From the NCBI GenBank assembly GCA_013314735.1, contig JABUFD010000001.1:806001-870000 (forward strand): 64,000 nt of DNA, written 5' to 3'. The position numbers and the translations under genes were made by a program. Origin of the DNA: Anaerolineae bacterium. Lineage in GTDB: Bacteria; Chloroflexota; Anaerolineae; Anaerolineales; Anaerolineaceae. Within the stretch, counting starts at the first letter, position 1. Each line of letters opens with the position of its first letter. The notes beneath the pieces are model-generated. The model saw only the letters and a list, made by a program, of their open reading frames with translations, was not told where the DNA came from and did not search any database. Positions 1 to 64,000 of the stretch are shown here, in pieces.

Positions 1-1781
1 TTTTCCAGGGGAGTGTAACTGCATTGTGGGTCCTGACAGTTGACCGCATCTGTCACTTCTGTCGAGAACACGATTGTCCCGGCTTCTGTCAATAGCTGTA
101 CAAGGTACGTTGGTGAGTTGGTTAGCCGATTCCAACCGAGTAGAGGCGTATGGTCATATACAATGGCCTGGTTGGCTGGCAGGGTTAAAACGGGTGGCTG
201 CAGTTGGAGGTAAAAGTTATTGTAGGCACTGAAACTGCCGATGCCGATGGAATTGATCCCGGCTACATGCCATTTATAATCATCTGGCGGCATGGTGATG
301 TCGGGTGAATACGAACACAAAACATCCGTACAGTGGGCTTCCGCATTCAATATAAAATCTGCCAGGATGGCGTTGGTATCGCGCTGTTTGATCAGCATTT
401 GGTAATCGCTGGCGTCAGGCTCTGGCAGCCAGGCATATACCACCGGCGGGACAGAATGGACGCTGCCATTTTCTGGCGTCAGGATGGTGACCTGGTCAGG
501 CGGTGAGGGGGGAATGCGAAAATCACTGACCCATTGCGCAGTCGTATTAATCGCCCGCCGGTTGTCTGCCGCATTCGGTAACAGGTAGTTGACCCCCAGG
601 GGGATGTCATTGATCCGAATGTCAGGATTGGACCAATAATTAATCCTTGAACAGGTCCCAGATGCGCATTCCGATGCCATAATGGTGCGAAAAGCTCCGT
701 TGGGTGCCTGGTATCCGTATGCATACGGGAAAGCGCCTTGATCGTAGCCTGCCGATTCCCGGTCAGTCTGGGCGCCAAGGATGTGCCCGATCTCACGGGC
801 CATGGCATATCGGCTGGCAGCGCAGCGCCAATTCACCAGGGCAAAGGCATGCGACGGTGAATATTCTGTAAAGTTGGTGATCATCCACGACAACCCGCAG
901 TAGGTGTTGTTGTCCACTATGTACAGCACAATGTCAGCGTAATGTTGATCCCTGGTGGCGTGGATTGTATCAAGGCAGCCATCTGCCATTTCTGTGATGC
1001 AATACAAACCTGAGGGATACGACGTCGGCTCTGTACTGACTTCCTGGGTATGGACGATTGATATATATGCATTGATATTTGAGTTGAGAAACCCCTGGTT
1101 GACTTCTGCGGCCGCCAGGTATACGAGGTTCAGAAGGTTAACACTTCCACCACCAGCATTTTTCGCTGCGGTTGAGTAAATGACCATCACATCAATTTGA
1201 GGTCCCGAAGCCAGGGGTGTTTCGCCAGCATCCGTGGAGATCAGCACTTCATGTTCGACTATACGTGCGGCCGGTAGTTCTTCATCGGTTTGATAAACAG
1301 TGTGGTACTCTCCATTGTTACGGATGTAGAATGTCCCTTTTTCGCTGCGTATATTCATGGCAATGCTGCTGCCGTTGACCGACAGGATAACTTCACTCAA
1401 TGGTTCATGATCGATTATTCCAACCTGGGTATAGGCATTGGGATGGTGGAATACGGGGGCCTGAAAAAGAACAGACATCGCCCGGCCCGGGAATACATTC
1501 AGGATCAACCGGCGCTCACCTTCTGCATCAGGCTGGGCGATTTCAGCGATAGCACCATAATCAATCGATATAGGCCTTGATCTTTCGATCGTTGTAGATG
1601 AATCAAAAAACGCAGCCTGGTTCATTTCTGATTTTGGTAGGTTCAGATCAATAAACGCCCGGTTCGGTTGTATGATTGAACAACCGAACAATGACATGGC
1701 CAGGATCACCAGTATAATTAATTGAACTGGCCAGTGGTGATGTGTTTTGAAATTTCCGGAAGCATGATTCTGACTCATCAT
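1..1781 (-). CDS. Lipoprotein with degenerate metzincin-like peptidase domain (3' end outside window)
   Basis: An uninterrupted frame runs from an ATG at 1781 to the window edge, 593 codons with no stop, so the C-terminus is missing. The N-terminus has a hydrophobic segment ending in a lipobox-like LFGC, suggesting an exported lipoprotein. Around residues 329-338 (nt 770-797) it reads REIGHILGAQTD, which lines up with the metzincin zinc motif HExxHxxGxxH/D. The first His is Arg and the third ligand position is not His. Two FN3-like Pro/Trp-containing segments follow (about residues 430-520 and 525 onward), one with GWNRL. Family membership is inferred from this motif and its surroundings. The protein is either a non-catalytic relative or a binding protein. 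It diverges from the racemase gene at 1864. Confidence 0.7.
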   Translation of the reverse strand, partial: MMSQNHASGNFKTHHHWPVQLIILVILAMSLFGCSIIQPNRAFIDLNLPKSEMNQAAFFDSSTTIERSRPISIDYGAIAEIAQPDAEGERRLILNVFPGRAMSVLFQAPVFHHPNAYTQVGIIDHEPLSEVILSVNGSSIAMNIRSEKGTFYIRNNGEYHTVYQTDEELPAARIVEHEVLISTDAGETPLASGPQIDVMVIYSTAAKNAGGGSVNLLNLVYLAAAEVNQGFLNSNINAYISIVHTQEVSTEPTSYPSGLYCITEMADGCLDTIHATRDQHYADIVLYIVDNNTYCGLSWMITNFTEYSPSHAFALVNWRCAASRYAMAREIGHILGAQTDRESAGYDQGAFPYAYGYQAPNGAFRTIMASECASGTCSRINYWSNPDIRINDIPLGVNYLLPNAADNRRAINTTAQWVSDFRIPPSPPDQVTILTPENGSVHSVPPVVYAWLPEPDASDYQMLIKQRDTNAILADFILNAEAHCTDVLCSYSPDITMPPDDYKWHVAGINSIGIGSFSAYNNFYLQLQPPVLTLPANQAIVYDHTPLLGWNRLTNSPTYLVQLLTEAGTIVFSTEVTDAVNCQDPQCSYTPLE

Positions 1782-1863
1782 TTAAGTATTATGCCATGAA
1801 ATCACAAAATTGCACTTGCTCCAGTGTGTATGGAACTATGTCTATAGTAGTGGAGGAATCGGA

Positions 1864-2556
1864 ATGAGGCGGATTGGAATTTTGGGTGGGATGAGTCCGG
1901 AATCGACTATAACGTACTACAACCGGATCGTACACCGATATATTGAGACCTATGGCAATCACAGGTACCCGGAAATACTCATATTCAGTGTTTGCTTTGG
2001 AGAAATGATTCCATACATGGAAACCGGGCAGTGGGCAGTGATCGCGGAGATGTTGGGCAATGCTGCGCAAACATTGGAACAGGGTGGGTCAGATTTTATC
2101 ATCATTGCCACCAATACGATGCACAAAGTCGTCGATAGTGTTCAGGCAAAAGTCCAGATTCCGGTTCTGAGCTTGCTGGATGTGATTGGCAAGGAATGCG
2201 CCGAAAGAGGTATCCATACTGCCGGCTTGTTGGGTACGATGTACACCATGACGGATGGTTTCTATCAGGAATCATTGGCGAAGTATGGGGTTACAGTGCT
2301 GGTTCCCGGAGAAAGGGAATGCGTATGCATTAACGATGTGATCTTTAATGAATTAATTGCAGGGGTAGTCAACCCCGAATCCAAACAGGGTTATCTTAAT
2401 ATTGCGGCTGATCTGATTGCCAGCGGGGCGGAAGGTTTGATCCTGGGATGCACAGAAATACCCCTGTTGCTGGGGCCAGGTGATTTTGAGGTTCCGGTTT
2501 TGGATACGACAATTCTACATGCGGATCAGGCTTTGTTCTATGCCTTAAGGAAGTGA
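1864..2556 (+). CDS. Aspartate/glutamate racemase family protein (YgeA-like)
   Basis: A 230-residue protein of the PLP-independent Asp/Glu/hydantoin racemase superfamily, which moves the alpha proton of acidic amino acids using two facing active-site residues. It opens with RRIGILGGMSPEST. The first active-site motif is ATNTMHK with Thr83, and the second is GCTEIP with Cys196. Thr in the first position instead of Cys is known from E. coli YgeA, an L-Asp/Glu racemase, so this looks like that subgroup and not a broken enzyme. ATG 1864 is chosen over the longer frame from 1810 because GGAGG at 1852-1856 sits 7 nt upstream and the family core begins here. Substrate is not determinable from sequence. 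A strong hairpin overlaps its stop codon. Confidence 0.85.
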   Translation: MRRIGILGGMSPESTITYYNRIVHRYIETYGNHRYPEILIFSVCFGEMIPYMETGQWAVIAEMLGNAAQTLEQGGSDFIIIATNTMHKVVDSVQAKVQIPVLSLLDVIGKECAERGIHTAGLLGTMYTMTDGFYQESLAKYGVTVLVPGERECVCINDVIFNELIAGVVNPESKQGYLNIAADLIASGAEGLILGCTEIPLLLGPGDFEVPVLDTTILHADQALFYALRK

Positions 2557-2596
2557 ACAGCTGGTTTGAATGAAAACGATTCAACCAGCTGTTCAC
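2553..2596. terminator. Hairpin between convergent genes
   Basis: A near-perfect inverted repeat (arms gtgaacagctggtt and its complement, with a few further pairs) covers the stop codon of the racemase gene and lies 27 bases from the stop of the convergent lipoprotein gene. The following T-tract is short (actttatct), so it is a likely bidirectional terminator but not a textbook one. Confidence 0.65.
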
Positions 2597-2623
2597 TTTA
2601 TCTGTTGAGGTTCACCCGCCGCC

Positions 2624-3340
2624 TTATGTCTCGGTTGGTTCCGGGGTGGCTGATGGGATGGGTGTATGACTGGGTTGCGGCTGCGGGGTTGCTGTTGGTG
2701 CAAGTTTGCCTACATCGACCTTTACATAGAAGGAGGAGGCCGCATTGGCATTGATGCCGAAGACAATTCCTTGTGGTGAACGGAATTTGAAATAGGCAGT
2801 GTACGTACCCTCTGTTTGTGGCGCTTGCAATGTTACGCTGATATTGATTTGTGCCCCGGCAGGCACCTCGATTCCGGTGGTGAGTGGGGTCTCTTCTGGT
2901 GCAGACAAGCCATCAGAGCTGACAAGGATGATCTGGTAATTGGAGGTCCATGTACAGGTGCCCGTATTCATCATTTTCCAGGTTTTGGTGAAGGTTTCGC
3001 CGGCAGAAACCATTGCATTATCGGGGTAGGTGATGTCATCAACGAAAGTCGCAATATTGGTGCAACTTGATTGGGTTGTGACCTGGGTCTGTGGTGTATT
3101 GGTAAGGGCAGGCTTGGTCTCGGTGTTGCGCGGTTGTTCCGTCTCGCGGTTTGTAGGTGTCCGTGTGGGTGTGGATGTACCCGAATTGGTGGCCATGTTG
3201 GTTAATTGAGCCTGAACCGTTCCCGCTGCCTGGGTGTACACTTCCTCAGGTGACTGGGTGGTTTTCGTTCCCGCCGCACAGGAGGCCAACAGCAGGGCAA
3301 AGAGAAGAATGGCAGCCGTGTATTTTAAAAGCCGGTTCAT
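2624..3340 (-). CDS. Lipoprotein with NBR1-type Ig-like domain
   Basis: A 238-residue secreted lipoprotein. The signal peptide ends in LLLASC with Cys21 as lipidation site. A Thr/Pro/Ser-rich linker follows (about 45-92), then one Ig-like domain (about 93-210) with features of the 'next to BRCA1' Ig domain (W-K-M-x-N-T-G-T-C-x-W, then a P-x-x-x-G-x-Y strand). The tail is Pro/Thr-rich. Such domains are frequent in Anaerolineae surface proteins; their ligand is unknown. The start ATG overlaps the stop of the cyclophilin gene (ATGA), so the two are probably translationally coupled, and this is the last gene of the minus-strand operon. Confidence 0.8.
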
Positions 3341-3828
3341 TCTACCTCGGTTTGTTTGACAGCTGCGCTGACTTTCACCATGCGATCACCCTGGCGAATG
3401 GCGTTTACCACATCCATTCCCTCCACAACTTTACCAAAGACAGTGTGTTTGCCATCCAGGTGAGGCTGAGGGCTATGGGTGATGAAAAACTGAGAGCCAT
3501 TCGTATTTGGACCTGCATTTGCCATAGAAAGGACACCCGTTTCATGCTTCAGCGGATTACCTTTGGTCTCATCAACGAATTCATAGCCCGGACCGCCGCG
3601 GCCGGTGCCTGTCGGATCACCGCCCTGGATCACAAAGTTGGATATTACACGGTGAAAGGTCACGCCATTGTAAAAGCCTTCATTAGCCAGAAAGACGAAA
3701 CTGTTGACAGTAATTGGGGCATGTTGGGGGTAGAGCTCGATTTTGATCGTGCCCTTGTTGGTTTCCATGTTTACGACATAGGTTTTTGCCGTATCGATTG
3801 TCATTGGGGGTTGTTTCTTATATTGCAT
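3337..3828 (-). CDS. Cyclophilin-type peptidyl-prolyl cis-trans isomerase
   Basis: A 163-residue single-domain cyclophilin catalysing proline cis-trans isomerisation. Diagnostic motifs are [16 protein letters not shown] (catalytic Arg60), [19 protein letters not shown] and [11 protein letters not shown]. There is no signal peptide, so it is predicted cytoplasmic. The start at 3828 has AAGGA upstream; Met9 is a weaker alternative without a ribosome site. It overlaps the downstream lipoprotein by ATGA and lies 55 nt after the DUF952-YcgN gene in the same operon. Confidence 0.93.
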
Positions 3829-3883
3829 GGTTCATTCCTTTTTGTTTATTTTCCACTCGCCGTTGACCAGCAGGTGGGCTTGG

Positions 3884-4657
3884 TTATTGTAAATCCTCAA
3901 CGATATAATTTTCAAGGTGGTCCATATCGGCTTGTTCTTCAGGCAGGTATTTACCGCAGATGGAAATCCCAGCAGCCCGGACTGAATCCGGACCATGGGA
4001 GTTCAGTGGGTGCCACCAGCGAAGTGGTTTTCCTTCATTCAACAGACGGTAGGCACATGTTTCAGGCATCCAGTCGATTTCCGCGAGGTTGCGGGGGGTC
4101 AGGATGATACAGGTGGGCATGATATCGTGGCGGTGGATGTAATCCGTGCAGCGGCAGGTTTCGGCCTCTAGGAAGCGGCAGGCGACATTGGTGTAGAACA
4201 ATTCATCTGTGTCTATGTCCTGGATCTTATACAGGCAACAACGGGCGCACCCATCGCAGAGCGATTCCCATTGTTCCAGGGTAAGGTATTTAAGAGATGT
4301 TTCCTGCCAGAATTTTGGGTGCGCAAATTCTTCTGGAAAGATATACAAACCATTATCATCTGGATCAAAGTCAATCACCTGGGTGACCGCTTCCAGGTTG
4401 ATTGGTCCATAAACGTGGGGAAACAACTCGGGCAGGTCTTCTCCTTGTTCATACCTTAACGGGAATTCCAGTGTTTCTTCCGTGATTTGCAGCATTTTCA
4501 AACCGGTAGTCTCTTTGAAGATGTTGTTTGCCACACGAGCGACCTGGTCTGCTGTGGAGCAATGGATGAAGCCCTGCGATTCGAGGCTGGCGCAAACATA
4601 GATACCTGTCTCCGTGGCATCCTCCCAATCCTGCCGCAAAGCGATGTGATAGATCAT
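3884..4657 (-). CDS. DUF952-YcgN (UPF0260) fusion protein
   Basis: A 257-residue protein in two parts. Residues 1-112 match the DUF952 family (MIYHIALRQDW start, GFIHCSTADQV motif, acidic LPELFPHVYGPI). Residues 116-250 match the YcgN/UPF0260 Cys-cluster family: FWQETSLKYLTLEQWESLCD, then CxxCxxCC at 134-141, NVACRFLE and TCxC near 159-170, METCAYRLL and WHPLNS. In most bacteria I know of, these are separate genes. The conserved cysteines suggest metal or Fe-S binding, but neither half has an established reaction. The ATG overlaps the stop of the acyl-CoA synthetase gene by four bases, so it is coupled to it. Confidence 0.85.
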   Translation of the reverse strand: MIYHIALRQDWEDATETGIYVCASLESQGFIHCSTADQVARVANNIFKETTGLKMLQITEETLEFPLRYEQGEDLPELFPHVYGPINLEAVTQVIDFDPDDNGLYIFPEEFAHPKFWQETSLKYLTLEQWESLCDGCARCCLYKIQDIDTDELFYTNVACRFLEAETCRCTDYIHRHDIMPTCIILTPRNLAEIDWMPETCAYRLLNEGKPLRWWHPLNSHGPDSVRAAGISICGKYLPEEQADMDHLENYIVEDLQ

Positions 4658-6750
4658 TGGTTTGCACTCTTTTCCAGGATCGCACGGGCATCCAGTGCCA
4701 ATACCCCGTGGGGCAAGGCCAATAGGGGATTGATCTCGATCTCAGCCACACCGGGATGGTTAATTGCCAGGTCACCTATTTTCTGAATTACCTCCGCCAC
4801 GGCATGGAGGTCAGAAGGCTGTGCGCCTCGAGTTCCCTGGAGCAATGTCCCGGCAGCAGTTTCCATGATCATCTTTTCTGCTTCAACCAGGGAGATTGGT
4901 GCAACCCGAAAAGCAATGTCTTTGAACAATTCCACGTAAATCCCGCCGAGCCCAAACATCAGCAACGGCCCGAAATTCGGGTCGCGTTTCATGCCAACAA
5001 TTACCTCGATACCGGCTGGCGCCATGGGTTCGACCAAAACACCATACAGACGGGCTGCAGGGTGATGCTCCCGTACCGAATCCATGATCTGCTGGTAGCT
5101 ATTCCAGGCTTCCTGTTCGTTGTGAATTCCCAGGCGGATACCACCGCTGTCGGATTTGTGAAGGATATCGGGTGAAATGATTTTCATGACAACAGGGAAA
5201 CCAACTACGGCTGCTTTATGGGCGGCTTCATCCTGTGAGGAGGCAGTTTCAGCAGGTACCAGAGGAATACCATAAGCCGCCAATAACGGCCTGGTTTGGG
5301 TTTCTCCCAATACAGCAGAATCAGCTAATGCCAGCAATGAGGTTGCCTGCGGAGCAACGGCCAGGAAGGGCTTGCTGGAATCCTGTCTGGATTGACGATA
5401 TCGGTGATAAGCTGCCATTTTTCCCAGAACAATGGCGCATTGCTCGGGAAAGGCGAATGTGGGAACGTGGTACTTTTGGAGCACCCGATTTGCTTCCAGC
5501 AGGCTGGCATGTCCCATCATGCAGGCCACGATGGGTTTGGCAGAACGGTGTGCCATTTCGCCGATCACAAGTGCCACCTCGGCCGCTGGCACAAGGGCGG
5601 TGGGTACCAGGATCGCAATGGCAGCATCCACCTGCGGATCCGCCATGGCATGGTCAAGAGCGATGCGGTATTCATCGGGCATTGCCCCGCCCAGCATATC
5701 GATCGGATTGTCAACCTGAGCGGCAGGATTAACATGGGCACGGATGGCACTTTTGGTTCTCTCGCTCATTTCGGCCAGGCACATTTGCTGCAGGTCGAGG
5801 GCGTCCGAAGCGAGGGCTGCCGGTCCGCCGGCATTGGTGACAATGACCACCCTGTTGCCTTTGGGCAGTTGTAACATCTCGAATCCAGAAGCAATTGCAT
5901 ATAGATCTTCAAGCGTTTCGGCGACCACAACACCGCTTTGCCGGAAGGCTGCCTGGTACGCAGCGCCAGAGCCAGCCAGTGAGCCGGTGTGCGAAGATAC
6001 CGCCCTGGCACCGGCTTCAGTCCGCCCGGATTTGATTAAAACCACTGGTTTTTTGCGAGTTACCTCCTTGCAAACTTCAATGAAGCGGGAGCCGTTTTGA
6101 ATCGATTCCGCGTAGACAGCAATCACTTTCGCATTTTCATCCGATGCGAGGTATTTGATCATGTCTGTTTCAGTGACATCGACCTCATTACCTAGACTGA
6201 TGAAGTGAGAAAAGCCCATGCCTTTGTCCAGCAAGTAGTCCACCGCTCCACCGCAAACCGCACCAGATTGGGAAACAAATGCGATGTTGCCTTTGGGTGG
6301 TAATCCGTTGATGAAGGTGGTGTTCAAGCCAGAATATAGATCAACGATGCCCACACAATTTGGGCCGACCAATCGAATGCCATGCTGCCTGGCATTGCGC
6401 AGTACCTCCTGTTCAAGAACGCTTCCCTGTTCACCCACCTCTTTGAACCCGCCTGAAATGACAATTACTGCACGGATACCGCGAACTCCGCAATCATTGA
6501 TCGTCTGTGGGATCAACCGGGCCGGTAATACAATAACAGCCAATTCAACAGGGTCAGGCACATCCAGGATGGAAGGATAGCATGCCTTTCCCAGTATCTG
6601 ATTCGTTTTGGGATTGACGGGATACACTTCACCTTGGTATCCGTACTTCAACAAATTTGCAAGTATACCATAGCTGAGTTTGTCCGGGCTGGCTGATGCG
6701 CCGATGACGGCAACCCCTTTTGGTTTAAAAAATTGCTCAATTGGCTGCAT
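4654..6750 (-). CDS. Acetate/acyl-CoA ligase (ADP-forming), fused alpha-beta
   Basis: A 698-residue fused ADP-forming acyl-CoA synthetase, which converts acyl-CoA, ADP and phosphate to acid, CoA and ATP, an energy-conserving step of fermentation. In order: CoA-binding Rossmann domain (VAVIGASASPDKLSYGI near the N-terminus), flavodoxin-like ligase domain with SSHTGSLAGS containing the likely phospho-His, and a C-terminal ATP-grasp domain (about 475-698; GFPVVMKIISPDILHKSDSG, then EIEINPLLALP). Start 6750 is preferred over the longer frame because GGAGG lies 6 nt upstream and the domain begins at once (MQPIEQFFKPKGVAVIG). It leads an operon with the DUF952-YcgN fusion. Preferred acyl group is unknown. 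Confidence 0.93.
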   Translation of the reverse strand: MQPIEQFFKPKGVAVIGASASPDKLSYGILANLLKYGYQGEVYPVNPKTNQILGKACYPSILDVPDPVELAVIVLPARLIPQTINDCGVRGIRAVIVISGGFKEVGEQGSVLEQEVLRNARQHGIRLVGPNCVGIVDLYSGLNTTFINGLPPKGNIAFVSQSGAVCGGAVDYLLDKGMGFSHFISLGNEVDVTETDMIKYLASDENAKVIAVYAESIQNGSRFIEVCKEVTRKKPVVLIKSGRTEAGARAVSSHTGSLAGSGAAYQAAFRQSGVVVAETLEDLYAIASGFEMLQLPKGNRVVIVTNAGGPAALASDALDLQQMCLAEMSERTKSAIRAHVNPAAQVDNPIDMLGGAMPDEYRIALDHAMADPQVDAAIAILVPTALVPAAEVALVIGEMAHRSAKPIVACMMGHASLLEANRVLQKYHVPTFAFPEQCAIVLGKMAAYHRYRQSRQDSSKPFLAVAPQATSLLALADSAVLGETQTRPLLAAYGIPLVPAETASSQDEAAHKAAVVGFPVVMKIISPDILHKSDSGGIRLGIHNEQEAWNSYQQIMDSVREHHPAARLYGVLVEPMAPAGIEVIVGMKRDPNFGPLLMFGLGGIYVELFKDIAFRVAPISLVEAEKMIMETAAGTLLQGTRGAQPSDLHAVAEVIQKIGDLAINHPGVAEIEINPLLALPHGVLALDARAILEKSANQ

Positions 6751-6918
6751 GTGATTCCTCCAGTAACTTCTCAACGATTTTAACATGGTTCTCTGTCTTT
6801 TCAAACCATGGCCGTCCGATGAATTCTCGATGTTGTATATATATTCAATATTGCGAATGCGAACTGGCTTTCGTGGTAAACTTTTAACCATCATCGGGTT
6901 ATGAAGGAGACTATTGTC

Positions 6919-8076
6919 ATGAAATATCGAAATTTTGGGAAAACCAATGATCTGGTTTCTGTGTTGGGTTTTGGATGTATGCGTTTCCCAACCATTGGCG
7001 GTGACAGCGCCAATATTGATGAAGAAAAATCATTTGCGATGCTTAAATATGCAATGGATGCCGGTGTGAATTACTTTGATACCGCCTATCCTTATCACCG
7101 GGGAGAAAGCGAACGACTAGTTGGGCGTTTCTTCCAGCAGGTGGGAGGCCGGGAAAATGTACATATTGCCACAAAGTTGCCCAGCTGGTTGGTGAAGTCA
7201 CCGGATGATCTGGACCGATTGCTGAATGAGCAGCTGGAAAAATTGCAGATGGACTATATTGATTATTACCTGCTGCATGCCCTTAACAAAGACCATTGGC
7301 AGACGATGAAAGATAACGCCGCGATTCAATGGGCTGAAAAAGTAATGGCAGCGGGGAAGATCCGGCAGTTGGGGTTCTCATTCCATGATGAGTATCCGGT
7401 GTTTGAGGAAATTCTAACAAGCTATGACTGGTCATTTGCACAAGTGCAATACAACTACATGGATATCGAGAACCAGGCAGGCGCAAAAGGTGTTCATCTG
7501 GCCGGTGAGCGGGGGGTATCCATTGTTGTGATGGAGCCGCTGCTGGGTGGCCGCCTCGCCAATCCGCCCCAACCAGTTGCTGCCCTATGGGATCAATCTG
7601 AAACCAAACGAAGCCCAGTGGATTGGGCCCTGCAATGGGTTTGGGATCAGCCCGAAGTCAGTGTTATCCTGAGCGGCATGAGCACTCTGGAACAGGTTCA
7701 ACAAAACGTTGAAAGCGCAAAACAAGCGGTTGTTGGACAGCTGACGCAGGCGGAAAAAGAACTGATATCCGATGTAAGGGTTGAGTATAAACGACTATCG
7801 CCGATTCCCTGCACCAATTGCCAGTATTGTCTTCCCTGTACCGTTGACATCAAAATTCCGGAATTATTCGGCATGTACAATGAAGCCCGAATGTATGATA
7901 GCCTTGAAAGCACCCGTCAGTGGTATGGCCATGTTGATGATGCGGTAAAAGCTTCTGCCTGCATCGATTGTGATGCGTGCGAACCGAAATGCCCCCAAAA
8001 TATTGTCATCAGCGACTGGATGGTGAAAGTTGCCGCAGTGATGGAAGAGGGCAAATCTTTCGAGGATGTGATGTAG
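6919..8076 (+). CDS. Aldo/keto reductase with C-terminal 4Fe-4S ferredoxin domain
   Basis: A 385-residue protein. The N-terminal TIM barrel has the aldo/keto reductase signature (GFGCMRFP, DAGVNYFDTAYPYHRGESE with catalytic Asp/Tyr, LLHAL). The C-terminal part carries two Cys clusters, CTNCQYCLPC and CIDCDACEPKCP, typical of the anaerobe-rich ferredoxin-type AKR group. It probably passes electrons between Fe-S clusters and an organic substrate, but the substrate is unknown. ATG 6919 is chosen because AAGGAGA at 6904-6910 gives correct spacing; the ATG at 6901 would place that site inside the gene. It diverges from the acyl-CoA synthetase operon and ends just before a strong terminator. Confidence 0.9.
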   Translation: MKYRNFGKTNDLVSVLGFGCMRFPTIGGDSANIDEEKSFAMLKYAMDAGVNYFDTAYPYHRGESERLVGRFFQQVGGRENVHIATKLPSWLVKSPDDLDRLLNEQLEKLQMDYIDYYLLHALNKDHWQTMKDNAAIQWAEKVMAAGKIRQLGFSFHDEYPVFEEILTSYDWSFAQVQYNYMDIENQAGAKGVHLAGERGVSIVVMEPLLGGRLANPPQPVAALWDQSETKRSPVDWALQWVWDQPEVSVILSGMSTLEQVQQNVESAKQAVVGQLTQAEKELISDVRVEYKRLSPIPCTNCQYCLPCTVDIKIPELFGMYNEARMYDSLESTRQWYGHVDDAVKASACIDCDACEPKCPQNIVISDWMVKVAAVMEEGKSFEDVM

Positions 8077-8100
8077 TTCGTCGCATCGTTGGAATTGAAA

Positions 8101-8134
8101 AGGGATGGTGCCGGGAGGCACCATCCCTTTTTTT
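8101..8134 (+). terminator. Rho-independent terminator
   Basis: A perfect 12-bp stem (agggatggtgcc with its complement, 8101-8112 and 8117-8128), a 4-base loop and a run of seven T. It sits 24 bases after the aldo/keto reductase stop and before the convergent GIN-domain gene. Confidence 0.93.
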
Positions 8135-8163
8135 ATCCCTGGCAAATTTTTGCCAGAGCATGC

Positions 8164-8964
8164 CTAAGCCTCATTCGGAACCAGTTTCTTGATACTGCCG
8201 GAGCCTGAGATGCGTTGGGTGACAGCGGCAGCGCCGGTGTATTTGACAGAACCAGAGCCACTGATGCGAACCTCAAGCTCATCATCAACCCATACCTTCG
8301 CATTGCCGGAACCACTGACATGAATCCTCGTTTTCGATGATTGTAATTGGGGGGCTTGATAAGAACCTGAGCCGCTGATGCGGACGGATTGCTCGCCAAC
8401 TTTACCGTTTTCTGCAATGAACTTCATCGATCCGCTGGCTCCTGCCTCGATGGAATCTGCGTTGAGGCTGCCGAATTCCACGTGGCCAGATCCACTGGTA
8501 GACATCACCAAGGATTTGGCAGAGACATCCGAAAAACGGGCATGCACCGACCCGCTGTTGGAAATTTCCAGTGTTTCATTCACATCCAGACGGGCAATCG
8601 ACGCTTTAACCGAGCCCGAATTGGACAGGTGCAACGCACTGAGTTGGAATGGTGACATATCAACGCGTAACGCACCGCCAAAAGTCACCTTGGTGAGATC
8701 CCTGGCTGTGACACGGTAGGTAATTTCATCCCTGGGTGAGAGCCAACCACCACCGAAGAGCCATTGGAACAGGTTGGTCATACGCAGCCGGATTGACAAC
8801 TCATCGTTGGCATTGTCGACTTCCAACGATTCAAATATGGTCTCTGGCGCTTCAATCGTCAGGCTTTCTTCATCACCTTGCGACAGATACACCTCCCCGG
8901 GTCCGCCGATATGAAGGCGGGTAAAGTTTTTGACATCATAGGTTTTCGTGATCGTTTGAGACAT
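8164..8964 (-). CDS. GIN-domain (DUF2807) beta-repeat protein
   Basis: A 266-residue protein made of short beta-helix-type repeats rich in SGSG (ISGSGSVKYTG, VSGSGNAKVW, SNSGSVKASI), which is the pattern of the 'head GIN'/DUF2807 family. The N-terminus (MSQTITKTYDVKNFTRLHIG) lacks a signal peptide or membrane segment, unlike many family members that are exported, so this copy is predicted cytoplasmic. The start has AGGAG 8 nt upstream. It stands alone, with 217 bases of AT-rich DNA upstream. Function unknown. Confidence 0.8.
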   Translation of the reverse strand: MSQTITKTYDVKNFTRLHIGGPGEVYLSQGDEESLTIEAPETIFESLEVDNANDELSIRLRMTNLFQWLFGGGWLSPRDEITYRVTARDLTKVTFGGALRVDMSPFQLSALHLSNSGSVKASIARLDVNETLEISNSGSVHARFSDVSAKSLVMSTSGSGHVEFGSLNADSIEAGASGSMKFIAENGKVGEQSVRISGSGSYQAPQLQSSKTRIHVSGSGNAKVWVDDELEVRISGSGSVKYTGAAAVTQRISGSGSIKKLVPNEA

Positions 8965-9116
8965 TTTCGTTTTCTCCTGTTAGGTTTCCAGTACTATTAT
9001 ATAATTTAACTTAATTGCCAGATTAAGTCAAGAAAATTTAATATACTATCGAAAATATCAAACACTAATTGCTAGAATAGTTAATTAATTGTTTCTATGT
9101 TGACGTAATGCAAAGA

Positions 9117-9146
9117 AAACGAGCATTCATTCCTGAATGCTCGTTT
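9117..9146 (-). terminator. Terminator of the molybdenum hydroxylase operon
   Basis: A 13-bp perfect stem (9117-9129 with 9134-9146) and 4-base loop. Read on the minus strand it is followed by ttttcttt and lies 35 bases after the stop of the oxidoreductase gene. Confidence 0.8.
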
Positions 9147-9181
9147 CAAGGTGGTAATTGATGTATCCGGTCGGAATCCAA

Positions 9182-12106
9182 TTATTGTTCTGAATGATGG
9201 ATTGCGCGCCAGACCCGTTCAGGCGTTAATGGGAGGTGGCGGATCCAAACACCGGTGGCGTTATGCACGGCACTGACCAGGGCAGGTGCAACCCCATCAA
9301 TGGCAATTTCTGAAATCGATTTCGCCCCGTATGGTCCGCTGGGCTCATCTGTCTGCACAAAAATGACATCCATATCGGGGAGTTCGTTGGCCTTATAGAC
9401 ATGATATTTCCCCAGGCGGTCATTGATCATGCGGCCGGCTTCATCAAAGTAGGTTTCTTCGCTGTGGGCAAACCCCAGCGCCTGGGCCATACCGCCTTCA
9501 ATCTGGCCAGCGGCAGTGATAGGATTCATCACTCTTCCGCAATCCACCACCATCAGGAGCCTGTCAACCCTGATCTCGCCTGTTTCGGTATCCACAGAAA
9601 CCTCGGCGAATTGCGCGGCAGTCGGTGGCGGGCTTTCCAGGCTCATATTCGAGTCAGAAGCGATGATCTGATGCTGGTTTAACTGGTGCAGGCTGGACAA
9701 GCCAATATCCTGCAAGGTAAGATGGATGCCGTTCGGTGCGATCACTTTGCGATCAATTAACATTAAACCATCGGTGTTGTCGAGTCCCAACATGGTGGCC
9801 GCATGTTGGAGGATTTGCTTCTTTATCTTTTCTGCGGTTTTTCGCACAGCCCCTCCGCTGATATAGGTGGTTGAACTTGCGTAAGCGCCTTTGTCGAATG
9901 GGGTGAAATCGGTATCGGAAGAGTACACAATGATATCTTCCACCGGAATATCGAGGACTTCCGCCGCAATTTGGGCAAGGATCGTATCGGAACCGGTACC
10001 GATGTCGGTGGCACCGACCATCAGGTTGAACGAACCGTCATCATTCATTTTCATCAATGCGGAAGCCATGTCGAGACCTGCCACGCCTGAGCCGTGGAAC
10101 ATGATCGCGAATCCGATCCCCTTTTTCACCACCAAATTCGGAGATTGCTGGCTGTACAGCTTGCGCTTGTTATAAAAATCAGTTGCCTGTGTACCGATGG
10201 CGAGTGCTTCATTATGGGCGGAAGTGTTCATCGCCTGATCATATCCTTCGCGGCCTTCACCCAGTTTTTTTGCCATATGCATTGGTTCGCCGACTTTCAG
10301 GACATTGTCCAGTTTGAACGCAACCGGCTCCAACCCCAGCTTATCTGCGATTTCTTCCATCAGGACTTCGACCCCGAATTGTTCCTGCATGGATCCATAC
10401 CCGCGGAAGGCCCCGGCAGGGGCGGTGTTGGTGTACACCACGTCGCAAATGAAACGGCTATTGGGGGGATTATACAGTGTAAGGCCTTTGAAACCACCGA
10501 CCATTTGTACTGTCAGGCCGTGAGAACCATACGCGCCTGTATCGCCGATCAGTCGAAGTTCTGCGGCAACCACTTTGTTGCTTTTGATTCCGATTTTGTA
10601 ATGGATTTTGTGTGGGTGGCGTGTACGGCCGCTGCTGAATTCCTGGCGGCGGTCATAGAACAGGCGCACCGGTCGGCCGGTGGCAATGGTCAGGTGGGCG
10701 CACAAGTCTTCCAACAGGATTTCCTGTTTTCCGCCAAACCCACCGCCGATGCGGGGTTTAATGACGCGAATACGCTTCACCGGTAAACCGATCAAAGGCG
10801 CAATAATCCGGCGCACATGGAATGGCACCTGGGTGGATGTGCGTACCACCAGCCGCTCGTCTTCATCCCACCAGGTAATGCAGGCGTGCGGTTCGGTCTG
10901 GGCGTGATGTTGTTTCGGGGTGTAATACGTGCCTTCAAAGACATGGTCAGCCGATGCGAAAGCGCCATCAGGATCACCAACCTCCGCTTCGATGTGGTGA
11001 ACGATATTGCGGCTGGGATCATAAATGCCCTCGGTGTCCGGTTCATCATGGATCACAGGGCATCCGTCGAGCATGGCTTCTTCCAGTGAAAGCACCGGTT
11101 TCAGAACCTCGTATTCCACTTCGATCATGCGTGCGGCTTTACGGGCAAGTTCTGGTGTCTCCGCGGCGACCACGGCAACCCGGTCGCCGACATGGCGCAC
11201 TTTGTCATCGAGACTTACCTGGTCATAAGGAAGCGGTTGTGGATAGCTTTGTCCACCAGAGGCATATTTGATGCGCGGCAGATCAAGATGGGTGAGAACT
11301 GCATGTACGCCAGGGAGTGCGCGCGCTTTGCTGGCATCAATGTTCCTGATCCGGGCATGGGCATGGGGGCTGGTCAGCAGTTCAGCGTAGAGCATGCCAT
11401 CTAGCTTGATATCGTCCGTATAAGCGGGTCGACCGTGGGCGAGTTTCTTTGCATCCACTTTTTGCTGCGGTTGTCCAATGTGCGTGGTGGGTTCCATGGA
11501 AGTTGGTGTGAAAACGAGCGGAGGCAACGGGCCCAGGTTCGGTTCTGTACGGTAAAACTTCTCCGGTAAGCGGATTGAATCCATGTCCGGGGGAAGGTCC
11601 AGCCGAATTGGTTCAATGGGCGGGACCTCTTCACCACGAAGCACCGCCGCGGCCCGTTGTACTGCTTCGATGATGCGCACAAAGCCGGTGCAGCGGCACA
11701 ACACTCCTGACATCGCTTCGCGGATTTCGTCTTCGGTGGGATTCGGATTCTGATCCAACAATGCTTTTGCTGTGAGAATGTGGGCCGGTGTGCAATAACC
11801 GCATTGAATACCACCGGTTTCCATGAATGCAACCTGCAGGGGATGAGATTGACCATCAGTAGCCAGGCCTTCAACAGTGGTGATGCGGCGGCCTTCCATC
11901 TCTTTTGTCAACAACAGGCATGAACGAATGGGTTTTCCATCCAGCAGGATGGTGCACATGCCGCAATCTCCCTGGTGGCAGCCGTCTTTCACGCTGACCA
12001 GGTTCATGCCTCGTAACGTCTCCAGCAACTTCTCTTTTGGTTCCACCTGCAATGTGGTGGCCAGACCATTCAGTACCACGTTAACTTGATGTCGTTTCTG
12101 TTGCAT
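9182..12106 (-). CDS. Xanthine dehydrogenase/aldehyde oxidoreductase family protein, fused 2Fe-2S and Mo domains
   Basis: A 974-residue molybdenum hydroxylase. Residues 1-165 form the iron-sulfur unit with CHQGDCGMC (plant-type 2Fe-2S) and CGYCTPAH plus CRCTG (second 2Fe-2S). Residues about 200-974 are the molybdopterin part, with GGGFGGKQE, GAFRGYGSMQEQF and the C-terminal GAKSISEIAIDG holding the likely catalytic Glu. There is no FAD domain. The layout matches the Desulfovibrio aldehyde oxidoreductase (MOP) type of about 900 residues and not three-subunit enzymes. Start 12106 is chosen because GGAGGG lies 8 nt upstream; it begins one base after the preceding gene's stop. Substrate (aldehyde, purine or other heterocycle) is not readable. 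Confidence 0.9.
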   Translation of the reverse strand: MQQKRHQVNVVLNGLATTLQVEPKEKLLETLRGMNLVSVKDGCHQGDCGMCTILLDGKPIRSCLLLTKEMEGRRITTVEGLATDGQSHPLQVAFMETGGIQCGYCTPAHILTAKALLDQNPNPTEDEIREAMSGVLCRCTGFVRIIEAVQRAAAVLRGEEVPPIEPIRLDLPPDMDSIRLPEKFYRTEPNLGPLPPLVFTPTSMEPTTHIGQPQQKVDAKKLAHGRPAYTDDIKLDGMLYAELLTSPHAHARIRNIDASKARALPGVHAVLTHLDLPRIKYASGGQSYPQPLPYDQVSLDDKVRHVGDRVAVVAAETPELARKAARMIEVEYEVLKPVLSLEEAMLDGCPVIHDEPDTEGIYDPSRNIVHHIEAEVGDPDGAFASADHVFEGTYYTPKQHHAQTEPHACITWWDEDERLVVRTSTQVPFHVRRIIAPLIGLPVKRIRVIKPRIGGGFGGKQEILLEDLCAHLTIATGRPVRLFYDRRQEFSSGRTRHPHKIHYKIGIKSNKVVAAELRLIGDTGAYGSHGLTVQMVGGFKGLTLYNPPNSRFICDVVYTNTAPAGAFRGYGSMQEQFGVEVLMEEIADKLGLEPVAFKLDNVLKVGEPMHMAKKLGEGREGYDQAMNTSAHNEALAIGTQATDFYNKRKLYSQQSPNLVVKKGIGFAIMFHGSGVAGLDMASALMKMNDDGSFNLMVGATDIGTGSDTILAQIAAEVLDIPVEDIIVYSSDTDFTPFDKGAYASSTTYISGGAVRKTAEKIKKQILQHAATMLGLDNTDGLMLIDRKVIAPNGIHLTLQDIGLSSLHQLNQHQIIASDSNMSLESPPPTAAQFAEVSVDTETGEIRVDRLLMVVDCGRVMNPITAAGQIEGGMAQALGFAHSEETYFDEAGRMINDRLGKYHVYKANELPDMDVIFVQTDEPSGPYGAKSISEIAIDGVAPALVSAVHNATGVWIRHLPLTPERVWRAIHHSEQ

Positions 12107-12107
12107 C

Positions 12108-12725
12108 TTAATTTCCCTCCACGCATTGCTGGTAAGCCCGTTTGACTGCAACCTGCACCATGGCACGGCGGTATTCTACGGAGCCCTGGTAATCGGCTTC
12201 CGGGGCAAGTTCCTGGTCAACCATGCTCAATAGTCGATCCCGGGTTTCGCCATCCATTTTTTTTCCGGTTAAATTCTCGGTACCTTCGAGCAGGTAGGGT
12301 GACTTTGTGTGTGCACCTGTTACCGCAGCCCGACACCGGGCAATGTGCCCGTCCTCTATACTGATCGATATGTAGGCTGCTACGATCGGTTCATCTGCCG
12401 GTGTGGCGCGGATTTCAGAATAGCCGAGACGGATATTCTCTGCTCCTATGGCCAGAAGATAACCTTCTTCGGTTTCGGTCATTTCCAACACCATCAGGCA
12501 TGCCTGGAATTGGGGGAAGCGGTGCAGGGAGCGAAGCGCTTTTTCTATCGAAGTTTCGTTCCGGGTATGCCAGGACACCATTTTGTGAAGCGTGTTGTGT
12601 AGCATGGGTGGGCATTGTGAATATTGGTATAGTTGATCAAGAGTGCAGTCTGGTGCAATCCGAAGATAGCCAGAATTGTTGTCATTCGGATTGGCTTCAA
12701 AGGTTACCATCGTTCGGTTCTCCAT
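12108..12725 (-). CDS. Reduced FAD-subunit-like protein of molybdenum hydroxylase
   Basis: A 205-residue protein. Its second half matches the C-terminal domain of xanthine dehydrogenase/CO dehydrogenase medium (FAD) subunits: RLGYSEIRATPADEPIV, ARCRAAVTGAHTKSPYLLEG, LTGKKMDGE and GSVEYRRAMVQVAVKRA. These FAD subunits are normally about 290 residues. Here the N-terminal part is short and I see no Gly-rich FAD loop (AGGTDL type). It may therefore not bind FAD and could serve as a structural or docking subunit. It has a good ribosome site (GGGAAGGA) and is cotranscribed with the Mo enzyme, one base apart. Confidence 0.75.
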   Translation of the reverse strand: MENRTMVTFEANPNDNNSGYLRIAPDCTLDQLYQYSQCPPMLHNTLHKMVSWHTRNETSIEKALRSLHRFPQFQACLMVLEMTETEEGYLLAIGAENIRLGYSEIRATPADEPIVAAYISISIEDGHIARCRAAVTGAHTKSPYLLEGTENLTGKKMDGETRDRLLSMVDQELAPEADYQGSVEYRRAMVQVAVKRAYQQCVEGN

Positions 12726-12749
12726 AGGTTCCTTCCCTTTGGTTTCAGT

Positions 12750-12768
12750 ATGGTGATTGGATCACCAT
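12750..12768. promoter_or_regulatory. Palindrome upstream of the molybdenum hydroxylase operon
   Basis: A perfect 8+3+8 inverted repeat (atggtgat tgg atcaccat) lies 25 bases upstream of the first operon gene, in the 88-base gap after murJ. Size and symmetry suit a dimeric repressor site. It lacks a T-tract, so a terminator is less likely. No regulator gene is adjacent. Confidence 0.4.
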
Positions 12769-12813
12769 CATTATACAACAATCAACGCGGATGCCTCGTG
12801 ATCACAGGTAGGA

Positions 12814-14340
12814 TCAGGTGAGAGATAACATCGGTTTTAATTGATTACGCATGATCACAATCACCACAGCCATGGCTCCCCCCATACCGATTGTTGCCAT
12901 GAGCCAGACGGGCAGGAATGTCAGGTATTGAACTGCCAAACCCAACAGAACAGCCATTGTGACGGTGGAAAGGAGAAGGCGCGGCAGCCCCGTCATAAGA
13001 TCCAGTACCCCTGGGTGTTGCCGATTAAGGATCACCAACAGCAGCAACGATTCTACTGTGAACACGATCGTGTTCGCCCAGGCTATACCGGCAAAACCAA
13101 TCCAGCGCGATAAGACCTGTGCCAGGATGAAGTAGGCTATGGCATTGAGCGCTGCGGCGATCAGCGGAATTCGGGCATTTCTCTTGGCGTAAAAAGAACG
13201 CGATGCGACCTCCAGTAATGAATGGCCCATCATACCAGCGAGGTAGACCTGGGCGGCGACTACTACCTGTTGTGTACCGGCATCATCAAAGCCGAAGGCA
13301 AGCTTTGCCAACGGAAAGAGGCCGATTGCCAGGAAAACGGCTGCCGGAATGGTCAGGATCAGCAATGTTTTCAGGGAGAGGTTGATCTTCCGGGTAAATT
13401 CCTTGAATTTTCCGAGGGCGTACTCTCCCGAGAGGGAGGGTAGAATCGCAATGGCGACAGCAGTCCCCAGCAATGTTTCAGGTACCTGCATGATGAACCA
13501 ACCCAGGTTCAAAGCGGTCACTGAACCTTCACCCATACCGGAGGCGATCGCATCACGGACGATGAAGAATGCCTGGATAAAGAGCATTGTCAGCACCCGG
13601 GGACCGAGCAATTCCATTACCTGCCGCATAACGGGTGAATTCAACTGCAATTTTGCCTCCCATCGGAACTGATATTTGATCAATCCAGGAATCTGCACAA
13701 GCAGATGCAGCACCGATCCGATTATCACCCCATACACCAACCCATGGATACCCAACCCAAGCGTAGGGAGTGAAATTCCTGCTATCCGGTATCCTTCGGC
13801 TGGTGCCAGGAAAATGACGCCAAATATTTGCCCCAGGTCGTAGGCAGCCGGGGCTATCGCCGGAAGCAGAAAATGTTGATGGGCTTGTAGGGCAGCCATT
13901 ACCAGGCCGCTGAGTGAGAACACCATTACCGCGAGCAGATTCATGCGCATCAATTCGACAGCGAGTTGTTTTTGTTCTGCCGGAAATCCCGGTACGATAA
14001 CGTTTGAGATCAACCACGGCGCGAGGAAGTAGGTAACAAAGGCCAGTAACCCGGTGACAAGAAATGCGAAGTTAAGCACCTGGGAAAACACTCGCCAGGT
14101 TTCTTTATTTCCCCTGGTTTCCAAGTAGCCAGCCAGTATCGGAATGATGGCAACTGCGAGCGCACCACCTGATATCAACGCGGATAGCAGGTCGGGGATG
14201 TTATTTGCGGCATTGAAAACATCCATCTGGTAAGTGAGTTTAAACTCCCTTGATACCAACAGCTGCCGGGCAAATCCCAGCACTTTATCAATGGCGAAGA
14301 AAAAAGCAATCAGGAGGGTGGAACGGGCAATGTGCTTCAT
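12814..14340 (-). CDS. murJ: MurJ/MviN-family lipid flippase
   Basis: A 508-residue polytopic membrane protein of the MviN/MurJ family, with about 14 hydrophobic segments. MurJ flips lipid II across the inner membrane for peptidoglycan synthesis. The N-terminus is typical (FFFAIDKVLGFARQLLVSRE, then DVFNAANNIPDLLSALISGG). The family also includes exopolysaccharide flippases, so lipid II as substrate is the likely but not the only reading. The start at 14340 has GAGG upstream. The downstream molybdenum hydroxylase genes are on the same strand after 88 bases. Confidence 0.85.
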   Translation of the reverse strand: MKHIARSTLLIAFFFAIDKVLGFARQLLVSREFKLTYQMDVFNAANNIPDLLSALISGGALAVAIIPILAGYLETRGNKETWRVFSQVLNFAFLVTGLLAFVTYFLAPWLISNVIVPGFPAEQKQLAVELMRMNLLAVMVFSLSGLVMAALQAHQHFLLPAIAPAAYDLGQIFGVIFLAPAEGYRIAGISLPTLGLGIHGLVYGVIIGSVLHLLVQIPGLIKYQFRWEAKLQLNSPVMRQVMELLGPRVLTMLFIQAFFIVRDAIASGMGEGSVTALNLGWFIMQVPETLLGTAVAIAILPSLSGEYALGKFKEFTRKINLSLKTLLILTIPAAVFLAIGLFPLAKLAFGFDDAGTQQVVVAAQVYLAGMMGHSLLEVASRSFYAKRNARIPLIAAALNAIAYFILAQVLSRWIGFAGIAWANTIVFTVESLLLLVILNRQHPGVLDLMTGLPRLLLSTVTMAVLLGLAVQYLTFLPVWLMATIGMGGAMAVVIVIMRNQLKPMLSLT

Positions 14341-14446
14341 TGTTTGGGCCTCAAAGTTTCTCCCGAACAGACTACGACTGGCGGGATGGATAGATTCTGG
14401 TTAAACTTGGTTCCATGGAAACCATTTTACCCGAAGAGGAGTGATT

Positions 14447-14809
14447 ATGAACCGGTTGGAGCAATTTTCAAACTACAGGCGCCGCATGAATGATCGGATT
14501 ATGGAGACCGATCATCGGGGAGTTAAACGGTTTTTTAACCTTGATACGGCGGCTTATTCAGACGGTGCTCTGGATGGGAAGACCAAGGAGCTACTGGGCC
14601 TGGTTGCGTCGATGGTGCTGCGCTGTAATGATTGTATCGATTACCATATCCAGCAATGCCTGGGTGCAGGATGGACAGAGGAAGAATTGTTTGATGCTTT
14701 CAATGTTGCCCTGGTCGTGGGAGGAAGTATTGTGATACCTCACCTCCGGCACGCTGTGGAAAGCGTGGACATCTGCCTTGGGCGTTACGGCTCCGTTGAT
14801 GTGGAGTAA
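14447..14809 (+). CDS. Carboxymuconolactone decarboxylase / AhpD-like protein
   Basis: A 120-residue alpha-helical protein of the CMD/AhpD family. The redox motif is MVLRCNDCIDYHIQQCL, a CxxC plus downstream His as in AhpD-type peroxidase/disulfide reductases, followed by GWTEEELFDAFNVALVVGG. It probably reduces peroxides or disulfides; an enzymatic partner is not visible nearby. ATG 14447 is preferred over GTG 14441 because AGGAG sits 5 nt upstream. It is a single-gene unit followed by a terminator. Confidence 0.85.
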   Translation: MNRLEQFSNYRRRMNDRIMETDHRGVKRFFNLDTAAYSDGALDGKTKELLGLVASMVLRCNDCIDYHIQQCLGAGWTEEELFDAFNVALVVGGSIVIPHLRHAVESVDICLGRYGSVDVE

Positions 14810-14830
14810 CAGGCCTGGCCAACCAACAAA

Positions 14831-14857
14831 AAACCAGTGGAATCACTGGTTTTTTTT
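14831..14857. terminator. Bidirectional terminator
   Basis: A 9-bp stem (aaaccagtg with cactggttt, loop gaat) is followed by eight T on the plus strand and by a T-rich stretch on the minus strand. It can serve both the AhpD-like gene and the convergent tat cluster. Confidence 0.85.
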
Positions 14858-14875
14858 AATCTTCTCAGGTCACAA

Positions 14876-15337
14876 TCAGGATTTTTCTTTTTTCTTCACC
14901 AGGGTTGGTACTTCCTTCGGCGTGGTTGGAGGGGAGGCCGGCTGAGGTGGCAGGGTTGCATCCTGTTCAGGTTTCTGGATATAACCGGCATCCCTCAAAG
15001 CCGCCTTAGCGCCATCCAGTTCGGGTTCCGGATGAATGGTCTGGGCACTTTTGATCTCATTCTGTGCTTCGCCGATGTCCTGTTTTAGTGTGTTGGCGGT
15101 ATCCTGAATGTCTTTCATCGATTCTTCGAGACCAGTTTCATCCACCAGTGTTTTGGGGATGTTGCGAATGTCTCTGGATGTCTGCCAGATACTCGTCCAG
15201 ATTTCAGAATGCGTAATACGGCGGATGGTGCGTCCCAATCTCCCGGCTAGGTCGACAATCTGCTCCGGTCCAAGAAATATGATCATCACCACCAGAATGA
15301 GGATGACTTCCGGTATTCCAAAGTTAAATAATTTCAT
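14876..15337 (-). CDS. TatA/TatB-family twin-arginine translocase subunit (TatB-like)
   Basis: A 153-residue protein with the Tat subunit layout: a short N-terminal membrane helix (IPEVILILVVMIIFLGPEQI), an amphipathic helix (LAGRLGRTIRRI) and a long charged tail ending in a Pro-rich part. The length and the acidic GPE turn fit TatB better than TatA. It follows tatA and tatC on the same strand, so the cluster encodes a full Tat export apparatus for folded, cofactor-bearing proteins. Confidence 0.8.
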   Translation of the reverse strand: MKLFNFGIPEVILILVVMIIFLGPEQIVDLAGRLGRTIRRITHSEIWTSIWQTSRDIRNIPKTLVDETGLEESMKDIQDTANTLKQDIGEAQNEIKSAQTIHPEPELDGAKAALRDAGYIQKPEQDATLPPQPASPPTTPKEVPTLVKKKEKS

Positions 15338-15414
15338 GCTTCAGGATGCTCCTGGTCGTCCTTGCTGTCCGGGAACGACAGCACTACACACCAAGGGAAA
15401 TATCTGACTCTGGC

Positions 15415-15606
15415 TTATTCTTTGTTTTCTTCTGAATCTGATTCTTCCGTTTTGTCTTTGGCGTCATCGCCTTTCAGGCCTTCCCGGAAGGAGCGGATGC
15501 TCTTTCCCAATTCACCGCCCAGTTTCCCAATGCGGCCAACACCGAAAACCAACAAGACGATCACCAGGACGACGATCCATTCCCAACCTCGTAAAAATTG
15601 TAACAT
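15415..15606 (-). CDS. tatA: Sec-independent protein translocase TatA
   Basis: A 63-residue TatA: hydrophobic WEWIVVLVIVLLVFGVGRI, then the amphipathic helix with GGELGKSIRSFREGL and an acidic C-terminus. ATG 15606 is used because AGGAG lies 9 nt upstream and the membrane helix starts here; the longer frame to 15660 adds 18 residues with no homology. It lies between tatC and the TatB-like gene. Confidence 0.9.
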   Translation of the reverse strand: MLQFLRGWEWIVVLVIVLLVFGVGRIGKLGGELGKSIRSFREGLKGDDAKDKTEESDSEENKE

Positions 15607-15695
15607 CGTGATTAACTCCTTTGTTAATGATTGATTCAGGGGTGACTTATGTAAGCGCATCCGCTATGGTGAAAGGCAGCGGAAGCTTGATAATT

Positions 15696-16448
15696 TTACT
15701 CATCTTCATTGCGTCTGGCAAGCCAGGTCAGGAAGATGCTAAGTCCATATAAAGCGGTTAATGGAATCATCAGTAAACCCATATTGATGGGGTCTCCCGT
15801 CGGGGTGATTACCGCTGCCGCAAGGGCGATCCCAACAATAGCAAACCGCCACTGTTTGGACAGGTCGGTGGAGCGGATAATTTTTAATTTTGCCAGGATA
15901 AATGCCACCACTGGCGTCTGGAAAGCAACACCCACCCAGAACATCAAGCCGGTCACGAAATTGACATAATCCGATACCTGCGGAACGGTTTGAACTCCCA
16001 TGAAGGTTAACAGCACAGGGATGGCTGTGGGGAGCATGATGTAATACGTGAAGGCAACTCCGCTAAGGAACAAGACTGTCACGGCAGGTATCCCGAAGTA
16101 AATCCAGCGTTTCTCGTTATCCTCCAGGCCTGGCATCACGAATGCCAGCAGTTGATAGAGAATCCAGGGCAATGCCAGAATGACTCCTGATATCAGCGAA
16201 ATTCGCATGAATGCGGAGATGGTTTCGGTCACCTGGATGGCTTGTAGCGCATCCAGGCCACCGGCTGGCTGTGCAAGGATTTCCAGGATTTGCTGGGCAA
16301 AGACAAATGAAATGACAACTGTGATTATCAGACCGATGACAGCCCAGGTGAGTCTCTTTCGTAATTCATCAAGGTGTTCCCAGACGCCTGATTCCATGAT
16401 GATGGTTTTCAGGTTGCCGAGGTTCAATTTTGTTCGGTTGACTGCCAT
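15696..16448 (-). CDS. tatC: Sec-independent protein translocase TatC
   Basis: A 250-residue six-helix membrane protein, the receptor for twin-arginine signal peptides. The family start signature is WEHLDELRKRLTWAVIGL, and other features are FMRISLISGVILALPWILYQ, PGLEDNEKRW and the late AAVITPTGDPINM. ATG 16448 is chosen because it follows the upstream xylulokinase stop by 19 bases and gives the normal length. ATG 16397 (MESGVWEHLDE) is possible but has no ribosome site. Confidence 0.9.
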   Translation of the reverse strand: MAVNRTKLNLGNLKTIIMESGVWEHLDELRKRLTWAVIGLIITVVISFVFAQQILEILAQPAGGLDALQAIQVTETISAFMRISLISGVILALPWILYQLLAFVMPGLEDNEKRWIYFGIPAVTVLFLSGVAFTYYIMLPTAIPVLLTFMGVQTVPQVSDYVNFVTGLMFWVGVAFQTPVVAFILAKLKIIRSTDLSKQWRFAIVGIALAAAVITPTGDPINMGLLMIPLTALYGLSIFLTWLARRNEDE

Positions 16449-16467
16449 ACGTTCGGTAATTCCAATC

Positions 16468-17958
16468 CTATCCGATTTGTTTGAAAGTATTCGCCAGCGT
16501 CGGGTAGAGACTATTATAGATGGTATAGTGGTTTTTGTACACATCTACCTGTTCCGGTATAGGGGAGGTATGCCCGGTGATCTGAATGGTGTTGCCACAG
16601 GCTTCATCTACTGTAGGCCAAATTCCAACCCCAATCCCGGCCAGTAGACCTGCGCCAAACGCACCGCCTTCGACGCTATTGACTGTCACTAACTCAGCGT
16701 CGAGAATGTCTGCCAGCATCTGGCGCCAGATGGCGCTGCGTGACCCGCCACCGGATACCCGAACCTGGCGGATGTTCTGCAGGCCGGAAGCTTTCATCAA
16801 TTCAAAGCTGTCTTTCAATCCAAACGAGATACCCTCAAGCACGGCACGAGTGCAATGTGCGAAGCTGTGGCGCAGAGTAAACCCGATAAACCCACCGCGC
16901 GCGAGTGGATCAGGATGGGGAGTGCGTTCACCGGTCAGGTATGGAAGGAAGTATAATCCTTCGGATCCAGCAGGAATATTGTCCACAGGTGCCAGCAGGT
17001 CATCGTACGAGGTATCAGAGGCGAATGTGTCACGATACCATTTGAGGCTCCCGGCTGCGGACAACATCACACCCATCAGATGCCAGCGTCCGGGGACAGC
17101 ATGGCAGAAGGCATGCAACCGCCCCTGTGGTTCAATGAACGGACCATCTGTGGTTGCGAATACCACCCCGGATGTACCCAGGGTGAGAGATACGACCCCC
17201 GGTACCACAGCGCCCATTCCAACCGCCCCCGCGGCCTGGTCCCCACCGCCACCCACAACCGGGGTGCCCGCAGCCAATCCGGTCAACGCTGCACTTTGCT
17301 GCGATACCACACCGGTTATTTGAGTGCCCTCAAAAGTTCGGGGTAATAATTCTGCCGGGATGCCTAAAGAATTCATAATTTCAGGTGACCAATCCCGAGT
17401 CTTGAGATCAAACAGGATTGTACCTGAACCTCCTGCCCGATCCGAGGCGAATTCCCCTGTCAGCTTGTAGCGCACATAATCTTTTGGTAGGAGGATATGG
17501 GCAACCCGTTTCCAGTTCTCAGGTTCACATTCCATTACCCAGAGTATCTTGGGAGCAGTGAAACCGGTCAGGGCGTCATTGCCGGTGATATGAATCAACC
17601 TTTCTTTTCCTACTGCTGTGCGAATATGGTCACACTGTACTCCTGTGCGTTGATCATTCCACAGGATGGCAGGCCGGATAACATCACCATTGGCATCCAA
17701 TAAAGTTAATCCATGCATTTGCCCGGTTAACCCTATTGCCGCGATGTTCTTTCCTGGTATACCGGTTCTCTGCAGCAGTTTTTGGATACTGGCGGTGATG
17801 CCGTTCCACCAGTCTTGCGGATCCTGTTCAGACCAGAGCGGTTTTGGTGTGGAAAGCGAAAGCGGTGTGGTCTCCACGCCCACGACCAGCCCATTGGTGT
17901 CCATCAATAATGCCTTGGCGCCGGTGGTCGATATGTCGATTCCCAATAAATACTTCAT
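16468..17958 (-). CDS. xylB: Xylulokinase
   Basis: A 496-residue FGGY-family sugar kinase. N-terminal LLGIDISTTGAKALLMD is the phosphate-1 loop; WWNGITASIQKLL and GLTGQMHGLTLLD are XylB-type (QMHG), followed by ILWNDQRT. The C-terminal half has RVSGGGSRSAIWRQMLADIL and EGGAFGAGLLAG. It phosphorylates D-xylulose or a close ketose with ATP, feeding the pentose phosphate pathway. Met at 17958 follows GGAG with proper spacing. The preceding gene ends 22 bases upstream and an isomerase-like gene precedes that. No classical xylose isomerase (xylA) is present. Confidence 0.87.
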   Translation of the reverse strand: MKYLLGIDISTTGAKALLMDTNGLVVGVETTPLSLSTPKPLWSEQDPQDWWNGITASIQKLLQRTGIPGKNIAAIGLTGQMHGLTLLDANGDVIRPAILWNDQRTGVQCDHIRTAVGKERLIHITGNDALTGFTAPKILWVMECEPENWKRVAHILLPKDYVRYKLTGEFASDRAGGSGTILFDLKTRDWSPEIMNSLGIPAELLPRTFEGTQITGVVSQQSAALTGLAAGTPVVGGGGDQAAGAVGMGAVVPGVVSLTLGTSGVVFATTDGPFIEPQGRLHAFCHAVPGRWHLMGVMLSAAGSLKWYRDTFASDTSYDDLLAPVDNIPAGSEGLYFLPYLTGERTPHPDPLARGGFIGFTLRHSFAHCTRAVLEGISFGLKDSFELMKASGLQNIRQVRVSGGGSRSAIWRQMLADILDAELVTVNSVEGGAFGAGLLAGIGVGIWPTVDEACGNTIQITGHTSPIPEQVDVYKNHYTIYNSLYPTLANTFKQIG

Positions 17959-17979
17959 GAATAACTCCATCGTTCGTGG

Positions 17980-18828
17980 TCAGTGTTTATTTGCCGATTT
18001 AATGGAACTCTTGGAGCGGGTTTCCTGCAATTCGTAATCCGGAAGGCGGTGATGAATAAAGTCAAGCGACAATTCAATCACTTCGCGGGCTTCATCGGGT
18101 GTGGTTGTGCCGATGGTAACCATGTCCTGTTCACGGATGGTGTTCCACACATAACCGAGACCGACCACAGGCATCAGTCGACCGGCGGCAAGGGGTTTAA
18201 TGGTGATGACGGGCTTTTTTGCCTGGTGGATGACACGCATGATCCAATCCACTTCAACCTGCATCAAGAAGCCAGCGGCATTGTAAATCTGGATGTAGGT
18301 TTCCACGTCTGCCCCGCACTCATCGGCGATCTGGACGCTTTCAGGCATGTGAGTGGACAGTCCTGGAATCATACCGCGGTCACGGATCATACGGGTATAT
18401 TTATCAAGATCACGGAAATTGCGGTGGAGGCGGTCAATTAAAACATCGGTCATTGCCTGGTGGGGGAAACAAAAAGTCGCACCCAATTTCTGACAATCAT
18501 CAAAAACCTTTTCAGCAGGTTCGAAAGGCGAACCGTTCGGCATAACATCATAGAGGGGAGTGAGGATCAGGATTCCTTTCCGTCCGGTGCGGTCTTGCGC
18601 ATCTTTGACGGCATCAGCGATGAGCGGGGAATAAGGGCACATGACGGTGTCTACGCCATATTGAAAGAAGGTGGTGATGATCTCGGCGATGCGCTTGCGG
18701 TCCTGGTACGATTTGATGAAGTTGTCCTTGGCTTTACTGGTGTGCGAATAGCCAAGGAACCAGTTGGTGCCGATGATCAACCGGGAAACAGATACGCCGC
18801 CCACCGTGGTTCGCGGAAATTCATTCAT
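17980..18828 (-). CDS. Aldo/keto reductase-like TIM-barrel protein of a sugar operon
   Basis: A 282-residue protein starting MNEFPRTTVGGVSVSRLIIG, which resembles the first strand of aldo/keto reductases. It lacks the usual DTAxxYG with catalytic Tyr; the equivalent place reads YGVDTVMCPYSP. Later parts (KPVITIKPLAAGR, then TIGTTTPDEAREVIE) resemble the cofactor-side strands of AKRs. I therefore call it AKR-like with uncertain activity. ATG 18828 has AAGGAG 7 nt upstream; the longer frame to 19002 has none. It lies between the isomerase-like gene and xylulokinase, which suggests a step on the same sugar or polyol. Confidence 0.65.
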   Translation of the reverse strand: MNEFPRTTVGGVSVSRLIIGTNWFLGYSHTSKAKDNFIKSYQDRKRIAEIITTFFQYGVDTVMCPYSPLIADAVKDAQDRTGRKGILILTPLYDVMPNGSPFEPAEKVFDDCQKLGATFCFPHQAMTDVLIDRLHRNFRDLDKYTRMIRDRGMIPGLSTHMPESVQIADECGADVETYIQIYNAAGFLMQVEVDWIMRVIHQAKKPVITIKPLAAGRLMPVVGLGYVWNTIREQDMVTIGTTTPDEAREVIELSLDFIHHRLPDYELQETRSKSSIKSANKH

Positions 18829-19061
18829 AAGTGACTCCTTTTCGTCCTGGTTGGAAAAATGGGTGACCTTTATTTTAACCGAATTTGGCGATTCTTGAGT
18901 AAATGAACAGTCTAACTGTGACCTGGGCGGGTGTTGAGAGATGGGATTTATTTTCTGATAAAAAGAATGCGTATAGTCATAATTTGCTTGCAGTATGAGC
19001 AATTTTAGTTTTTATTTGTTTGTTTCTCCCTCTGTCATGGCTCTGAACCATGGAGGGTTTG

Positions 19062-19835
19062 TTATTGGTCACAGGTGTTAAAAGCAACCTGGAGTGATTC
19101 CAGGTAATTCCTCCGAGGGCGGAATTCGTGACCGACATAGCGGTCGTATCCCTGATCGGACAGCGCTTTGCAAATCCCTTTGTAATTAAGTTCCTGGTGA
19201 TCATCAAAGTCAAACCTGCCAGGGACTCCGGCGGTATGGATGTGGCCGACCCATTGGAGGTTGTTTACCAGGTTTGTAATTATGTTTCCTTCCATGATCT
19301 GCATATGGTAAATGTCAAACAATACTTTCACATTGGAACTGTTGACCGATTTCACTACCTCAAATCCCCAATCACTGTGGTCACAATCATATCCTGGATG
19401 ATCAACAAGCGAATTCAGCAGTTCCAGGTTCAGGTTGATCTCCAGTTGTTCGGCATGGGGAGTAAGGTCAGTAAGGCAGCGAATGCAATTATCGAGCGCT
19501 TCCTGGCGGGGTTGGTCAGGGTTGCGGTTACCACTGAAACAGATGATACCTGGAATATGGTACTGATGCGCTAATTCAAGTGATCGCATCAGTTCATCTT
19601 TGATTCGGGGATGGTTTTCGCGGCGATTCATCCCTTCCGCAATGCTTTCATGTCCGGTGAAGCTTGCGATGACGAGGTGATGCGCCTGGCAGAGTGACCA
19701 AATTTCATCGATATGCTCGGGGAACTGCCAGAATTCGACAGCAGCGAAACCGAGATGCGCTGCCTGTGCGAAAAATTCCTGGTTGGATATACTTTCCGGC
19801 TTCAAAATCGGTACACACACCGACTGTTTGATCAT
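19062..19835 (-). CDS. Sugar phosphate isomerase/epimerase family protein (hydroxypyruvate isomerase-like)
   Basis: A 257-residue xylose-isomerase-like TIM-barrel protein. Metal-ligand-type residues sit at the expected strands: ELLNS (Glu), VLFDIYHMQIMEGN (Asp and His), GHIHTAGVPGR (His) and GHEFRPRR (Glu). This pattern is shared by hydroxypyruvate isomerases and ketose 3-epimerases. ATG 19835 follows AAGGAG with 6-nt spacing, the same style of site as the next gene. With the AKR-like protein and xylulokinase downstream, a plausible role is ketose isomerisation or epimerisation supplying xylulose; this is inference. A 233-base gap separates it from the next gene. Confidence 0.75.
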   Translation of the reverse strand: MIKQSVCVPILKPESISNQEFFAQAAHLGFAAVEFWQFPEHIDEIWSLCQAHHLVIASFTGHESIAEGMNRRENHPRIKDELMRSLELAHQYHIPGIICFSGNRNPDQPRQEALDNCIRCLTDLTPHAEQLEINLNLELLNSLVDHPGYDCDHSDWGFEVVKSVNSSNVKVLFDIYHMQIMEGNIITNLVNNLQWVGHIHTAGVPGRFDFDDHQELNYKGICKALSDQGYDRYVGHEFRPRRNYLESLQVAFNTCDQ

Positions 19836-19918
19836 GGTTGACTCCTTGCGAAAATGTTTTCCGAATAACAAAGGAAACTTGCTATATGCCAGTTCCCTTT
19901 GTTGGAAATGAGTTTGGT

Positions 19919-20761
19919 CTATTCTTTAAAGAATTGGGCGCAAACGGCGCCTGGGCCGGCATGCACCATGATGGCCGGGGGTAGATTGTAAATGGGGATT
20001 GCTGGCAGCTGTAAACAGGCAGCAAATTCCTCGGCCAGAGAGGTGGCCAAAGGGAGGGCATTGGCATGGCACAGGGTCAGGTGTCCGTTACTGGAGCGGG
20101 GGTATTGATCCATTACCAATTCCTTCAACCTTGCGATGGCTTTTTTCTGGGTTCGCTGGCTCTCCACCGGTGCAATGCTCCCCTCTGAAATGCCTAGAAT
20201 TGGCTTGATTTCGAGAACACTGCCTATGAGTGCTTTGGCGGTGCCAATCCGCCCATTCTTGTGAAGATACTCCAGTGTATCAACGACAAAATATGAAACC
20301 TGGCGTTCTCGCAACGATGCCAAACCTGAAAGAATCTCATCAGCCGACATACCCTGTTTTGCCCAATCGATCGCGATCCGGGTCATACTGCCCTGGATAG
20401 GCCCGATGCCCTGGGTGTCGAACAGGCGGACATCCGCCTGGGGAAATTCCTGCCGTGCCACTGTTGCCGCCCGTAGGGTTCCTGACATTTTCTCGGATGG
20501 TAAAATGATGATCAGTGTCTGGTCCTGATCAATTGCCTCCTGGTAAACTGGATGGTAAAGTGCCGGGGGTGGAGCAGATGTTTTTGGCAACACTGATGCT
20601 GCTTTTAACTTCTCCAGGAACTGTTCATGGGTGATCTCATGGTCGTCACGGTAACTTTGTTCGCCTTCAAAAATGACAATTTGGGGCAAGAGGGGGATGC
20701 CCATTTCAGCAGCTTCCGCAGGAGTAATACATGAGAGGGTGTCCGAAATGATCTTAATCAT
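19919..20761 (-). CDS. DegV family fatty-acid-binding protein
   Basis: A 280-residue DegV/EDD protein. It starts MIKIISDTLSCITPAEA, which corresponds to the usual DST/DSTxDL motif, followed by SAPPPALY (TSQP-type lipid loop), PSEKMSGTLRAA, FDTQGIGPIQG and VVDTLEYLHKNGRIG. DegV/FakB proteins hold a fatty acid for phosphorylation by FakA; no fakA is visible here. The start is ambiguous: ATG 20761, or TTG 20767 with a closer AAAGGA. It lies directly after the zinc-ribbon gene on the same strand. Confidence 0.87.
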   Translation of the reverse strand: MIKIISDTLSCITPAEAAEMGIPLLPQIVIFEGEQSYRDDHEITHEQFLEKLKAASVLPKTSAPPPALYHPVYQEAIDQDQTLIIILPSEKMSGTLRAATVARQEFPQADVRLFDTQGIGPIQGSMTRIAIDWAKQGMSADEILSGLASLRERQVSYFVVDTLEYLHKNGRIGTAKALIGSVLEIKPILGISEGSIAPVESQRTQKKAIARLKELVMDQYPRSSNGHLTLCHANALPLATSLAEEFAACLQLPAIPIYNLPPAIMVHAGPGAVCAQFFKE

Positions 20762-20790
20762 CAGCAATCTAATCCTTTCGAGGTTGGAGT

Positions 20791-21396
20791 TTAACCAAGG
20801 GGGTTTTTACAATTGGGGCAATACTGATAGCGGTCTGCGGCAGAGGTGACAAACCCGCAGAATCGGCATGTGGTTGGTTGAACTTCTCCCAATGGAGCGC
20901 CGCAGGCAATGCAATGGGATTCACCCGTTTTCACTGCTGTCCCGCAAAACTCACATGTCACGCGCCGGATTTTCTCACTGAGCTGTGTGCCAGCGCCGGC
21001 GAGACGGGCGCGGTTGTCGATCACCGACCATACATTATCGACAATTTGTAATGATTCGATATCCTGGGCGAGGTCATCAAGGCGTGATAACAGGTTTAGG
21101 GGGTTCAATACGGTGGAGATTGCCGTTACGCCCATACTGGCAGCCACACCGAGCCACTTTTGTTTGTCAACACTGACCATAACTCCATCATCAACATCAT
21201 TCAAGTTGACGGTTAGCGCAGTCTGCCCTCCGCTGCGAAGTGCACGCTGGGTAGTGATTTGGAGGACTATTTTATTGGGCTTACCGAAGGTTTGTACCAT
21301 GAAATTTCCGCGGTGAAATTCCGATTTCAATGCCCTCGCAAGATCGACTGCTTTTATATTTCCGTGATAGATTCTGGTGCTGATATTGTTTTGCAT
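20791..21396 (-). CDS. Zinc-ribbon protein of unknown function
   Basis: A 201-residue protein. Residues about 1-135 form an unrecognised globular domain with a LGVAASMGVTAISTVLNPLNLL hydrophobic part. The C-terminus has two zinc ribbons: CEFCGTAVKTGESHCIACG and CRFCGFVTSAADRYQYCPNC. No catalytic motif is seen. The start is 25 bases from the start of the divergent SH3-domain gene, and a -10-like TATAAC ends 8 bases upstream of the ATG, so its mRNA may be leaderless. Confidence 0.75.
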   Translation of the reverse strand: MQNNISTRIYHGNIKAVDLARALKSEFHRGNFMVQTFGKPNKIVLQITTQRALRSGGQTALTVNLNDVDDGVMVSVDKQKWLGVAASMGVTAISTVLNPLNLLSRLDDLAQDIESLQIVDNVWSVIDNRARLAGAGTQLSEKIRRVTCEFCGTAVKTGESHCIACGAPLGEVQPTTCRFCGFVTSAADRYQYCPNCKNPLG

Positions 21397-21403
21397 TTTT
21401 TCC

Positions 21404-21411
21404 GTTATAAT
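21404..21411. promoter_or_regulatory. Shared divergent -10 element
   Basis: The octamer gttataat contains TATAAT on the plus strand (21406-21411) and TATAAC on the minus strand (21409-21404). It is the only promoter-like motif in the 24-base gap between two divergent start codons. No convincing -35 box is seen on either side. The spacing would make both transcripts start at or very near their ATG. Confidence 0.45.
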
Positions 21412-21420
21412 TCGTAGACT

Positions 21421-22053
21421 ATGAACAAGCAACAAAGGAACAAAAACCTCAGGAATCTGAAAGTTATTATACTACTTGTATTTACGAGTTTATTCCTGCT
21501 TAAGGTGCAAAATGCAGCTGCACAACAAACAACACCTCCAGTACCGACGGTTACCGGAACTCCACCTGGACCATTTATCCGGGTGAAAGCAGCAGGACAG
21601 GATCAAATCAATGTGCGTTCCGGGCCAGATTCCACCGTATATCCTGTTATCGGTGTCCTGTTGGTGGGGCAGGAAATGCCCGCCAAGGGAATCACGCAAG
21701 GAGGCGATTGGGTCCTGATCCAATACCCGGGGGTGCAGGGCGGCGAAGGATGGGTGTACAGTACATATGTGGATTTGATCGGTGGGAATGTTCCCATCGT
21801 CCAACCGCCATCTACACCTACCCCCCAATATACGCCCACGATTGATCCTACCCTGGCAGCCCAGTTTGCCTTCACGACCGAACCAACACGCCTTCCAACC
21901 TACACGCCAGCTCCACCGGTGGTGATTCCAACATTCGAGGACGTGAAACCGGTAACGCTGGTGGATATCGGTGTTCCGATGGGTTTAATCATTGTTGTGG
22001 TTGGGATCGTTGGTATTTTGCTGGCCCTGGTGGCATTCATACAAAGGCGGTAA
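21421..22053 (+). CDS. Membrane-anchored bacterial SH3-domain protein
   Basis: A 210-residue exported protein. It has an N-terminal signal/anchor (VIILLVFTSLFLL), then a bacterial SH3 domain (about 50-122) with INVRSGPDSTVYPVIGVL and GEGWVYSTYVDL, a Pro/Thr linker, and a C-terminal membrane helix (LIIVVVGIVGILLALVAF) ending in QRR. SH3b domains usually bind cell-wall peptides. There is no Shine-Dalgarno sequence before the ATG. smpB follows 7 bases later and probably shares the transcript. Confidence 0.82.
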   Translation: MNKQQRNKNLRNLKVIILLVFTSLFLLKVQNAAAQQTTPPVPTVTGTPPGPFIRVKAAGQDQINVRSGPDSTVYPVIGVLLVGQEMPAKGITQGGDWVLIQYPGVQGGEGWVYSTYVDLIGGNVPIVQPPSTPTPQYTPTIDPTLAAQFAFTTEPTRLPTYTPAPPVVIPTFEDVKPVTLVDIGVPMGLIIVVVGIVGILLALVAFIQRR

Positions 22054-22060
22054 AGGGATA

Positions 22061-22507
22061 ATGGGCGTAAAAATCGTTGCAACAAATCGCAAAGCGCGTT
22101 TTGAATATTTTTTGATTGAGCACTTTGAGGCAGGGCTGGAATTAAAAGGGAGCGAGATAAAATCGATCCGCGCTGGCCAGGCATCATTGGCCGAAGCCTA
22201 TGTACAGGTGGATGGCCGGCAGGCATGGCTGGTCAACGCCCATATCGCACCGTATGAGGAAGCCAACCGTTTCAACCATGATCCCAAGCGGATGCGGCGT
22301 TTATTGCTTCACAAAAAAGAAATCCGCCAGTTGTGGGACGATGTTCGGAAAAAGGGAATGACCATCGTCCCTGTCAGCATTTACTTGAAAGATGGAAGGG
22401 CTAAACTGGAGATCGCACTGGCGAAGGGGAAGAAGCTCTACGACAAGCGGCAGGATATCCAGAAACGTGACATGGAACGCGAGATGGGGCGAAGAAACCG
22501 GTACTGA
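22061..22507 (+). CDS. smpB: SsrA-binding protein SmpB
   Basis: A 148-residue SmpB, the RNA-binding partner that delivers tmRNA to stalled ribosomes. Motifs: KIVATNRKARFEYFLIEHFE, AGLELKGSEIKSIRAGQASL, LHKKEIRQLW and ALAKGKKLYDKRQDIQKRD with the basic C-terminal tail. ATG 22061 is preceded by AAAGGGA and is the family start; the frame from 21992 would overlap the SH3 gene. The tmRNA gene itself is at 49520 in this window. Confidence 0.96.
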   Translation: MGVKIVATNRKARFEYFLIEHFEAGLELKGSEIKSIRAGQASLAEAYVQVDGRQAWLVNAHIAPYEEANRFNHDPKRMRRLLLHKKEIRQLWDDVRKKGMTIVPVSIYLKDGRAKLEIALAKGKKLYDKRQDIQKRDMEREMGRRNRY

Positions 22508-22526
22508 TTTGGTTTTCAGGTGCCGA

Positions 22527-23519
22527 TCAATCCGGCAGCATTCCTTGATAACGTTTGATTAATTGGTCAATCAGTGCGTTGTATTCGGGGTTGATCACTT
22601 TTCTGGAGGGATCATCATCGAACCAATGGATGATCTCGCGTGCTCCCTGGGAAAACGGAATAGTGGCCTGGTAGCCAGGGACCACCCGTTTAATCTTGCT
22701 GTTATCAAATATGCAGGAATGGGTTTTTTCTCCCAACAGTCCATCCCCCCAATTCTTCTCAAAAGCGGCGATGATCTCTGAAGGGATATGAACGATATTC
22801 GGTTCAACCCCGGCCGCATGCGCCAGGATTGTGAAAATCTGGTTCCACGTCAATACTTCATCGGATGTGATATGAAAGATTTCACCCAGGGCGCGCTCGT
22901 TACCCAACAAGCCGACAAAGCCTTTTGCAAAGTCAGCAGCGTGGGTGAGTGTCCAGAGTGAAGTGCCGTCTCCGGGTATCACGACCTGTAATCCACACCG
23001 CATCCTGTCTATATCGGTGTAGCGTCCATGTAGAGGCAGCCGGGTTTGGTCATAGGTATGCGCCGGGCGGACAATGGTGAAGGGGAAATGGGTTTTACGC
23101 CAGTGTTTGATAATCAGTTCTTCACAGGCGATTTTCTGCTTCGCATAGTCCCAAACGGGGTTATCCAGCAGGGTGGATTCCGTGATCGGAAGGTGGCTGA
23201 GTGGTTTCTTATACGCTGCCACGGTACTGATGAATATATATTGTCCAGTCTTGCCAGCGAACATATCCAGGTCACGCTGGACATCCTGGGGGGTATAGGC
23301 AATCCAATCGACAACGACGTCGAATTTCCTGTTACCCAATATGGACAGAATATGGCCTGGATCATGGATATCGCCGTGAATCTGATTAATGCCAGCAGGA
23401 ATCGACCGCATTTGGGTGGTTCCCCGGTTCAACAAGGTGACATCGATACCCATTTGATGGGCCAGGATAGTGGAGGAGGCACTGATCGTTCCCGTTCCAC
23501 CGATAAATAAAACCTTCAT
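22527..23519 (-). CDS. NAD-dependent epimerase/dehydratase family protein
   Basis: A 330-residue extended-SDR protein. The Rossmann start is MKVLFIGGTGTISASSTI with a GGTGxIS loop. FISTVAAYKKP stands where the catalytic Ser/Thr lies, and YAKQK supplies the YxxxK pair. IVRPAHTYDQTRLP and DFAKGFVGLLGN are sugar-nucleotide epimerase-like. The substrate is unknown. ATG 23519 has AGGAG 5 nt upstream. It is convergent with smpB and lies downstream of the terminator of the corrinoid transporter operon. Confidence 0.82.
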   Translation of the reverse strand: MKVLFIGGTGTISASSTILAHQMGIDVTLLNRGTTQMRSIPAGINQIHGDIHDPGHILSILGNRKFDVVVDWIAYTPQDVQRDLDMFAGKTGQYIFISTVAAYKKPLSHLPITESTLLDNPVWDYAKQKIACEELIIKHWRKTHFPFTIVRPAHTYDQTRLPLHGRYTDIDRMRCGLQVVIPGDGTSLWTLTHAADFAKGFVGLLGNERALGEIFHITSDEVLTWNQIFTILAHAAGVEPNIVHIPSEIIAAFEKNWGDGLLGEKTHSCIFDNSKIKRVVPGYQATIPFSQGAREIIHWFDDDPSRKVINPEYNALIDQLIKRYQGMLPD

Positions 23520-23603
23520 TTCCGCTCCTGTCTTGTGACATGTGTGTTGGTACAAGTTCATTATACGATGAATGATATCTGATTAACATGTGGATCACTA
23601 CGA

Positions 23604-23637
23604 TGAAAAAGCCAGCATTACTCAGCTGGCTTTTTCA
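23604..23637 (-). terminator. Terminator of the corrinoid ABC transporter operon
   Basis: A 13-bp perfect stem (tgaaaaagccagc with its complement) with an 8-base loop; the arm supplies a TTTTT tract on either strand. It lies 24 bases past the stop of the ATPase gene, read on the minus strand. Confidence 0.85.
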
Positions 23638-23660
23638 TGAAACTGGGAGCTAACCAGTAG

Positions 23661-24683
23661 TTATATGTTCTTGCAAAAGGCAATCAATTGGGCGATGCTG
23701 GAAAAGTTTTGTTTGTTTCTTTCACAGCCGGAGAGTTCCCATGTATATTCATTGCCTTCATTTTTCACATAAACACAGTGGGGAGCACTTGGTGATTCAT
23801 CGACAATCCAACCGATCCTTTCAAAGGCATGTTGGGTCCAATGCCGGGCCAGCAGATCATCTCCAACAATGGATACATGGTTCCCCTGGTGCCCAGGAAT
23901 ATGAAAGCTTGCATTCAGGGGATCGAATTCGAATTTTCCAGATGGATTAAATGCCTGTTGATAACGCCCGGAAAGGATATGGTCTTCAGGTGCCCCATGT
24001 GAAAGTGAACCATCCTGATCCATCAAGAGGATGGTATCTGCCGTGTTCAATGCCAGCTCAAGGTCATGGGTGGAAAGGAGCACAGCGCAATTCTTTCGCA
24101 GAACCAGGGTCTTTAACATGTGAAGGATGTCAATGCGATGGGGAAAATCCAGAAAAGCGGTAGGCTCATCCAGAACCATCAGGATTGGTTCCTGGGCAAT
24201 TGCCCTGGCAATCATCACCTTTTGCCGCTCGCCGTCTGATAGCGTGTGAACCTGCCTGGAAGCGAGTGCGTTGGCATGTGTAAGGTCGAGTGCGTTGAAG
24301 ATTGCTTCTTTATCGTATGACTCCAATTTACCAAGCCAATTGGTGTAAGGATGCCTGCCCAGGCTGACCAGGTCAAAGACGGTCATATGATCGGTCTCAG
24401 GCGGTTCGGTTAGCACAATCGAGATTAATTTGGATAATTCCCTGGTGGGGATTGATTTCAGGGGAAGATCATGCAGCCAAATTTCCCCGGCCAATGGACG
24501 CTGTAAACCGATCAAGGTCCGGAGCAAGGTGGATTTTCCAGCCCCGTTGGGCCCAATCAAGCAGGTGAGAGTGCCCTGGTGGAATTCAAGGTCAATACCC
24601 GAAGCGATTGTGGTTTTAGCCGCATTTTTTTCGTGGTAGCCGACGGTCAGTCCGTGGGTGTGGAGAATGATTGGTGTGTTCAT
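23661..24683 (-). CDS. btuD: Corrinoid/iron-type ABC transporter ATP-binding protein with C-terminal extension
   Basis: A 340-residue ATPase of the FecE/BtuD class. Walker A is LIGPNGAGKSTLL, the signature is TLSDGERQKVMIARAIA, Walker B is PILMVLDEPTAFLD, and the switch His is in STHDLELAL. Family members are about 250-260 residues. Here some 90 additional residues follow (FEFDPLNASFHIPGHQG onward to the C-terminus), of unrecognised fold. The start ATG overlaps the permease stop (ATGA). The cobalamin riboswitch at the head of the operon makes B12 or a related corrinoid the probable cargo; the symbol is assigned on that basis. Confidence 0.85.
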   Translation of the reverse strand: MNTPIILHTHGLTVGYHEKNAAKTTIASGIDLEFHQGTLTCLIGPNGAGKSTLLRTLIGLQRPLAGEIWLHDLPLKSIPTRELSKLISIVLTEPPETDHMTVFDLVSLGRHPYTNWLGKLESYDKEAIFNALDLTHANALASRQVHTLSDGERQKVMIARAIAQEPILMVLDEPTAFLDFPHRIDILHMLKTLVLRKNCAVLLSTHDLELALNTADTILLMDQDGSLSHGAPEDHILSGRYQQAFNPSGKFEFDPLNASFHIPGHQGNHVSIVGDDLLARHWTQHAFERIGWIVDESPSAPHCVYVKNEGNEYTWELSGCERNKQNFSSIAQLIAFCKNI

Positions 24684-25717
24684 CGATTCCCCCTTTGACG
24701 ATGAAGCAGCACCCACAAAACCACCGGCACACCGATCAATGAGGTTACTACGTTAATTGGGAGAACCTGCTGGTGCCCAGGGAGCTGGGCGATGATGTCG
24801 GAAACGACAGCGATCAGTGCACCTAGAATGGTTACGGCGGGGATCAAAAATTTATGGTCGTTGCTGTCAAATATCATGCGGCTGATGTGCGGGACTGCTA
24901 TCCCAAGAAACCCGATCGGTCCACAGAAAGCTGTGGTGATGCCTGCCAATAATGACGAAGAGAGGATGGTCAGCATACGAGTATGCTTGATGTGCAACCC
25001 CATGCTTTGGGCGTAATGCTCTCCTAGAAGAAGTGCATTTAAAGACTTGGACAAGCCCATGGCAATAAGCAGGCCCAGCAGGATTACAGGGACGAAAATT
25101 CTGATCTGAGACCAGGTGACGCCGCCAAAACTGCCGAAAGTCCACGACAGGTAGGTATGAATTTTTTCCGGGAGAGAAAAGTAAATTAAAACAGAAACGA
25201 TGGCACTGGTTACATATCCGATCATTAAACCGATTAACAACATGGTGGTTGTGTTCCGGGCATTGCGGGAAACAAAAAGGACCAGAAATAGGACCAATGC
25301 CGATCCCAGACAAGCAGCCAGAGCAATGCTGAGGTCACCGAAAAAACCGATCCCTGCCAGTAACAAGGTTCCTGTGGTTCCTGTGGCGAGTACTACCAAT
25401 GAAACACCCAGGCTGGCGCCAGAGGAAATTCCCAAGATGTAAGGGTCTGCCAAGGGATTTTGAAACAAGGTTTGCATTTGCAAACCACTGACAGCGAGGG
25501 CAGCGCCTGCCAGTAAGGCAGTGATTACCTTTGGCAGGCGGAATTGGATAACAATATTGGTCCAGGTTGACTTTTCCCCTTCTCCTCCCAAAAGGATGGT
25601 GATGACATCATCGAAGGGTATTTTTACCGAACCCAGCGAAAGGCTGAGGATGATTGAAATCAGGCATCCAAACAGGATCACAAGGAGAAGCAGATGTCGG
25701 GCAGAATTTCTTTTCAT
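24680..25717 (-). CDS. btuC: FecCD-family ABC transporter permease (BtuC-like)
   Basis: A 345-residue permease with about ten membrane helices. Family motifs are RLPKVITALLAGAALAVSGLQMQTLFQNPLADPYILG, CGPIGFLGIAVPHISRM and LPINVVTSLIGVPVVL near the end (each read in shorter blocks). It forms the membrane channel of vitamin B12/siderophore importers. It follows the binding-protein gene after a 56-base gap holding a strong stem-loop, and overlaps the ATPase gene by four bases. Confidence 0.9.
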   Translation of the reverse strand: MKRNSARHLLLLVILFGCLISIILSLSLGSVKIPFDDVITILLGGEGEKSTWTNIVIQFRLPKVITALLAGAALAVSGLQMQTLFQNPLADPYILGISSGASLGVSLVVLATGTTGTLLLAGIGFFGDLSIALAACLGSALVLFLVLFVSRNARNTTTMLLIGLMIGYVTSAIVSVLIYFSLPEKIHTYLSWTFGSFGGVTWSQIRIFVPVILLGLLIAMGLSKSLNALLLGEHYAQSMGLHIKHTRMLTILSSSLLAGITTAFCGPIGFLGIAVPHISRMIFDSNDHKFLIPAVTILGALIAVVSDIIAQLPGHQQVLPINVVTSLIGVPVVLWVLLHRQRGNR

Positions 25718-25728
25718 AATTTTACGAT

Positions 25729-25761
25729 ACCAGACAGGATGCCAACCGCATCCTGTCTGGT
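25729..25761 (-). promoter_or_regulatory. Intercistronic stem-loop in the corrinoid transporter operon
   Basis: A perfect 14-bp inverted repeat (25729-25742 with 25748-25761) with a 5-base loop lies between the binding-protein and permease genes. On the minus strand no T-tract follows. It may act as an mRNA-stabilising or partial attenuating hairpin that raises the level of binding protein relative to permease. Confidence 0.6.
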
Positions 25762-25773
25762 GTTTATGATGGT

Positions 25774-27060
25774 TTATTGGCTGGATTTTACTTTCATGTA
25801 ATAGGTAAATTCAAAATCAGGGTCGTACATCTCCATCATCTCCGGATGAAAAATGGCAAAAAGATCTGCCAGGATTTTGTCGGGGTAGGCTACACCGCTT
25901 TCGAAAAAGTCATTACCGCCAGTGGCTGACATGATATTTGTGTTGTTGAACATCATGCCGGTTTGGTAGGCGGCGAAAGTTGCGTAGCGTTCATCACTGG
26001 CGACCAGGTCGTCCGCAGTAAATGTATAACCGCCTGGATTCAGCCAGATTTCTCCGTTTTCGCCTGCGACATCGTACACCTCTTCAAAACTGAGGTAAAG
26101 CGAACCAGTCGATGGATCGTCCTCCCACAGGTAAGCACCACCGGCGTCCGTCACAAAATTGGACATAAACGATTGTCCGCCAGGCACGTACCAGGTACCC
26201 TCAAACGCGGTGTTCATAAATACCAGGGGTTTGTCTACCGCCGTCTCCGCCAATTCCTTAATTTCATTGTAACTTGCAACTGTCTGGTCAAAAAATTCGG
26301 CTGCGGTTTTTTCCTGGTTGTAAAACAAGGCGATGAATTTACCCCATTCCGCACGACCCAGCGGGGTGTTTTCCATATAATCGCCATTGATGACCGTGGT
26401 GAGGCCTGCCTGGATCAATACAGGATGGGTATCGTAATCCGGAAATCCATATCCTGAGGTCATCACCACCTCTGGCTCCAGATCCAGCAAGGTTTCGACA
26501 TCGATGCCTGGGCCATATCCCACGGCTGGTAAATTATCGGTGGTGATGATGTCGAGGACTGACGGATTGGTGATGTAGGTGGCATCGCTAACGGCCATGA
26601 TGCTATCCAACTGCCCGTAGAGGTCGAGATATGGGAGAAAAGTGGTTGACAGGGGAACGATCGTTTGAATCGGGACTTCGATGATTGGTGCTTCGCCATA
26701 TCCTGTGGGCGCTTCCGTTCCGCGTTGCACCAGGATGTAGGTAAAGGTTTCATCCGCAAAATCCCAGGGTTTGGTTACGGTGACAACCTTGTAATTGTCG
26801 ATATACTCAACTGAGAACCCAGTGGCATATTCAATGACAGCCTTATCAGGAAAATATTCCACTATTTCAGGGGTAGCTGTTACAGATTCTGTCGGTTCCA
26901 ACGTTGGCTCTTCAGCAATCATTTCGGTTGCTGTTGGATCAGCTTCCTGCTCAACAACCATTTCTGTTTCGATCACTGCCAGTGGTTCATCGGGTTGACA
27001 TGCACTCAGCGCCATTAACAGTACAAGGGAAGCGATCAAAATTGCTTTCAATTGACTCAT
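25774..27060 (-). CDS. btuF: Corrinoid ABC transporter substrate-binding lipoprotein (BtuF-like)
   Basis: A 428-residue class III (PF01497-like) binding lipoprotein. The signal peptide ends in LMALSAC, followed by an acidic Thr/Glu linker. The binding fold shows TFLPYLDLYGQLDSIMAVSD, then DIETLL-type DVETLLDLEPEVVM and a second lobe with KPLVFMNTAFEGTWYVPGG. Second Met (27060) is preferred because AGGAG is 8 nt upstream of it and only 2 nt from Met 27066. The gene is directly preceded by a cobalamin riboswitch and terminator, so the cargo is most likely B12 or cobinamide. Confidence 0.87.
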   Translation of the reverse strand: MSQLKAILIASLVLLMALSACQPDEPLAVIETEMVVEQEADPTATEMIAEEPTLEPTESVTATPEIVEYFPDKAVIEYATGFSVEYIDNYKVVTVTKPWDFADETFTYILVQRGTEAPTGYGEAPIIEVPIQTIVPLSTTFLPYLDLYGQLDSIMAVSDATYITNPSVLDIITTDNLPAVGYGPGIDVETLLDLEPEVVMTSGYGFPDYDTHPVLIQAGLTTVINGDYMENTPLGRAEWGKFIALFYNQEKTAAEFFDQTVASYNEIKELAETAVDKPLVFMNTAFEGTWYVPGGQSFMSNFVTDAGGAYLWEDDPSTGSLYLSFEEVYDVAGENGEIWLNPGGYTFTADDLVASDERYATFAAYQTGMMFNNTNIMSATGGNDFFESGVAYPDKILADLFAIFHPEMMEMYDPDFEFTYYMKVKSSQ

Positions 27061-27086
27061 TTTCATATCTCCTATGAGGTATAAAT

Positions 27087-27119
27087 AAAAAAAACTCAAC
27101 TTCTGATCGAGAGTTGAGT
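27087..27119 (-). terminator. Riboswitch-controlled terminator in the btuF leader
   Basis: An 8-bp stem (27094-27101 with 27112-27119), read on the minus strand, is followed at once by a run of eight T and then attta. It lies between the riboswitch aptamer and the btuF start codon. It is well placed to stop transcription when the ligand is bound. Confidence 0.88.
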
Positions 27120-27210
27120 GATGGTGACCATGCTTTTTTAGGGTTTGCATGGAGAACCCTAAACTACAAGATGGTTGAAACCTCACCTCCTTAGCTCGAG
27201 AAGGTTTACT

Positions 27211-27326
27211 GGTATTTGACCTGGAAAGCGACCTGACTTGCAGTGATCCTGCTTACAGTTGCGGCACAGTGCTGGACTTTCACCAGCTTCCCTTTGATAC
27301 ACAGGCCTTCCGATGCCTGTGAAACC
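27211..27326 (-). ncRNA. Cobalamin riboswitch
   Basis: On the minus strand the leader carries the conserved B12 core: GGGAAGCTGGTGAAAGTCCA, then GCACTGTGCCGCAACTGTAA and, after a short stem, CACTGCAAGTCAGG. These are the hallmark blocks of the cobalamin aptamer. Closing ggt...acc ends are at 27324-27326 and 27211-27213. It precedes the BtuF-like gene and its terminator. Another hairpin (27138-27146 with 27155-27163) lies between aptamer and terminator and could be part of the switch. Exact boundaries and the AdoCbl versus hydroxo-/methyl-Cbl preference are not resolved. Confidence 0.92.
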
Positions 27327-27357
27327 CGGTCAACGTAGATTGGTAATGTACCTGACC

Positions 27358-27386
27358 ATCATATCATCGATGTTTGTATTCGACAA
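27358..27386 (-). promoter_or_regulatory. Promoter of the cobalamin-regulated operon
   Basis: On the minus strand, TTGTCG (27386-27381) and TATGAT (27363-27358) are spaced by exactly 17 bases. Transcription would begin near 27351, about 25 bases before the aptamer. The rest of the stretch up to 27535 shows nothing I recognise. Confidence 0.6.
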
Positions 27387-27535
27387 GGAGGTGGAAACTA
27401 CAAATTCACGTAATGAAAGACCCGGGTTCATGACTTCGACTGGATGGCCCTTTCCTGTCTGGGGGAAATGGGTGTCGGAATACTGTATAATAAACAAGCT
27501 GTTTTCAACCTTTACACAGCCTGTCAGAGAACAAA

Positions 27536-29635
27536 ATGGAGCAATTTTTAACCATCATCAGTCCCCTTCTAAGAAAGGGTATGACCATCGTTCTCATCTG
27601 CACGATGGTATTGGGTGTTTTCGTTGTTATCGTGAACATGGTGATGGTGGTCATATTTCCCTACAGCATTGATTATGGCGAGGGACCTTTGTTGGACCAG
27701 GCGGTGCGAATTCACGAGGGAGAACCGGTCTACCGAGCCAGCATCAGCGAATCGCCTTACACTATAACGAATTATCCGCCGGTGTTCATTGGCATTCTCT
27801 CGTTGTTTAACAGCCAGGAATCATCATCGTTGTTGCCCGGACGAATTCTTTCGATACTGGCAACCATTGGCTCCGCATGGATGATCTACCAGGTTGTCTT
27901 CCTGGGCTATTCAGATCGGCTTGCTTCCTGGACCGCGGTTGTACTATTCCTGGTCTTTCCGTATGTATTTCAGTGGGGCAGTTTTATGCGGGTTGATAAC
28001 CTGGCACTATTTTTTGCCATAACGTCGCTGTATGTAATGCTGCGATGGCAGCAGAAGCGATGGGTGATTCTGCCAGTTGCTGTGCTGCTGACATTGGCTG
28101 CCTTTACCCGGCAATCCTACCTGTTGGCAGCTCCATTTGCCTGCGGTGTATATTTGTTATTGAAGGATTGGAAACGCGCGTTTTTTCTTGCGGGAATCAC
28201 GCTGCTCCTTGTTGGCAGCCTGTTTACGATATTTATGATTACCACTGATGGTGGTTTTTGGCAGCATATTGGTGTGGCCAACCAGAATGAATTCCGGTGG
28301 GAGACGGTTGAATGGTATTTTCGTGACCAGTTGGGCGGTCCTTTCGTGATCATCACCCTGGTGTCGATTTTTTTCTGGCTGATGGGGTGGAAACACATTG
28401 ACAAATGGAAATTGGCAGCACCTTTCTTGACCGGGGCGGCGGTTTCCGCACTCACGGTAGGAAAGATCGGGTCGAGTGTGAACTACCTGCTGGAATTGGT
28501 GTCTGCAATGGCCATCTCATTTGGCGTGTTGTTTGCCTGGCTGCGGCAACCGGAAAAGGAAACAGCGAAGTGGCTGAACCATCGCATAGTCCACGGACTG
28601 GCGGTTGCGTTGCTGAGTATGATGGCTGTTGCGCAGTTGAGGACCATGTTGGAGATTGACCTGTTGGAAAAGCTGGATTCCATCAAATCGCGCTGGGCTG
28701 CATGGGAAGAATTGGAGCAGATCGAGGAATTAATCCAAGAAGTTCCAGGTCAGGTTCTGTTGACGGAACAAATGAATTTGCTTCCGCAGCTTGGAAAACG
28801 TATTTATATCCAACCATTTGAATATACCCAGCTGCATCGAGATGGAACCTGGGACCAGGTTCCATTCGTTGCTGAAATTGAGAAACAACATTTTGACTTG
28901 ATCCTGATGCACCAGTGGGATGGCGAGCGATGGACCGATGCGATGCGGAATGCGATCTGGCATCACTACAGTGCTGCAGGCTACCTGGCACAGACTGTGG
29001 TATATGTTCCTGTGAGTGAGGGGCAGACCGGCAGTGATGTGCTGGAATGTCAGCCGCCTTCAGGATGGATCACGCCAACGAGCGGTGCCATGGGTGCTTT
29101 CTGGTACACCCGTCAGGCATTCATTGCCAGTGGATTACCGTGGGGGAAGACGCCGGTCTATGCCGTGGCGGATGGGATTTTGTACCATTTTCCAGGCTGG
29201 AACGGTGCGGTTGCCATTCAGCATGATGACCCACTCCACCCGGATCAGAAAATCTGGACTTTTTATGGCTCGATGCGCCATCCATGGAATGAGGAAGAAG
29301 AATATATTGTCGACCGATTCCCGATGAGTTTTACAGGCTTCCCGGTTGAGCAGGGTGAGTTAATTGGTTACCAGGGAGCAGTGGAACTGCCAGGAACTGA
29401 CCTGACCTCTCGTCTGCATTTTGCGGTTGTGCCAGCGGATGAATCCGGATTTTTCCCGGTTGCGTGGTGGGAACTTCCGATCAACCCGGATGCCTACCAG
29501 CCGGACCTTGAGATTGATGATCCGCTTGCCATCCGGGACACCCGCACCTACCTGGGGATTGAAGGGAACACCAGCAGCGGTAGTTATGTATACTGGTATC
29601 CGTATCGATGTGTAGAATCGTTGGAGGGAAACTGA
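27536..29635 (+). CDS. Glycosyltransferase 39-like membrane protein with degenerate M23-like C-terminal domain
   Basis: A 699-residue protein. Residues 1 to about 385 hold some ten membrane helices with an early periplasmic acidic site (SIDYGEGPLLDQAVRIHEG) and TNYPPVF, as in polyprenol-dependent GT39/ArnT-like glycosyltransferases. A soluble middle (about 400-510) follows. The C-terminal 170 residues resemble an M23 beta-sheet domain: PVYAVADGILYHFPGWNGAV, VEQGELIGYQGAV and RLHFAVVPA. The M23 zinc ligands are missing: the first HxxxD is absent and HxH reads RLH. So the tail is probably non-catalytic. It diverges from the corrinoid operon and overlaps the next small gene (TGATG). Confidence 0.72.
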   Translation: MEQFLTIISPLLRKGMTIVLICTMVLGVFVVIVNMVMVVIFPYSIDYGEGPLLDQAVRIHEGEPVYRASISESPYTITNYPPVFIGILSLFNSQESSSLLPGRILSILATIGSAWMIYQVVFLGYSDRLASWTAVVLFLVFPYVFQWGSFMRVDNLALFFAITSLYVMLRWQQKRWVILPVAVLLTLAAFTRQSYLLAAPFACGVYLLLKDWKRAFFLAGITLLLVGSLFTIFMITTDGGFWQHIGVANQNEFRWETVEWYFRDQLGGPFVIITLVSIFFWLMGWKHIDKWKLAAPFLTGAAVSALTVGKIGSSVNYLLELVSAMAISFGVLFAWLRQPEKETAKWLNHRIVHGLAVALLSMMAVAQLRTMLEIDLLEKLDSIKSRWAAWEELEQIEELIQEVPGQVLLTEQMNLLPQLGKRIYIQPFEYTQLHRDGTWDQVPFVAEIEKQHFDLILMHQWDGERWTDAMRNAIWHHYSAAGYLAQTVVYVPVSEGQTGSDVLECQPPSGWITPTSGAMGAFWYTRQAFIASGLPWGKTPVYAVADGILYHFPGWNGAVAIQHDDPLHPDQKIWTFYGSMRHPWNEEEEYIVDRFPMSFTGFPVEQGELIGYQGAVELPGTDLTSRLHFAVVPADESGFFPVAWWELPINPDAYQPDLEIDDPLAIRDTRTYLGIEGNTSSGSYVYWYPYRCVESLEGN

Positions 29636-29970
29636 TGGAAGCCTTCCTGGATAAAAACAGAAATCAGATCATTGGTTATGGATTGTGGTTGATCACCAGT
29701 ATTTTCTCATTCATCGCATTGAATGCATTGGTAACAATGATAACGCGCCTGTTTACCTATTTCTGGGTTGGCATCGAGGTGCCCAAACTATTACTATTTC
29801 TGCGCCAATTTGCGATCCTGCCGGTGGGTTTGACGGTTCTGGCCCTGGTGAGGTATGGCTATGATGTCGTTGCGAAGAATGCAGTGAGTCGTCCTGACCG
29901 CATCTGGCACTTTTATACACGTATCCTTGCCCTGGAATTTGCGGTCTTATACATGGCCGCAAAGATATGA
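29635..29970 (+). CDS. Small membrane protein of unknown function
   Basis: A 111-residue protein with three probable membrane segments (IIGYGLWLITSIFSFIALNAL, a central ILPVGLTVLALV and the C-terminal FAVLYMAAKI). ATG 29635 shares its A with the TGA of the preceding gene and has GGAGGG 8 nt upstream, so it is translationally coupled to the glycosyltransferase-like protein. No family is recognised. A partner role in the same membrane process is an inference. About 195 AT-rich bases without features follow. Confidence 0.7.
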   Translation: MEAFLDKNRNQIIGYGLWLITSIFSFIALNALVTMITRLFTYFWVGIEVPKLLLFLRQFAILPVGLTVLALVRYGYDVVAKNAVSRPDRIWHFYTRILALEFAVLYMAAKI

Positions 29971-30166
29971 GGCATTGCTGCCATTAAACGTTTGAGGGCT
30001 ATCTGCAAGTGATGGAATCTCATGGGTGTTCTACCAATTGGGTGTCTAAATCCAATGGCTAAATTCGGGCCAGTCATTTTCTTTCTGACCTTATAATGAT
30101 GCCAAACGAAAAATTATTAATTATTTATCAAAAAAATATTTCCCCTAACGAAATTCAGGTGCTACT

Positions 30167-30964
30167 ATGTCACTTTTCTCTTCCCCCAGTATTGAAAAAA
30201 TGAAAGCAAAAGGAGATATCAAAGGTCTTCAGAAGGCCTTTCATGCACATGAACAGGACCGGGTACCAGAATTTGATGATGTGCAACGGCGGTTTGATGC
30301 TGCGCGAGCTTTACATTCGCTTCAGTATCAGCCAGTTGATCCAGCAGAAACAGCTGCTCTGGCAGTCTTTCTGGAACAGTGGGATCAAGCTGTAGCAATG
30401 GGCAAGATTGCAGTCCCTCCCTTGTTGTTGCGGATGAAATACACAATGGTGTTTGGCAATCCTGATAAAGCGATTGAAACGTTGGGCAGGATTGGTGATC
30501 GCCAGGTTGTGATGGAATTGTCGATGCTTCTTCCGAAAGGCAATACATTGCTCGATGCTACTGCCCAGGCTGCTTTTATTGCCCTGGCACGCATTGGCGC
30601 CATCGATGAATTGCAGCGCTGGTTTAAAAACCGCCAGGAAATCCCCCAGCGAAGCGCTCTGCGCCTGATCCGCAGCCTGAACGAGCCCCTTATGGTGCGG
30701 TTGTTGATGGAAGTACCCACCTTTGAATATCACTTCAGCAAACTGGATGAAGAAATTATTGTTTCGTTGGCACAGGCGGGTTCTTCTGCAGTGCAACTAC
30801 TGGGTGGATATTTAAGCGCCTCCAATTTCTATGCTGGCAGGATTGCCGCGTTGGCACTGGGTAAAATGAAACACCTTCAGGCACGTGACCTCCTACGCCA
30901 ACGCGTAAATGATCCTGGTCTTTCACCGGGGATCCAGGGAGTTATCAGGGAACTCCTGGAATAA
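30167..30964 (+). CDS. HEAT-like helical repeat protein
   Basis: A 265-residue predicted all-helical cytoplasmic protein. Helical pairs recur with Leu/Ala patterns such as TAQAAFIALARIGAIDELQRW and GRIAALALGKMKHLQARDLL, which resemble HEAT/PBS repeats. No catalytic motif or signal peptide. The start has AGGTG 5 nt upstream. Probably a protein-interaction scaffold; partner unknown. It ends 22 bases before the integrase remnant. Confidence 0.65.
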   Translation: MSLFSSPSIEKMKAKGDIKGLQKAFHAHEQDRVPEFDDVQRRFDAARALHSLQYQPVDPAETAALAVFLEQWDQAVAMGKIAVPPLLLRMKYTMVFGNPDKAIETLGRIGDRQVVMELSMLLPKGNTLLDATAQAAFIALARIGAIDELQRWFKNRQEIPQRSALRLIRSLNEPLMVRLLMEVPTFEYHFSKLDEEIIVSLAQAGSSAVQLLGGYLSASNFYAGRIAALALGKMKHLQARDLLRQRVNDPGLSPGIQGVIRELLE

Positions 30965-30986
30965 CGATTTTCTTCGCCCAGCATAG

Positions 30987-31265
30987 CGCAATATATACAA
31001 GCGGGTGCTGGCCCTGGCCAACCTCCCGAACCTGCGCTTCCATGACCTGCGTCACACCGCTGCTTCACTGATGCTGAACCGCAACATCCCGGTGATCGTT
31101 GTCTCCCGGATTCTCGGGCATTCCAAACCGAGTGTCACCCTGGATGTCTACGCTCACGTGATGACGACCATGCAGGAGGAAGCCGCGCGGGTGATGGATG
31201 ACCTGGTCAGCCCTGTGGAACTGCAGCTGGAGCGGACACAAACCGCCATTGTGACACGGTCATGA
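30987..31265 (+). pseudogene. Tyrosine integrase C-terminal fragment
   Basis: The frame is open from 30987 (a stop precedes it) and ends at 31265. It encodes only the last 90 or so residues of a XerC/D-type integrase: LPNLRFHDLRHTAASLMLN (HxxRH), ILGHSKPSVTLDVYAH (LGHS and the nucleophile Tyr) and a MQEEAARVMDDL tail. The N-terminal core-binding domain and first catalytic Arg are absent and there is no ribosome site. It lies 185 bases from a tRNA-Arg gene, a common integration target, so it is a decayed integrated element. Its codons are more G+C-rich than those of neighbours. Confidence 0.87.
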
Positions 31266-31405
31266 ACCTGCAATCATTTTATTGATAGCAGATCCATTGA
31301 CAGGGGAATGTTAGCGAAGCATGCGGTGGGCGGTGGAAACCTTAACAAATGGTACATAAAAACGGTTGCACCCGTTGCACCCGCTGCTTTTGGGAGATGA
31401 AAATA

Positions 31406-31423
31406 CCCCCCAGTTGTGGGGGG
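31406..31423 (-). terminator. Terminator of tRNA-Arg
   Basis: Six C and six G separated by a 6-base loop form a G+C-rich hairpin. Read on the minus strand it is followed by tatttt. It lies 28 bases after the 3' end of the tRNA. Confidence 0.75.
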
Positions 31424-31450
31424 TGAATGGGGTGGAACCGCCAGAACTGG

Positions 31451-31523
31451 CGCCCCTGGCAGGAATCGAACCTGCAACCGACAGATTAGAAGTCTGGCGC
31501 TCTGTCCATTGAGCTACAGGGGC
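31451..31523 (-). tRNA. tRNA-Arg (anticodon TCT)
   Basis: A 73-base cloverleaf on the minus strand: acceptor GCCCCTG with CAGGGGC, D arm GCTC/GAGC, anticodon arm with loop CTTCTAA (anticodon TCT), and T arm CAGG-TTCGATT-CCTG. The first anticodon-stem pair is a C-T mismatch. CCA is not encoded. The integrase relic nearby points to this gene as an old attachment site. Confidence 0.95.
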
Positions 31524-31573
31524 TTATCTTTGTGCAATTTTACCACCGGTTGGAGTGGTTTCTCTGTTTGGGG

Positions 31574-32008
31574 CTAGGCCTGAAACGGCCTTATGCCCAT
31601 GTATACCTTGTGACCGCCAATTGTCCGCAGTATGGTAGTTGCGTCTTTCCCTGTCAACGTTTCTAATTCGCGAGGAGTGAGGGCTGTATTGCCGTTGGCC
31701 AAAAACATGCGGAACACCGCTTCCACCAGCGTGGTTTGTGGGGTGCAGAATTCGGGTTGCCGGGCGCAATGTTCAATCAGCATGTGTTGGAGGGCATCAA
31801 CCTGCTGCACTTCTGCTGTTTCCGGGTGAATCCAGTCAATTGTCTCTTTTGGGTCAACCTCGGCAAAGTATGCTTTATGACCTTCACACAAGCATTTTTC
31901 AAGGTGGACATGCCAGTCGTGTTCGTGGGTCTTCCACCAGTGAAAATCGATGTGGAAGGCAGTATCCACAGTGGGTTTCAGTAAACTGAACAGGGGAGAG
32001 TCGGTCAT
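31574..32008 (-). CDS. Conserved-looking hypothetical protein
   Basis: A 144-residue soluble protein, not recognised. It contains a His-rich stretch (HIDFHWWKTHEHDWHVHLEK), several Cys, and a C-terminal helical part with TALTPRELETLTGKDATTIL that looks like a helix-turn-helix-type or winged-helix segment. Its ATG overlaps the stop of the 529-residue gene (ATGA) and has AAGGA upstream, so the two are cotranslated. It may contribute to the same complex. His/Cys content hints at metal binding, unproven. Confidence 0.65.
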   Translation of the reverse strand: MTDSPLFSLLKPTVDTAFHIDFHWWKTHEHDWHVHLEKCLCEGHKAYFAEVDPKETIDWIHPETAEVQQVDALQHMLIEHCARQPEFCTPQTTLVEAVFRMFLANGNTALTPRELETLTGKDATTILRTIGGHKVYMGIRPFQA

Positions 32009-33594
32009 GCGTTGCTTCCTTCCTTTCCGGTGTCGCTCAAACGGTAATACAGATCTCCCTGGTGTTCCACCCAATCTGCCCGATTCAGCAGCTTCAAAAT
32101 CGCCCGGGGTGGACAACGCAAAACGAGGTTGGTTGCCGCATATAATTCTTGCGCATGCACATGTCCTTGTGGATTGAGTTTCATTAATTCACGCATTAGG
32201 TGGTGTACGGTATTTTCAAAATTGCGCTCGGTGACATGTTTCATCCAGACGCCAGCCAACTCCTCTGGATTGTCAACCGCAATCACCATACGTTCGTTGT
32301 AACCAGATTTGACAGATTGCATGTCCATGGCGAAATTTAACTTTCCATCAGGGGTTATCTTTGCAATCCGCAGCCATTCACGGGAAGGATTTTTCCGTTG
32401 GGTTCGGATAATGACTTCTCCAGGATTCTGGCCTTTGCGGATGTGAATAACCGAGCCAGGGATCAATTCCATTTTTGCGTACCATTCTTTTAAGCCGCAT
32501 ACGTACCGGAACGGTCGCACAACCCATCCAGGGAAAGTTTTCTTGGTTTGGCCATCAATGAAGGTGAAACGGATATGGGGTGTTTCTATTGAGGTGGGAA
32601 AAAAGTTTTTTAGCTGGTTGGAGAGTGGAAGCGTGCCTGCCCTCCAATGCGGATAGATCAGGCTGAAGGTCAGTTCTTTGTTCTGCTCTGCGTCTCCTAT
32701 GAAGTCATCATACTCATCCGCGATCATTCCCTCAAACAACATGATTTGATCATCCATACTGGCGTCCTGTCCGTTGGTCGGCAGTTGAGAGATCAGAATT
32801 TCCGGCTGTTCATTGACTTCAGCTGGCTCCATCGATTTCAGGAACCACATAACTTCACCTGCTGGCCCAACCTCATCAAATCGTCGGTCATGTTGCATGG
32901 CAACATTGAATGAAAATTCGAGCAATGCCCTGTTTTTATCCTGGAAACCCACCTGTTCGATGATATCATGGGTCGACACAGGTTTTTTATCTGCAAAATC
33001 AAGCACTGCTTCCGCCAGGTTGAGATGTCCCATATTGATGTCAATCAGTAAGCTTTCAGGGAACCATAATTCTGCAATGGTGGAAAATATTCCCGATTCT
33101 GACATCTGCGTGGTTAGCATGGTATCGATTAAATTTCCATACTTGCCGACCACGTGTTCCGGGTTGAGGTTGGGGTCTTCAGCATCAAACAGGATTGGTT
33201 GATTTAAGTCATGTTCAGCCACCTGAGAGGCGAATTCACGTATTTCACCGTCTTCAAATTCCACTTTGATCACTTGAAATGAGGGGAAATCGGGATTCTT
33301 TCCCGGACGGATACCAATGACAGTCCCAGTTTTCATCTCGTACGCCGAAAAATGCAAAGCTTCTCCAACGCTATAGGACTCTTTGGGCATATACAAGGCA
33401 GCTCTGGACTGCATTTTCTCCAGACGTTTACGTTCAGCTGAAATTTTGCGTTCGATGATCGCATCACGAAGCACGCTGATTTTTTGAGGAACTTCTTTTT
33501 CCAGCAGGAAATTGTACAGGAATTCAATATCTTGTTCGTCAAGTTTGAGATTTCGCCAGAAATCTTGACTCAAAGAATTGGATTGTTTTTCCAT
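32005..33594 (-). CDS. Large hypothetical protein
   Basis: A 529-residue soluble protein of unrecognised family. It starts with a charged helical region (FLLEKEVPQKISVLRDAIIERKI, coiled-coil-like around 20-65), then a beta-rich SH3/Tudor-like part (YSVGEALHF, GTVIGIRPGKNPDFPSFQVI, VEFEDGEIREFAS). Two helical winged-helix-like parts follow (near 175-245 and at the C-terminus, MRELMKLNPQGHVHAQELYA with WVEHQGDLYYRL). No catalytic site is seen; DNA binding is possible. ATG 33594 is preferred with AGGTGAG upstream; GTG 33609 is possible. Confidence 0.65.
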   Translation of the reverse strand: MEKQSNSLSQDFWRNLKLDEQDIEFLYNFLLEKEVPQKISVLRDAIIERKISAERKRLEKMQSRAALYMPKESYSVGEALHFSAYEMKTGTVIGIRPGKNPDFPSFQVIKVEFEDGEIREFASQVAEHDLNQPILFDAEDPNLNPEHVVGKYGNLIDTMLTTQMSESGIFSTIAELWFPESLLIDINMGHLNLAEAVLDFADKKPVSTHDIIEQVGFQDKNRALLEFSFNVAMQHDRRFDEVGPAGEVMWFLKSMEPAEVNEQPEILISQLPTNGQDASMDDQIMLFEGMIADEYDDFIGDAEQNKELTFSLIYPHWRAGTLPLSNQLKNFFPTSIETPHIRFTFIDGQTKKTFPGWVVRPFRYVCGLKEWYAKMELIPGSVIHIRKGQNPGEVIIRTQRKNPSREWLRIAKITPDGKLNFAMDMQSVKSGYNERMVIAVDNPEELAGVWMKHVTERNFENTVHHLMRELMKLNPQGHVHAQELYAATNLVLRCPPRAILKLLNRADWVEHQGDLYYRLSDTGKEGSNA

Positions 33595-33646
33595 AAATGT
33601 AAGACTCACCTTCGCATAATTTTATTTCTATATTATATCTTAATTT

Positions 33647-35047
33647 TTAACGGCAATTTCCATCCAGCCATTGAAGCGGATTAATGTGGACGCCATTGGC
33701 AATAATCTCATAATGTAGATGGGCGCCAGTCACCCTGCCGGATGCGCCTATCTGTCCAATCAATTGGCCAGCAGTTACGGACTCCCCTTCTTCCACCAGG
33801 ATCTGGTCTTGATGGAAAAAACCACTATAAACCCCCCAGCCATGATCAATATAGGTCGTATTTCCCCGAACGGTCAACGATCCTGTATATGTGACAACTC
33901 CGTCAGCAGGTGCATAGATGTTAAGCGAAGCGCACACACCGTAGTCAATTCCAGAATGGAAATTGTAATAAAGACCATCATTATAACTACGATTTGTTCC
34001 AAACCATGAACGGATGCAAACAGGTTGGTCAACCACGCACTGGAATGCATCTCCAAAATATTTTACTGGCGTTGCTGCCGAAATTTTTTCCAGGATCATC
34101 TGTTGTTCGGCATCCATGGTGTCAGGGTCGATGGTTATTGGGTCTACGAATAATGATTCTGATGGATAGCTGCTGTCTTTGATGAGAACCATTTGTTCGT
34201 GAGAGAAAACTGACTGGTCTGCTTCATTTCCACTGACATTAAGAACCAATAATCCAGGGGCTTCCTGGGCATGGATACCCTGATATGCTGTATAAATGCC
34301 AGGTTCTTCCTCAAAGAAATGGAGATCGTGTTCGCCCAATATTCCGTGGAGGGTTGTCATTGGCATGTTCGTGTTCAGCCTGATCACAGCCACATCTCCC
34401 TGGAATAGCTCATCTGGTGTGACTGACAAGGACCAATCAAAGGAATACTGTGGGGAATCGGTCTCTTGCATGGATCTGATAAAAACCGGCTGACCGGTTG
34501 GGTAATCCCAGGAATTGGTTTTCTGGTTTTGTTGATTCAGTTGCCAGAGATTCAGATTCCCAAGAACTGCCAATTCCAAGGGGGTTTGGAAGGGGACCTG
34601 GCCAATTTGCCAAATCGAAATTTGGCCATTGTCAGAAATCGGAAGGATTAGGTTAGATCCCGCATATAATTCGCTCATGCTGGATAATTTATTGATGCGG
34701 ATTAAATCCTCGCTGGGAATTGCATATTCAATACTAAAGCGATGTAGTGAATCACCCAGGCTAACTGGCATGGTTGTTAATACCCCCGTGATGCCTTCCA
34801 TCCCCGGTAAAATGATTTCAGCCCCAATCGGAATTGCATTCGGATTCTCGATGTTGTTGATTTGTATTAAATCATCAATTGAGAGTCCGAATCGATAAGC
34901 AATCGATGCCAGGGTGTCACCGGGTTGAATGATATAGGTAGGATATTGTTCAGGATCTAACTCCTGCGCAGACACTGTTGTCAATGATGCAAAACTCATC
35001 GCCAGGATCAATGTCATTAAGAGAAAGGCCATCCTGGTATTCTTCAT
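33647..35047 (-). CDS. LysM-containing M23 family metallopeptidase
   Basis: A 466-residue secreted peptidoglycan hydrolase. Signal peptide (MAFLLMTLILAMSFASLTTVSAQ), LysM 1 (PTYIIQPGDTLASIAYRFGL, to about 85), a LysM-like second repeat (about 90-145), a beta-rich linker, and a C-terminal M23 domain. Zinc ligands are intact: FHSGIDYG (HxxxD) and GAHLHYEI (HxH), with the core VYAPADG-type strand reading IYAPADGVVTYTG. It should cut peptide cross-links in the wall. The DUF192 gene upstream overlaps its ATG by four bases. Confidence 0.92.
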   Translation of the reverse strand: MKNTRMAFLLMTLILAMSFASLTTVSAQELDPEQYPTYIIQPGDTLASIAYRFGLSIDDLIQINNIENPNAIPIGAEIILPGMEGITGVLTTMPVSLGDSLHRFSIEYAIPSEDLIRINKLSSMSELYAGSNLILPISDNGQISIWQIGQVPFQTPLELAVLGNLNLWQLNQQNQKTNSWDYPTGQPVFIRSMQETDSPQYSFDWSLSVTPDELFQGDVAVIRLNTNMPMTTLHGILGEHDLHFFEEEPGIYTAYQGIHAQEAPGLLVLNVSGNEADQSVFSHEQMVLIKDSSYPSESLFVDPITIDPDTMDAEQQMILEKISAATPVKYFGDAFQCVVDQPVCIRSWFGTNRSYNDGLYYNFHSGIDYGVCASLNIYAPADGVVTYTGSLTVRGNTTYIDHGWGVYSGFFHQDQILVEEGESVTAGQLIGQIGASGRVTGAHLHYEIIANGVHINPLQWLDGNCR

Positions 35048-35424
35048 TGAATTTCCAGCCTATCACCTATTGTAAAATCATCATATCGAGCAGGATGGGT
35101 TTCCAGGATATACATGGCAGGAACGTGCGGGATATATTGCAGATGCCATTTTCGAGCGATGACCTTATCCACTACACACAACTGATCATCCATCCAAATG
35201 ACTGCGATGTCGAAACGCATACATAACATGTGAATAGCAGCATCGAGGCGTGATTCAGATTTGTTGATAAACAGCAATCCATACTGTTCCGGGATCGATT
35301 TCTTACCCATTAAACCGATAAAGCGCTGCATAAAAGACTCAGCTTTTGTGATGAGTAAATCGCTGCGGTCAGGCTGGGTGATGTTCTTTAGATGAAAATT
35401 TGGCATAACATTCCGATATGGCAT
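35044..35424 (-). CDS. DUF192 family protein
   Basis: A 126-residue DUF192 protein. Family features are AESFMQRFIGLMGKKSIP, then LLFINKSESRLDAAIHMLCM (normally xxxHTFFM; here the Thr-Phe part is changed), DIAVIWMD and VVDKVIARKWH. No signal peptide, unlike many family members. Function of the family is unknown. It overlaps the M23 peptidase gene (ATGA). Start is uncertain between 35424 and the Met at 35406. Confidence 0.78.
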   Translation of the reverse strand: MPYRNVMPNFHLKNITQPDRSDLLITKAESFMQRFIGLMGKKSIPEQYGLLFINKSESRLDAAIHMLCMRFDIAVIWMDDQLCVVDKVIARKWHLQYIPHVPAMYILETHPARYDDFTIGDRLEIQ

Positions 35425-35542
35425 TTAGCCATTACCACTACAGGATTTTACCACAATGCAATATTGAAATTGCATTGCTGGAATTGCTGACATTTGGTGA
35501 AAGTATGTGATAATTCAAGATATACGCCAAAGGAGCAGCCTG

Positions 35543-35929
35543 ATGTATCCAGACAGGAAACCCGAACAGTCGATTGTTTTTTTGTACACAGAACAATATG
35601 CTGAGACGAAAGTTTTTTGCGAAACTACAATGGGTTTCCCATTGACACTTGATCAGGGTGGTTGTTGCATCTACAAAATCGGTACCGATGCCTATCTTGG
35701 GTATTGCAACCGGCCCATAACGAGTCCCAAAAACGGTATACTGATTACCCTGGTGTATGACGAAGTTGATCGCTGGTACAACCACCTGGTATCCTGCGGT
35801 ATTAAGGTCAAAGGAAGTCCTAAAACCAATGATCTTTTTGGCATCTACCACTTTTTTTTCGAAGACCCGAATGGATATACCTTCGAAATCCAGCGGTTTT
35901 TAGATACGTTTCCACCTGAAACATCATAA
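35543..35929 (+). CDS. VOC family (glyoxalase/bleomycin resistance-like) protein
   Basis: A 128-residue vicinal-oxygen-chelate fold protein. The beta-alpha-beta units read SIVFLYTEQYAETKVFCETTMGFPL and, at the end, YHFFFEDPNGYTFEIQRFL, the typical 'F.DPNG...E' strand with a metal-ligand Glu. ATG 35543 has AAAGGAG 7 nt upstream. Substrate unknown. The MFS transporter starts 14 bases after its stop, so it is probably cotranscribed. Confidence 0.85.
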   Translation: MYPDRKPEQSIVFLYTEQYAETKVFCETTMGFPLTLDQGGCCIYKIGTDAYLGYCNRPITSPKNGILITLVYDEVDRWYNHLVSCGIKVKGSPKTNDLFGIYHFFFEDPNGYTFEIQRFLDTFPPETS

Positions 35930-35943
35930 AATGAGGCCGACAG

Positions 35944-37380
35944 ATGAAGAAACAATTAAAATGGTTTGATTTTTTTACCATCAATATCAACTATCTGGCA
36001 TTAACGACCCGCTCGCAGGTATTAGCACCGCTCATCATTCCTGTTTTGGTTCAGCAATTTGTGGGAGAGTCCTCAAAAGGAACTGCGGTTGGAACGATTC
36101 GCTTATGGGCACTGATGGCTGCGCTGTTGGCGCAAGCACTATTTGGTATCATTTCCGACCAAACGCGGCATAAATTTGGTCGACGTCGGCCTTTCATCTT
36201 CTGGGGAAGCCTCTCAGAGGTTGTCGTGTTTATCGCTGTCGGAATCACTGCCGGCGCCTTTTCCGGAATGACAGGATATGCTGTATTGTTTGCACTCTAT
36301 ATCTTTTCCATGCTGACCTCGAACATGGGCCATGCTGCCACACAGGGTTTAATTCCAGACCTGGTTCCAGATGAGAAACGGGGGTTTGCATCAGGAATTA
36401 AGGCATTGTTTGAATTACCATTTCCTGTGATCCTGGTGTCTTTTTTAATGGCGCCTATGGTTTCCAGTGGTAACATCTGGGGTGCAATCATCGCCACAAT
36501 TGTGGTGCTGGTTGTTTGTATGGGGCTCACCATGCTGGTTCCCGAAGAAAAGTGCGACGCGCCCAAAGAACCCACCGATTGGAAACCTTTCATAAATTTG
36601 GTGTTGATGACAGCGCTCTTTACTGTGACAATACTGGGGATGGGCGAACTGGTAAAATTTTTCAGTGCTGCAACGGAACGAATTGGTGGGCATTTGCTGA
36701 ATGGTTTGGCAGGGGTTGTGGGGATGTGTGTCAGCGTTGTGATCGGTGTGTGGATCAGCATCCGGGTTGGGCTGGGTTTTAAGGAAGCCTCGGCGCAACC
36801 CAGGTATACGTGGTGGGTGATCAATCGGCTGGCATATATGGTTGCGTTAACCAACCTGAGCACATTCATGATCTATTTCTTTCAGGAGAAATTCGGTTTT
36901 GCAGGCGAGGAAGCTGCCGGGCCTGCTGCACGGGTGATGATGTTGGTTGGTGTATTTGTACTGATATTGGCTGTGCCAACAGGCTGGTTGGCAGACCGGG
37001 TGGGGAAAAAAATGTTACTGGTAATCAGCGGACTTGTTTCAGCAATTGGTGTGGCAGTGATCGTTTTTATACCCAACATGACTGCAGTTTATATCGGCGC
37101 ATTCCTGGTTGGTGCAGCTACCGGGGTATTTTACTCAGCGAACTGGGCATTGGGTACCGAAATTATTCCCAATGATCAAGCCGGAAAGTACCTTGGCATT
37201 CAAAACCTGGCTGGGGCTGGGGCTGGGGCAATCGGAGCATACCTTGGCGGACCGATTGGTGACAGTTCAGGGTACACCATATTATTTGGTATTTATGCTT
37301 TCATGTTCTTGTTGTCGGCCATTGCGTTGATTGGCATTAAAGAAACTAAGTCCAATCGTGGCGATGTGCTTGGGGTATAA
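35944..37380 (+). CDS. MFS transporter, glycoside/sugar type
   Basis: A 478-residue permease with about 12 helices. The loop-2/3 signature is GIISDQTRHKFGRRRPFIFWG, as in the sucrose/GPH-like MFS group (D-x-x-x-x-x-x-GRRRPF), and the second half has GWLADRVGKKMLLVI. This similarity suggests a sugar or glycoside as substrate, though that is inferred. It contains an Ala/Gly-rich helix (NLAGAGAGAIGAYLGG) encoded by a short ggggct repeat. It follows a VOC gene and precedes the Asp23 gene. Confidence 0.83.
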   Translation: MKKQLKWFDFFTININYLALTTRSQVLAPLIIPVLVQQFVGESSKGTAVGTIRLWALMAALLAQALFGIISDQTRHKFGRRRPFIFWGSLSEVVVFIAVGITAGAFSGMTGYAVLFALYIFSMLTSNMGHAATQGLIPDLVPDEKRGFASGIKALFELPFPVILVSFLMAPMVSSGNIWGAIIATIVVLVVCMGLTMLVPEEKCDAPKEPTDWKPFINLVLMTALFTVTILGMGELVKFFSAATERIGGHLLNGLAGVVGMCVSVVIGVWISIRVGLGFKEASAQPRYTWWVINRLAYMVALTNLSTFMIYFFQEKFGFAGEEAAGPAARVMMLVGVFVLILAVPTGWLADRVGKKMLLVISGLVSAIGVAVIVFIPNMTAVYIGAFLVGAATGVFYSANWALGTEIIPNDQAGKYLGIQNLAGAGAGAIGAYLGGPIGDSSGYTILFGIYAFMFLLSAIALIGIKETKSNRGDVLGV

Positions 37381-37410
37381 TGAACAAAAATGATATTGAT
37401 GGGAGATGAT

Positions 37411-37767
37411 ATGTCTGAACAAGTTAGGCCCCCTGGACAAACCACCGTGTCCCCAGAAGTCTTAATCGATATCGTCCGACTGGCTGCGTTGAGTGTCCCG
37501 GGAGTTCATTCCCTGGCACCTGTGCCTGATGGGATGAATCGAATTTTTACCCGGGGCGGGAATGATGGTGTGCAGATCACAATCGTGGGTGATACAGTCA
37601 ATACTGCGGTTTACGTCATCGTCGATTTTAATAAAGAGGTGCTGCCCATATCACATGAAATCCAACAGGTAGTAGCACGGGCAATTACCGAAATGGTTGG
37701 TATGTCTGTTGGCACAATTGATGTGCATGTGGAAGATATTCATTATCAGCCAGGAAAAGAAGACTGA
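37411..37767 (+). CDS. Asp23/Gls24 family protein
   Basis: A 118-residue Asp23/Gls24 (DUF322) protein: TTVSPEVLIDIVRLAALSVP, GVHSLAPVP and VYVIVDFNKEVLPISHEIQ with VVARAITEMVGMSVGTIDVHVEDIH. It sits two bases upstream of nusB, a gene order seen in many Gram-positive bacteria and Chloroflexota. Members are envelope stress proteins. ATG 37411 has GGGAG 5 nt upstream; the earlier in-frame ATG at 37390 lies 10 bases after the MFS stop. Confidence 0.88.
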   Translation: MSEQVRPPGQTTVSPEVLIDIVRLAALSVPGVHSLAPVPDGMNRIFTRGGNDGVQITIVGDTVNTAVYVIVDFNKEVLPISHEIQQVVARAITEMVGMSVGTIDVHVEDIHYQPGKED

Positions 37768-37769
37768 CG

Positions 37770-38210
37770 ATGAAATCCAGAACAAAAGCGCGTAGTATCG
37801 CATTACGTGCCCTGTATGAGTTAGACCAGAGCACCCATGAAGTAGGCACTGTAATGGAAAATTTGTGGGAAATGGAGGAAAATCTGGATGTGAACATCCG
37901 CGATTTTTCTCTGGAAATTGTTTCTGGTGTCTACCCGATCATCCATGATCTGGATATTGTGATAGCTGAGCATGCGCCCGAGTGGCCAATGGAGCAAGTT
38001 GCGGTGATTGACCGAAATATCCTGCGGATTGCTGCATGGGAGTTTGCTGTCAGCAAACGCACCCCATTGAAGGTAGCGATCAATGAAGCCATCGAATTGG
38101 CAAAGGTGTTTGGTTCAGATTCCACCCCTCGTTTTGTGAATGGGGTTTTGGGGAGCCTTGCGAACAAACAGAATGAGATCTATCAGAAATTTCTAACGCA
38201 CGAATCATAA
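37770..38210 (+). CDS. nusB: Transcription antitermination factor NusB
   Basis: A 146-residue NusB, an all-helical boxA-RNA-binding factor used with NusE in rRNA antitermination. Motifs: KARSIALRALYELDQS, VIDRNILRIAAWEF and PLKVAINEAIELAKVFGSD with FVNGVLGSLA. It starts two bases after the Asp23 gene stop. Confidence 0.95.
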   Translation: MKSRTKARSIALRALYELDQSTHEVGTVMENLWEMEENLDVNIRDFSLEIVSGVYPIIHDLDIVIAEHAPEWPMEQVAVIDRNILRIAAWEFAVSKRTPLKVAINEAIELAKVFGSDSTPRFVNGVLGSLANKQNEIYQKFLTHES

Positions 38211-38309
38211 ACAGCTGGTTTATACATTTCGGCATGAAACCTGCAGGAAGCAATCCTGGTTGAATTGACTTTTACAGAGCAAGCATCATCGATGGGAGGT
38301 TTGTGTTTC

Positions 38310-39677
38310 ATGAAACGAATATTCCTGGTAATTTTCTTTCTCCTCGTCAGTGCTGGATTCGTTGCCTGTTCTCAGGATTCGGAGACAGAACCAATTACTC
38401 AGGAATTAAGTGAACATAACAATAATCCTGAAGAACCTCGTGAATATGCGGAAGTAAAATTTCGCGTGCGGGTACCTGCAGACACCGACGATGGAAAAGG
38501 TGTATATCTTCACCTGCTGGATGAAGTAACAGGATTGCCTCTTAATCCCGTGACTTATCATCTTACAAAGGACCAGGACAATGTTTTTATCGCAAACATC
38601 GGGATTCCCTTACACTCAGTAATTCGATATCGATATACGCTTGGCGAGAGTGTCGCGGATACAGAATTGTCGGCCTCAGGGCAGCCTGTGCGTTATCGGA
38701 TGGCTGCTGTTGACCAACCATTAAGCATTGATGACACCGTCGCTGCCTGGGGAAACCAGGTGTATATAGGAAATACAGGAATGGTGCAAGGCCATGTTCT
38801 GGATTCCGGAGGATTTCCTGTTGGAAATTCCCTCGTGATTATCGCTGGCATGCAAACCCGCACGAATACAGACGGCAGTTTCTCATTCGAATTGATCCCG
38901 GTTGGCACACACTTGTTGACAGTGTATCATCCAGAGGGGCGGTATTCATTTTTCCAACAACAAGCAACAATTGGTACGGATCTGGTAACGCCGGCAGAAA
39001 TCGTGGTTGGTTCCTCTTCCATGTCCCGGGTGACCTTGCACCTCACGGTACCTGATGATGTGTTTGCACAATTGCCCGTGCGGTTGGTGGGAAATACACC
39101 ATCCACCGGCAATACGTTAAGAGATTTAACAGGGGGAACCAGTATCGCGGTCGACCAGGCGCCCTATCTTGCCTACCATGGCGGACGTGAATATTCGATT
39201 TCCATTGATCTTCCGGTTGGTTTCGACTTTCGTTACAAATACAGCCATGGTGATGGGTTCTGGAATGCAGAACAAAGCAGTTCCTCCCGTTTTCCTGTTC
39301 GCCAATTGATCGTGCCAGACCATGATATTGACCTATATGATGTAGTAGAGTCCTGGAATACGAGTGACAAAGCCCCACTGTCCATCATTACCACGATTCC
39401 AGAAGGAACACCACTTGACAGTACTGTCTCCATCCAATTTCGGCCGTTCGAATGGATGGAGCCAATTCCTATGTGGCGCATTGATGATCAACGTTGGTTG
39501 TATGTATTGACCGCTCCTCTGGAATACTTCACTGGTATGAATTATCGTTATTGTCTCAATGGTGATTGCGATACAATGCCAGAAGTAAACCAGGATGGGC
39601 TGCTTATTCAGCGAAAACTGGAAATTACAACAGAACCTCAAAATATCGAGGATGTGATCATGGGGTGGCGGCAGTAA
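38310..39677 (+). CDS. Modular lipoprotein with carboxypeptidase-regulatory-like and CBM20-like domains
   Basis: A 455-residue exported lipoprotein with a signal peptide ending VSAGFVAC. Beta-sandwich modules follow. An N-terminal one (about 40-140; VKFRVRVPADTDDGKGVYLH, then VIRYRYTLG) looks like a starch-binding CBM20-type fold. Then comes a carboxypeptidase regulatory-like domain (VQGHVLDSGGFPVGNSLV, with TNTDGSFSFELIPVG). Two more CBM20-like units follow (VTLHLTVPDD with FDFRYKYSHGDG; ITTIPEGTPL with NYRYCLNGDC). No catalytic domain is seen. It probably binds glycans at the surface. Met 38310 has GGGAGG 10 nt upstream. Confidence 0.72.
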   Translation: MKRIFLVIFFLLVSAGFVACSQDSETEPITQELSEHNNNPEEPREYAEVKFRVRVPADTDDGKGVYLHLLDEVTGLPLNPVTYHLTKDQDNVFIANIGIPLHSVIRYRYTLGESVADTELSASGQPVRYRMAAVDQPLSIDDTVAAWGNQVYIGNTGMVQGHVLDSGGFPVGNSLVIIAGMQTRTNTDGSFSFELIPVGTHLLTVYHPEGRYSFFQQQATIGTDLVTPAEIVVGSSSMSRVTLHLTVPDDVFAQLPVRLVGNTPSTGNTLRDLTGGTSIAVDQAPYLAYHGGREYSISIDLPVGFDFRYKYSHGDGFWNAEQSSSSRFPVRQLIVPDHDIDLYDVVESWNTSDKAPLSIITTIPEGTPLDSTVSIQFRPFEWMEPIPMWRIDDQRWLYVLTAPLEYFTGMNYRYCLNGDCDTMPEVNQDGLLIQRKLEITTEPQNIEDVIMGWRQ

Positions 39678-39689
39678 CGTAGATTTTGG

Positions 39690-40436
39690 CTAGATGAAGT
39701 AAAGCAGAACAAACGCGCTTGTAATCAAGAAAGGCCCGTATGGCAGAGCATACAGGCCTTTTTGCTGTTTATTCAAAAAGCCCACCACAAGCACAATCGC
39801 ACTTACAAGGCCACCCAGTAGAATGCCAACAAACAACCCGCCGATGATACCAGGCCATCCAAGCAGGGCACCCAAAACAGTCGACAGGGTTACATCTCCA
39901 AAGCCTAACGCAACATCATCAATCGGTTCATCGCGGCGTTTGTTTAACATTTTTATAAACACGAACCCCAGAAGATAGAAGAGAAACATGATCACAAATC
40001 CCGCCAATGCACCAAGGAAGGTCGACCAGAAGCCAACTCGCAGCATGCCAATGGTGGCAGCCAAAACAAGACCGAAAACACTGGTGCTATGCAGGATCAG
40101 GCGATGTTCAAGATCGATAACGATGACAAGGACAAAATAGGAGACCAGCAAAACGGAAAGCCAGATATTAATTTGCGGGTCATTGAAGAAAAAAAGGAAA
40201 ACATTTAATAATGGAACAGCTGCGAACACAATTTTGGAGCGAATTTTTTCCTTCTGAGTGCAGTAACGGCAATGTTTGAGAAACAAGAAATCATCAAGAG
40301 GCCGTTCTTTTTCACAGTGGTGGCAACGGGGGCGAGTCAGTTTTCGGTACTGGGGCAGCACATCTGCCAGGTAATTAACAAGCGTTCCCAGAACCAAACC
40401 GGTCAGCAGCAAAAGTATAAGCAGAAGAATATCCAT
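39690..40436 (-). CDS. Prepilin peptidase (type IV leader peptidase, A24 family)
   Basis: A 248-residue membrane aspartyl protease that cuts and, in many cases, methylates type IV prepilins. Both catalytic Asp motifs are present: LVIVIDLEHRLI and GFGDV (GxGD). The N-terminal cytoplasmic loop carries two CxxC pairs (CHHC and CRYC), usual for the bifunctional type. It is convergent with the lipoprotein gene, 12 bases apart. No pilin or pilus genes are in the window. Confidence 0.88.
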   Translation of the reverse strand: MDILLLILLLLTGLVLGTLVNYLADVLPQYRKLTRPRCHHCEKERPLDDFLFLKHCRYCTQKEKIRSKIVFAAVPLLNVFLFFFNDPQINIWLSVLLVSYFVLVIVIDLEHRLILHSTSVFGLVLAATIGMLRVGFWSTFLGALAGFVIMFLFYLLGFVFIKMLNKRRDEPIDDVALGFGDVTLSTVLGALLGWPGIIGGLFVGILLGGLVSAIVLVVGFLNKQQKGLYALPYGPFLITSAFVLLYFI

Positions 40437-40501
40437 TGGTTAATCCGTTAAATTGGCAAATAATCAGGAATGTGAATGTTTGATACAATCTTACTATAGT
40501 T

Positions 40502-43075
40502 ATGGCAACAACAGAAAACCCCACGCAGGCAAAAGTCAGCCAACTTCTGGCGCAATGGCAAAGTGACCGGACTCTGTATCCCAATATTGTCTATTGGAAA
40601 CAAAGCGATCCTGTCGCAGCTGAACTCTGCCCATTTCCTGAGGAGATGGACAACCTGCTTGCGCAAGGTTTGAGAAACCGGGGTATCCGAAATTTGTATT
40701 CCCATCAAAGGGAAAGCTGGAATGCAGTGCATGAAGGGCAAGACTTGGTCGTTGTCAGCGGAACAGCCAGTGGAAAATCGTATTGCTATCTCCTGCCAAT
40801 TCTGCACCGATTGGTTCATTCCTCAGAAGAAAAAGCTTTGCTGATGTTTCCGACCAAGGCACTGAGCGCCGACCAATTCGATGAAGCCAGGGAATGGGGA
40901 GCATTCATCAACCGAAGTGTACCAGGGCAAATTCGCCCCGCGATGTATGATGGTGATACTCCATCAAGCCAACGGCCTGCGATCAGGGCAAATGCTAACC
41001 TGTTATTTACCAATCCCGACATGCTTCACCTTGGGATACTGCCGCACCACACCCAATGGGAGGATTTTTTTCGCGGACTTTCCATCGTTGTGATTGATGA
41101 GGTTCACGTTTACCGTGGGGTATTTGGTTCCCATGTTGCCAATGTAATCCGCCGCTTGCGGCGAGTGGCGAGGTTTTATGGGAGAGAACTTCAATTTATC
41201 CTTACTTCAGCAACAGTTGCCAACCCATTGCAGCATGGAAGTCGCCTGATCGATAATCCGTCGATTCGCCTTGTTGATCGTGATGGCGCTCCCCGTGGCG
41301 AACGGAATTTCCTTTTTTATAACCCCCCGGTGATTAATGAAGACCTCGGTGTGCGCGCCAGCGCATCGGGTGAAGCGATGCGGATCACGAGTGATCTGTT
41401 TCGTAACCGTATTCAGACGATCCTGTTCTCACGCACTCGGCGCGGTGTGGAAATCATTCTGCGGCACTTAAAAGATCGGCATGGTGATACCCTGGGAGAA
41501 TTCCGGGCATATCGCAGCGGGTATCTGCCAGAGGACCGGCGAGATACTGAGCGCAATTTACGCAACGGCACCACACGGGTGGTGGTGGCAACTTCTGCGT
41601 TGGAGCTCGGTATCGACATCGGTGGACTCGATGCTGCAGTATTGGTGGGGTATCCGGGCACAATCTCGGCGACATTGCAGCAAAGTGGCCGGGCCGGCCG
41701 GGGCATGGAACCTTCCTGTGCGGTAATGGTTGCATCCGCCAATCCATTGGACCAGTACCTGGTTCAACACCCGGATTACTTTTTCGGCAGGAATCCAGAG
41801 AACGTATTAATTGATCCGGATAACTTATTGATCTTGTTGAACCACATAAAATGTGCCATGTTTGAGCTTCCATTTCGGAAGGGCGAACAAATGGGTTCAT
41901 TGAACCAATCTCTCCTATCCGCATTGCTCGATTTGCTAGTACAAAGCGGTATGGTTCATGAAGGAGTGGATCAGTACTTTTGGATGGATGCGGATTATCC
42001 CGCATCCCACATATCACTGCGTTCTTCAGCTGAGAGCACCATATTGCTGCAAACGCAGAACGAAGGGAAACCTGTAACCATCGGGGAGGTTGACGAGTTG
42101 AGCTCGTATTGGATGACCCATCCAGATGCAGTTTACCTGCACGGGGGGGAATCATACCTGGTTGAGAACCTGGACTTTGAAAAAAAAGTCGCCACTCTGA
42201 CCCCTTTTTGGGGAGATTATTATACTGATCCGGTGAAAGACATAAAAATTGAACGGATATCTGTTCTCCGTGAGAAAGAGGCCGGGCAGGTGAAAATCTC
42301 ACAAGGTGAAATCATGGTGCACACGCAAGTGGTGGGGTTCAGAAGGATGAGGTGGGAGACCCGTGAGATAATCGACACCCATGACCTTCTGATGCCGGTG
42401 AATACATTGCGTACCACGGCTTATTGGTTTCAAATTCCCACCGATGTCATCGATGTGCTGCGTTCGGATGCTTTATGGAGAAATGACCCCAACCAGTATG
42501 GACCAGCATGGAATGCCATCAGAACCCTGGTGAAGCGTCGGGACCAATTCCGTTGTCAATTGTGCGGTGTTCCTGAGGGTGGTGAAATCAGCCTGCATGT
42601 TCATCACAAAATCCCTTTCCGCGCCTTCTCCAATGCAATGGAGGCGAATCGGTTGGATAACCTGGTTTCGTTGTGCCCTGCGTGTCACCAGGAAGCAGAA
42701 AAAAATGTGAAAATCCGCAGTGGTTTGGCAGGTGTTCAATATGCGATTCATCATCTTTCTCCTTTAACGTTGATGTGTGATATGGCTGACCTGGAAGCCG
42801 CGCATGATGCCAAAGCAAGCTGGGCGGCTCAAAACGCTTCAGTCATCCTGTATGAATTGATTCCGGCCGGGATCGGGTATGCTGAGAAATTGTTTGATAC
42901 TCATGATGAATTGTTGAACGATGCTTATGATCTGGTCAGCCAATGTCCTTGCAAGGAAGGCTGCCCATCCTGTGTTGGGCCTGCGGGTGAAAACGGATTA
43001 GGCGGTAAAGCAGAATCTCTTGCTTTAATGCGGTTGCTGTCCAATGTCGATGGCAGGAATGATTTGGAGCGGTAA
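40502..43075 (+). CDS. MrfA/YprA-like DEVH helicase with inserted HNH module
   Basis: An 857-residue superfamily-2 helicase of the MrfA/YprA group. Walker A is VVSGTASGKSYCYL, box II is VVIDEVHVYRG, motif VI is QQSGRAGRG. The C-terminal DUF1998-like zinc motif is CPCKEGCPSC. Between the helicase body and that motif there is an HNH nuclease-type module at about residues 670-735: CQLC at 685-688, HVHH at 699-702, and CPACH at 725-729. Typical MrfA proteins lack it. B. subtilis MrfA works with MrfB in mitomycin-lesion excision repair; an mrfB-like gene follows 3 bases later. The start at 40502 has no obvious ribosome site. Confidence 0.87.
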   Translation: MATTENPTQAKVSQLLAQWQSDRTLYPNIVYWKQSDPVAAELCPFPEEMDNLLAQGLRNRGIRNLYSHQRESWNAVHEGQDLVVVSGTASGKSYCYLLPILHRLVHSSEEKALLMFPTKALSADQFDEAREWGAFINRSVPGQIRPAMYDGDTPSSQRPAIRANANLLFTNPDMLHLGILPHHTQWEDFFRGLSIVVIDEVHVYRGVFGSHVANVIRRLRRVARFYGRELQFILTSATVANPLQHGSRLIDNPSIRLVDRDGAPRGERNFLFYNPPVINEDLGVRASASGEAMRITSDLFRNRIQTILFSRTRRGVEIILRHLKDRHGDTLGEFRAYRSGYLPEDRRDTERNLRNGTTRVVVATSALELGIDIGGLDAAVLVGYPGTISATLQQSGRAGRGMEPSCAVMVASANPLDQYLVQHPDYFFGRNPENVLIDPDNLLILLNHIKCAMFELPFRKGEQMGSLNQSLLSALLDLLVQSGMVHEGVDQYFWMDADYPASHISLRSSAESTILLQTQNEGKPVTIGEVDELSSYWMTHPDAVYLHGGESYLVENLDFEKKVATLTPFWGDYYTDPVKDIKIERISVLREKEAGQVKISQGEIMVHTQVVGFRRMRWETREIIDTHDLLMPVNTLRTTAYWFQIPTDVIDVLRSDALWRNDPNQYGPAWNAIRTLVKRRDQFRCQLCGVPEGGEISLHVHHKIPFRAFSNAMEANRLDNLVSLCPACHQEAEKNVKIRSGLAGVQYAIHHLSPLTLMCDMADLEAAHDAKASWAAQNASVILYELIPAGIGYAEKLFDTHDELLNDAYDLVSQCPCKEGCPSCVGPAGENGLGGKAESLALMRLLSNVDGRNDLER

Positions 43076-43078
43076 AGC

Positions 43079-44329
43079 ATGGAGAACTTATCCGATAAAT
43101 TACGGTCACTGGGCATAACCCTCGGCACTGGGCGAGTCACAGTTCCCCGAGCGCCTACCGAGAAGGATTCGATCGAGAGCTATGTTCCAGGCGAACCGGT
43201 CTCGAACGAATGGGGAGAGGTTTTTCATATCTGCAGGCAATATCCAAAGACAATGGTCCATGGTGAGCAGGCATTATTCACAGATATGGATTGGGACATG
43301 ATCTTCCGGTGGGCTAAAATTTTGCTTCCGAGCACAAACCCCGTTGATCAAATGGTTTTTCTCGATACGGAGACGACCGGTCTGGCTGGCGGGGCAGGTA
43401 CATTTGCCTTTATGGTAGGGATTGGGATTTATCAAGGTTCCCACTTTATTTTGCGTCAGTGGTTCCTGCGGCAACCTGAAGAAGAAAAAGCCATGCTGGC
43501 GGAAATCGACCGTATCATAGTATCACACCCAATTGCTGTGAGTTACAACGGAAAGGCCTTTGACGTTCCATTACTGCACAGCCGTTTTATCCTGAACGGT
43601 TTCACCTCGCCCTTCCGCCAAATTCAGCAAATCGATTTGCTGCATCTGGCGCGCAAGTTATGGAAGAATCGACTGGCTTCACGCACTTTGAGCAATATCG
43701 AACAGGAGATTCTAGCATTCAAGCGATCTGAGGAAGAGGTGCCTGGGTGGATGGCCCCCGAATTGTATTATGATTACCTTCGCAATGGAAATGCGGCCGG
43801 TGTTGCCCCTGTTTTTTACCACAACGCGATGGATATTGTTACCCTGGGCGCGTTGTTGATGTATACAGCGAAGATACTGTCTGCTCCCAACCAGTTCAGC
43901 AATCTCCACGGATTAGACCTGGTGGCTTTGGCCCGACTGCATGCCGAGTTGGGGGAACCAGTTTCTGCCATTCAGTTGTATGATTCCGGCTTGAGGAGCG
44001 GTGTCCCGGATGAGTTTTATGTTGATTGCCTCCTGAGGCAGGCAGATGTCTGTAAAAAACTTGGCGATATTAATCAAGCGATACAGTATCTGGAAAAGGC
44101 AGCCGACCAACAGAGTGTGCCAGCCTGCGAAGAATTGGCAAAATATTATGAACATACGGAACGCGACTACGAGGTTGCCATACGGTATGTCAACCAGGGG
44201 TTAGAAATCATCGAAAGAATGCCCGGTAAAACATACCAGAAATCTCAACTGGACCGCACTTTTCAACATCGGCTGGAGCGGCTTTTGGGAAAGTGGCAGC
44301 GAAAAAACGAATGTGAGAAGGGGTTATAA
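43079..44329 (+). CDS. MrfB/YprB-like DEDD exonuclease with C-terminal TPR repeats
   Basis: A 416-residue protein. The RNase H-like exonuclease domain (about 95-270) shows MVFLDTETTGLAGGAGTF (the DxE pair), SYNGKAFDVPLL (second Asp) and YHNAMDIVTLG (third Asp with a nearby His). It ends in TPR-like helical pairs (ALARLHAELGEPVSAIQLY; LGDINQAIQYLEKA). The domain matches YprB/MrfB, the exonuclease partner of the MrfA helicase. It starts 3 bases after the helicase stop. A repair role in excision of damaged DNA is inferred from the pair. Confidence 0.87.
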   Translation: MENLSDKLRSLGITLGTGRVTVPRAPTEKDSIESYVPGEPVSNEWGEVFHICRQYPKTMVHGEQALFTDMDWDMIFRWAKILLPSTNPVDQMVFLDTETTGLAGGAGTFAFMVGIGIYQGSHFILRQWFLRQPEEEKAMLAEIDRIIVSHPIAVSYNGKAFDVPLLHSRFILNGFTSPFRQIQQIDLLHLARKLWKNRLASRTLSNIEQEILAFKRSEEEVPGWMAPELYYDYLRNGNAAGVAPVFYHNAMDIVTLGALLMYTAKILSAPNQFSNLHGLDLVALARLHAELGEPVSAIQLYDSGLRSGVPDEFYVDCLLRQADVCKKLGDINQAIQYLEKAADQQSVPACEELAKYYEHTERDYEVAIRYVNQGLEIIERMPGKTYQKSQLDRTFQHRLERLLGKWQRKNECEKGL

Positions 44330-44333
44330 ATCC

Positions 44334-44363
44334 TTGTCAATTTGCAGGAGTGTGCGGTATAAT
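44334..44363 (+). promoter_or_regulatory. Promoter of tRNA-Pro
   Basis: TTGTCA (44334-44339) and a perfect TATAAT (44358-44363) with an 18-base spacer. The tRNA begins 12 bases after the -10 box. Confidence 0.75.
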
Positions 44364-44375
44364 CGCAAAGTCAAA

Positions 44376-44450
44376 CGGGGCGTGGCTCAGCCCGGATAGA
44401 GCGCACGGTTCGGGACCGTGAGGTCGTGAGTTCAAATCTCTCCGCCCCGA
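44376..44450 (+). tRNA. tRNA-Pro (anticodon CGG)
   Basis: A 75-base cloverleaf: acceptor CGGGGCG with CGCCCCG, D arm GCTC/GAGC, anticodon arm CACGG-TTCGGGA-CCGTG (anticodon CGG), and T arm with TTCAAAT. The T-stem has one T-T mismatch. The C1-G72 acceptor end is typical of bacterial tRNA-Pro. Confidence 0.95.
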
Positions 44451-44458
44451 CAACAGGC

Positions 44459-44518
44459 AACCAACGTACATACTTTTCGCCAAAATGTCGAAATATGTGT
44501 ACGTTGGTTCCTTTTTTT
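44459..44518 (+). terminator. Terminator after tRNA-Pro
   Basis: Arms aaccaacgtacata and tatgtgtacgttggtt pair over 14 bp with a two-base bulge and a 21-base loop, followed by ctttttttc. It ends the tRNA transcript. The remaining bases to 44736 show nothing I recognise apart from AT-rich DNA before the next gene. Confidence 0.82.
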
Positions 44519-44736
44519 CAGAGAATCCCATCAACCACCAACCTCATGGTTGAAAAATGATTCCCGGTAAAAAATGTTACCAATAAGTACCAGAAATCAC
44601 TGACCTGTCCTATGCTTTTATTTGACCTGAAGGTATCCCTATGCTGCCCCGGTCTGATGAATTTGCCAATATATAAATCAGGCGGGTCTGGTTATGATTA
44701 TGTTAATGGTAGGTCTTATTTGAAAGGCTACGAAAT

Positions 44737-46005
44737 ATGAACCCACGTAGAAACCCCATCATAATATTCCTTTGTTTACTGCTGGCAGGTTTTGTCCTGA
44801 CTGTCATGGCAATTCGGGCTGGCGGCGATGAACACGAGCCGTTCATCGGCGGGGGAGAAGAACTGGCCGCAGACACCCAAATCCATCGGAATCAAGGCTT
44901 GTTGGCAGATGGATTGCTGGTATATGGGCCTGATGCTGTTGGTTTTGACGTCCATGCCTTTGTTACTGAACAGGGGGGGCACCTGGCTGGTATTGCTGAA
45001 GATATAAATGGCCAATGGATGGATGGAGCGGCGATCATAACGAAAGTCAGCCAGGAGTATTCGGTCAGCCCAAAATTATTGCTGGCAATCATTGAGCACC
45101 AGAGTGGGTGGGTGTCACATGGAGAGGGAGATACCGAAACAGGATCCTATCCGGTTGATGGCAGCGGTGTTCTGGGTGAAGGATTATTTGTGCAGCTTTC
45201 CAGGACGGCGGATTTGTTAAATTTTGGTTTTTATGCTTGCAAGGTAGGTGCTCTCGATCGGGTCAGCTTGACTGATGGTGTCGAAATTGATCTCCCGGAT
45301 GACTACAATTGTGGAAGTGCGGGCGTATACCATTTTTTTGCGTCGATCTCTCGCCAGGAGGCATGGAATGCGGCAATTACCAATGGAGGATTGATGAAGC
45401 ACTATGAAGGGTTATTTGGTCCCATTGCGAATTTGACCACCGTATGGGATTCAGAAGTGCCAGTCCAACCCAGTTTGCATTTGCCATTTGAGGTCAACAA
45501 GCCATGGGCATTTACAGGTGGGCCGCATTCCGCATGGGGGCGTTATGCAGCCTGGGCTGCGCTTGATTTTGCACCGCCAAAAGACCGGTTGGGTTGTGTG
45601 CCCAATGACGAGTGGGTAACAGCAGTGAGTGATGGAGAGATTGTTCGGTCGGAACCAGGTACAGTCATTTTGGATCTGGATGGCGATGGACTGGAGCAGA
45701 CAGGGTGGGTGATAGTATATTTTCACATGGAAACTCGCGACCGAATCGGAGCAGGCGTGACAGTGAATTCCGGTGACAGGTTGGGGCATGCCTCCTGCGA
45801 GGGGGGGATATCAACAGGTACTCACCTTCATATCGCCCGTAAATACAATGGTGAGTGGGTTCCAGCTGACCAGGAAAATCCCTTTGTGCTTGACGGTTGG
45901 GTTTCAAGGGGAACTGGTATAGAATATAATGGTACTTTGCATAAACAAGAAGAGGTCATTGAGGCATTGGATGGCAGGCAGGAAAAAAACATCATTACAA
46001 GGTAA
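44737..46005 (+). CDS. M23 metallopeptidase with lysozyme-like domain
   Basis: A 422-residue exported protein, anchored by an N-terminal helix (IIIFLCLLLAGFVLTVMAI). The middle (about 70-230) resembles a lytic-transglycosylase-type fold, with VSPKLLLAIIEHQSGWVSHG. In SLT enzymes the place of HQSG is QESG, so the catalytic Glu seems replaced by Gln. The C-terminal M23 domain has GPHSAWG, WAALDFAPP and GTHLHIARKYNG with intact zinc ligands. No LysM. It is a paralogue of the next gene, whose start lies 35 bases inside it. Confidence 0.85.
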   Translation: MNPRRNPIIIFLCLLLAGFVLTVMAIRAGGDEHEPFIGGGEELAADTQIHRNQGLLADGLLVYGPDAVGFDVHAFVTEQGGHLAGIAEDINGQWMDGAAIITKVSQEYSVSPKLLLAIIEHQSGWVSHGEGDTETGSYPVDGSGVLGEGLFVQLSRTADLLNFGFYACKVGALDRVSLTDGVEIDLPDDYNCGSAGVYHFFASISRQEAWNAAITNGGLMKHYEGLFGPIANLTTVWDSEVPVQPSLHLPFEVNKPWAFTGGPHSAWGRYAAWAALDFAPPKDRLGCVPNDEWVTAVSDGEIVRSEPGTVILDLDGDGLEQTGWVIVYFHMETRDRIGAGVTVNSGDRLGHASCEGGISTGTHLHIARKYNGEWVPADQENPFVLDGWVSRGTGIEYNGTLHKQEEVIEALDGRQEKNIITR

Positions 46006-47584
46006 CCGGTGGTTTAACCTCGCCGTGGTTATCTGCGTTTACCTTGCCTCCCTTGCCTGTTCTCAAGATACCATCAGCCTGATATCACTGACCGAAACCG
46101 CTGCGGTCGCACAGGAATTGGGCATTACAGTCGCTCCGCCCAATGCAGTGGTTGCTGAAGAAACCCAATCTGCAACCGGGGAAATTTCAGGCGAAATGGT
46201 ATTCGCAGAAGAGGTTGAATGGGACCCTTACGAAACCCCTGCACCTTTGGTGTTGCCAACTGTCAATATGACACAGAATCCGGCATTATCCTATATGACC
46301 CAGCAAGGGGATACGTTGCAAACCATTGCCTTGCGGTTTAATGTGCTAACAAATGAGATCACCGGACAGGATGCCATATCAACGGCTCATTATCTGCCAG
46401 TGGGTATGGAATTATTCATACCCAACCGGTTGGGAGACACAGGACCGCTGGATGTGCTGATAGCAGACAGTGAAGTGATTTACTCTCCTTCGGCAGCGAA
46501 TTTTGATATCCAGACTTTTGTGGAAAATGCCGGAGGCTACCTGGCAGGTTATACAGAAAGTACACAATTTGGAACGCGCAGCGGTGCAGAAATTGTACTT
46601 CGGGCGGCTACTGTGTATAGTATCAATCCCCGGCTGTTGATGGCCATATTAGAATACCAGAGCGGCTGGGTCTTCTCTCAACCAGCTACGGAGAGTCAGC
46701 GATTATATCCGATGGGCTATATCGACAAGAACCATTCGGGTTTGGATAAACAACTTGCCTGGGCATGCCAGCAAATATCCAGCGGGTATTATGGCTGGCG
46801 TTCAGGTATCCTTCTGCGGATGGAATTTCCAAATGGCGGCAGTTTTCGCCTTTCACCTTTCCTGAATGCCGGCACAGTGGGGGTGCAGTCCTTTTTCGCT
46901 CAGTTGCAAAATGTTGAAGCCTGGTATGACACCATGTATGGTGTTGGCAATATCTTCGATTTGCATGCAACCATGTTTGGGAATGCCTGGGATCGAGTAC
47001 AGGAAACGGAACCATTGTTATTTGACCGGGTGCAATCACCAGCTTTTGAACTACCTTTTGCTCCCGGACATAGCTGGAATTTTACGGGGGGGCCGCATGA
47101 GGCATGGGGCGAAGGAACTGCATGGGCAGCTCTCGACTTTGCACCGATGGGGGTTTCGGGGTGCAATCCATCCACCGATTGGGTTACCTCAATTTATGAT
47201 GGCCTGGTGGTACGGTCTGAAGACGCAACTGTTGTTGTCGATTCCGATATGGATGGTTCGGAACAAACCGGGTGGGTCATTTTTTATTTTCACATTCAGA
47301 CTCAAGGGCGGATTCCTGCCGGGGTACAGGTGAAAACTGGTGATCGATTGGGGCATCCCTCCTGCGAAGGCGGGAACGCAACTGGTACACATTTACATAT
47401 CGCCCGGAAATACAACGGCGAATGGATACCCGCGGGTGGACCAGGGTTGCCATTTGTGATGAGCGGATGGCAGGCATTCAACGGCCCGGCTGTTTATCAG
47501 GGTTTATTGGTAAAAAATGAGGAAATCATCAAAAGCAGCCGCGTCAGCTCCATCGAATCGAGTGTGAAACGCCCAGAATATTAA
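45971..47584 (+). CDS. LysM-M23 metallopeptidase lipoprotein, paralogue of the preceding gene
   Basis: A 537-residue lipoprotein. The signal peptide ends LASLAC. A LysM domain (about 118-165; MTQQGDTLQTIALRFNVLTN) is followed by the same lysozyme-like segment (INPRLLMAILEYQSGWV, again Gln where SLT has Glu) and the same M23 domain (GPHEAWG, WAALDFAPMG, GTHLHIARKYNGEW). It overlaps the upstream gene by 35 bases; ATG 45971 follows GAGG 6 nt upstream. The pair looks like an old tandem duplication in which one copy carries LysM. Wall hydrolysis is the likely role. Confidence 0.87.
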   Translation: MAGRKKTSLQGNRWFNLAVVICVYLASLACSQDTISLISLTETAAVAQELGITVAPPNAVVAEETQSATGEISGEMVFAEEVEWDPYETPAPLVLPTVNMTQNPALSYMTQQGDTLQTIALRFNVLTNEITGQDAISTAHYLPVGMELFIPNRLGDTGPLDVLIADSEVIYSPSAANFDIQTFVENAGGYLAGYTESTQFGTRSGAEIVLRAATVYSINPRLLMAILEYQSGWVFSQPATESQRLYPMGYIDKNHSGLDKQLAWACQQISSGYYGWRSGILLRMEFPNGGSFRLSPFLNAGTVGVQSFFAQLQNVEAWYDTMYGVGNIFDLHATMFGNAWDRVQETEPLLFDRVQSPAFELPFAPGHSWNFTGGPHEAWGEGTAWAALDFAPMGVSGCNPSTDWVTSIYDGLVVRSEDATVVVDSDMDGSEQTGWVIFYFHIQTQGRIPAGVQVKTGDRLGHPSCEGGNATGTHLHIARKYNGEWIPAGGPGLPFVMSGWQAFNGPAVYQGLLVKNEEIIKSSRVSSIESSVKRPEY

Positions 47585-47587
47585 GGG

Positions 47588-48364
47588 TCATCGCGTGGAA
47601 GGTGAGAGTTCAACCTGCAGGCGGCCAATCCCTTCAATCTCAACAGCGGCGATATCTTTGGGTCTAAGCACTTGCTGGGGGATGGGGACACCACCTGTCA
47701 GGATCAAATCACCAGGTGTGAGGGTCATGATCGTTGAAATATAGGCAACAGCCTGGTTGATTGAGAAAACCATCTCATGGGTGGTGAACATGCGGATGAG
47801 TTTCTCATTGAGATAAGAAGCAATCACCAGATCGTCAGGGTCGATTTCCGTTTCTATCCATGGTCCTACTACGCAGAAGCCGTCAAATCCATATGCGCGG
47901 GTTATGTTGGAAGAGGTATCTGGCAGCACCAGGTCAGCCGCATAAAAATTAAGTACGCAAGTGTAGCCAAAGACATGGCTGGCCACAGCGTCCAATGAAA
48001 TCCATCTGCCTTTCTTACCAATCACAACCCCCAACTCAGAAGTAAAAGTGAGCTGATTGGTTTGGGGCGGTATTTCTACACTGCTTTTATGCTCTGTTAA
48101 GGTGTTTGGTGGTTTTAGATAGATCTGTGGCATTTCCGGAAGCTGGCTGTCCTGTTCCACGTTACCGGTCAGGTAATTCTGACGGAGCCCAACAATTTTA
48201 GCCGGTTCCATCGGGGGGTGTAGATGAACCCTTGATAACGGTAATAGGGCGTCAAGTCTGCGATGGCTTCCAAATGGGTCGCCGTTAATACTTCCAACCT
48301 GGTCCTGGTACAACCAGCCGTATGAAATAGGATCGGTTCTTGTAGAATACCTGAGAATTTTCAT
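47588..48364 (-). CDS. Fumarylacetoacetate hydrolase family protein
   Basis: A 258-residue FAH-fold protein. It has MKILRYSTRTDPISYGWLYQ, AKIVGLRQNYLTG, the metal site region FTSELGVVIGKKG (the E-x-E pair appears as T-x-E), and GDLILTGGVP near the end. Family members hydrolyse C-C bonds or decarboxylate/isomerise beta-dicarbonyl compounds using a divalent metal. The missing first Glu may alter or reduce metal binding. Met 48364 follows GGAA at 7 nt. Convergent with the M23 gene, 3 bases apart. Confidence 0.8.
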   Translation of the reverse strand: MKILRYSTRTDPISYGWLYQDQVGSINGDPFGSHRRLDALLPLSRVHLHPPMEPAKIVGLRQNYLTGNVEQDSQLPEMPQIYLKPPNTLTEHKSSVEIPPQTNQLTFTSELGVVIGKKGRWISLDAVASHVFGYTCVLNFYAADLVLPDTSSNITRAYGFDGFCVVGPWIETEIDPDDLVIASYLNEKLIRMFTTHEMVFSINQAVAYISTIMTLTPGDLILTGGVPIPQQVLRPKDIAAVEIEGIGRLQVELSPSTR

Positions 48365-48427
48365 TTGCATTTCCAGAAGAATGACAATATGGGATTGTAC
48401 CACGATCATCGATATGCCTGTGATTGC

Positions 48428-48455
48428 GTGACAAGCGGCGAAAATTGTGTATAAT
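48428..48455 (+). promoter_or_regulatory. Promoter of tRNA-Val
   Basis: GTGACA (48428-48433) and TATAAT (48450-48455) with a 16-base spacer, ending 10 bases before the tRNA. Confidence 0.65.
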
Positions 48456-48465
48456 TGGTCTGCAT

Positions 48466-48539
48466 GGGCGGTTAGCTCAGTTGGTTAGAGCGCTTCCCTT
48501 ACAAGGAAGAAGTCGTAGGTTCGAGTCCTATACCGCCCA
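48466..48539 (+). tRNA. tRNA-Val (anticodon TAC)
   Basis: A 74-base cloverleaf: acceptor GGGCGGT with ACCGCCC, D arm GCTC/GAGC, anticodon arm CTTCC-CTTACAA-GGAAG (anticodon TAC), T arm GTAGG-TTCGAGT-CCTAT. CCA is not encoded. Confidence 0.96.
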
Positions 48540-48541
48540 CT

Positions 48542-48571
48542 AAGAGCTGCCCGACAATGGCAGCTCTTTTG
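48542..48571 (+). terminator. Terminator after tRNA-Val
   Basis: A 10-bp perfect stem (aagagctgcc with its complement) and 7-base loop followed by four T, beginning three bases after the tRNA. Confidence 0.85.
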
Positions 48572-48600
48572 GGTAGTCGACTTTCTGTTTGGAGGACGGA

Positions 48601-49461
48601 TTGTTCCTGGATACACAATTCCGTAGATTTAAGGTAACCCCCGAATTTTTTGCCTGTCCGGTGCAACAGCGATTTGATTTGGGGATTGTGTCCGCTGTTT
48701 GGTGTGATGTGGATGGTTCGTTGTTGGTGTTATCACGTGGCAGGCCAAGACTGACACGTTGGTCAGCGAATGGTGACTTCATTGGTTCACTAGCCGATGG
48801 GAACATGTTGGGCGCTCACGGCCTTTGGGGCGATTCGACTGGCGAAATCTATGGTACTGACCATGAAAACCACGCTGTTTATCATCTATCTCCGGACGGA
48901 AACTTCATCGGCATTCTGGGAACCCCGGGCATCGCTGGGCGCACTCCAGGAGCGCCGTTTAACCAGCCGACAGATTGTTGCTGTGATGAGCATACTGATG
49001 TACTCTATGTGGCTGACGGCTACCAGAACACTCACATCCATGGGTTTCAAGGGACGGAACACCTCCTGACCTGGGGAGAGCGGGGTGATGGTCCCGGACA
49101 GTTAATCTTGCCTCATTGTATACGTCTTGACCGATCCCAACGGCTGTGGGTATGTGACAGGGAGAATAACCGGATTGTTGTGTATTCCTTGCGGGGTGAA
49201 GTCCTTTTTGTTTGGGATGATTTCTTGCGACCTGCAGGCGTCTGGTTGAATTCTGATGCCGGATTGGTCTATGTGGCTGAATTGGATTACCGGATGAGCA
49301 TATTAACGATGGATGGAGAGCTTGCAGCACGATGGAATACGAATGAGATTGGTTTGGCGGGAACTCCCCATTCTATCTCTGTCGACCTCTGCGGTGCGAT
49401 ATATGTAGCGCACACCAATGTGGATGGTGTGGTGGTTAAATACCAGCCAATCAATCCGTAA
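48601..49461 (+). CDS. NHL-repeat beta-propeller protein
   Basis: A 286-residue predicted six-bladed propeller without signal peptide. NHL-type strands recur: VLYVADGYQNTHIHGF, DRSQRLWVCDRENNRIVVYS, GLVYVAELDYRMSIL and GAIYVAHTNVDGVVV. It resembles SMP-30/gluconolactonase or peptidyl-amidating lyase-like propellers, but catalytic residues cannot be confirmed. A TTG start at 48601 with GGAGGA 5 bases upstream fits best; no ATG is available near the domain start. Confidence 0.75.
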   Translation: MFLDTQFRRFKVTPEFFACPVQQRFDLGIVSAVWCDVDGSLLVLSRGRPRLTRWSANGDFIGSLADGNMLGAHGLWGDSTGEIYGTDHENHAVYHLSPDGNFIGILGTPGIAGRTPGAPFNQPTDCCCDEHTDVLYVADGYQNTHIHGFQGTEHLLTWGERGDGPGQLILPHCIRLDRSQRLWVCDRENNRIVVYSLRGEVLFVWDDFLRPAGVWLNSDAGLVYVAELDYRMSILTMDGELAARWNTNEIGLAGTPHSISVDLCGAIYVAHTNVDGVVVKYQPINP

Positions 49462-49519
49462 TTCAGGATGATTAATTCTACGTTAACAAACCCATGATAT
49501 AATTAACTATAAGATATTC

Positions 49520-49914
49520 GGGGATGACAGGCTTCGACGGGGGAGGCTGGTCCCGGATGGCGAGCCGAGAGGTGCCGACCTCGAAAAATCAGCACAACCA
49601 ATTAAGTGCCAACAATCGCACTACATACGCTGCTATGCCCCTGGCTGCCTAAGCCACGGCAAAACAGTAACGGTCATTCATGACCTCGTCTGCCTGCACC
49701 GTACTCCAGCCGGTCGTGGGATCAGGCGTAACAAAGTTGGAGTGCCATACGTAGCGCCGCGGATCGTGTGAAAGAGGGCTCTCGGGCTCAAGCGGCTTGA
49801 CCTGGCTGCGGTTTGTCGCCTTTCCAAAGCCGGGTGAGAACAATAAGGTGACTACGCTCGTAGAGGTTCGAGGGTCGAATCTTTCGGACGCGGGTTCGAT
49901 TCCCGCCATCTCCA
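49520..49914 (+). ncRNA. ssrA: tmRNA (ssrA)
   Basis: A 395-base one-piece tmRNA. The tRNA-like ends pair (GGGGATG with CATCTCC), the 5' part has GACAGGCTTCGACGGGGG, and the 3' part has GGTTCGATTCCCGCC (T arm). The tag reading frame at 49608-49652 encodes ANNRTTYAAMPLAA followed by TAA. A TATAAG box lies 6 bases before the 5' end. CCA is not encoded. Tagged proteins end in LAA, which ClpXP recognises in many bacteria. Its partner smpB is at 22061. Confidence 0.96.
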
Positions 49915-49917
49915 CTA

Positions 49918-49943
49918 AACACCCCTTTCAGGGGTGTTTTTTT
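49918..49943 (+). terminator. Terminator after tmRNA
   Basis: An 8-bp stem (aacacccc with ggggtgtt) with a 5-base loop, followed by seven or more T, three bases after the tmRNA. Confidence 0.92.
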
Positions 49944-50045
49944 ATTCATTTCATCCTGAACCATCCGGCATGAATTTTCCAGGCAACTGGCAGTGTTCCG
50001 GTATAATTGGTGCAGATTGATAAACCAAATGGACAGGATGGAAAT

Positions 50046-50711
50046 ATGATACTGGCAATGATCCCTGCGAGACTGGGCAGTCAGCGTTTGAAGCAGAAGA
50101 ATCTGCGAACATTGAACGGTATTCCATTGATCACCCGCGCGATACGGAAATGTAAAGCAGCCGGGGTGTTCGATGAAATCTGGGTCAACTCAGAGCATAC
50201 TGGTTTCGCAACCATCGCAGCGGAGGAAAACGTTCTGTTTCACCAGCGGCCGGCATACCTGGCCTCCAATACAGCAACCAGCGAAGATTATATCTATGAG
50301 TTCTTGAAGGCACATCCGTGTGATATCGTGATCCAGGTGCATTCCATCGCGCCTTTACTCGGTGTGGATGCTGTGAGAAGCTTTGTGGAAACGATGCAAA
50401 TTAGTAATTATGATGTCTTATTAAGCTGCGTACTGGAACAGATCGAATGCGCAATGGACGGGGTTCCTGTTAACTTCTCGTTTGAGAAGAAACAAAACTC
50501 CCAGGAGCTCTCACCTATTCAGCGCGTCACCTGGAGTATCACCGGATGGCGCTCATCCTCATACACAACCGCGTATGAGAACAAGCGCTGTGCGACATAT
50601 GCAGGCAAAGTTGGCTTTTTCCCCATTGATCGCCTGGGAGGGCATATTATTAAGTATGAAGAAGACCTTGAAATTGCCGAGTACTATATCAGCCTGATGG
50701 AGAGTAAATAA
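50046..50711 (+). CDS. Cytidylyltransferase (CMP-sugar synthetase, NeuA/KdsB-like)
   Basis: A 221-residue nucleotidyltransferase. The N-terminal IPARLGSQRLKQKNLRTLNG is the NTP-binding loop of CMP-NeuAc/CMP-Kdo synthetases. Further motifs are EIWVNSEHTGFATIA, RPAYLASNTATSEDYI and VIQVHSIAPLLGVDAV (metal-site region). It activates an acidic sugar with CTP, but which one is unknown. ATG 50046 follows AGGATGG. Its stop shares a base with the next gene's start (TAATG), so it leads a four-gene operon. Confidence 0.83.
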   Translation: MILAMIPARLGSQRLKQKNLRTLNGIPLITRAIRKCKAAGVFDEIWVNSEHTGFATIAAEENVLFHQRPAYLASNTATSEDYIYEFLKAHPCDIVIQVHSIAPLLGVDAVRSFVETMQISNYDVLLSCVLEQIECAMDGVPVNFSFEKKQNSQELSPIQRVTWSITGWRSSSYTTAYENKRCATYAGKVGFFPIDRLGGHIIKYEEDLEIAEYYISLMESK

Positions 50712-51631
50712 TGGATAAATTGGTTGTCGCCATTGGACCATCCTCGTTTGCTAAAGCCAGCCGTGTACCCGCAGAGATGCTTTCTGCGGCCGGGATTGTG
50801 GTCAAGCCCAACCCGTTTGGCCGTAAGCTGGAAGAGGAGGAAGTGCTGGAATTGTTGAAGGATGTTGATGGATTGATCGCTGGTTTGGAACCTTTAACCC
50901 GTCGAGTAATGGTGGCCAATCCCCGCCTGCGGGCGATTGCCCGGGTTGGCATAGGAATGGACAATGTTGATCAGGATGCGGCAAGCCGGTTGGGAATCAA
51001 GGTCAGTAACACCCCAGAGGGTCCTACAGAAGCGGTCGCAGAAATGACGATTGCTGCCTTGTTAGATATCGGGAGAGGAATAACCAGTGCTTCACGCAAT
51101 CTGCATGCCGGGTTTTGGAGCAAGGAAATTGGGTTCGGCTTAAGAGACCTGCCGGTTTTATTGATCGGGTTTGGCCGGATCGGGAGGTTGGTTGGGGAAC
51201 ATTTGCATCATTTTCACGCGCACGTCATGGTATATGATCCCTGGGTTGATGGGGGAGCATTACCAGCCTGGGCAGAAAAAGTCGCCCTATCCGATGGGCT
51301 TGCCCGGGCTGATGTGATCTCACTCCATGTTTCCGGCACGGATCAGGTGTTGGGTGCAGCAGAATTGGCGCAGGTGAAGCAAGGAGCCGTACTGCTCAAC
51401 AGCGCAAGGGGAGGTGTGGTGAATGAGGATGCCCTGGCTGACGCCCTGGACACCGGCAAAATCGCCGCAGGTTGGCTGGATGTGTTTATGGAAGAACCTT
51501 ACCATGGAAGGTTGCTTGATTACCCCCAACTGCTCTTAACACCCCATCTATGCAGCTATTCAAGGCAGTGCCGCTTGGCGATGGAAACACAGGCTGTTGA
51601 ACATCTGCTCCGGGATCTTGGGGTTTCTTGA
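50711..51631 (+). CDS. D-2-hydroxyacid dehydrogenase (phosphoglycerate dehydrogenase-like)
   Basis: A 306-residue NAD-dependent D-isomer-specific 2-hydroxyacid dehydrogenase. NAD loop LLIGFGRIGRLVGEHL, then LHVSGTDQVLGAAELAQVK, LLNSARGGVVNEDALADAL (catalytic Arg), MEEPY (Glu) and LTPHLCSYS (catalytic His). No C-terminal ACT domain, so it is the short type. In this operon it may supply or recycle a hydroxyacid for sugar-acid synthesis, but a general role is also possible. Overlaps neighbours on both sides (TAATG, TGATG). Confidence 0.88.
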   Translation: MDKLVVAIGPSSFAKASRVPAEMLSAAGIVVKPNPFGRKLEEEEVLELLKDVDGLIAGLEPLTRRVMVANPRLRAIARVGIGMDNVDQDAASRLGIKVSNTPEGPTEAVAEMTIAALLDIGRGITSASRNLHAGFWSKEIGFGLRDLPVLLIGFGRIGRLVGEHLHHFHAHVMVYDPWVDGGALPAWAEKVALSDGLARADVISLHVSGTDQVLGAAELAQVKQGAVLLNSARGGVVNEDALADALDTGKIAAGWLDVFMEEPYHGRLLDYPQLLLTPHLCSYSRQCRLAMETQAVEHLLRDLGVS

Positions 51632-52410
51632 TGGTGGAAACAGATGCACTTGCCCTCGCTGTATCTACTGTCAGGGCGGCTGGGGATTTCCTGCTTGGAC
51701 AATGTCGAACTCCGGTGAATGTTTTATCTGCCGAAGGGCGTGACATCAAGCTGGCTGTTGATCGTGAATCGGAATCCATTATATTAACTGCGCTTCAGCG
51801 CGATTCAGATTACCCCATCCTGACTGAGGAACGAGGAAAAATTGGGGCGGTTGCTGAAGGTGGACAGCCGTACTGGGTGGTCGATCCGTTGGACGGCTCT
51901 TTAAATTTTAAGAACGCCATCCCGTTTTATTGCGTGTCCATCGCCCTTTGGCGTGATGGTGACCCGTTGCTGGGCGTGGTATATGATCTGCCACATGGCT
52001 CCCTGTATCATGGTACATGTGACACAGGTGCGTTCTGTGACAGTGACCGAATTCAAGTTTCCGGTCAAAACGACCCAGGGAAAGCCGTTTTGGCCACTGG
52101 TTTCCCAACAAAGCGTTCCTTTACACCTGACGCATTGCGCGAGTTGATTGATCAATTCAGCACATTTAAGAAAGTACGGATGCTGGGAGCAGCTGCGCTT
52201 TCATTGGCATACTGTTCCGCCGGGAAGGTGGATGCCTATTGTGAAGACAACATCATGTTGTGGGATGTGGCGGCTGGCATCGCGCTTGTGAAAGCAGCTG
52301 GCGGATGGGTGTCATACGAAAAGTCGGACACCCTGGAGTGGGGGCTGAATGTTCGCTGTGGAAGTACCCCCAGTCTGTTTAACAGGATAGGAAACAATGC
52401 ATCCAATTGA
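51631..52410 (+). CDS. Inositol monophosphatase family protein
   Basis: A 259-residue metal-dependent sugar/nucleotide phosphatase. Motifs: LTEERG (metal Glu), WVVDPLDGSLNFKNAIPFY (DPLDGSxNF) and IMLWDVAAGIALVKAAGG (WDxAAG). Lithium-sensitive type fold. Substrate unknown: an inositol-, sugar- or nucleotide phosphate is possible. ATG 51631 shares bases with the upstream stop, and its 3' end overlaps the next gene by 14 bases. Context suggests dephosphorylation of a sugar-acid phosphate. Confidence 0.87.
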   Translation: MVETDALALAVSTVRAAGDFLLGQCRTPVNVLSAEGRDIKLAVDRESESIILTALQRDSDYPILTEERGKIGAVAEGGQPYWVVDPLDGSLNFKNAIPFYCVSIALWRDGDPLLGVVYDLPHGSLYHGTCDTGAFCDSDRIQVSGQNDPGKAVLATGFPTKRSFTPDALRELIDQFSTFKKVRMLGAAALSLAYCSAGKVDAYCEDNIMLWDVAAGIALVKAAGGWVSYEKSDTLEWGLNVRCGSTPSLFNRIGNNASN

Positions 52411-53233
52411 GATTTGGAAAAAGCGCAGACGGATACTGCCAGTAATTGTTCGCCCTTTGCGTAACGTTGAACGTTGGCTGGCATATCGGTATGGGATAGT
52501 GTTGCATAGCAACGAGAAGGAGCTCTTATCATTAAGAGAGAAACATGCAGGAGAGCGGTGTTTCATTATCGGCAACGGGCCCAGTTTGCGCATAGCCGAT
52601 CTGGATCGCTTAAAAGGCGAAATCACCTTTGCCTCCAACAAAATCTACCTGGCTTTTAATGAGACCAGTTTTAAGCCGACCTACTATTCGGTGATCGATA
52701 CCTATGTACTACAAAACAATCGTGATGAAATCCGCAAGGTGGATGCGTACAAATTATTTGCTCACTATTTTGAGGGTGAATTTCCATATCGCGAGGTGGT
52801 GTATTTTCGCAGCATTGGTGGATTTGTGAAAGGTTTTGGGGCAGAACCAGTGTGGGGCAAGGATTTTTTCGGCGGACACACCGTTGTTTTCTCACAAATG
52901 CAGTTGGCCTGGTATATGGGAATTCGTGAAATATACCTAATTGGGATGGATCACACCTGGCACCTGCCTGACCAGGAGCCAGAGGAGTTTGATGGCTTTG
53001 ATTACTTACTGCGAAGTGGTGGGGAAGTGAATCACTTCCACCCTGATTACCGAAAACCCGGGGAAAAGTGGACATATCCCAAGGTAAAAGAGCAGGAAGA
53101 GTCGTTTCGCATAGCAAAATCGTTCATCGAATCCCACGGCGGAATCGTAAAAAACGCTACACGAGGTGGGGCATTGGAAATTTTTGACCGCGTTGACCTG
53201 GACGATATTTTCGAATCCAGATTCCCAGATTAA
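52397..53233 (+). CDS. DUF115 family protein (MptE-like / glycan-associated)
   Basis: A 278-residue protein with GERCFIIGNGPSLRIADLDRL, the GNGPSL nucleotide-binding loop of DUF115 proteins, followed by FASNKIYLAF and FGGHTVVFSQMQLAWYMGIREIYLIGMDHTW. DUF115 proteins include archaeal MptE (pterin diphosphokinase) and glycosyltransferase-like proteins (Maf type) that attach nonulosonic acids. With the CMP-sugar synthetase at the head of the operon, a transferase of an activated acidic sugar is the attractive reading; it is unproven. Overlaps the convergent HAD gene by four bases. Confidence 0.75.
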   Translation: MHPIEIWKKRRRILPVIVRPLRNVERWLAYRYGIVLHSNEKELLSLREKHAGERCFIIGNGPSLRIADLDRLKGEITFASNKIYLAFNETSFKPTYYSVIDTYVLQNNRDEIRKVDAYKLFAHYFEGEFPYREVVYFRSIGGFVKGFGAEPVWGKDFFGGHTVVFSQMQLAWYMGIREIYLIGMDHTWHLPDQEPEEFDGFDYLLRSGGEVNHFHPDYRKPGEKWTYPKVKEQEESFRIAKSFIESHGGIVKNATRGGALEIFDRVDLDDIFESRFPD

Positions 53234-53988
53234 TCAACCGCACTTGACCACCACTCCAGCAAAGAGGGAAGTTCAAACAGATATTGAATCGTCTTGTCGG
53301 GGGTTATCCCATCATCGTGGGTGTGAATACTGGAGGGGGCCGCCCAACGCCTGATCCAAACATTTTTAATACCTGCCCTCCGAGAGCCGATAATATCCGC
53401 GCTCAAAGTATCACCGATCATCACCGCTTCATCGGGTTGGCGGGAAAAAAGGTCCAGTGCATGGTGAAAAATGGCGGGGTGTGGTTTGCGGTAACCAAAT
53501 TCTGCTGATATAACGACATGCTCCAACAGTGGGCGAAGGCCGTGGTTTGATAACTGCTGGTATACATCCGGCGCATGGGAGGCATTCGAGATCAATCCAA
53601 GTTGAAAACCCATGTTCTTTAGAATTTCCAGTGTTTCAAGGGCAAACTCATCAACGAACCAATGACTGCCTGTAACGCTGTAAAATTGATCTAGTGCTTC
53701 GTTGATCTCGGACGAAGCCAGCGATAGCGCATATTCGGTTATGAGTAGTTCATCCAATAACACGGATGTTGTAACCTCAATATTATCGATGTCTCGCGAT
53801 ATGTAGTAGTCCTTAAGTGCCTTTGAAAATTTTTGGGCGAAATCATCATAGGAGGATACATATCTCTTTTCGTGCAGCAAGGTAGACAATTTTTTTATGG
53901 CGAGCATCATTGTCGTATCCCAGTCTCCCTGGAAATAGGACAACGTGTTTCCCAGGTCAAACAGGATCAGTTGAAATCGTTTCGCCAT
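53230..53988 (-). CDS. HAD-superfamily hydrolase (subfamily IA)
   Basis: A 252-residue phosphatase-like HAD. Motif I DLGNTLSYF (with Gly between the Asp and Asn, so Asp-x-x where the second Asp is Asn), motif II ISNASHA, motif III FGYRKPHPAIF and motif IV MIGDTLSADIIGSRRAG. The second motif-I Asp as Asn is a change from DxDGT and could reduce general-base function. ATG 53988 follows a weak AGAGTGA. It follows an MFS gene on the same strand. Confidence 0.83.
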   Translation of the reverse strand: MAKRFQLILFDLGNTLSYFQGDWDTTMMLAIKKLSTLLHEKRYVSSYDDFAQKFSKALKDYYISRDIDNIEVTTSVLLDELLITEYALSLASSEINEALDQFYSVTGSHWFVDEFALETLEILKNMGFQLGLISNASHAPDVYQQLSNHGLRPLLEHVVISAEFGYRKPHPAIFHHALDLFSRQPDEAVMIGDTLSADIIGSRRAGIKNVWIRRWAAPSSIHTHDDGITPDKTIQYLFELPSLLEWWSSAVD

Positions 53989-53992
53989 CTGA

Positions 53993-55222
53993 TCACTCTG
54001 AAAGGATGGGTTGGCATGGCTGGGCTCCGTCAACAGGGTCGGGTAGTGGAAGTAATTTTTTCCAGATAAGAAATACTGCAACTAGCATCAAGGCGGCAGC
54101 GGTTAACCCGATTGCCCATCCTCCAACATTGCCAATGAGAAGGCCGCCAATGATGGGACAAACAATTTGAGCAAAGGTTTGCGCCGCTGCGGATAAACCC
54201 AAAGTGCCGCCAACATCTTCCTTGATGACCGATTTTGACAATTGAGAGGGTAATGTAGTGTTTACTACGCCAGCCAATAGGGCAATAGGAATAAGGTTAA
54301 TGATCATCCAAATAAAGCTGTTGGTAAATGTGTAGAAGATGAAAGAAATGGTCAGGATGACAACACCAAACAGGATGAGTTGACGTTCTTTGAACCGGCT
54401 TGTCAGCCGGCCGATCGCAAATCCTTGCACAAACACCTGGATCACGCCCACCATCGTCAGCAGATAGCTGGTCGTTTGGGCCGTGAATCCCAGTTGATCT
54501 TTTGAGAAGAGAGCGAAGCTTGAGGTGAAAAGAGTAAAAGCCAGGCTGAAGGCAAGCGTGATTTGCAGCAATTGGCCCACACACGGTCGTTTAATTTCTT
54601 TGAGCAGGAGCTGTAAGGTGAAGGCCGTTTGCGGGTTTCGCCTGCGCTGTGTTTGTTCCTCTTTACTGATCGATTCTGGAAGCCAAATGATAACAAGGAC
54701 CAGATTGACAAGGCTTAAACCTGCCGCAAGAAAAGCGGGAACTGAGAATCCGAACCGGCTTAGGAAACCGCCCAATGCTGGTCCGAAGATGAAACCCAGG
54801 CCGAACGCTGCGCCAATAATCCCAAGACTTTTGGCCCGGTTGCTTTCATCGGTAATGTCGGTGATGTAGGCCCGTGCAAGAGAGACATTTCCCCCCAAAA
54901 CGCCATCCATAATACGGCTGATGAAAATCATCCCGAGGGTGTTGGCCAAACCCAGGATGAGGAAACTGACAACTGTGCCCAGTATACTAAAAATCAATAA
55001 AGGCCGGCGGCCGTACCGATCGGACAGTCGCCCAATGATCGGTGCAGCAAAGAACTGTGCCAACGCATTGGATGTCCCCAGCAAACCAACCAGTGTGGCA
55101 TTGGCATTATAGGTTTCTGCATAATAAGGGAGCAACGGTAAAATCAGGCTGTACCCCAGCAAATCAATAAACACAAAAAAGAATATTAAACCGAGGCGGC
55201 GTTTTCGATCTTTGGGGTCCAT
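53993..55222 (-). CDS. MFS transporter, TetA/DHA1-like
   Basis: A 409-residue 12-helix MFS protein with IFFFVFIDLLGYSLILPLLP, PIIGRLSDRYGRRPLLI (motif A) and GFIFGPALGGFLSRFG (motif C), the pattern of the tetracycline/multidrug DHA1 antiporters. Substrate cannot be deduced. ATG 55222 follows GAGG 6 nt upstream. It is the downstream gene of a run that begins with two small membrane proteins. Confidence 0.86.
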   Translation of the reverse strand: MDPKDRKRRLGLIFFFVFIDLLGYSLILPLLPYYAETYNANATLVGLLGTSNALAQFFAAPIIGRLSDRYGRRPLLIFSILGTVVSFLILGLANTLGMIFISRIMDGVLGGNVSLARAYITDITDESNRAKSLGIIGAAFGLGFIFGPALGGFLSRFGFSVPAFLAAGLSLVNLVLVIIWLPESISKEEQTQRRRNPQTAFTLQLLLKEIKRPCVGQLLQITLAFSLAFTLFTSSFALFSKDQLGFTAQTTSYLLTMVGVIQVFVQGFAIGRLTSRFKERQLILFGVVILTISFIFYTFTNSFIWMIINLIPIALLAGVVNTTLPSQLSKSVIKEDVGGTLGLSAAAQTFAQIVCPIIGGLLIGNVGGWAIGLTAAALMLVAVFLIWKKLLPLPDPVDGAQPCQPILSE

Positions 55223-55235
55223 TCCTTGCCTCGTT

Positions 55236-55574
55236 TTACAGTACCAGGATGAGACCCAATACAAGTTCAAGGATCAAGCTGATAAGGTTTGATGACTCTG
55301 CCGTGGATTTGTCGACGATATACATCGATATGCCCCGAACAACCGCCAGGCTAAGATATACAACGCCCAGGAATAAATAGGCATTAAGCAACATTGTTCC
55401 AGCGCCCAAAGCAATGAAAAGTGCGCCAAAGATGACCCTGATCTCGGTTATACCTCGCGCGCCGGAAGCTTTCAGTCCTGTGAAATCGTAGATGGAACGG
55501 GGTTTCACCAGGGCAAAGACACCAATGGCAAGTGTGGAAACCGCTGCGAGAATGCGCAAGACGGATAAAATCAT
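55236..55574 (-). CDS. DUF4345-like membrane protein
   Basis: A 112-residue protein with four membrane helices and a short loop (GARGITEIRVIFGALFIALG, the E-x-R region typical of DUF4345). No catalytic site. ATG 55574 follows AGGAAAAA. It overlaps neither neighbour and lies 17 bases after the DUF1475 gene and 13 before the MFS gene, so the three may form one transcript. Confidence 0.72.
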   Translation of the reverse strand: MILSVLRILAAVSTLAIGVFALVKPRSIYDFTGLKASGARGITEIRVIFGALFIALGAGTMLLNAYLFLGVVYLSLAVVRGISMYIVDKSTAESSNLISLILELVLGLILVL

Positions 55575-55591
55575 ATCTTTTTCCTTTCTTC

Positions 55592-55924
55592 CTAACCCTG
55601 GTAATGCTTGCCTAACCAGAACTTTTGCCAATTCTCTTTCGCGTCAACCGCTGCCAGAAAAGAATACAGTGCACCAGTCCAGAATCCCAGAACCATCATC
55701 AGGATTACCCAAATAATTGTCATGGGTATGGATTTCTCACGGTAGATGATCCAACCGGAGAACAGGATAAAACCCACATATAAATCCACCAGTGAAACGA
55801 TCCCCCATGGATTGGCGATGATCAGCGCGCCATCTGCTGAAAAGTTTCCGTTGGTAAATCCATTAATAAGGGCTGCGCTCATTGCCAATACACCAACCAG
55901 AGAGACCCACTTAACCACCTTCAT
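55592..55924 (-). CDS. DUF1475-like membrane protein
   Basis: A 110-residue membrane protein with the run ANPWGIVSLVDLYVGFILFS and SGWIIYREKSIP, which I recognise from the DUF1475 family. Three membrane segments. Function unknown. The start has AGGTCGG 3-8 nt upstream. Upstream lies an AT-rich 82-base gap before the CysQ-like gene. Confidence 0.78.
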   Translation of the reverse strand: MKVVKWVSLVGVLAMSAALINGFTNGNFSADGALIIANPWGIVSLVDLYVGFILFSGWIIYREKSIPMTIIWVILMMVLGFWTGALYSFLAAVDAKENWQKFWLGKHYQG

Positions 55925-56006
55925 TATCCGACCTCCAATAATTTCACGATATTGATTATGTTTTTATATTGTACATAATAAACATAAAAAACATGTAAAC
56001 GCAGGA

Positions 56007-56996
56007 TTATATAGTGCCTTGGAGTGCCTCAAGCGCTTGCTGATGGACCAAACCATTCGTCGCCAGAATTCCGGTATTGTTAAGCAGCATGCGTCCGCAG
56101 GTAAAATCCAACGGCTTTCCATCGATGTCTGTAATGATTCCGCCAGCCTCTTCCAGTATGATCGATCCGGCTGCCTGATCCCAAATTTTTTCTTTGTAAT
56201 CCATCCGGTTTGGAGAAAGCATGCGCAATAGAAGGTCTCCCTGGCCTGATGCCAACAGCACATATTTCGCCTGGCTGTCCATCGCGATGGCGGGAATCCG
56301 AGTGCCCAGCCGGGCAAGAAAGTCCTCCGTTCTTCCCGTATCAGTATGGCCGCTTTCAAAAGACCTGAGGAGCCGGATTTTCGAGGTTTGATTGACACTC
56401 GATACCGTCAATCGTTTTTTACCGTTGCTGTCATCTAAAGGGGATATCCAGGCTCCCTGGCCCCGAACAGCAAAGGCTATGCACCCGACCGAAGTCCCAT
56501 CAGTGGTTCCCGACGGCGAGAGATTGGGGCATCCCAGGATTCCGATTTGCACTTTGGCATTTTCAATGAAGGCCAGTGCGACCACGTATTGATCACCGCG
56601 CAGAAAACCTTTTGTGCCGTCGATGGGGTCCAGCGTCCAATATCGATCCCCCGGCGACATGTTCCCGGCATCGATCCAATCCAGAATTTCTGGTGGGGTG
56701 GCCTCCGGGTACTGGAGGTTGACATACTGTACTATTTGTGCAAGCGTGGATGCGTGCTGCGGTTTGCGAATCTCATCTGCATTTTCTTCGCCAACGATCA
56801 CAGTGGCTGGCAAATAGGTATGTAACATCCGTGAAACGACAGCCTGGGAAGCGAAGTCAGCAATGGTAACTGGCGAATTGTCCGATTTATTCAATGCGTC
56901 GATGATGATTTCACGTTGTATCCGTTGCACCAATCGACTGGCCACCTTGACGGCTGCTATGCCATAAGTCAGGTATTGTTCAAAGTCGAATTGCAT
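56007..56996 (-). CDS. 3'(2'),5'-bisphosphate nucleotidase-like phosphatase (CysQ/HAL2 type)
   Basis: A 329-residue IMPase-superfamily phosphatase. Motifs: SPVTIADFASQAVVSRML, IVGEENADEI (metal Glu), RYWTLDPIDGTKGFLRGDQY (DPIDGTKGF, the PAP-phosphatase form) and KIWDQAAGSIILEEAGG. The length and GTKGF favour the HAL2/SAL1 (PAP) type over inositol monophosphatases. It would recycle 3'-phosphoadenosine 5'-phosphate from sulfate transfer. ATG 56996 follows AGGAT. A single gene between divergent DUF711 and the membrane proteins. Confidence 0.87.
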   Translation of the reverse strand: MQFDFEQYLTYGIAAVKVASRLVQRIQREIIIDALNKSDNSPVTIADFASQAVVSRMLHTYLPATVIVGEENADEIRKPQHASTLAQIVQYVNLQYPEATPPEILDWIDAGNMSPGDRYWTLDPIDGTKGFLRGDQYVVALAFIENAKVQIGILGCPNLSPSGTTDGTSVGCIAFAVRGQGAWISPLDDSNGKKRLTVSSVNQTSKIRLLRSFESGHTDTGRTEDFLARLGTRIPAIAMDSQAKYVLLASGQGDLLLRMLSPNRMDYKEKIWDQAAGSIILEEAGGIITDIDGKPLDFTCGRMLLNNTGILATNGLVHQQALEALQGTI

Positions 56997-57091
56997 ATTT
57001 TTATCCTGTTTGATTGGTTTCCGAAACCGTTGTATGATTTGGAAGAAATTGTAACACTCAAAACCCCTGAATTAAGTCACCAGGAGGACGT

Positions 57092-58354
57092 ATGATTATC
57101 CGATCCATCACCTTTTTTACCAATATAGATGAAAACAACAAATTGGAAGACAACTTTACTGTACTGTTGACCAAACTGAGCGTTCGATTACGAGATATGT
57201 TGACTGCGCATGGCGATATGGTTCAAAGCATACGCATGGCAACCAACTCATTTTGTCACTTCCTTTCATTGGGGGATGCATCGAAAGCCATTCAGAAAGC
57301 GATAGAACTCGAACAGGCTGCGATATATGCAGGGGTCGATTACCTCTCACTGGGGCCAGCATTGCCCGGTTTTCCTGGCAGTTATCGCCTGATCCCAGAG
57401 ATTTTGGGTGAAACCAGACGAGTTTTTTTTACAGGGGAGATTGCCAATGCAGAATATGGTGTTGATCTTTCTGCCATCCATCAATGTTCTGCCGTGATCA
57501 AAGCACTGGGTGAGTTGGAAGAAAACGGGTTTGCCAATCTTTTCTTCGCTGCAACAGCGAATCTTCCAGGGCGCATTCCTTTTCTGCCTGCGGCTTATCA
57601 GAACGGAAATGGGAGCGGATTTGCACTGGCAATTGAGGCTGGAGATGTGGCTGTCTCAGCAATCATGAGTGCAGGGACACTGGAGGAGGCCAGGCATTCC
57701 TACATCGAGCAAATTGAGTGGCATGCAAAACGCCTTGAGCAATTGATTCAGGAAATTATCAAAGAACCGCAATTTGAAGAAGTTGAGTTCTACGGGTTTG
57801 ATATGACACCTGCACCATACATTACAGAGGAGCGTTCGGTTGGCACGGTATTGGCCCAATTAAGCGGTGTACCTGTTGGATCCCAGGGTTCTTTGGCCGC
57901 GGCAGCTTTTTTGATGGATGCCCTCGATCAGGCACGGTTTCGACGGTCAGGTTTTAATGGTTTAATGATGCCCGTGTTGGAGGATGTTGTGTTGGCAAAA
58001 AGTGCGGCCGATGGTACCCTCAGCATCCGCGATTTACTGCTCATGTCCACAGTTTGTGGCACCGGGCTGGATACGGTGCCGATCCCAGGAGAAACCAGCA
58101 CACAGGCAATAGAAGCAATCCTGCGTGACGTGGCATTTCTGTCATCACGATTACAGAAACCACTAACTGCCCGATTGATGCCGATTCCCGGAAAGAAAGC
58201 CGGCGAAATGACAGCGTTCCAGTTTGATTACTTTGTTAATACCCGCGTAATGCCAGTGGATGAACCCCATTCCACCGGCAAACTGCCATCCAATGGGCGG
58301 GTTCAAATACACCCCAAATCAAGTTATGCGGTAGATGCGAAACGTTTTGGCTAA
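57092..58354 (+). CDS. DUF711 (UPF0210) family protein
   Basis: A 420-residue DUF711 protein, distantly like ribonucleotide-reductase-type folds. Family parts are IRSITFFTNI, GVDYLSLGPALPGFPG, CSAVIKALGELEENGF with NLFFAATANL, and VCGTGLDTVPIPGETS, the conserved GLDxVxxPG block. Function is unknown. ATG 57092 has AGGAGGA 5 nt upstream. It is convergent with the NYN gene and overlaps it by four bases. Confidence 0.87.
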   Translation: MIIRSITFFTNIDENNKLEDNFTVLLTKLSVRLRDMLTAHGDMVQSIRMATNSFCHFLSLGDASKAIQKAIELEQAAIYAGVDYLSLGPALPGFPGSYRLIPEILGETRRVFFTGEIANAEYGVDLSAIHQCSAVIKALGELEENGFANLFFAATANLPGRIPFLPAAYQNGNGSGFALAIEAGDVAVSAIMSAGTLEEARHSYIEQIEWHAKRLEQLIQEIIKEPQFEEVEFYGFDMTPAPYITEERSVGTVLAQLSGVPVGSQGSLAAAAFLMDALDQARFRRSGFNGLMMPVLEDVVLAKSAADGTLSIRDLLLMSTVCGTGLDTVPIPGETSTQAIEAILRDVAFLSSRLQKPLTARLMPIPGKKAGEMTAFQFDYFVNTRVMPVDEPHSTGKLPSNGRVQIHPKSSYAVDAKRFG

Positions 58355-59109
58355 TCCCTGTCGTCTTTCATGGTGATATAAATTTTTGAGGAAGGGCCTT
58401 CCCGGTTTAATCCCCGAATACGGAACTCATTCTTGTAGGCCTGGATCAAACGTAGTAATTGGCTATGGCCATATGTGCGGGGGTCAAAGCTTGGGTCCAA
58501 TTGCCGCAGCGCATTCCCGATGTCACTGAGAGATGCCCAATCATCATCACCCGCGGCCATGTCAAATGCGCTCTCCAGAAGCGGGATTGGATCCGGCGCA
58601 GCGCTCTTCTCAGCTGCCTGTTGAGCAGCTGCTGGTCGGCGCGATGTGCGTTTGTTGGCGGAAAAGTTTTCTGTGAAGAGGAATACATCACACGCGTTCA
58701 CAAAAGCGCGTGGGGTGGTTTTCTTCCCAATTCCCATGACGAAAATTCCGGTTTCACGGATGCGCGTAGCCAACCGAGTGTAATCTGAGTCACTCGATAC
58801 CAGGCAGTAACTATTTACAGCACCACTATAGAGAATGTCCATCGCGTCGATGATCATGGCGCTATCTGTAGCGTTTTTCCCGATTGTGTAGCGGAACTGT
58901 TGAATAGGTTGAACTGCAAAGGTGTGGAGGGTGTCTTTCCAGCCATTCATATTGGCTGTGGTCCAATCCCCATAAATACGGCGAATGGTGATTGTTCCGT
59001 ATTTGCCAGTCTCTGCGAGAATGTCACTAATCAGTTTGGGTTGTGCGTTGTCGCCATCAATAAGTAGTGCGAAGCGGCGATTGCTTCGGTCTGTGGGTTG
59101 AATTGCCAT
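58351..59109 (-). CDS. NYN-domain protein with OST-HTH/LOTUS domain (LabA/DUF88 type)
   Basis: A 252-residue protein. The NYN (PIN-like) nuclease domain (1-150) has FALLIDGDNAQP, GKNATDSAMIIDAMDILYS and LVSSDSDYTRLATRIRE, with the acidic residues expected of the family. An Ala-rich linker follows, then an OST-HTH/LOTUS domain (about 175-250; WASLSDIGNALRQLDPSFDPRTYGHSQLLRLI). LOTUS domains bind RNA or G-quadruplexes, so an RNA-directed nuclease is likely. It follows an MgtC gene by 22 bases. Confidence 0.87.
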   Translation of the reverse strand: MAIQPTDRSNRRFALLIDGDNAQPKLISDILAETGKYGTITIRRIYGDWTTANMNGWKDTLHTFAVQPIQQFRYTIGKNATDSAMIIDAMDILYSGAVNSYCLVSSDSDYTRLATRIRETGIFVMGIGKKTTPRAFVNACDVFLFTENFSANKRTSRRPAAAQQAAEKSAAPDPIPLLESAFDMAAGDDDWASLSDIGNALRQLDPSFDPRTYGHSQLLRLIQAYKNEFRIRGLNREGPSSKIYITMKDDRD

Positions 59110-59131
59110 TGGGCTCCTTCAAAATCTAATA

Positions 59132-59806
59132 TCAGGCAATTTCGAAACTTCTTACTCCATCAATATCGGCGATATCTTCGATCAATGTGTCCAGGGCCGC
59201 ATGATCCCTGGTGCGAATATTAATCTCTATCCCGATACGTTGTTCTTCCATGTTCTTTTTTACACTGAAAGAAGTGGATTCGTAATTGCTGTCACTGTAA
59301 ACCGAGACAACCTTTTTAATTTCTTTTAATAAACCAGGCCGATCATCAGCTTTTAACGATAATTGGATGGTAATGAACGGCTGAATCAAATTTTCTTCCA
59401 GAAGGTTGATCAATGTCAGCACAACCAGCAGGATGGCTGTTGTGGCAACTGCCGGAAAGAAGTAACCGGCGCCGACACACAGACCAACCACTGCCATGGT
59501 CCACATGGATGCGGCAGTGGTCAAGCCCTTTATTTGTGCTCCATAACGCAGAATCGCACCCGCGCCGAGAAAACCAATACCTGAGATGACCTGGGCGGCA
59601 ATCCGTCCCGGATCGCCGATGGGATTCGAGGAAAATATCATTGGCGAGTTAATCGAAAGTACCATGGCCAGGCAGGCACCGATTACAAGGATGATATGGG
59701 TACGTAAACCAGCTGGCTGGTTCTGGTATTCCCGTTCCAATCCCACCACGCTGCCCAATACACCGGCAAGGAGGATTCTCAATATGACTTCTGAATTTGT
59801 CAGCAT
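59132..59806 (-). CDS. MgtC/SapB family protein
   Basis: A 224-residue membrane protein. The N-terminal domain (about four helices) has GSVVGLEREYQNQPAGLRTH and LGAGAILRYGAQIKGLTTAA, the MgtC family pattern. The C-terminal soluble part (about 150-224) looks like an ACT-type fold (RPGLLKEIKKVVSVYS). MgtC proteins affect magnesium adaptation and ATP synthase. The NYN gene follows on the same strand. Confidence 0.88.
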   Translation of the reverse strand: MLTNSEVILRILLAGVLGSVVGLEREYQNQPAGLRTHIILVIGACLAMVLSINSPMIFSSNPIGDPGRIAAQVISGIGFLGAGAILRYGAQIKGLTTAASMWTMAVVGLCVGAGYFFPAVATTAILLVVLTLINLLEENLIQPFITIQLSLKADDRPGLLKEIKKVVSVYSDSNYESTSFSVKKNMEEQRIGIEINIRTRDHAALDTLIEDIADIDGVRSFEIA

Positions 59807-59885
59807 GTTCCCTATAAATAAAATTGTTGTCTACTCTATTGATTATAGGTGATTCGGTGAAAAATTGACAGGGTAGTTAAAAACT

Positions 59886-59912
59886 GAAGGGCGGCTTTAT
59901 AAGCCGCCCTTC
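59886..59912 (-). terminator. Terminator of the sugar ABC transporter operon
   Basis: A 12-bp perfect stem (59886-59897 with 59901-59912) and a 3-base loop. On the minus strand it is followed by cagttttt. It lies 20 bases past the stop of the binding-protein gene. Confidence 0.92.
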
Positions 59913-59931
59913 ATAAAAACATTGGTTCCGC

Positions 59932-62628
59932 TTAATTCATTTGTGACAACTGATCCTGCAGGATCACGTCGGATTCATCATCGGCAGCGGTGAGGGATTC
60001 AGTCACATCGGCGCCATCGGCGATGGCTGCCATGTAGGATTCGATCACGTCACGGGCAAAGTCATAGCCAGGGACTGGGGGTTCGAAATAGCCGAACGGG
60101 AGCATGTCGAAGGCGGTCTTGTAGGCGGGGTCTGAAGCGAAGTAATCCGTCAGGCCTTCCGCGACGCTCTGGCGAACGGGGAAGTATTGGGACGCGATCG
60201 CCCAACGGGCCTGGATCTCGGGGCTGGTGTAGTACTTGATGAAGAGCCAGGCAGCGAGTTCACGTTCGGGGGTGCTCTTGGGCACAGAAACCGAAGCACC
60301 GTAGACGTTCATGACGGGCTCATCGGTGGTGTGCGGGATGGCCGCGACAGACCATTCGAAGTTGGCGCCATCGGCCACCGCGCTGCCGTAGTAGGGCAGA
60401 CCGGAGGAGGAACCGACCGTGAAGAGGAGGGAACCATTACCGAAATCGGTCTGGTCGCCATAGGCTTCGGTCACGAGCTGGGCGCAGCCTTCGTTGAAGA
60501 GGTCCTGAATGAAGGTCCAGGCTTCGATGGCGGCGGGGGAGTCATAGGTGTATTCACCGGCTTCATAATCGAAGACATCACCGCCGAAGGCGAAGGTCCA
60601 GGAAGCGAAGCGGGAAGCATCAATGCTGAGCTTGTAGCCCATGGAGCCTTCCACGGTGGCACCGGAGAACGGGTTGGCGGCAGCGGCGCAGGCCATCTCT
60701 TTGAACTCAGCCGGGGTGGTGGGGGGAGCGCTGTAGCCCAACTCCTCGAGCCAGTCCATGTTGTAGTAGAGCACTTCCATGGAGCGGTTGGGGGGGAAGC
60801 CAAGGCGCTGATTGCCGAAGTTGGGGAACACATCCTGGGCGAAGAAGCCGGGGAAGAAATCGGCTTTCTCTTCTTCAGTAAGGCCCCAGACAGCGGAATC
60901 AACCAGCGGGTTGAGGTCGGTCATGGCGTCTGCCAGCTGGTAGGTCGCGGCCTGGTTCTGGTAAGCAACAACGATGTCGGGGACGTCCGGGGTGTTGAGG
61001 ATGGGGAGCATCTTGTTGAAGATGTCGCCATACCCACCCTGGTTTTCGGCCACGACGGTGATGCCCCATTCGTTGGTGGCATTGAAGTCAGTCACGATCT
61101 TCTGCAGTTCTTCTTCGCGGGCACCGGAATGCTGGTGCCAGAACACGATCGAAGTCGCTGGGGTGACCTCATCGTAGGGACCGGCCTCGACAACAGGTTC
61201 TTCTGTGGGTTCCGGGGGAACAGGCAGGCTCTGCATTTGTTCTTCCAGGATCACGTCCGATTCATCATCGGCAGCGATGAGGGATTCAGTCACGTCGGCG
61301 CCATCGGCGATGGCTGCCATGTAGGATTCGACCACGTCACGGGCAAAGTCATAGCCAGGGACTGGGGGCTCGAAGTAGCCATACTTGAGCATGTCGAAGG
61401 CGGTCTTGTAGGCGGGGTCTGAAGCGAAGTAATCCGTCAGGCCTTCCGCGACGCTCTGGCGAACGGGGAAGTACTGGGACGCGATCGCCCAACGGGCCTG
61501 GATCTCGGGGCTGGTGTAGTACTTGATGAAGAGCCAGGCAGCGAGTTCACGTTCGGGGGTGCTCTTGGGCACAGAAACCGAAGCACCGTAGACGTTCATG
61601 ACGGGCTCATCGGTGGTGTGCGGGATGGCCGCGACAGACCATTCGAAGTTGGCGCCATCGGCCACCGCGCTGCCGTAGTAGGGCAGACCGGAGGAGGAAC
61701 CGACCGTGAAGAGGAGGGAACCATTACCGAAATCGGTCTGGTCGCCATAGGCTTCGGTCACGAGCTGGGCGCAGCCTTCGTTGAAGAGGTCCTGAATGAA
61801 GGTCCAGGCTTCGATGGCGGCGGGGGAGTCATAGGTGTATTCACCGGCTTCATAATCGAAGACATCACCGCCGAAGGCGAAGGTCCAGGAAGCGAAGCGG
61901 GAAGCATCAATGCTGAGCTTGTAGCCCATGGAGCCTTCCACGGTGGCACCGGAGAACGGGTTGGCGGCAGCGGCGCAGGCCATCTCTTTGAACTCAGCCG
62001 GGGTGGTGGGGGGAGCGCTGTAGCCCAACTCCTCGAGCCAGTCCATGTTGTAGTAGAGCACTTCCATGGAGCGGTTGGGGGGGAAGCCAAGGCGCTGATT
62101 GCCGAAGTTGGGGAACACATCCTGGGCGAAGAAGCCGGGGAAGAAATCGGCTTTCTCTTCTTCAGTAAGGCCCCAGACAGCGGAATCAACCAGCGGGTTG
62201 AGGTCGGTCATGGCGTCTGCCAGCTGGTAGGTCGCGGCCTGGTTCTGGTAAGCAACAACGATGTCGGGGACGTCCGGGGTGTTGAGGATGGGGAGCATCT
62301 TGTTGAAGATGTCGCCATACCCACCCTGGTTTTCGGCCACGACGGTGATGCCCCATTCGTTGGTGGCATTGAAGTCAGCCACGATCTTCTGCAGTTCTTC
62401 TTCGCGGGCACCGGAATGCTGGTGCCAGAACACGATCGAAGTCGCCGGGGTGACCTCATCGTAAGGGTTGGTTTCAGCAACAGGTTCTTCTTCGGTTGTT
62501 GTCTCTTCTGATGTTGTTTCTTCAGCAACCGGGGTTTCTGGTGTTGCTTCTTCACCCTTCTTGCAGGCAACAAAAACCATTGCCAGCATCAATAAAACGA
62601 CTACTACTAAATACAATTTGTTTCTCAT
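59932..62628 (-). CDS. Sugar ABC transporter binding lipoprotein with tandemly duplicated binding domain
   Basis: An 898-residue lipoprotein; family 1 binding proteins are usually about 420-450. The signal peptide ends FVAC with Cys22, followed by an acidic Thr/Glu linker. Two complete binding domains follow, starting YDEVTPATSIVFWHQHSG at residue 56 and again at 485, exactly 429 residues apart. The halves are almost identical except around their ends (MLKYGYF versus MLPFGYF, VVES versus VIES). Both have a full fold and end in an acidic stretch. It belongs to the CUT1 transporter with the permeases downstream in the reading direction. AAGGAGG lies 10 nt before the ATG. Confidence 0.93.
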   Translation of the reverse strand: MRNKLYLVVVVLLMLAMVFVACKKGEEATPETPVAEETTSEETTTEEEPVAETNPYDEVTPATSIVFWHQHSGAREEELQKIVADFNATNEWGITVVAENQGGYGDIFNKMLPILNTPDVPDIVVAYQNQAATYQLADAMTDLNPLVDSAVWGLTEEEKADFFPGFFAQDVFPNFGNQRLGFPPNRSMEVLYYNMDWLEELGYSAPPTTPAEFKEMACAAAANPFSGATVEGSMGYKLSIDASRFASWTFAFGGDVFDYEAGEYTYDSPAAIEAWTFIQDLFNEGCAQLVTEAYGDQTDFGNGSLLFTVGSSSGLPYYGSAVADGANFEWSVAAIPHTTDEPVMNVYGASVSVPKSTPERELAAWLFIKYYTSPEIQARWAIASQYFPVRQSVAEGLTDYFASDPAYKTAFDMLKYGYFEPPVPGYDFARDVVESYMAAIADGADVTESLIAADDESDVILEEQMQSLPVPPEPTEEPVVEAGPYDEVTPATSIVFWHQHSGAREEELQKIVTDFNATNEWGITVVAENQGGYGDIFNKMLPILNTPDVPDIVVAYQNQAATYQLADAMTDLNPLVDSAVWGLTEEEKADFFPGFFAQDVFPNFGNQRLGFPPNRSMEVLYYNMDWLEELGYSAPPTTPAEFKEMACAAAANPFSGATVEGSMGYKLSIDASRFASWTFAFGGDVFDYEAGEYTYDSPAAIEAWTFIQDLFNEGCAQLVTEAYGDQTDFGNGSLLFTVGSSSGLPYYGSAVADGANFEWSVAAIPHTTDEPVMNVYGASVSVPKSTPERELAAWLFIKYYTSPEIQARWAIASQYFPVRQSVAEGLTDYFASDPAYKTAFDMLPFGYFEPPVPGYDFARDVIESYMAAIADGADVTESLTAADDESDVILQDQLSQMN
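59959..61177. repeat. Tandem direct repeat, copy 1 (C-terminal half of the binding protein)
   Basis: This segment recurs 1287 bases to the right (61246-62464). Over its length I find only scattered single-base differences, most of them silent, for example gtattggg/gtactggg and cagtcacg/cagccacg. Similarity stops sharply at both ends. The period is a multiple of three, so the frame is preserved. Confidence 0.95.
61246..62464. repeat. Tandem direct repeat, copy 2 (N-terminal half of the binding protein)
   Basis: The second copy of the 1287-bp-period repeat, separated from copy 1 by a linker of about 68 bases that encodes the acidic Pro/Glu connector between the two binding domains. It starts at the first residues after the lipoprotein linker and ends at the acidic end of domain 1. 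Confidence 0.95.
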
Positions 62629-62668
62629 ATTACATCTGCCTCCTTAAGGGATTAAGAAACAAAATTTA

Positions 62669-62686
62669 ACGGAGACTGGTCTCCGT
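62669..62686 (-). promoter_or_regulatory. Intercistronic hairpin between permease and binding-protein genes
   Basis: A perfect 7-bp inverted repeat (acggaga and its complement, 4-base loop) lies in the 74-base gap between the MalG-like gene and the binding protein. Read on the minus strand it is followed by taaattttgtttctt. It may be a partial terminator or an mRNA stability hairpin that sets relative expression. Confidence 0.5.
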
Positions 62687-62702
62687 AAACCACACAATAT
62701 CG

Positions 62703-63638
62703 TTATCCTTTCAATCCGGTAGTTGCAATGCCCTCCGTAAATTGTTTTTGCGTAATGAAGTATACGATCAAAATCGGTATGAGCGTGATCACAGCACCTG
62801 CCATTAATAGGTGGGTTTGGGGGCCGGCTTCTGTAACAAAATTCCACAAGCCAACCATTATTGGTCGTTTCACATCGCGTGTGGTTACCAATAGCGGCCA
62901 CATAAAGGAGTTCCAAGAACCGATAAACCCGAATAGCAGGACGGTCATAATCGGTGCTTTTGAAATGGGGAGAACAATCTGAAACAGGTAACGGAGATGA
63001 CCTGCCCCATCGATGCGTGCCGCGTCATACAGTTCTGACGGCATTTGCTGGAAGAATTGCCGCAACAGGAAGATGCTAAAGGCATTTGCCATAAAAGGTA
63101 TAGTCAGGGCTTGCAATGTATTCAACCAGGAAGCCCCGAAGGTAAAGTTCTGGAATTGGCAGGCCAGAACCTGACCACCTGCGCCCACGCACGCATCAAA
63201 GGCACGCGAATCCACGCCTGGTAGTGGGATGATGGAGCCGCGCACCAGCAACAAGGAGGGAAGTACGGTGACTGATTCCGGCACCATCATGGTTGCCAGG
63301 AGGATGGCAAAGATAATATTCTTGCCAGGAAATTTGATGCTGGCAAATGCGTAACCTGCCAGGATCGAATTGATCATCAACCCAAGCAATGAAACCGTGG
63401 TGATGATGACGCTGTTTTTAAAGTAAACGCCAAAATTGGCTTGTTTCCATGCCTCAGCATAGTTGCCCCATTGCGGTGTCTGAGGGATCCAGGCACGGTT
63501 GATGGTTTCACCCAGTGACATAAATGATGTGGAGATCATCCAGAAGAAAGGCGTCATGGCAATTATGGCGCCTACGATCAGGATCAAATACAAAATTGCC
63601 CGACCGATGATGCGAACAAGCCTGCTATGTTTAGCCAT
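62703..63638 (-). CDS. CUT1 sugar ABC transporter permease (MalG/UgpE-like)
   Basis: A 311-residue inner-membrane permease. The EAA-type loop is SELYDAARIDGAGHLRYLFQ with the invariant Gly, and the C-terminus FITQKQFTEGIATTGLKG is typical of MalG/UgpE. It contains an extra periplasmic stretch (about residues 135-175, with two Cys) between helices 3 and 4 that usual MalG proteins lack. ATG 63638 follows AAGGTG and overlaps the stop of the upstream permease gene by eight bases. Confidence 0.88.
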   Translation of the reverse strand: MAKHSRLVRIIGRAILYLILIVGAIIAMTPFFWMISTSFMSLGETINRAWIPQTPQWGNYAEAWKQANFGVYFKNSVIITTVSLLGLMINSILAGYAFASIKFPGKNIIFAILLATMMVPESVTVLPSLLLVRGSIIPLPGVDSRAFDACVGAGGQVLACQFQNFTFGASWLNTLQALTIPFMANAFSIFLLRQFFQQMPSELYDAARIDGAGHLRYLFQIVLPISKAPIMTVLLFGFIGSWNSFMWPLLVTTRDVKRPIMVGLWNFVTEAGPQTHLLMAGAVITLIPILIVYFITQKQFTEGIATTGLKG

Positions 63639-64000
63639 AGAACACCTTCTTTCCAAGAAGTTTGTTTTGCGCGAAGGTCAAACCGGCGATGATGATGAAA
63701 AGGACGATGGCTTGCGTGGCAGCATAGCCAAAGTTGTTGGCTTTGTAAAAGGTATCAAATATGTTGAGGCTGGCGGTAATCACGCTGTTCTGGGCGGAGG
63801 GCACCCGCATCACATAAAGGTGGTTGAAGGCTTTAAAGGTGCCGATGAATGATATCAGCAACAGGTAGAATGACACCGGCGAAATCAGGGGAAAGGTGAT
63901 ATGCCAGAAAAGGTGCCACCCATTCGACCCGTCAATCTCGGCGGCTTCATAGATTTCTTTTGAAATGCTTCCCAGGCCGGCCAGGTAAATCACAGCATCA
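63631..64000 (-). CDS. CUT1 sugar ABC transporter permease (MalF/UgpA-like), 5' end outside window
   Basis: The last 122 residues of a permease; the frame runs through the window edge, so the start is missing. The EAA loop is KEIYEAAEIDGSNGWHLFWH, followed by ITFPLISP and two further membrane segments. It overlaps the MalG-like gene by eight bases, so the operon order is MalF-like, MalG-like, binding protein. Any ATPase or regulator upstream is not in view. Confidence 0.9.
   Translation of the reverse strand, partial: DAVIYLAGLGSISKEIYEAAEIDGSNGWHLFWHITFPLISPVSFYLLLISFIGTFKAFNHLYVMRVPSAQNSVITASLNIFDTFYKANNFGYAATQAIVLFIIIAGLTFAQNKLLGKKVFYG

Follow-up and report, generated by a model that had tools for sequence, protein, structure and literature searches.

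A lipoprotein gene with two near-identical tandem solute-binding domains in an Anaerolineae genome, a candidate two-site receptor for nucleotides or other phosphodiesters

Why would an importer's receptor gene encode its binding domain twice, and what would the two sites capture? Free-standing ABC receptors are usually regarded as single-site proteins. In an Anaerolineae genome of 4.09 Mb in 13 contigs, a gene on a contig of 1,337,622 bases (G000:C9) encodes a predicted lipoprotein with two near-identical solute-binding domains. It lies in the window, the whole 64,000-nucleotide stretch of that contig that was analysed. On balance, we consider it more likely than not that the product binds nucleotides or other phosphodiesters at two sites that are alike and act independently, and that it feeds one UgpA/UgpE-like importer; we infer both the ligand and the benefit. 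The features of the locus are as follows, in window coordinates.

59885..59913 (L064:1913-1885), minus strand: terminator-like hairpin after the receptor gene, 13 pairs and a T tail; consensus match only
59932..62628, minus strand: tandem solute-binding lipoprotein gene, 898 aa; uninterrupted reading frame with an ATG start, SBP_bac_8 in two stretches
59959..61203, minus strand: copy 2, binding domain 2 (aa 476-890); from the shift-1287 self-comparison, with the same ligand-site residues as copy 1
60188..61091, minus strand: 904-nt identical core in copy 2; from mismatch positions and a placement test
61204..61245, minus strand: joint between the repeat units (aa 462-475); from the sequence, without a lipobox-like motif
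61246..62490, minus strand: copy 1, binding domain 1 (aa 47-461); from the shift-1287 self-comparison and an AlphaFold2 model
61475..62378, minus strand: 904-nt identical core in copy 1; from mismatch positions and a placement test
62563..62628, minus strand: signal peptide and lipobox, with Cys22 as predicted lipid anchor; single lipobox-like motif, by pattern
62669..62686 (L064:4686-4669), minus strand: hairpin between permease 2 and the receptor gene; consensus match only
62703..63656, minus strand: permease 2, UgpE/MalG-like, 317 aa; BPD_transp_1 over its cut-off, NCBIfam UgpE at 1.7e-37, under its cut-off
63631..64000 and on to G000:C9:870794, minus strand: permease 1, UgpA/MalF-like, 387 aa; BPD_transp_1 over its cut-off

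The first-pass annotation described a 1287-bp in-frame repeat with few base differences, one lipid anchor, two intact binding domains and an acidic linker, and each part of this description was recovered. When the gene was compared with itself, 1287 was the sole shift in the range 1200-1399 to exceed the reporting threshold of 0.33 identity, and the two minus-strand copies differed at 14 of 1221 nucleotides (codons 55 to 461 compared). SBP_bac_8 (PF13416) matched the protein in two stretches (3e-68; 231.1 bits against a cut-off of 27), and a pattern search returned one lipobox-like site, at Cys22, the predicted site of lipidation. The joint, EEQMQSLPVPPEPTEEPVVEAG, is rich in proline and glutamate, for which "acidic" is a fair description; EEQMQSLPVPPEPT separates copy 1 (aa 47-461) from copy 2 (aa 476-890). 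An AlphaFold2 model of aa 47-475 had a mean pLDDT of 93.5. A model of the full tandem, built with three sequences in the alignment, had a mean pLDDT of 39 and gives no domain arrangement.

The differences between the copies were unevenly distributed. Ten of the 14 fell within codons 415-457, and the 904-nt identical core is bounded by mismatches at 60187 and 61092; when 14 changes were placed uniformly, a gap that long did not occur once in 100,000 trials. The domain ends were also less conserved than the middle in comparisons with five relatives, which makes some of the clustering unremarkable. Synonymous divergence (dS) between the copies was 0.053, against about 1.3 between the window gene and that of a congener (L041), in agreement with the earlier suggestion of recent duplication or conversion. 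The copies would have arisen by in-frame tandem duplication of the binding domain, and the identical core probably reflects recent gene conversion, which would have kept the middle of the copies alike; alternatively, the duplication may be very recent, with later divergence at its ends.

The gene order at the locus is a nuclease-like gene, the UgpA-like permease, the UgpE-like permease, the receptor and the terminator-like hairpin, and the order permease-permease-receptor is conserved. Permease 1, which is cut by the window end, had UgpA as its best NCBIfam match (2.9e-20, under its cut-off). Terminator-like sites numbered seven in the scanned region, against a mean of 7.5 in shuffled sequence. 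None of the neighbouring genes that were tested for family membership encodes an ATPase, whereas the E. coli ugp operon has its own ATPase gene, ugpC. The window genome gave one OB_MalK match, far from the locus, which suggests that a shared MalK-type ATPase serves the importer.

The nuclease-like gene lies directly upstream of the permeases, outside the window (G000:C9:870898-872817), and encodes a putative lipoprotein with a lipobox read by eye. Its product matched positions 3-511 of the 546 in the ExeM/NucH model NF033681 (4.3e-46; 157.9 bits, under the cut-off of 300) and passed the cut-offs of Pfam Exo_endo_phos and Exo_endo_phos_3; no second NF033681 match was found in the window genome. 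Of the 23 distinct loci for which 2.5 kb or more of upstream sequence was available, 11 had such a gene upstream of the permeases (the window genome, L040, L043, L047, L048, L050, L052, L060, L105, L119 and L120) and the other 12 had none there (L053, L054, L056, L057, L063, L094, L095, L100, L101, L102, L107 and L108). These counts omit loci with shorter upstream sequence and second copies from one genome, and no two of the 23 share a stretch at 97% identity. At one of the 12 (L094, in G142), a polyphosphate kinase gene takes the place of the nuclease. In a maximum-likelihood tree of 50 domains, the seven nuclease-positive loci represented all fell within one 13-row clade (support 99/96).

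We aligned E. coli UgpB with the same 50 domains to map ligand-site residues. A Tyr/Ser/Ser/Tyr quartet is kept in both window domains (Y104/Y533, S187/S616, S311/S740 and Y386/Y815) at positions that we take to be Y65, S144, S270 and Y346 of E. coli UgpB, from the known UgpB residues and a steady offset of one, later four. An arginine is also kept in both (R430/R859). One source describes this phosphate-holding set in UgpB and in glycerophosphocholine-binding and dinucleotide-binding proteins, and describes glucose-binding proteins as lacking it (PMC12718374). A phosphate ester is a well-supported candidate ligand.

The nearest solved sequence was a dinucleotide-binding protein, attributed to Thermus thermophilus in PMC12718374, with reference to Chandravanshi 2021. 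In one structure-sequence search, its entry 7c0f matched at E 3.4e-32, against 1.8e-17 for the best UgpB (9lff) and 1.7e-16 for E. coli UgpB (6x84). Domain 1 alone matched 7c0f at 1.2e-32, and Foldseek rows 1-6 were all of the dinucleotide-binding 7c14/7c0 series. A reading of 7c0f as a sugar protein, a beta-glucoside receptor, was discarded, as PDB entry titles give a dinucleotide-binding protein with bound uridylyl-3'-5'-phospho-guanosine. Identity in the structural alignment was 29-30%. Eight positions were mutated in that series, with ligand contact deduced from the entry titles; five are identical in the window protein (Y56, N81, S127, Y224 and Y246), two are conservatively replaced (F79 by Tyr, T240 by Ser) and Q274 differs, being Tyr, with both domains alike throughout. 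The solved protein has one domain in a chain of 406 residues, whereas the window protein has two domains on one anchor. The N81 position (Asn129) is Asn in all 40 transporter-type rows; this count omits ten of the 50 tree rows, namely eight domains of four tandems without nearby permeases and two on long branches (L014, which lacks the first Tyr, and L015, which keeps the quartet).

These comparisons bear on a different ligand assignment, in which the protein is a receptor for glycerophosphodiesters or glycerol phosphate (UgpB proper) with a doubled domain, and the nuclease is a neighbour of unrelated purpose. The window domains share with E. coli and M. tuberculosis UgpB the fold, the phosphate quartet, the arginine and UgpA/UgpE-like permeases, M. 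tuberculosis UgpB ranked first in VIA-align (Z 42.8), and UgpB (NF008211) was the best NCBIfam match of the protein (6.6e-37). That match, however, reached 127.1 bits against a cut-off of 411. Both tryptophans of the glycerol clamp are replaced, by Tyr236 and Ser239 in domain 1 and Tyr665 and Ser668 in domain 2, and the Glu is Gln. Furthermore, Asn129 and Tyr294 agree with the dinucleotide protein, whereas their E. coli UgpB counterparts are Val and Asp, and the doubled domain itself sets the window protein apart from UgpB. We regard this assignment as unlikely; a nucleotide is more probable than not as the ligand.

If the preferred nucleotide or phosphodiester reading holds, the nuclease would cut DNA or RNA outside the cell, and each receptor domain, independently of the other, would close on short nucleotide products or similar phosphodiesters. 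Either domain could then dock on the same permease pair, with import powered by the MalK-type ATPase whose gene lies elsewhere in the genome. The near-identity of the copies points to a gain in the number of sites, not to a second specificity; the second domain would double the capture sites per lipid anchor and keep a loaded site near the permease. In GlnPQ, according to PMC8025302, linked domains bind independently and keep separate affinities. By analogy, it is most likely that each window domain captures ligand alone and that either delivers it to the permease pair.

We then compared the gene with related genomes, as the first-pass annotation had suggested. In-frame tandems were present in eight other genomes, with copy identities of 51-95%. 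A scan of the class at E 1e-100 gave a match in 116 of 396 genomes, and tandem genes were found in eight of them: the window genome (G000), G142, G247 (cut by a contig end), G364, G383, G394, G245 and G276. This survey set aside loci L002-L008, L064 and L065. A ninth tandem, L037, came from a scan of close relatives, whose 27 loci comprised two tandems (L037 and L038), four genes with a C-terminal PhnD-like fusion, 18 single-domain genes and three genes cut off by a contig (L041, L059 and L061); L038, which is the same DNA as that of G247, is cut within its second copy. Seven of 400 genomes in a phylum sample matched at E 1e-130, and the window gene was the sole tandem among them by open-frame length.

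In the domain tree, copy 1 and copy 2 were sisters in six of the nine tandems, with supports of 100/99 (window), 95/88 (L037), 100/99 (L038), 100/100 (L066), 100/98 (L068) and 100/100 (L085), the last on long branches. The tree left out 22 further loci as second copies of one genome or as near-identical, truncated or very distant, as well as genes whose best domain scored below 250 bits, and kept some truncated rows (L041 and the second domain of L038). Copy identity was 96% in the window, 79% in L037, 95% in L038 (partial), 92% in L066, 88% in L068 and 51% in L085. In the remaining tandems, L088, L091 and L092 (58%, 57% and 56%), which belong to one genus, first copies clustered together and second copies clustered together, the pattern of a single duplication that predates the three species, with no homogenisation since. 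Single-domain genes are interleaved with tandems in the tree, so the most economical reading is about seven tandem origins, with fewer origins plus conversion as the alternative. A history with one ancestral tandem, homogenised by conversion in almost every lineage, was judged less economical on the same ground.

This recurrence bears on whether the duplication could be neutral and transient, conferring no benefit. The window duplication is very recent by its dS, and the 36 further genomes examined from its genus or family gave no tandem match, although in one of them (G001) the gene is cut off by a contig. By the tree, however, the architecture is seen again in six further lineages, a single duplication has outlived three species, and the copies of all nine pairs appear to be under purifying constraint (dN/dS 0.10-0.39, with dS above 1 in the four oldest). 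We therefore consider a duplication of no benefit improbable.

Not all tandems appear to serve transport. No permease genes were found near four of them (L085, L088, L091 and L092) in the 11.7-16 kb examined (L096-L099), and their eight domains have largely lost the phosphate-site and dinucleotide-site residues, whereas the five beside permeases (window, L037, L038, L066 and L068) keep the phosphate set, L038 as far as it can be read. This contrast ties these residues to transport and suggests another function for the orphan tandems. No tandem had a lipobox-like motif at the junction by pattern search; in L037, L068, L085 and L092 the pattern recurs inside a domain, which we take as chance.

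Other binding domains are also joined to this one. Four close-relative loci (L040, L042, L043 and L063) encode an SBP_bac_8 domain with a C-terminal PhnD-like domain (checked with NCBIfam for L040 and L042), each followed by PhnC- and PhnE-like genes; the L043 neighbours pass the PhnC and PhnE cut-offs, those of L040 pass the PhnE cut-off, and the L063 PhnE match is weak and lies at a contig end. Such C-terminal fusions were absent from the 14 genomes matching at E 1e-190 in a sample of 392 class genomes, so the observation rests on the four close-relative loci. We sought N-terminal fusions in three long frames of the class scan. In L125 (G203), two PhnD-like domains, identical at 245 of 279 aligned residues, precede the SBP_bac_8 domain; in L126 (G365), a Bmp/PnrA-like domain does; the third frame, L127, had no extra domain. 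PnrA is a nucleoside receptor. All six fusions resemble the window protein in domain family, in having one lipobox-like motif and in carrying an added binding domain, and differ in that the added domain comes from another family. Two further loci (L128 and L129) have two such genes side by side, unfused.

It had been suggested that the two domains bind multivalent sugars, as a gluco-oligosaccharide receptor might. The family is CUT1-type, and a divergently oriented GH3 glycosidase-like gene lies beyond the nuclease-like gene. Several sugar-binding proteins also scored Z 39.4-40.8 in VIA-align, against 39.4-39.9 for the dinucleotide series, so fold alone is compatible with sugars and cannot choose the ligand. 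Against this, both domains keep the quartet that glucose-binding proteins are described as lacking, the nearest sequence is the dinucleotide protein, and in relatives the domain is fused to PhnD-like or PnrA-like partners. The permease type and the neighbouring nuclease likewise favour a nucleotide or other phosphodiester, and a GH3 match above 55 bits stood beside just one other locus of 43 (L107, 126 bits). A sugar receptor is accordingly a doubtful reading.

Finally, a misassembly that doubled a single-domain gene, a concern raised by the first-pass annotation, would fit the high copy identity and the identical core, but is very improbable. The copies differ at 14 sites and in their ends, the joint is in frame, and the gene sits on a contig of 1.34 Mb in an assembly of 13 contigs. 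Tandems also occur in eight other genomes, in most of which the copies have clearly diverged, and three of these share one old duplication. The congener G001 (L041/L106) neither confirms nor refutes the tandem, since the gene is truncated there by the contig end, near the divergence point of the window copies.

More tentatively, the domain may be the core of a modular, polyvalent family of nucleic-acid-salvage receptors in Anaerolineae, to which lineages have repeatedly added binding domains (a copy of itself, a PhnD-like domain, a doubled PhnD-like domain or a PnrA-like domain). One anchor would then present multiple sites at which products of extracellular DNA could bind; self-tandems would perhaps grip two parts of one oligonucleotide, and PhnD fusions would serve two ABC importers. 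We consider this broader reading possible but rather unlikely as a whole.

The layout is unusual for a free-standing CUT1-type protein, as had been noted, yet it is not isolated, since binding-domain fusions recur in the family. The domain family and permease-fused linked binding domains are known. As described in the literature, GlnPQ and OpuA likewise have more than one binding domain per transporter, two of them linked in tandem in GlnPQ. In GlnPQ, however, the permease carries the tandem as a fusion, and the two domains have different ligand specificities, whereas the window tandem is a separate lipoprotein of near-identical copies with permeases encoded by separate genes. No free-standing tandem CUT1-type receptor was found among the matches listed from the open full-text literature on tandem, duplicated or fused binding domains, which besides GlnPQ and OpuA concerned other subjects.

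A second site gained several times, with copies now 51% to 96% identical, constitutes a natural experiment on what an importer gains from extra sites. A DNA-degrading potential of Anaerolineae has been proposed from genomes, according to PMC8289736. If the nucleotide assignment is true, the receptor and its permeases would be candidates for the step by which these bacteria take up extracellular DNA.

Three further genes lay near the tandem receptor, two in the window and one past its end (locus L064 of the window genome, G000):

56007-56996, minus strand, HAL2-type 3'(2'),5'-bisphosphate nucleotidase (above the NCBIfam cut-off)
58351-59109, minus strand, NYN and OST-HTH/LOTUS domains joined in one gene
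L064:8869-11802 (G000:C9:872869-875802), GH3 glycosidase-like gene, divergent from the ExeM/NucH-like nuclease gene

The GH3-like gene also gave esterase-like matches at the C-terminus, below their cut-offs.

Receptor arrangements varied among relatives carrying the same domain family:

L096:6538-9342, orphan tandem receptor
L097:3408-6095, orphan tandem receptor
L098:6755-9424, orphan tandem receptor
L099:6917-9592, orphan tandem receptor
L128:3330-6238, two adjacent paralogous receptor genes, not fused
L129:2418-5576, the same arrangement
L125:2695-5778, minus strand, triple-domain lipoprotein (two PhnD-like domains and SBP_bac_8)
L126:2599-5100, minus strand, Bmp/PnrA-like domain ahead of SBP_bac_8 in one protein

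No permease genes were detected near the orphan tandems within their fetched surroundings (11.7-16 kb), and their ligand-site residues were largely gone. The PhnD-like pair of L125 was 88% identical, and the L126 protein carried one lipobox-like motif.

Histidine-kinase-like and response-regulator-like genes were found 3' of the receptor in some relatives, the former assigned by a family test on the L043 homologue only and the latter by eye:

L105:6803-8607
L040:11223-13068

SBP_bac_8 was fused to a PhnD-like domain in single lipoproteins at four loci:

L040:5935-8388
L042:2792-5110
L043:5991-8306
L063:5995-8415

These fusion genes were flanked by UgpAE-like permeases on one side and phnC/phnE-like genes on the other. 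Possibly, one such receptor serves two importers.
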